The position numbers were made by a program, and so were the translations under genes. From assembly GCA_028679405.1 (NCBI GenBank), contig JAJRBP010000278.1, positions 1-19,109 on the forward strand: a DNA stretch of 19,109 nt. The letters run 5' to 3'. Positions within the stretch are counted from its first letter, which is position 1. The number at the start of each line of letters is the position of its first letter. Source of the stretch: Methanoregulaceae archaeon. GTDB lineage: Archaea; Halobacteriota; Methanomicrobia; Methanomicrobiales; Methanospirillaceae. Positions 1 to 19,109 of the stretch are shown piece after piece. The notes under the pieces are model-generated. The model worked only from the letters and a program-made list of their open reading frames with translations. It had not been told where the DNA came from and ran no database searches.

Positions 1-1
1 G

Positions 2-3206
<3,205 letters not shown>

Positions 3207-3216
3207 AGGAATCGGA

Positions 3217-3513
3217 ATGGATTTTAATGCTTCATTAAGAAGGGCCATCAAGACCGGAGATGTCCTGCTTGGCCAGCACATAACTGAAAAAAGTATCCAG
3301 TCTGGCAAGGCCCAGATTGTGGTAGTGGCTGCGAACTGTCCGGAAGAGTTTCGGGAGAAGCTGAAGGCGTATCCCGACCTTTTCATTCATACCTTCGAAG
3401 GCTCAAGCGTTCAGCTTGGCAAGTCGTGCGGAAAACCTTTCATGGTAAGTGCACTCGCGATCATCGATCCAGGTGAGTCAGACATCCTTACCCTTAAGAG
3501 GGCTTCGGCATGA
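3217..3513 (+). CDS. rpl30e: 50S ribosomal protein L30e
   Basis: A 98-aa protein of the L30e/L7Ae superfamily fold, a component of the archaeal large ribosomal subunit. Recognisable segments are LRRAIKTGDVLLGQ near the N-terminus, a central IVVVAANCPEEF strand-turn, and the SSVQLGKSCGKPFMVSALAI segment near the C-terminus. It starts at ATG 10 bases after the rpoA2 stop, with GAGG seven bases upstream of the start. Its place between rpoA2 and nusA is the standard archaeal arrangement, which supports the assignment over a tRNA-modification or L7Ae paralog. It overlaps nusA by 4 bases. Confidence 0.95.
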   Translation: MDFNASLRRAIKTGDVLLGQHITEKSIQSGKAQIVVVAANCPEEFREKLKAYPDLFIHTFEGSSVQLGKSCGKPFMVSALAIIDPGESDILTLKRASA

Positions 3514-3962
3514 CCGAGGTGAAGCTGACCGAGGACTGTCTCGGCCTGATCTCACAGTTCGAGCGGCTCACCGGAGCGGGGAGCAGGGACTGTGTCATCG
3601 ACGACCGGAACAACAGGATCATCTTCGTGATCAATCCGGGCGAGATGGGACTTGCCATCGGGAAGCAGGGTGCGAGCATCAAGAAGGCCTCGGACGTAAT
3701 GGGAAAGAAGATCGAGGTCGTCGAATACTCGCCGAATCCCGAGCAGTTCCTCCGCAACTGCTTCCTTCCGGCAAAGGTGACATCGATCGAGTTCGAGACC
3801 CTCGATGACGACGGTCAGCAGATTGCGCATATCGATGTCCGGGACGAGGACCGCGGTATCGCTATCGGGAAAGAAGGGAAGAATATCTTCAAGGCGAAGA
3901 AGCTGGCCCAGCGGCAGCATAATATTGCAGATGTCCAGCTGGTCGCGAAAGAGCCGGTGTAA
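3510..3962 (+). CDS. nusA: NusA-like transcription factor, two KH domains
   Basis: A 150-aa archaeal NusA homologue that consists only of two KH RNA-binding domains; the S1 and N-terminal RNA polymerase-binding domains of bacterial NusA are absent, as is usual in Archaea. The two GXXG loops are visible: GKQG at residues 51-54 and GKEG at residues 120-123. Its ATG overlaps the L30e stop in an ATGA junction, preceded by GAGGG. It is presumed to act in transcription elongation or termination, but the archaeal protein is less studied than the bacterial one. It is the last gene of this operon in the window and is followed directly by a T-rich tract. Confidence 0.94.
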   Translation: MTEVKLTEDCLGLISQFERLTGAGSRDCVIDDRNNRIIFVINPGEMGLAIGKQGASIKKASDVMGKKIEVVEYSPNPEQFLRNCFLPAKVTSIEFETLDDDGQQIAHIDVRDEDRGIAIGKEGKNIFKAKKLAQRQHNIADVQLVAKEPV

Positions 3963-3993
3963 TCTTTTTCCTTTGCATTTTCTCTTGTTTTGC
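3963..3993 (+). terminator. T-rich tract after nusA, probable terminator
   Basis: Directly after the nusA stop come several T runs (TTTTT, TTTT, TTTT) with little purine between them. Intrinsic termination in Archaea depends mainly on such U-rich stretches and needs no strong hairpin. It marks the likely end of the RNA polymerase operon. Confidence 0.6.
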
Positions 3994-4282
3994 GAAATGT
4001 AGTTTGAATACAAGCAGCCTCTTTGATCTCACCTGATCCTGTCAATCGGCACATTCTTCAGGTTCCTCCGGCTGGTCTCTGTGAACAGGTTTTGGATATC
4101 CCGGAAAACAAGACGGAGAATGTCAATCCCGTTGATGCCCCGCTGAATTCATGACCACGGGGTGAGAGGGACAGACCTGTACGGTCGTTTGCGTTATCAA
4201 ATGGATTGGACTGGTTCAACTCATGCCGTCAGCCAGAGTCAGAACTGTCGTTTCAGGAGAGATCCGGACTTTTCACAAGAAA
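3994..4282. other. Non-coding stretch between nusA and tRNA-Arg
   Basis: No convincing gene was seen in either strand. Reading frames here are interrupted or run across the tRNA on the opposite strand. The part next to the tRNA (4271-4282) gives a short T-rich trailer when read on the minus strand. It may hold the 3' untranslated part of the nusA transcript and the tRNA trailer; no repeats or attachment site were recognised. Confidence 0.5.
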
Positions 4283-4357
4283 CGGGCCTGGAGGGATTCG
4301 AACCCTCGACATCCGGGTTAGAAGCCCGGCGCTCTATCCGGGCTAAGCCACAAGCCC
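4283..4357 (-). tRNA. tRNA-Arg (anticodon UCU)
   Basis: A complete cloverleaf folds on the minus strand. The acceptor stem GGGCTTG pairs with CAGGCCC (one G-U pair), the D stem is GCTT/GAGC, the anticodon stem CCGGG/CCCGG closes the loop CTTCTAA, and the T arm is GAGGG-TTCGAAT-CCCTC. The anticodon at loop positions 34-36 is UCU, which reads the arginine codon AGA (and AGG by wobble). The variable loop has five bases. The discriminator base is G (4283). CCA is not encoded; the next bases read TTTCTT. No intron is present. It stands alone, not in a tRNA cluster. Confidence 0.95.
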
Positions 4358-4626
4358 ATGTCATACATTATGTGCGATATGAGGTCATGAACGTATGGAA
4401 CGAGAGGAGGATCCTTCTGCAGCTTTACCAAATCCTCCGGAATGATCCTGGAAAATTCCATGGCATCAACAGGAATTGGAAAAGATATCTGACCATTTCA
4501 TGGGTAACCTTCATACCAGTGTGTAAACGGAAGTCAGGGACGCTTGTCTGGTTACCGCCCGGAATAATCGAGAGGTAATGAATTTATCAGAAAAATGAGG
4601 GTACCTGATATCTTTTGAAAATGCAT

Positions 4627-5019
4627 TCAGCCCGCATGGAAACAGCAGGCCTTCACGACGTCGACCGTCGTAGGTCTGACCATCCCTTCATGTGAGGCCG
4701 ACTTTACCGTTGCCGCCGCGAGACTCCTGACCTGAATACGGGCAGAAACTCTTTCCCGCTCCTCGAAATGGCTTCCCTGTCCGATCTCGACGATCCTTTT
4801 CATCACGATCGCAAGCGAGAGCACCTCGACAATGATACCTACATCCCCGGGCCCGAGGTCGTCCATATCGACCGAGGTCATGAAGACCGAAGCGCCGGGT
4901 TCTATCCCTGCGAGCGTGACGATATTATGCGCACTCTGGAGTTCGAGGGTCCGTGGCTTCCCAAGTTTCAGTTCCCTGATCACCTGGGGGGATATTCCGG
5001 TTAATGCTGAGCACTCCAT
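4627..5019 (-). CDS. DUF473-like conserved methanogen protein
   Basis: A 130-aa soluble protein of unknown function that I recognise, from memory, as resembling the archaeal DUF473 family (segments ECSALTGISPQVIRELK, LQSAHNIVTLAGI and GDVGIIVEVL). The middle is hydrophobic and beta-rich; the C-terminal third is alternating charged and hydrophobic. There are no signal peptide, TM segment or obvious catalytic motif. Two starts are possible: GTG at 5028, overlapping the upstream stop as GTGA, or ATG at 5019. I chose the ATG because GGGTGA, a good match to the archaeal Shine-Dalgarno core, lies 5 bases before it. It follows the PAC2 gene and is very probably translated from the same mRNA. Confidence 0.75.
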   Translation of the reverse strand: MECSALTGISPQVIRELKLGKPRTLELQSAHNIVTLAGIEPGASVFMTSVDMDDLGPGDVGIIVEVLSLAIVMKRIVEIGQGSHFEERERVSARIQVRSLAAATVKSASHEGMVRPTTVDVVKACCFHAG

Positions 5020-5024
5020 CTCGG

Positions 5025-5030
5025 TCACCC
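5025..5030 (-). promoter_or_regulatory. Shine-Dalgarno site that includes the upstream stop codon
   Basis: On the minus strand GGGTGA contains the TGA stop of the PAC2 gene and lies 5 bases before the ATG at 5019. Translation end of the first gene and initiation of the second therefore use the same bases, which suggests coupling. Confidence 0.5.
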
Positions 5031-5756
5031 GTACATCGGTAGGTTTTCCTTTTTGGGCATGGGTTCCTGGGCGGTCTGGACTTCCTGGGCGAGTTTCTGC
5101 ATCGTTGATTCTATCTCCTCGGCCTGTTCCAGGAGCGGCTTTGTATCGAGACTCAGATTATACATCTTATTAAGCACCTCGATAGTAGCTGCAGACGCCC
5201 TCGGATCCGGTGCGTTGACCGTCTCGCCCAGGAGACCATATGCAGGAATTCCCCGCACCTTGCATTCGGTCATCAGGCTGCTCGCGATCCCGGATATGCT
5301 TCCGACCGGGAGTATAAGTGTATGATCGCGGATCCTCTGAAGCGCATCATCGGTTGTGGCGACCCCGAATACCCGCTTCTCTGGCTCATTCGTAACGATC
5401 CCGGCTATTGTCACCACCTCCCTGACTTTAAAGGGTGCAAACCAGTCCATCAGCCCGTTTGAGACCTCATAACAGATCATCGGGTGAATGGGGATATCGG
5501 CAACAACCGCTGCAAACGAGTCTTTTTCATAGACCCGTACCGGCACGTTGATAACGCCCTTGCTCATCATCGCCAGCGGAGGAAAATACTTGCTGGTGAT
5601 GCTGCCGATCTGCTCGAATTCCAGCTGGTCGACCATGTACTGGAGTGCAATACTCCCGACAAGGCCGCTTCCCGGGAATCCCATGATTACCGAAGATCCT
5701 TCTTTCCGGAGGGGTCGGGAAAATATCTTTAAATCGACGGTTCCTTCCTGCGACAT
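5025..5756 (-). CDS. PAC2 family protein (proteasome assembly chaperone-like)
   Basis: A 243-aa protein of the PAC2 family, named for eukaryotic proteasome assembly chaperone 2; archaeal members include the PbaA/PbaB chaperones that bind proteasome core subunits, but many members have no known role. Family hallmarks are GFPGSGLVGSIALQYMVDQL near the N-terminus, a central strand-rich core with AGIVTNEP, and RGIPAYGLLGETV in the C-terminal half. The last 40 residues are helical and charged. The open frame extends upstream to 5852, but the extra 32 residues look unlike the family and overlap the divergent gene, so I take the ATG at 5756. An A/T-rich box about 25-34 bases upstream and no Shine-Dalgarno suggest a leaderless mRNA. 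Confidence 0.85.
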   Translation of the reverse strand: MSQEGTVDLKIFSRPLRKEGSSVIMGFPGSGLVGSIALQYMVDQLEFEQIGSITSKYFPPLAMMSKGVINVPVRVYEKDSFAAVVADIPIHPMICYEVSNGLMDWFAPFKVREVVTIAGIVTNEPEKRVFGVATTDDALQRIRDHTLILPVGSISGIASSLMTECKVRGIPAYGLLGETVNAPDPRASAATIEVLNKMYNLSLDTKPLLEQAEEIESTMQKLAQEVQTAQEPMPKKENLPMYG

Positions 5757-5789
5757 TAGATTAACATAGCCCGGGAACCTAAAAATATT
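5757..5789. promoter_or_regulatory. 33-base divergent promoter region
   Basis: Only 33 bases separate the start codons of the PAC2 gene (minus) and the 103-aa gene (plus). For the minus gene AAAAATATTA (5781-5790) sits about 25-34 bases upstream of its ATG. For the plus gene TTAACATA (5761-5768) sits about 22-29 bases upstream. Both distances fit TATA boxes for leaderless transcripts, so each TATA box would lie at the other gene's start. Neither gene has a clear Shine-Dalgarno sequence. Confidence 0.5.
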
Positions 5790-6101
5790 ATGCAGGAATT
5801 TCCTGTCCGGAGGAATCTGGTCAAAGGGCTTCCCCAGTCCATGGTCGCCCATCTTCAGGAATGCTTCGATCAGGAGCCGAAGCAGAATGGTTCACATTAC
5901 CGGATCAGCTATGGTGCACTCGCATTCCTTGATATCACCATCGGGCCGGCTGGCAAGAGCATCGTTATCGAGACCGAATCGAACAAGGAAGCAGCCGATG
6001 AGGTGATAATCGATACGAACAGGCGTTTTCGGAAGTTCCTGGACCTCGTGACAGGTTACTCGACAAAAGAACGTGTAAAGCTGGCAAAATCGGTCGAATG
6101 A
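5790..6101 (+). CDS. Conserved hypothetical protein, 103 aa
   Basis: A small soluble protein with no TM segment or signal peptide. It shows a helix-rich N-terminus (NLVKGLPQSMVAHLQECF), a beta-rich centre (ALAFLDITIGPAGKSIVIETES) and an amphipathic C-terminal helix with RRFRKFLDLVTGYSTKERV. It may belong to a small methanogen family such as DUF5611, but this is from memory and not firm. The ATG at 5790 lacks a Shine-Dalgarno sequence; a TATA-like element about 25 bases upstream fits leaderless transcription. It is divergent from PAC2 and convergent with leuS, from which 16 bases separate it. Codon usage and coding character match its neighbours, so I regard it as a real gene. Confidence 0.75.
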   Translation: MQEFPVRRNLVKGLPQSMVAHLQECFDQEPKQNGSHYRISYGALAFLDITIGPAGKSIVIETESNKEAADEVIIDTNRRFRKFLDLVTGYSTKERVKLAKSVE

Positions 6102-6108
6102 CCGGTTC

Positions 6109-6117
6109 GCCCTTTTT
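6109..6117 (+). terminator. T run between convergent genes
   Basis: CCCTTTTTT lies right after the stop of the 103-aa gene and before the end of leuS. It is a probable terminator for the plus-strand gene; on the minus strand it gives no U run, so leuS has none here. Confidence 0.45.
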
Positions 6118-8889
6118 TCACTCAATAATGATTGCAGGTTTGAGCGGCAACGCCAGGCGTGCCTTTGCGTGGTCGCTTGTCGATGAATCCATGACCTGAA
6201 CCGGGACCCCGAACTCTTTCATCATGAATTCCCGTGCCTTCCCGAATACAGCCAGTTCGTCGATCTTCTCCTCGCAAAACAGGTTGACAAGGTTCTCCGG
6301 AATCCGGTGAACCAGGGCTGTACATTGTTTTACCGTTTCCATCGCCTCTTTTCCCCGGCTTTTCATCTCCGGGTCCGACATCACGTCCTTCATCACCCGG
6401 CTCCTGTCGGAAGAGGTCGCGACTGTTGCGAACACCGAACGTTTCCACCCCGGTGCAACTGCAATTGTGATGGTACGTGGCGTGATCTGGATGAGTTTCA
6501 GGATAGACTCAACGTCCTCGATAGTTCTGGCCAGGAGCTCTTCCGCCCCCTCAGTCTCGGCATTGAACCTGTCTTTTTCCGGTTCAGGCCACGATGCAAA
6601 TGAGACAAGTCCATCGTGCCCCAGATCGGTCCAGAGCTGTTCGGCGGTGAAGGGAATGATAGGAGCAAGGAGACGGACCCAGGTATCGCAGAGATAGAGA
6701 TACGCCCGGCTCTTCGGGAGCCCTTCTCCTTTCCGCCTCCGGTACCATTTCAGGTCCGATTCGATCCCGTAGAACGCTTCCTGTAAGGCCTGGCGGGTCT
6801 GGAACCTCTTCAACGCCTCGGTGGTTTTTTCTATATGTCCCTGCAGCCTGGATTCGAGCCATTGATCGATCTCGTCTGTACCGCCCGTCGCTCCGATCCC
6901 CTCGTGGACAGTGTTCCAGAGCTTCTCGATCTGCCTCTTTGTCGAGATGACGAGCTCGTTCCGCCAGTCGAAATCCTGCCAGGGCTCGGCACTCCCGACA
7001 AGGAACATCCTCACCGTATCTGCTCCGAACTCGCGGACTGCATCCTCGAGGAGGAACACGTTCCCTTTCGACGAGGACATCTTTGCACCGTTCAGGAGCC
7101 CCATCCCGAAAACGACCATTCCCTTTGGAAGGCAGGGTTTCGGGAATATGGCCACATGGTGAAAGATTTGGAAAGTAAGGTGATTCGAGATGAGGTCCTT
7201 TGCCGAGAACCGGAAGTCGTATGGATACCAGTACAGGAACTCCTTTCGCAGTCTGTCAAGCCGCTCCTTCTCGGGCAGATTTGCGGTCTCAATCCCAAGA
7301 AAAATATAATCGAAGACCTCCGGGGTCAGGACGGCGGGATCGAACTCCCTGATATGGTGAGCGATCGTGTAATACGCCATGTAGATAGTTGAGTCGCTTA
7401 ACGGCTCGATAAGCCAGGCCGGGTCCCACGGGAGTTTCGTCCCGAGGCCTACCCTGCGGGTGCATGCCCAGTCCTTGAGCCATCCGACCGTCCGGTCGAA
7501 CTCTGCCCGTACTTCGGGCGGGACCAGGTCCATGCAGGCGAGGTGCTCCGAGACAAGCATCTTCCAGGCCGGGTCGCTGTACTGGAGGAACCACTGGTCA
7601 TGGAGGATCTTCACGTATACCCTGCTCCCGCACCTGCAGACCACCGGGCGGGTATCGAACTCGTACATCACTGTGGAGCCGAATTTTTCGATCATCTCGG
7701 CTGCAACGGTATCCCGTGCCTCCCTGACAGGACGCCCCCCGTACTTTTCGAAGAGCTTCCCGCGTGCAAACTCGCTGCTGTAAAGGTCCTGGGTAACCGC
7801 ATCGAGCCGTGGGTCTTTCTGGCTCCCGATCCCTGCCCTCTCCACTGCATCTTTGGCAGGAATCCCGCCGTAGCCGTCCACTTTAATCAGGGCTACAGGT
7901 TGTATTCCGGAATATGCGCCCTTTGTCTGCAGGTCCCTGAGGGCTATATAGTCATAGGGGGCGTGTGCGGGAACGCTCATCACGACACCACTCGCCATAT
8001 CAGGGTCGACGAACTCCGCGGGGAGGATGGGGACCTTCCCGCAGAGCGGGTGCTCCGCCACCTGGTCGATAAGGTCTTTTCCTGATATTCTACCGGTTAC
8101 CTCGACCGTATGATCCTGGAGGATTAGTTTATCCGCTGCCTCCTGTGAGATGAGCCACTCGTTCCCGTCAACACGAGTGCGGACATAACTCACTTCCGGG
8201 TTGACCCACAGGTTGGTCACACCGTATATGGTCTCTGGTCGGAGCGTTGCAGTCGGTATGTATGCGCCCTGCCACCTGAACATGACAAGCGTGAATTTAA
8301 GGATCTCGGCACGGTCGCCCTCGAGTAGGTCGTGGTCTCCCACCGGGTTATCGCACTGGGGGCAATATCGCACAGGATGGGCTCCTTTCAACACATGGTT
8401 CCCTTCCCGGAGGTGTTTCCATTGCCACTCGATGAACTTGCTATAGGTGGGATCAACTGTAGTGAACCGTCTTCTCCAGTCGATCGACAGGCCGCATTCC
8501 TGCATCACCCTCTGATACTCCTCTGAAAAATGACGAACGATCGCGAAGGGGTCCGTGAACCTGGAAAGCACATCGGGGGGAACCTTGTAGAGGTCCCTGT
8601 ACAGCCAAATCGCTTTCTCATCCCCCCTGGCGATCCTCTTCGAGATCCCGATCACCGGTGCCCCCGTGACGTGAAACGCCATCGGGTAAAGTACCTCCCG
8701 CCCCTGCATCCGGTAAAAGCGGGCGATGACATCGGGCACGATATACGTGCGGCCGTGTCCGACATGCATCGCACCGCTCGGATAAGGGTACGCGACAGTA
8801 AGGTAAAATTTCTCACGTGGCCCGGGACCTGGCTCGAATGCGTGTTCCCACCGGCGGGATACGTCCTTCTCAATATGGGAGAAATCCAT
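6118..8889 (-). CDS. leuS: Leucyl-tRNA synthetase, archaeal type
   Basis: A cytosolic class Ia synthetase that joins leucine to tRNA-Leu with ATP. It has 923 aa, close to other archaeal LeuRS. The HIGH-type motif HVGH is at residues 42-45 within [17 protein letters not shown], and the KMSKS-type motif KMSSS is at 603-607, followed by KGN. The editing (CP1) domain lies between, about residues 200-390. The helical anticodon-binding domain and the archaeal C-terminal extension end in KPAIIIE. The ATG at 8889 is preceded by GGAGTGA five bases upstream, the best Shine-Dalgarno of the minus-strand operon. It follows the PIN-ATPase gene by 25 bases and is probably cotranscribed with it. Confidence 0.97.
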
Positions 8890-8914
8890 TCATTTCACTC
8901 CTGTGTTCCAGGGA

Positions 8915-10789
8915 TTACACAGGCCGGAGCCTGATCGTCTCGCCCTGGTTGTACCGTTTCAGCATCTCCTGGGCGATTGTACTATTCTTTCCGAGATGGA
9001 TCTCCCCTGTTTCGTTGACGGTTGCGGTAAAGAGGTATTCCTTGCCAGCAAAGACGTCCACGATCTTCCCTGCATGCTCTGCTGCTACGATGGAGAGCTG
9101 CTTTTTATCCAGGCGGATCTTCACGCCGCCCCCCAGCTGGAGCTCTTCTTCCGCGGGTGCGGGTGGCGTCTTCTCCAGTTCGCTCCTGGGTCTGATGTCG
9201 ATCCCGATCCCGACTTTATTCACGATGGCCGCGATATTCTTGCCCCCCTTGCCGATAGCCGCCGGGACGTCTTTGTCCTCGATATAAACAACTGCCTTAG
9301 TATCCGAGAGCATATGGACTTCTATCTCGCCATCCGAGTAGCGCCCGATTTCCCGCTGGATTTCCTTTTCCGTAATTTTCCAGGCAGAAAGCGGCTCCTC
9401 GTGTTTCTCCTGGACCGCATGTGGCTGAGCCGGTGGTCCCTCAGGGCGCAGGATCGGCATCACGATCGTTTCGCCATCGTACTTGAAGATCTCGAAAGCA
9501 AGCTCCCCTGTCTCCTGATTATGGACGGTAGTAACTGGCCGCAGGTGCATCTCAGACATGCCTTCGGGGACTTTGATCGTAAACCCGATATCGTATACAT
9601 CCGTGATCTCCCCCTTGTTCACGAAGATGATCGTATTGATCGTCTGAGGAAGCACCCCGAAATCGACCCTGTCGGAGAACCTCTGGAGAGCGTCCTGTGC
9701 CCCGATAGCATGGACAACCCCGATCATCCCGATACCGGCGAGGCGCATGTCGGCAAACACGCGAAAGTCTTCATCTTTCCGGAGCTCGTCGAAGACGACG
9801 AAATCCGGACGGACAAGCAGGAGGACGTCTGCCGTGTTCTGCATGCTCCCTTCGAGAGAAGTATACTGGGTGATATGATCCGGCACCTGGAGCTCTCTCG
9901 GGGTCTCCATCGTCTTCACGATAAACGAGTGATCGGCAAGGTAGGTGGCGACACTCTGTGCGAGAGTGGTTTTTCCTGCCCCGGGGGGTCCGGCGATGAG
10001 AAGGCCACGTTTCTCCCCGACGATCCTCGTCTTTATCATGCCAGCCTTCTTGTAGTCGTCGAGCACCACGTCGACGATCGGTCTCACGGCCGTTATCTCC
10101 ATCCCGTCCGAGAACGGGCGTCTCGCGATTGCAATTCGCATCGACCCGATCTGGACAACGGTTATCCCCCGCTTTTCGAGCTCGATGAACCCGTCCGGAT
10201 CACGTTTCGCACGCTCGAGGATCTCCTGCGCAAGACCCCGGAGTTCGTAATCCGTTGCCGGTTGCTCACGGATCTTCACAAGGTGCATCTCCTTGATCGT
10301 TCCCTTTCGTGCAAACGGTGGAACTCTCTCCTTCAGGTACACTGCGATCGTATGCTCATCGAAAAACTGGTCGATTCCAAGGGGGGTAAAGTCTCCGATC
10401 TGGGGCTTGAGGTATACTACATCAAGGCCCTTTGCCTTGGCAACCTCAGCCTGAACGATGTCGCTGGTGATGAATTTTGCAGAATTTTCCAGCGCCACGT
10501 TCCGGATCATGGCATCGATCTCCCCACCGCTCGCAAGCTTCACCTGCTCGAGCGTGGGACGGATGCCGGTAAATTTCAATCCGATTGTTCCTTCTTCTGC
10601 AAGCTTGCACAGCGCCTGGAGTTCGGTAAGTCCTGAGAAACCGATCTCGCGACCCTGGTTCGCCTGTGCCTCCAATTCCGCTACCACGGCTTCCGGTATG
10701 ATGATTGACGCACCTTTATATTCACCCGTTTTTATCATTGAGGTGATGCGTCCATCGATGACAACGCTTGTATCCGGTACAATTATCAA
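8915..10789 (-). CDS. PIN domain-ATPase-KH domain protein (PINA-like)
   Basis: A 624-aa fusion conserved across Archaea. Residues 1 to about 130 form a PIN nuclease-like domain with candidate metal-binding acids D6, E38, D92 and D110. Residues about 240-430 are a PilT/VirB11-like P-loop ATPase with Walker [10 protein letters not shown] (267-275) and Walker B VVFDE (331-335). A KH domain with GKGG (513-516) follows, then a beta-rich C-terminal piece. The Sulfolobus homologue PINA is reported to work with Holliday junction processing; RNA-related roles have also been proposed because of the PIN and KH domains. Despite the PilT-like ATPase it is not a pilus motor. The start is TTG at 10789 with GGTGA five bases before it; the first residues [12 protein letters not shown] are the typical PIN start. 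Confidence 0.92.
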
Positions 10790-10793
10790 AAAA

Positions 10794-10799
10794 TATCAC
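10794..10799 (-). promoter_or_regulatory. Shine-Dalgarno site that decides a TTG start
   Basis: GGTGAT on the minus strand matches the core of the archaeal Shine-Dalgarno sequence and lies 4-5 bases before the TTG at 10789. It supports this rare start codon for the PIN-ATPase gene. Confidence 0.65.
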
Positions 10800-10814
10800 C
10801 GAATATATACAGTG

Positions 10815-11180
10815 TCATTGATCTTTATTAGCATATACCATTGAAGGATCGAAGACCTTCCCGGTGACTTCTTCTCCATCAATCGTCCTGAAAAAGCAGC
10901 TCCGGTGTCCGGTGTGGCATGCCCCTCCCGCCTGGTCGACCATATAAAGAAGGCAGTCTTCATCGCAGTCAACAAGGATTCTCCGTACTTTCTGGAAGTG
11001 ACCGCTCTCCTCACCTTTCTTCCAGAGTTTTTTTCTGCTTCTGCTGTAATAATGCGCATATCCGGTCCCGACTGTGAGTGAAACAGCCTCTTCGTTCGCA
11101 AATGCCATCATGAGGACATCCCCGGATTCTGCGTCCTGGACGATTACGGGAATGAGACCATCCGAATATCTCAGATTCAT
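10815..11180 (-). CDS. hisI: Phosphoribosyl-AMP cyclohydrolase
   Basis: The third step of histidine synthesis: opening of the purine ring of phosphoribosyl-AMP. At 121 aa this is the single-domain archaeal form without the HisE pyrophosphohydrolase. Key sites are visible: [16 protein letters not shown] (46-61), DCDEDC (71-76) with three acidic metal ligands D71, D73 and D75, and [14 protein letters not shown] (85-98). The cysteines C72, C88 and C95 are candidate zinc ligands. The ATG at 11180 follows the prepilin peptidase stop by 6 bases, and GGTGTGATC spans that stop, so the two genes are coupled. No other histidine gene is in the window, which is common for Archaea with scattered his genes. 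Confidence 0.96.
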
Positions 11181-11186
11181 ATTCGA

Positions 11187-11966
11187 TCACACCAATGAAA
11201 GGACAATAAAGATAAGGTCTCCTATGCACAGCGCCATGATTACCCCTGCGGTAATCGGGATGATGAAAGGGATTCCGTAAAGGATCCATACATGGCCTGC
11301 ACGCTCGTAGAGGGCAATTTCATCCCGGTATTTCTCAGGGTCCTGCCTGAGATCCCTTGTATAGGTGGTCCTCTGCCCCCGCAGAGCGCGGACCATGAGA
11401 TCTCTTGCAGGGATGAACCTCCTCTGTAGCGTACCATCGGCATCTGCAATATCCTCCATGACAAAACCGTGTGATTTGCGAATCGTCTTCCCTGAGACGG
11501 GAAATCCGAAGAAGAGATAGTGGGCGGGGGCCCTGTTGCCACGGGATATATTGTAAAGAAATATCCCGACAGGTACGAAGAGGTTGAGAATAACCGCATT
11601 GGTCAGGACCGAGAACGGGAAATAACCCAGCGGGGTCTGCCCAAGGAGAGGCGTCACCGGGAAGAGTGGGATGAAGAGAGTGATAAAAATGAAAGCCCAT
11701 GCATCCGCCCCTCCAAAGAGATTGAAATAGGCAAAGAGATAGAAAATGATGGAGAATATAACGGAGAAGATAAGGCAGAACGCAAGGAGCGGGTATCGGG
11801 CTTCGAGAAAAAAGGTCAGGTAGAGATATCCGATGGCCGGGATCCCTGTAATGATCGCGGGATACCACGTCCTGAACGGAACCCGCCTGTCCCGGTAATC
11901 AAGTACCGAGGCGTAGAGAAGCGTGACGACCATCACGAACGAGGTAAATACGAGTGGGAGTATCAT
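11187..11966 (-). CDS. A24-family prepilin/prearchaellin peptidase
   Basis: A membrane aspartic protease of 259 aa that removes class III signal peptides from archaeal pilins or archaellins. It has about six hydrophobic segments. Both catalytic aspartates are present: D23 in VLDYRDRRVP after the first TM segment and D88 in FGGADAW, the GxHyD-type motif. A soluble loop (about residues 150-225) with basic patches precedes the last two TM segments; this C-terminal part is typical of archaeal members. An in-frame TTG at 11987 would add seven residues, but AGAGGT lies nine bases before the ATG at 11966, so I prefer that. It is the first gene of the minus-strand operon. Pilus assembly genes at 16226-19109 probably supply the machine that uses its products. 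Confidence 0.9.
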   Translation of the reverse strand: MILPLVFTSFVMVVTLLYASVLDYRDRRVPFRTWYPAIITGIPAIGYLYLTFFLEARYPLLAFCLIFSVIFSIIFYLFAYFNLFGGADAWAFIFITLFIPLFPVTPLLGQTPLGYFPFSVLTNAVILNLFVPVGIFLYNISRGNRAPAHYLFFGFPVSGKTIRKSHGFVMEDIADADGTLQRRFIPARDLMVRALRGQRTTYTRDLRQDPEKYRDEIALYERAGHVWILYGIPFIIPITAGVIMALCIGDLIFIVLSLV

Positions 11967-12017
11967 CTGCTTAAAACCTCTGGCCAAATGGTATTTCTAT
12001 CCTCCCCAGATCGGGAA

Positions 12018-12048
12018 GTGCGGTAAGTAACATCTATTATCTCCGCAC
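12018..12048. repeat. Inverted repeat between divergent genes
   Basis: GTGCGG (12018-12023) and CCGCAC (12043-12048) form a six-base inverted repeat with a 19-base spacer. It lies between the prepilin peptidase gene and the divergent 205-aa gene, directly upstream of the TATA-like element at 12050-12061. It may be an operator; an arm of six bases could also occur by chance. Confidence 0.35.
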
Positions 12049-12061
12049 CTTTAAGCTATAC
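12049..12061 (+). promoter_or_regulatory. Probable TATA-box region for the 205-aa gene
   Basis: CTTTAAGCTATAC resembles an archaeal BRE/TATA element. With a start of transcription about 25 bases downstream, the mRNA leader would be about 45 bases. No good Shine-Dalgarno sequence precedes the ATG at 12128. Confidence 0.4.
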
Positions 12062-12127
12062 AAAGAGGGGCCGGTATCCCGGCATCACTATGAATCCCCG
12101 CATCGGTGGCGAATCGAGAGTAGAATT

Positions 12128-12745
12128 ATGGAAATAGTCGGATTCCTGCAGGAAAACACGAGAAAGGGCCAGGGACGGGGCCCCTTCCATCTGAGTGACC
12201 TGATCCAGATGGTTGAAAAGCAACAGGAATCCGGGATTGGTGTGTCGGTCGGAAAGACCACGACGATATATGTCCTCTTCTCCCGGGGGGAACCTGATGG
12301 TGCGGTCGCAGTTGATGAGAAAGGAGCGTTGTTTGGTGATAAAGCAGTACTCCTTCTGAAAGGCGGCGAGTTGTTCGAGTTCTTTACAATTGATCCTGAG
12401 GATATCGACGGTGTAGTACTGGGATGCCGTATCTTCCAGAAAGGACATATCAAGAAGACGATGATGCCGAATATTCCCCGGATCATAAACAGGAACGAGG
12501 GAATGGGCCAGTTTATTATGACGGTGCACAGCAGCGGGGTTCCCCAGTCGGGAATTCATGTATCCCTCCGCAGGCGTGGCCAGATTGTTGGAAGTGATGT
12601 GACCACCGGGGAGGGGAAAGCATACTTCAAGATACTTTTCGGTTCATACTCGTGTGCGATCCTTGACCGGGACCACAAGATAAGGACATTCCAGTTTGAA
12701 TTCAACCGATCCGGCTACGAACTCCGTGTTGATCTGGGAGATTGA
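12128..12745 (+). CDS. Uncharacterised protein: sensor-like N-domain plus beta-sandwich C-domain
   Basis: A 205-aa protein I do not recognise as a named family. Residues about 20-110 have a pattern of an amphipathic helix (LSDLIQMVEKQQESG), then short strands with IYVLFSRGEPDGAVAVDE and a helix GDKAVLLL. This resembles the N-terminal domain of the 196-aa protein at 14556-15146 and the DUF2226/DUF4388-like small domains often found near roadblock genes. Residues about 125-205 are beta-rich with GVPQSGIHVSLRRRGQIVG and a TGEGKAYFKI turn, like carboxypeptidase-regulatory or Ig-like sandwiches. There is no signal peptide or TM segment, so it is probably cytosolic. The ATG at 12128 is the only in-frame start near the TATA element. 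Confidence 0.7.
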   Translation: MEIVGFLQENTRKGQGRGPFHLSDLIQMVEKQQESGIGVSVGKTTTIYVLFSRGEPDGAVAVDEKGALFGDKAVLLLKGGELFEFFTIDPEDIDGVVLGCRIFQKGHIKKTMMPNIPRIINRNEGMGQFIMTVHSSGVPQSGIHVSLRRRGQIVGSDVTTGEGKAYFKILFGSYSCAILDRDHKIRTFQFEFNRSGYELRVDLGD

Positions 12746-12863
12746 CCGGAAAACCAGGATCAGCTGCCTTTTCCGCTCTTATAAAACCAGTCCGACAAAG
12801 AGGGATCGGTAACGAAGACCCATGATCTATATAGTGACAGGATTTTTCAGGAGAAGTGATTCA

Positions 12864-12971
12864 GTGTCAGGAATTTTTATTCCCCTCTATAACGGAATAA
12901 TTGGACCATCGATCCAGGAAACGAAGGGCAGGAAGAGCGAAGGATACCTGTCAGAACGACCTGATGAGTAA
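12864..12971 (+). CDS. Possible 35-aa small protein (weak candidate)
   Basis: A GTG-started frame of 35 codons ends with TAA. AGGAG lies 10 bases upstream and CTATATAG about 30 bases upstream. The product starts with a hydrophobic piece (SGIFIPLYNGIIGP) and ends charged (KGRKSEGYLSERPDE). The promoter and Shine-Dalgarno cannot both be used as spaced, because transcription would start at about 12858, after the AGGAG. I have no homologue in mind. It may be chance. Confidence 0.2.
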   Translation: MSGIFIPLYNGIIGPSIQETKGRKSEGYLSERPDE

Positions 12972-12981
12972 CGGGATATGC

Positions 12982-12987
12982 AAAAAA
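12982..12987 (-). terminator. T6 run after the minus operon
   Basis: On the minus strand TTTTTT starts four bases after the TAA stop of the 69-aa gene. It fits a U-tract terminator for the four-gene operon that begins at 15146. Confidence 0.5.
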
Positions 12988-12991
12988 CTGA

Positions 12992-13201
12992 TTATTTTAT
13001 ATGCATTTCCCGCTTGAACCCCTCGACATTCTTCGTGAGATCCTCAAGCTCATTGTCGGTAATCGAGATGCGGTTCGCCATCCCGTCGCTCTCGTTAAGT
13101 AACTGTCGGATCCTTACATACATCACGTACATGACGAACGCCTGGATGGCGATTACGATCCCGAATATTATGAGAATATACACGACATAATCGGGGGTCA
13201 T
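12992..13201 (-). CDS. Small membrane protein with one TM segment and a cytoplasmic helix
   Basis: A 69-aa protein. Residues about 5-29 form one strong TM segment (YVVYILIIFGIVIAIQAFVM and following). The remaining 40 residues are polar, rich in E, N, D and K with heptad-like hydrophobic spacing, so probably a short coiled coil. Basic residues just after the TM segment (RIRQ) suggest the C-terminal part faces the cytoplasm. I recognise no family. Its ATG overlaps the stop of the MinD gene in an ATGA junction, which implies coupled translation and a possible role as membrane partner of MinD. It is the last gene of the operon. Confidence 0.75.
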   Translation of the reverse strand: MTPDYVVYILIIFGIVIAIQAFVMYVMYVRIRQLLNESDGMANRISITDNELEDLTKNVEGFKREMHIK

Positions 13202-13989
13202 GTCTTGCTCCTGAAGAGAACCCGTGCGAACCGGTCGATGAATCCGTCCTGCGTCACCTCGCCTTTCATCGGTTCCTTAAATGCGACCCCGGCCAGTTCT
13301 GCGGCAATTCGTTTTATCGCAATCGATGAACCCGATTCAGGGAATTTAATGACAACAGGGGTCTTGGAAGCAGCAGCCCTGCGGACATTCGGGTCTTCGG
13401 GTATGGTCCCGATGACCTTTACGCCGAGTACCCGCTCCATCTTCTGACTGATAAGATCCGAACGATCGGGGCCTGCCCGGTTGAGGATCGCCCCGAGGAC
13501 ATGGCCGCCTACCACTTCCGTAAGAATTTTAATTTTCAGGGAATCGACAATCGAGGCAAGCTCAGGGTTAACCACGAGAATAACCTGATCTGCAATCGCG
13601 AGAGGGATCACCCCGTCCCTGCTGATCCCCGCCGGGGCATCGATGAGCAGGAATTCACACCGATCGACGAGGTCCTTCATCACATCACGGAGATTCTCCG
13701 GATCCGCCTGCTGGAATCCCTGGAGAGAGATGCCGCTGGGGATAACCTTGACACCGCCGGGCCCCTCATAAATGGCATCCTTGACATTGGCCTTACCGGC
13801 AAGCACCTCGTGAAGTGTGACGGGAACATCCTCGAGACCTAAAATAAGACCGAGGTTCGCCATCCCGATATCGGCATCCATTATAAAAGTTTCTTTTCCA
13901 AGCAGCGCAAGAGATGTCCCCAGATTCACGGTCAGCGTGGTCTTCCCGGTGCCACCTTTCCCCGATGCCAGCGTATATACCTGAACCAT
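13198..13989 (-). CDS. minD: MinD/ParA-family ATPase
   Basis: A 263-aa P-loop ATPase of the MinD branch. The deviant Walker A motif SGKGGTGKTT is at residues 9-18 with the signature lysine K11, the switch I region DADIGMANLGLILG at 38-51, and the Walker B/switch II motif LLIDAPAGIS at 114-123. Such proteins dimerise with ATP, bind the membrane and position other machines; Haloferax MinD4 positions archaella and chemosensory arrays. The C-terminus DGFIDRFARVLFRSKT looks like an amphipathic membrane-targeting helix. The ATG at 13989 has GGGGT four bases upstream. It lies between the membrane roadblock gene and the 69-aa gene, so a role with them is more likely than cell division. Confidence 0.92.
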   Translation of the reverse strand: MVQVYTLASGKGGTGKTTLTVNLGTSLALLGKETFIMDADIGMANLGLILGLEDVPVTLHEVLAGKANVKDAIYEGPGGVKVIPSGISLQGFQQADPENLRDVMKDLVDRCEFLLIDAPAGISRDGVIPLAIADQVILVVNPELASIVDSLKIKILTEVVGGHVLGAILNRAGPDRSDLISQKMERVLGVKVIGTIPEDPNVRRAAASKTPVVIKFPESGSSIAIKRIAAELAGVAFKEPMKGEVTQDGFIDRFARVLFRSKT

Positions 13990-14026
13990 TTAACCCCGCA
14001 CCATCAGATCCTTCCCATTCTAAGAT

Positions 14027-14545
14027 CTATATCCACAGACTCAATATAATTTTTACATCATCTTCAACATTTGCCCTCCATTCGGGAGAGGGATCCCGAT
14101 CTGGATGAACGATTCCGATGAGAGGGATGCCATAATAGTCGATCGGAAATACCTGCGCAGTGCTGCTGCGCTCAATCCCGGAAGAGGTTATCGTCTTATA
14201 GAGCGCCGCCTCCTCATGTGGATCGGATCGTGTCGAGGCGACTGCAAGTCCGTCGGTTGTTGCGACGGTGATCGATGCGAGTGAATATCGCTCCGCAACT
14301 GACCGTAACGCTACTGTGAAATATGGATCGAGTCCCGATACTGCCGAAGATCCGGGTGCCGCGGATGGGCCGTGGAGCAGGGCATCCCTGGTCTTCTTCC
14401 GGTGCGCGATTTGTGCATTTCTCTTTTTACGGATGTACAGGGCGATCCAGATGAGGAACGCGATTGCGACGAGCCCGATGATGAGTATCAGGGAGAGGTC
14501 AGCCAGATTAAGCCCCCCCTCCGCCAAGACTGGATTTAAAACCAT
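14027..14545 (-). CDS. Membrane-anchored roadblock/LC7-like protein
   Basis: A 172-aa protein. Residues about 17-42 are one TM segment (LSLILIIGLVAIAFLIWIAL), followed by a basic stop-transfer (RKKRN), a short linker rich in A, S, P and G, and a soluble domain from about 75 to the end. That domain has a helix (TVALRSVAERYSL), strands ITVATTDGLAVAS, a helix, and strands PIDYYGIPLIGIVHPD with a final helix, the order expected for roadblock/LC7 folds; similarity is weak and partly judged by pattern. The domain would face the cytoplasm. The ATG at 14545 follows a GGGGGAGG with only a very short gap, and the previous gene ends 10 bases upstream. No class III signal peptide is visible, so it is not a pilin. 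Confidence 0.72.
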   Translation of the reverse strand: MVLNPVLAEGGLNLADLSLILIIGLVAIAFLIWIALYIRKKRNAQIAHRKKTRDALLHGPSAAPGSSAVSGLDPYFTVALRSVAERYSLASITVATTDGLAVASTRSDPHEEAALYKTITSSGIERSSTAQVFPIDYYGIPLIGIVHPDRDPSPEWRANVEDDVKIILSLWI

Positions 14546-14555
14546 TCCTCCCCCG

Positions 14556-15146
14556 TCATTTCATGAGCAGATAGTCAAGATGCAGCTGCCTGATAGTGTT
14601 CCTGCAGTTGTCCCTGATCTTTTCAGTCATGCTCTCCAGGTCTATTGAATCGAGGGCATCAAGGTCGGAAACGGCAGTTCCTGGCATCCCGTCCTCTGCC
14701 GGACCTGGCTGGACATCCTGGGCAGGTTTCTGGCCCCGCATTTCTCCTGCGGTTTTGTGACTCCCGGGTGGTTGCCCGATTGGCCGTTCCTCCTCCGGGT
14801 GCGGCTTTCTTTCGCGGGTATGTTTCTTCCCACCCGCGGGTTCAGTTACCCGCGCATTCTGGTTGAATTCGGTTGCCAGCTTGAGTTGTGCCGGACTCAG
14901 CAGAGAGAGTGCGGCGTCGATCTCCCTGTCACTATGTGCCAGAATCTCCTCTACAGCCGTGTTTCCTGATTTGTGCCCGAGTGTTGCAAGCACAACTCTT
15001 CCGTCCTTAGTGACAACCGAGCCGGCGTGTCCTTCAAGGGTAAAAGTGCAGGACCCGGAAAAAGCGGTTTTCCCAAGGTTCTCCAAGAGTTCCGACATCC
15101 TGATATTTTTCATTACTGAATGGAATGTCCCTCTTGGGAGTTGCAT
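14556..15146 (-). CDS. Sensor-like N-domain protein with disordered linker (DUF2226/DUF4388-like)
   Basis: A 196-aa soluble protein. Residues about 17-95 form a small alpha/beta domain: MSELLENLGKTAFSGSCTF, then GSVVTKDGRVVLATLG and helices up to LKLATEFN. This pattern resembles the DUF4388/DUF2226-like domains that accompany roadblock and signalling genes. Residues about 100-160 are rich in P, G, K, E and Q and probably disordered. The C-terminus (about 162-196) is helical, ending in DNCRNTIRQLHLDYLLMK, possibly a partner-binding helix. ATG at 15146 is preferred because TTATAAAA lies 25 bases upstream and fits leaderless transcription; internal ATGs at 15113 and 15098 are alternatives. First gene of the four-gene minus operon. 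Confidence 0.72.
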   Translation of the reverse strand: MQLPRGTFHSVMKNIRMSELLENLGKTAFSGSCTFTLEGHAGSVVTKDGRVVLATLGHKSGNTAVEEILAHSDREIDAALSLLSPAQLKLATEFNQNARVTEPAGGKKHTRERKPHPEEERPIGQPPGSHKTAGEMRGQKPAQDVQPGPAEDGMPGTAVSDLDALDSIDLESMTEKIRDNCRNTIRQLHLDYLLMK

Positions 15147-15166
15147 AGGTAGAGGTACTTGTTCAT

Positions 15167-15174
15167 TTTATAAG
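15167..15174 (-). promoter_or_regulatory. TATA box of the minus operon
   Basis: TTATAAAA on the minus strand is centred about 25 bases before the ATG at 15146. The distance implies transcription starts at or next to the start codon, so the mRNA is probably leaderless; no Shine-Dalgarno sequence is present. Confidence 0.65.
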
Positions 15175-15236
15175 TCTTTTGCCCCGTAACAGGGCTGATT
15201 CCAGCGGGATATGGATTTAAAATCCCCATGCCGGAG

Positions 15237-15283
15237 ACCTGCATAATTTTTCCGGCTGGAACGTTCCAACACAGGATGCAGGT
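15237..15283. repeat. Nested inverted repeats: possible operator
   Basis: ACCTGCAT (15237-15244) and ATGCAGGT (15276-15283) are exact inverted copies. Between them lies TGGAACGTTCCA (15257-15268), a perfect 12-base palindrome. The two symmetries have nearly the same centre (15260 and 15262.5). The layout suits a dimeric regulator or two stacked sites. Confidence 0.55.
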
Positions 15284-15327
15284 GTCATCCGGGCAATAAA
15301 ATTTTTATTCTCATCAGGAAAGATAGT

Positions 15328-15337
15328 TTTATATATT
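15328..15337 (+). promoter_or_regulatory. TATA box of the first soluble roadblock gene
   Basis: TTTATATATT is a near-perfect methanogen TATA box, centred about 28 bases before the ATG at 15361. This predicts a start of transcription within a few bases of the ATG. GAGGGT just before the ATG looks like a Shine-Dalgarno site but would then not be transcribed, unless the A/T-rich element near 15296-15309 is used instead. Confidence 0.6.
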
Positions 15338-15360
15338 GATATTTTTGGGAGAGGGTCAAG

Positions 15361-15708
15361 ATGCTCAAACAGGTGCTCGGTGAATTTCTGAAGATTGAAG
15401 GGGTGAATGCAGCGGTTGTTGTCGGGAGGGATGGTTTTGTTATCGAGAGTGCAGTGTCCGGTAAAGTCGATATCGATGCGCTCGGTGCGATGGCATCCAC
15501 TGGGATGGGGACTGCAGAAGCAATGGGGAAGGAGCTCCAGAAAGGAGAGCTCCAGCAGATGCTTGTCGAGCTGGAGAAAGGCCCCATTATCCTCTCGCCG
15601 CTCTCAGCCGATGAGTTGATCGCAATTGTCGCCGATACAACCGCGAATACAGGAAGAATCCGATACGACCTGAAAAAGAATAAAGAACGGTTGATTGCTG
15701 CTCTTTAA
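15361..15708 (+). CDS. Roadblock/LC7 domain protein
   Basis: A 115-aa protein made of one roadblock/LC7 domain, the fold of bacterial MglB and of dynein light chain LC7. Recognisable segments are the N-terminal helix MLKQVLGEFLKIEGV, strands AAVVVGRDGFVIESA, the long helix IDALGAMASTGMGTAEAMGKEL, strands MLVELEKGPIILSPL and LIAIVADTTANTGRIR, and a last helix with KKNKERL. MglB-type proteins act as GTPase-activating partners or polarity scaffolds of Ras-like GTPases, but no such GTPase is in the window. It is transcribed divergently from the minus operon and precedes a second roadblock gene by 79 bases. Confidence 0.92.
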   Translation: MLKQVLGEFLKIEGVNAAVVVGRDGFVIESAVSGKVDIDALGAMASTGMGTAEAMGKELQKGELQQMLVELEKGPIILSPLSADELIAIVADTTANTGRIRYDLKKNKERLIAAL

Positions 15709-15772
15709 TTCATATGCACCAAGAAAACAGTGTACAAATAAGTGGACAACTACAATTCAGCACTGACGGGAG

Positions 15773-15780
15773 AAGGAGGG
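15773..15780 (+). promoter_or_regulatory. Shine-Dalgarno site that decides a GTG start
   Basis: AAGGAGGG lies seven bases before the GTG at 15788 and supports this start for the second roadblock gene. Confidence 0.7.
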
Positions 15781-15787
15781 AATAAAA

Positions 15788-16159
15788 GTGGGAGATGAGC
15801 AACCGCCACGGGTGGGGATGGGACCGGATGCGCTCGATATCCGGACACTTGAAAAGATCCTGGATCTTCCCGGGGTGATCGCGGTATCCGCCTTTTTCGA
15901 AGGTTTTGCAGTACAATCGCTTGGCACTGCTGATTTTGACATGGTGGCGGCGATGGCTGAGGATCTCCTCAGGGCAGGGATGAAAACAGCTTCGAATATG
16001 AAGATTGGCCTGTTCAATCAGATTATTCTTGAAACCAGCGCAGGAAAATTTATTATCGCACCTTATGGTGATCTATTCCTGTGTATCTACACAGGTGTCG
16101 ATGCGAACCTTGGATTGATCAGGGTGTCGCTCAAGAGTATCCAGAATGCATTACATTAA
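15788..16159 (+). CDS. Second roadblock/LC7-like protein
   Basis: A 123-aa protein with the order of elements of a roadblock domain: helix RTLEKILDLPGV, strands IAVSAFFEGFAVQSLG, long helix DMVAAMAEDLLRAGMKTASNM, strands NQIILETSAGKFIIAPYGD and FLCIYTGVDANLGLIR, last helix SLKSIQNAL. An N-terminal tail of about 15 residues precedes it. It differs much from the roadblock protein before it, so the pair may form a heterodimer. The GTG start has a strong Shine-Dalgarno sequence. It follows the first roadblock gene by 79 bases with no clear promoter between, so both are probably on one mRNA. Confidence 0.85.
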   Translation: MGDEQPPRVGMGPDALDIRTLEKILDLPGVIAVSAFFEGFAVQSLGTADFDMVAAMAEDLLRAGMKTASNMKIGLFNQIILETSAGKFIIAPYGDLFLCIYTGVDANLGLIRVSLKSIQNALH

Positions 16160-16191
16160 TGCAAACCATCAAATGAGATAATCGTCCTCAG

Positions 16192-16199
16192 TATATAAG
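16192..16199 (+). promoter_or_regulatory. TATA box of the secretion ATPase gene
   Basis: TATATAAG is centred 30 bases before the ATG at 16226. The expected start of transcription falls about four bases before the ATG, giving an almost leaderless mRNA, in line with the lack of a Shine-Dalgarno sequence. Confidence 0.65.
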
Positions 16200-16225
16200 C
16201 GGGACGCACAAGGGCAGATGTCCGA

Positions 16226-18454
16226 ATGGGTAACACTACAAAGAACGAAAAGAAGGAACCGGGGTTCTTCAAGAGGCTGATCAAGAGTGGGAAAGAGGCG
16301 GATCCACCGCCGATCAAGCGAAAACCACTTCCTGATATCGATCAGGAGATCGAGAACCTCGCCGATCTCATCGGGAGGACGAATGATGAAGGGAACAAAG
16401 AGGGCGTGGTCTCCGATCTTGTACTGAAAGAGAGTCCTCCCGGGTCGGTACCTGCCGGGCCTGAAACCAGGATCCTGTCCCCGGAGACGACCAAAACTGT
16501 CCAGGTAAGTAAGGAGAATCAGGATGAACCTGCAGGGACCAAAAGTGTCCTCATGCCCGGCATCGGCCCCAAGGAGATCGTCGTCGCAAGAAAGATACCG
16601 AAGGCACAGTGGTCTGAGAGCGGCCCCGAACCGGACGAGCATATTGTCAATGTAGACCAGGTCAAGGATCTCTCCGGTCTCATCCTCCCCAAGGGGGCGA
16701 CGTTCCAGGTCGATGAGGTCAAACTCCATAAGCCGAGTGCGAACCTTGCCTCTTCTGCGGTCATTCCTGCAGAGATGGATGAGATCTGGAAGAAAGGCCT
16801 TCCGACTGGTGGTGTCAAGGACATCAATCTCGATACCGAAGAGGCAGGAACTGCTGGAAAGGAGGGAGTCTTCAAGAAATTCAGCCTGTCCAAGATCATT
16901 CACCACAAGGCTGAAGAGTATGATCCAAGAATTCACGGTCCTCTTGTCGACCTCACATTCCGCCCGCGACCCGGGGTTGAAGAGCTTGAAGTCTACCCGG
17001 TGAATGAACCCTTTGCATACGTCCGGATCACCTATGATCATAACTCACATGAATCCACCTACGAGGTTCTCGAACCCGTTCTCTCACCAGCCGAGCTTGA
17101 TCTCCTTTCAGAACTCAAAGAACGCATTTTCGAGAGGCTCGATATAAATTCGAGAGATATTGTACCCGAATTTGCAAAGACGACTCTCCGACAGGTAACC
17201 GACGAGATTATTGCGGACTACGGACTCACGCTCACTCCGGTCCAGCACCAGAAGATTCTTTATAACATGTACAAGGAATTCCTGGGCCAGGGACTTATAG
17301 ACCCCGTGATGCATGACAAATACATCGAGGATATCTCATGCGACGGAGTCAATTGTATCATTTTCGTGTATCATTCCCGGTTTGAGTCGATGAAGACGAA
17401 CATCATGTTCACCGAGGCGCAGGACCTCGATTCCTATGTCACGAAACTCGCCCAGAGGGCCGGGAAGTACATCTCTATCGCAGAGCCGATGCTCGACGCG
17501 ACCATGAGCGACGGGTCTCGTATCCAGATGACACTGGGCCAGGAGGTGACTGCGCACGGATCGACATTTACGGTCAGGAAATTCAGGGAGGAGCCCATCA
17601 CCCCGACCGACCTGATCGACTGGGGGACGTTCTCACCGCTCTCGATCGCCTTCCTCTGGCTTGCGATCGAGGCAGGGAAATCGTGCATTTTTGCCGGAGG
17701 GACTGCTTCGGGGAAGACGACCTCGTTGAACGCAGTCTCGCTGTTCATTCCGCCTCTCGCAAAGATCGTCACCCTTGAGGATACAAGGGAACTTAAACTC
17801 CCGCATTCGAACTGGATCCCCAGTGTGACCCGTGCCTCTTTCGACACGGAGGGGAAGGGGGAGATCGATATGTACGAGCTCCTCAAGGCTGCCCTGCGGC
17901 AGAGGCCGGAGTACATCCTTGTTGGTGAAGTGAGGGGCCGGGAGGCTCTCACGCTCTTCCAGGCGATGAGCACCGGGCACGTCACCTATTCGACCATCCA
18001 TGCAGACTCGGTTGCCAGCATGGTGCACAGGCTTGAAAACCCTCCACTGGATGTCCCGAGGAACATGCTCTCAGCACTGGACCTCGTCTCAGTTCAGGTG
18101 CAGGTCCGGGTCGGAGGGCAGCGTATCAGGAGAAACAAGCAGATAATCGAGATCCTGGACATAGACCCCCGCACGAACGAACTCATTACCAATGAAGTGT
18201 TCCGGTGGCGCCAGGTCTCTGATGAGATAAGTTACTCCGGCAAGTCATTCATCCTGGAAGAGATCATGGAAGCCCGCGGGTGGAACGAGGACCGGGTCAG
18301 GGAAGAGTTGAAAAGACGCCAGGAGGTCCTTGAATGGATGCGTCTGAAAAAGATCAGGCATTTCCGTGATGTCTCAAAGATCCTTGTATCGTATTTCAGG
18401 GACCCGGAGGCTGTGATCACGAAGGTAAGGACAGAACTTTATGAACAGTTATGA
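16226..18454 (+). CDS. Type II/IV secretion (archaeal pilus) ATPase
   Basis: A 742-aa hexameric motor ATPase of the GspE/VirB11/FlaI family that powers assembly of type IV pilus-like structures. The core holds Walker A GGTASGKTTS (491-500), the Asp box TLEDTREL (516-523), Walker B ILVGEVRGRE (564-573) and the His box TGHVTYSTIHADS (583-595); all key residues are present. Residues about 235-460 form the N-terminal domain of archaeal members. The first 230 residues are an extra, mostly polar extension rich in P, K, E and G, with two short basic amphipathic stretches (FFKRLIKSG at 14-22 and FKKFSLSKII at 216-225). Many relatives lack so long an extension. ATG 16226 fits the TATA box. It overlaps the platform gene by 14 bases. 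Confidence 0.94.
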   Translation: MGNTTKNEKKEPGFFKRLIKSGKEADPPPIKRKPLPDIDQEIENLADLIGRTNDEGNKEGVVSDLVLKESPPGSVPAGPETRILSPETTKTVQVSKENQDEPAGTKSVLMPGIGPKEIVVARKIPKAQWSESGPEPDEHIVNVDQVKDLSGLILPKGATFQVDEVKLHKPSANLASSAVIPAEMDEIWKKGLPTGGVKDINLDTEEAGTAGKEGVFKKFSLSKIIHHKAEEYDPRIHGPLVDLTFRPRPGVEELEVYPVNEPFAYVRITYDHNSHESTYEVLEPVLSPAELDLLSELKERIFERLDINSRDIVPEFAKTTLRQVTDEIIADYGLTLTPVQHQKILYNMYKEFLGQGLIDPVMHDKYIEDISCDGVNCIIFVYHSRFESMKTNIMFTEAQDLDSYVTKLAQRAGKYISIAEPMLDATMSDGSRIQMTLGQEVTAHGSTFTVRKFREEPITPTDLIDWGTFSPLSIAFLWLAIEAGKSCIFAGGTASGKTTSLNAVSLFIPPLAKIVTLEDTRELKLPHSNWIPSVTRASFDTEGKGEIDMYELLKAALRQRPEYILVGEVRGREALTLFQAMSTGHVTYSTIHADSVASMVHRLENPPLDVPRNMLSALDLVSVQVQVRVGGQRIRRNKQIIEILDIDPRTNELITNEVFRWRQVSDEISYSGKSFILEEIMEARGWNEDRVREELKRRQEVLEWMRLKKIRHFRDVSKILVSYFRDPEAVITKVRTELYEQL

Positions 18455-19109
18455 GCGGTTCTGCTTCAACCTGCTGGGCGACCGGGTAAAGTCGAAGAGG
18501 GACAAATACGCCTCCCTGCGGAACGATATACTTTCTGCCCGGATCCGCACTCCGTTTGAGGTCTATCTTTCGACGGCCCTGGTAAGCTCGATCATCGTGG
18601 GACTGATCAGTGCCGTTGTTATCGGCGCGTTCACGTTTTTATTAAACCTCACGAAGATGGTTACCTACAGGGGAGCCGTTCCGGATTTCCTCATCCCGCT
18701 TTCACAGCACAGCCTCATTTTAGGAACCATCGCCGTGACTATCATCTCCCTGATTGTATTCGGCGGAGTCACTTACCTGATCTTCATATTGTACCCCTCC
18801 ATCGTGGCCGGTGGCCGTAAGAGGAATATCGACGCCACTCTTCCGTACGCCATCAACTACATCACGGCAATGTCTACCGCAGGTATTCCCCCGGCGGAGG
18901 TCTTCCGGCAGCTCGCCAGCAGTACCATATACGGTGAGAGCTCGGTTGAAGCGAGGTACATCACCCGTGAGATCGACATGTTCGGCAAAGACCTAATCGA
19001 TGCACTCAGGATTACCTCGACCTCCACCCCAAGTCTCCGGATGAAGGAGTTCATCCAGGGCACAATGGGGAGCATCGCGAGCGGAAGTAACCTTACCACG
19101 TATTTCCGG
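18441..19109 (+). CDS. TadC/FlaJ-like pilus membrane platform protein (3' partial)
   Basis: The first 223 codons of the membrane platform that works with the secretion ATPase. The ATG at 18441 lies inside the last codons of the ATPase gene, in another frame, and the frame is still open at the window end. Two TM segments flank a short loop: about residues 43-68 (STALVSSIIVGLISAVVIGA) and 93-120 (ILGTIAVTIISLIVFGGVTY). The following RKRNIDATLPYAINYITAMS with STAGIPPAEVFRQL is the conserved cytoplasmic start of the GspF/T2SSF domain. Family members have further TM segments beyond the window. Translation is coupled to the ATPase by overlap. Pilin genes may follow downstream. Confidence 0.9.
   Translation, partial: MNSYERFCFNLLGDRVKSKRDKYASLRNDILSARIRTPFEVYLSTALVSSIIVGLISAVVIGAFTFLLNLTKMVTYRGAVPDFLIPLSQHSLILGTIAVTIISLIVFGGVTYLIFILYPSIVAGGRKRNIDATLPYAINYITAMSTAGIPPAEVFRQLASSTIYGESSVEARYITREIDMFGKDLIDALRITSTSTPSLRMKEFIQGTMGSIASGSNLTTYFR

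Follow-up and report, generated by a model that had tools for sequence, protein, structure and literature searches.

Does the gene set around a type IV pilus motor in a Methanoregulaceae archaeon form one unit with that motor, and if so, what would the unit respond to? The DNA analysed here (the window) is a stretch of 19,109 nucleotides (contig JAJRBP010000278.1, assembly GCA_028679405.1), in which all eight ORFs A-H were confirmed (Table 1). An earlier note on this DNA had described two divergent gene sets around one control region, a picture that holds: the left operon D-C-B-A on the minus strand encodes a DUF4388/PATAN-like protein, a membrane protein, MinD and a 69-aa membrane protein, and the right operon E-F-G-H on the plus strand encodes two roadblock proteins, a PilB3/FlaI-like motor and a platform. 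Two divergent operons fit the ORF spacings, the gaps being -4 (A/B), 37 (B/C), 10 (C/D), 214 (D/E), 79 (E/F), 66 (F/G) and -14 (G/H) bases. The TATA-like boxes in the 214-base D/E gap are separate, one at 15328 (+), 33 bases 5' of E, the other at 15174 (-), 28 bases 5' of D. A shared operator in this gap was rejected as a candidate: the window palindrome TGGAACGTTCCA is absent from 16/16 same-family gaps examined.

Table 1. Features of the locus (positions in the window).
Feature	Position	Strand	Description
K	11187..11987	(-)	Archaeal prepilin (FlaK-like) peptidase, pilus unit; Peptidase_A24 and Arc_PepC_II
X	12128..12745	(+)	N-terminal PATAN/DUF4388-like and C-terminal carboxypeptidase-regulatory-like domain; pilus unit
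A	12992..13201	(-)	69 aa; N-terminal membrane helix and coiled tail; translational overlap with B
B	13198..13989	(-)	MinD ATPase; deviant Walker A KGGTGKTT; amphipathic C-terminal stretch
C	14027..14545	(-)	Membrane-anchored; soluble domain, possible roadblock/longin fold
D	14556..15146	(-)	PATAN/DUF4388-like domain, linker, conserved C-terminal helix
Divergent control region	15147..15360		Two TATA-like boxes
E	15361..15708	(+)	Roadblock/LC7, highly conserved; Robl_LC7 59.4 bits
F	15788..16159	(+)	Roadblock/LC7; Robl_LC7 24.8 bits
G	16226..18454	(+)	Type IV pilus/archaellum-type motor ATPase (PilB3/FlaI-like); long N-terminal extension
Candidate docking motif in G	16646..16729	(+)	Residues 141-168, VNVDQVKDLSGLILPKGATFQVDEVKLH; variable N-terminus
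H	18441..19109	(+)	TadC/FlaJ-type membrane platform; T2SSF; cut by window end

The pilus ATPase and membrane platform read from the right set are borne out by the Pfam matches of G (T2SSE, with weak PilB3_N and PilB3_C) and H (T2SSF). The closest solved structure to G is 2oap (452 bits); an assignment as the archaellum motor FlaI/ArlI was rejected (NF058587, 414 bits, under the cut-off of 550). Only one platform fits in the window before the contig ends; in relatives a second T2SSF protein follows H (4/4 tested; 10/10 loci by similarity), and the ATPase, two platforms and FlaK-like peptidase of clade 2 (PilB3-type) T4P loci are found there together. No pilin gene was recognised beside the motor and platforms in searches made without a dedicated pilin tool. 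X lies immediately 5' of G in many relatives (order X-G-H), and a K-G-H unit, mostly with X, is present also in genomes without the genes A-F (hereafter the module), where K adjoins X-G-H or G-H too.

Within the module, both proteins of the right set that had been called roadblock proteins exceed the Pfam roadblock cut-off of 23 bits. E shares 69-89% identity with 12 orthologues from five families, and F carries an extra N-terminal PATAN-like domain in most relatives, which is missing from the window copy in the alignment. B passes the archaeal MinD model TIGR01969 (326 bits, cut-off 202), in agreement with its first naming; its deviant Walker A motif (KGGxGKT) is invariant in 20/20 homologues, and the hydrophobic moment of its C-terminal stretch (0.57; 0.41-0.63 in 20 homologues) was matched or beaten by 49/1000 shuffles. 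A, of which 16 homologues were aligned, was detected by its HMM in 7/16 same-family loci, and an A-like gene also stands behind B in Methanocella, Archaeoglobi-type and f18 loci.

Two labels had to be softened. C, described as membrane roadblock-like, is membrane-anchored, but its roadblock membership is only suggestive, because none of 23 members has a Pfam roadblock match and hhalign against E gives 7%, or 56% with broader alignments; C as a proven roadblock protein was dropped. The gene for D, described as sensor-like, is present, but the product is better called DUF4388/PATAN-like: it scores 16.8 bits against PF14332 (cut-off 25), a model that weakly matches 9/22 D members (E-values up to 0.05), and hhalign relates it to the N-terminal domain of F at 91.7%. 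X is related to the same F domain at 84.9% and to D at 43.5%; CarboxypepD_reg is found in 5/19 X members, the window X itself having no Pfam match. The putative PATAN membership of D, F and X is thus a matter of weak matches.

The set had been said to have no Ras-like GTPase beside it, and none was found in the window (Pfam/NCBIfam scan of ten proteins) or at module loci. A small GTPase partner, sought genome-wide with PF00025 (Arf/Ras-type) alone, was rejected: five of the 16 genomes searched contain short matching frames, all away from the module. The candidates of G101 and G053 may be hydrogenase maturation GTPases, because they lie ~5-6 kb from an Frh-type large subunit.

Do the two gene sets belong together? 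In 120 genomes of the order Methanomicrobiales, counted regardless of shared ancestry, C and F are each present in 85 and share 84, also when a long stretch separates them (the two genes lie within 6 kb of each other in 48/84 genomes, but not in the other 36). They are lost together (84/86 module genomes), and the module is accompanied by the pilus motor in 82/86 genomes; of the four that lack the motor, three are MAGs only 56-62% complete. D, C, B, E, F, G and H were all found together in 16/16 same-family loci fetched, a subset of the 18 other same-family genomes that carry both C and F. The gene order C-B-A extends beyond Methanomicrobiales, and in 2/2 f18 genomes outside the order it is divergent to a G-H pair. 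The gene-order comparison called for by the earlier note came out linked throughout the same-family loci, but the left and right sets lie far from each other in families f3 and f4 and in some members of f2, and the module is not adjacent to the motor in f5 (Methanoculleus and near kin); the ground for refutation that the note had named thus applies in part. The f3/f4 pilus locus can hold its own second MinD and a DUF4388-like gene. Among 76 named loci, the neighbours of E/F are pilus genes in 30, hydrogenase genes in 27, both in 14 and neither in 5; E/F adjoin pilus or hydrogenase genes without a MinD in the locus (e.g. L163, L184, L186), and locus L100 retains D-C-E-F without MinD or hydrogenase. 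On these comparisons the genes do form a genuine set, and chance does not account for their clustering.

The variable N-terminus of G contains a candidate docking motif whose distribution follows the module. A motif model trained on 17 same-family motors (threshold 10 bits) detected it in 76/81 module-bearing vs 5/15 module-less genomes. It scores above 10 bits in 57/62 module-bearing genomes of other families, including 23/23 of f5, where module and motor lie apart, and is found in 0/10 deeply module-less genomes; the best score among 960 shuffles was 6.4 bits. The tie is not strict: the motif is kept in the five module-less genomes, and the 5/81 module genomes under 10 bits have, by eye, a divergent form of it. 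None of the 30 motors examined from Methanocella, Archaeoglobi-type and f18 genomes carries it.

In Methanoculleus, Methanofollis, Methanogenium marinum and Methanocella the module genes adjoin an Mvh-like [NiFe] hydrogenase, whose cluster also has a ferredoxin and a V4R-like protein. Among the 120 genomes the hydrogenase large subunit always occurs with the module (62/62); 24/86 module genomes are without it at an E-value of 1e-100, and 19 of these together constitute an entire family, in which module and pilus are neighbours. None of the window-family genomes in this sample has the hydrogenase, and the link was invisible to the earlier note for this reason. Hydrogenase and module genes occur with no adjacent pilus gene in Methanocella (2/2), in three Archaeoglobi-type loci (an Archaeoglobi-type example is genome G122) and in Methanoculleus. 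The association of the set with the motor thus stands, but a pilus-dedicated module was rejected, the same genes being found in hydrogenase operons. Because the Methanocella and Archaeoglobi-type loci are pilus-free and their motors lack the motif, the pilus is not the module's original target.

The hydrogenase itself reaches 405 bits on the VhuA model, under the cut-off of 800, and no MvhD or Hdr match was obtained among five proteins of its cluster that were tested. The large subunit retains both cysteine pairs. In Methanomicrobiales and Methanocella it keeps a C-terminal extension, the methanogen versions having a cleavable-looking tail, and the f5 operons contain a maturation protease; 3/3 Archaeoglobi-type module large subunits stop at the last active-site histidine, with no such extension. 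That all module hydrogenases arose only once was rejected, the tree leaving the Archaeoglobi-type ones apart from the others (88/98 support, long branches).

We propose, tentatively and at somewhat less than an even chance, that the set is a spatial or signalling module, tied to a hydrogenase in most relatives and acting here on the type IV pilus motor. Gene content, linkage, co-occurrence and the distribution of the motif are observed; its contacts, the membrane patterning, H2 as a signal and the effect on the pilus we infer as follows. The accessory module (E/F, D, C, A, B) would dock on the pilus unit (K, X, G, H). MinD (B) would sit on the membrane via its C-terminal helix and, helped by the membrane proteins A and C, mark a place there. 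E/F would combine with the PATAN-like domains (on D and F) into a signal-carrying scaffold, whose contact with the N-terminal motif of G would set the place or the time of pilus assembly. For most relatives the source of the signal would be the Mvh-like hydrogenase with the ferredoxin and V4R-like protein, which makes H2 or redox state the probable input. In the window's family (Methanoregulaceae), which kept module and pilus and lacks this hydrogenase, another feed would be needed. The arrangement suggests that such microbes can couple pilus use to hydrogen. No histidine kinase was recognised in module loci, and in a bolder version, which we regard as rather doubtful, a kinase-free H2 pathway would run from a sensory Mvh-like hydrogenase through the ferredoxin/V4R-like proteins to a MinD-placed roadblock/PATAN scaffold and on to the motor motif; pili would be extended or placed by H2, e.g. 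toward syntrophic partners, and the window version would have lost the hydrogenase.

The module might instead serve primarily the hydrogenase, anchoring, placing or assembling an Mvh-like electron-transfer complex at the membrane, and the pilus would have become its neighbour later or by accident; the window's family would then have retained the module for another enzyme or reused it. Such a role would agree with a hydrogenase that is never without the module in the order, with the pilus-free loci of Methanocella, G122 and Methanoculleus, and with the kept cysteine pairs, the cleavable-looking tail and the f5 maturation protease. It sits less well with the 24 module genomes without hydrogenase, 19 of them a family with the module beside the pilus, with a motor motif that tracks the module and with a cluster whose tested genes gave no MvhD or Hdr match; we consider it unlikely, though a serious contender. 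Shared regulation only, with hydrogenase, module and pilus co-expressed at low H2 and making no contact, is an improbable account: co-directional gene runs in relatives and the separate TATA-like boxes of the window are compatible with it, but the co-occurrence holds with C and F apart, and presence of the module goes along with a protein motif in the motor.

That B alone matters for the pilus, by pole marking like that of MinD4, the roadblock proteins being unrelated passengers, would suit a good archaeal MinD, the placement of the archaellum by Haloferax MinD proteins (PMC11588486) and the expectation of a MinD for these pili (Makarova 2016, PMC4858521). We think it very improbable, since E/F stay beside pilus or hydrogenase in loci without MinD, and the loss of C goes with that of F. 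Chance neighbourhood, to which the separated sets of f3, f4 and part of f2 would lend themselves, is scarcely credible and is largely refuted by the comparative data: the seven genes D, C, B, E, F, G and H stand together in all 16 same-family loci, the same partners recur outside the order, and the f3/f4 pilus locus can have a second MinD and DUF4388-like gene of its own.

For MinD, roadblock and PATAN-type proteins alike, a part in steering surface machines is known or suspected. In the Myxococcus MglA/MglB polarity switch, roadblock proteins are linked to the type IV pilus motor. The module locus differs in having no MglA-like GTPase, with MinD in place of the Ras-like switch, and E fails the MglB family model NF052242 (only 21 bits, cut-off 200). 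The Haloferax MinD4 and MinD2 genes are stand-alone. Both proteins affect archaellum placement (PMC11588486), which likewise ties a MinD ATPase to the placement of a surface machine, but the available text of that report mentions no roadblock partner. The cyanobacterial PixE-type PATAN regulators also act on a pilus motor ATPase, a PATAN response regulator being reported to bind PilB1 (PMC7690835); here D, F and X carry the domain, and, unlike theirs, it comes with no CheY. H2-sensing hydrogenases HoxBC/HupUV are [NiFe] enzymes in a signalling cluster whose large subunit has no C-terminal extension (PMC10073562), as in the three Archaeoglobi-type subunits, whereas the module hydrogenase is Mvh-like (group 3-like), its loci show no recognisable histidine kinase and its methanogen versions keep the tail. 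A further parallel is HGbRL, which contains a roadblock domain. Its putative gas sensor is a globin fused in one protein (PMC4476040), vs a hydrogenase in the module relatives.

The closest published account is that of Makarova, Koonin and Albers (2016, PMC4858521), in which roadblock arCOG02603 is placed in many archaeal T4P loci and MinD/FleN ATPases are expected to serve them. Its clade 2 (PilB3-type) loci agree with ours in the FlaI/PilB3-like ATPase, two T2SSF platforms and no pilin recognised nearby; MinD is said there to be usually stand-alone, and the available text of the clade 2 account is silent on the D-C-B-A operon, on the hydrogenase and on a motor motif. The claim that the set was not a described system fails in part, roadblock and MinD near archaeal pili having been in print since 2016 (PMC4858521), but a literature search found no earlier report of the hydrogenase link or the motor motif. 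These proteins here form one conserved methanogen unit, with a candidate docking motif in the pilus motor and a hydrogenase as the likely input; if true, this would be a first concrete handle on how H2 could be coupled to attachment or contact in hydrogenotrophic methanogens. The assignment of the Methanoculleus marisnigri hydrogenase Memar_1007-1008 as a heterodisulfide reductase partner (PMC2686161) would then deserve re-examination. For Methanocella paludicola two Mvh-type hydrogenases are published, one of them beside Hdr (PMC3146512); the other is, by position, the module-linked one.

The eight ORFs A-H are present in the window as described in the earlier note, which claimed that two divergent gene sets, combining roadblock proteins with MinD, lie next to a pilus motor and possibly place or switch the pilus. 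A encodes a 69-aa membrane protein and C a membrane protein with a possible roadblock/longin fold; D-C-B-A and E-F are together referred to as the module. Separate TATA-like boxes serve the operons D-C-B-A and E-F-G-H. The nearest structure-bank relative of G is 2oap (452 bits), and against the FlaI model G scores 414 bits, under the cut-off of 550. Because both adjoin G-H in relatives, K, a FlaK-like prepilin peptidase, and X, with PATAN-like and carboxypeptidase-regulatory-like domains, are assigned to the same machine. The order is K-X-G-H at L206, L207, L202 and the loci of f5 (Methanoculleus and near kin), and K-G-H at L203 and L204; the K-X-G-H unit also occurs elsewhere without the module. 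Relatives carry a further T2SSF-type protein behind H, conserved in 10/10 loci compared, with T2SSF confirmed in 4/4 tested.

Genes of the module and of the pilus unit in the window
Gene	Position	Strand	Assignment
K	11187-11987	-	
X	12128-12745	+	
A	12992-13201	-	
B	13198-13989	-	archaeal MinD, 326 bits (cut-off 202)
C	14027-14545	-	without assigned family
D	14556-15146	-	weakly DUF4388-like, 16.8 bits (cut-off 25)
E	15361-15708	+	roadblock by Pfam, 59.4 bits (cut-off 23)
F	15788-16159	+	roadblock by Pfam, 24.8 bits (cut-off 23)
G	16226-18454	+	secretion/pilus motor
H	18441-19109	+	platform protein, cut by the window end

The window derives from a 1.86 Mb MAG (318 contigs, 73% complete), and the main comparison set consisted of 120 Methanomicrobiales genomes. 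The general order in the window's family (f1) is K-, X+, (A)-B-C-D-, E+F+G+H+. The 16 loci fetched from f1 (G081 and G089, with C and F, lie outside this comparison) all contain D, C, B, E, F, G and H; K and X are found in 15, the exception, L082, ending early, A in 6 by single-sequence search and 7 by HMM, and hydrogenase genes in none. In f3, f4 and part of f2, D-C-B-A occupies a separate locus, in several genomes beside RNA polymerase genes, and a same-strand run of ferredoxin (FD), a 187-aa protein (P187) and the hydrogenase subunits SSU and LSU is directly followed by E-F and then by X-G-H, with genes for a further MinD and a DUF4388-like protein separating E-F from X-G-H in some genomes. 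In f5 and in further f2 genomes one run unites a protease gene with D-C-B(-A), FD-P187-SSU-LSU and E-F and has no pilus genes. At 76 named loci, pilus genes occur alone at 30, hydrogenase genes alone at 27, both kinds at 14 and neither kind at five, the last (L134, L145, L146, L153, L159) all being short of the module or its neighbours. These 76 loci stem from a separate search of 84,980 genomes using the F alignment and are labelled Methanoregula, Methanolinea, Methanoculleus, Methanofollis, Methanogenium, other Methanomicrobiales or plain Euryarchaeota.

A response regulator gene accompanies D-C-B-A in the neighbourhood of RNA polymerase genes at L102, L106, L110, L112 and L116 (f4, f3, f2), as does an E-like roadblock gene at 4/5 of these loci; the module set of the window lies ~10 kb from RNA polymerase genes. 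Beyond the hydrogenase run, the prepilin peptidase gene at L194, L195, L197, L121 and L214 is faced by another, divergent E-F-like pair of roadblock genes. At L100 (G075) E-F stands directly behind D-C, with neither MinD nor hydrogenase between.

C and F each occur in 85 of the 120 genomes, 84 being common to both (Fisher 1e-27, ancestry not corrected for). LSU (E <= 1e-100) was detected in 62 genomes, all of which have C or F and 60 both, and G (E <= 1e-180) in 97; 82 of the 86 genomes with C or F also have G. Hydrogenase presence is therefore nested within that of the module, and the module within that of the pilus motor, nearly without exception. The genomes with C or F and no G are G050, G056 and G061 (56-62% complete) and G092 (93%). 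LSU is lacking in 24 module genomes, 19 of f1 plus G044, G050, G075, G083 and G108; the last two still show a remnant of LSU or a fragment of it at a contig end. Of the 25 f1 members drawn, six lack C and F. G occurs without the module in 15 genomes (eight of f6, G047, G077, G085, G113, G031, G087 and G091); G085 has a decaying version, with MinD and a D fragment kept and C, E and F gone.

Ahead of its conserved core G has a long, variable and presumably disordered N-terminus, which contains a 28-residue motif (residues 141-168 in the window). An HMM of this motif, built from 17 same-family sequences, was scored on 96/97 motors (the partial G032 was omitted). It exceeded 10 bits in 76/81 module-bearing genomes (f1 19/19, f2 15/20, f3 7/7, f4 12/12, f5 23/23), 57/62 outside the training family; 960 shuffled sequences gave at most 6.4 bits. 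Among the 15 module-less genomes the motif passed 10 bits in five, G085, G113, G031, G087 and G091, whose relatives carry the module (it is weakened in G087/G091 and G113), and it was absent from the motors of f6 (8), G047 and G077. In f5 the motif is present although motor and module are unlinked, which argues for function over neighbourhood. The motif was not found in 30/30 motors outside the order. The pattern fits the idea that Methanomicrobiales recruited an older module to the pilus; shared ancestry alone could mimic it.

Across the phylum, 66/294 genomes matched the C profile; 25 of these lie beyond the order, and 20 of the 25 were fetched. MinD (>300 bits) adjoins C in 7/20 and hydrogenase in 1/20 (G122). 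In G122 the order within one run is P187-SSU-FD-LSU, C, B, a membrane protein of 60 aa, E and F, interrupted by two or three further genes. Both genomes of f18 have a G-H pair divergent to A-B-C. The two Methanocella genomes fetched (G127, G136) carry one run FD-P187-SSU-LSU-E-F-D-(237 aa)-B-A, and in G202 and G163 P187, P187, SSU, FD and LSU lie beside E. At L301, L302, L307 and other loci of f9, which we take to be Archaeoglobi, the C homologue is paired, in many genomes, with a conserved, probably secreted protein of 209-240 aa, not with D.

LSU is Mvh/Vhu-like, yet scores 405 bits against the VhuA cut-off of 800; its active site looks intact, since the RxCGxC and DPCxxCxxH ligands are both kept. 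FD carries two 4Fe-4S motifs, and P187 has weak matches (PF14196 in 5/11 members, V4R in 2/11). In three Archaeoglobi-type module loci the last histidine is the exact end of LSU; the module LSUs of Methanomicrobiales and Methanocella retain a C-terminal tail. According to PMC10073562, regulatory HoxC is without the C-terminal extension that standard enzymes typically have. In the tree the Methanocella module LSU (100/99) and the second, Mvh-type LSU of the same genome (100/100) form separate clades. The module LSUs of Methanomicrobiales make up a single, modestly supported clade (80/91), and those of Archaeoglobi type stand apart from it (88/98, long branches). For Methanocella paludicola PMC3146512 reports two Mvh sets, of which one lies close to Hdr; judging by position, the module-linked set would be MCP_2492-2493.

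Roadblock proteins are scaffolds for small GTPases, and no GTPase is found at the module locus. Starting from what is observed, namely gene content, gene order, nested presence and the motif, we propose that B together with A and C may mark a membrane place, that E/F with D would relay a signal, that the G motif would be the dock on the motor, and that H2 or redox could be the signal, via the hydrogenase in genomes having one. MinD proteins pattern membranes, and MinD2/MinD4 influence archaellum placement in Haloferax (PMC11588486); PMC7690835 reports a PATAN regulator that binds the motor PilB1. The roadblock family arCOG02603 and MinD/FleN were already linked to archaeal pili by Makarova 2016 (PMC4858521), the only paper mentioning arCOG02603 within the open literature searched. 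The matches listed there (subscription papers and preprints being outside the scope) included no description of a module-hydrogenase-pilus link.

The D/E gap of the window holds a perfect palindrome, TGGAACGTTCCA (15256-15267), which was not found in the 16 same-family D/E gaps examined. By eye, positions 2-4358 carry RNA polymerase A'/A''-type, L30e-like and NusA-like genes, followed by tRNA-Arg (TCT) at 4282-4358; the ribosomal protein S12 gene usually comes after nusA, and no ORF for it was seen behind the NusA-like gene. At 8915-10789 (-) a 624-aa ATPase resembles, by eye, the PIN-KH (MJ1533-like) family, which PMC4858521 separates from the pilus motors. The window's own genome contains a further roadblock pair at C214:11188-12320, E-like (47.9 bits) and an F-like frame of 290 aa.
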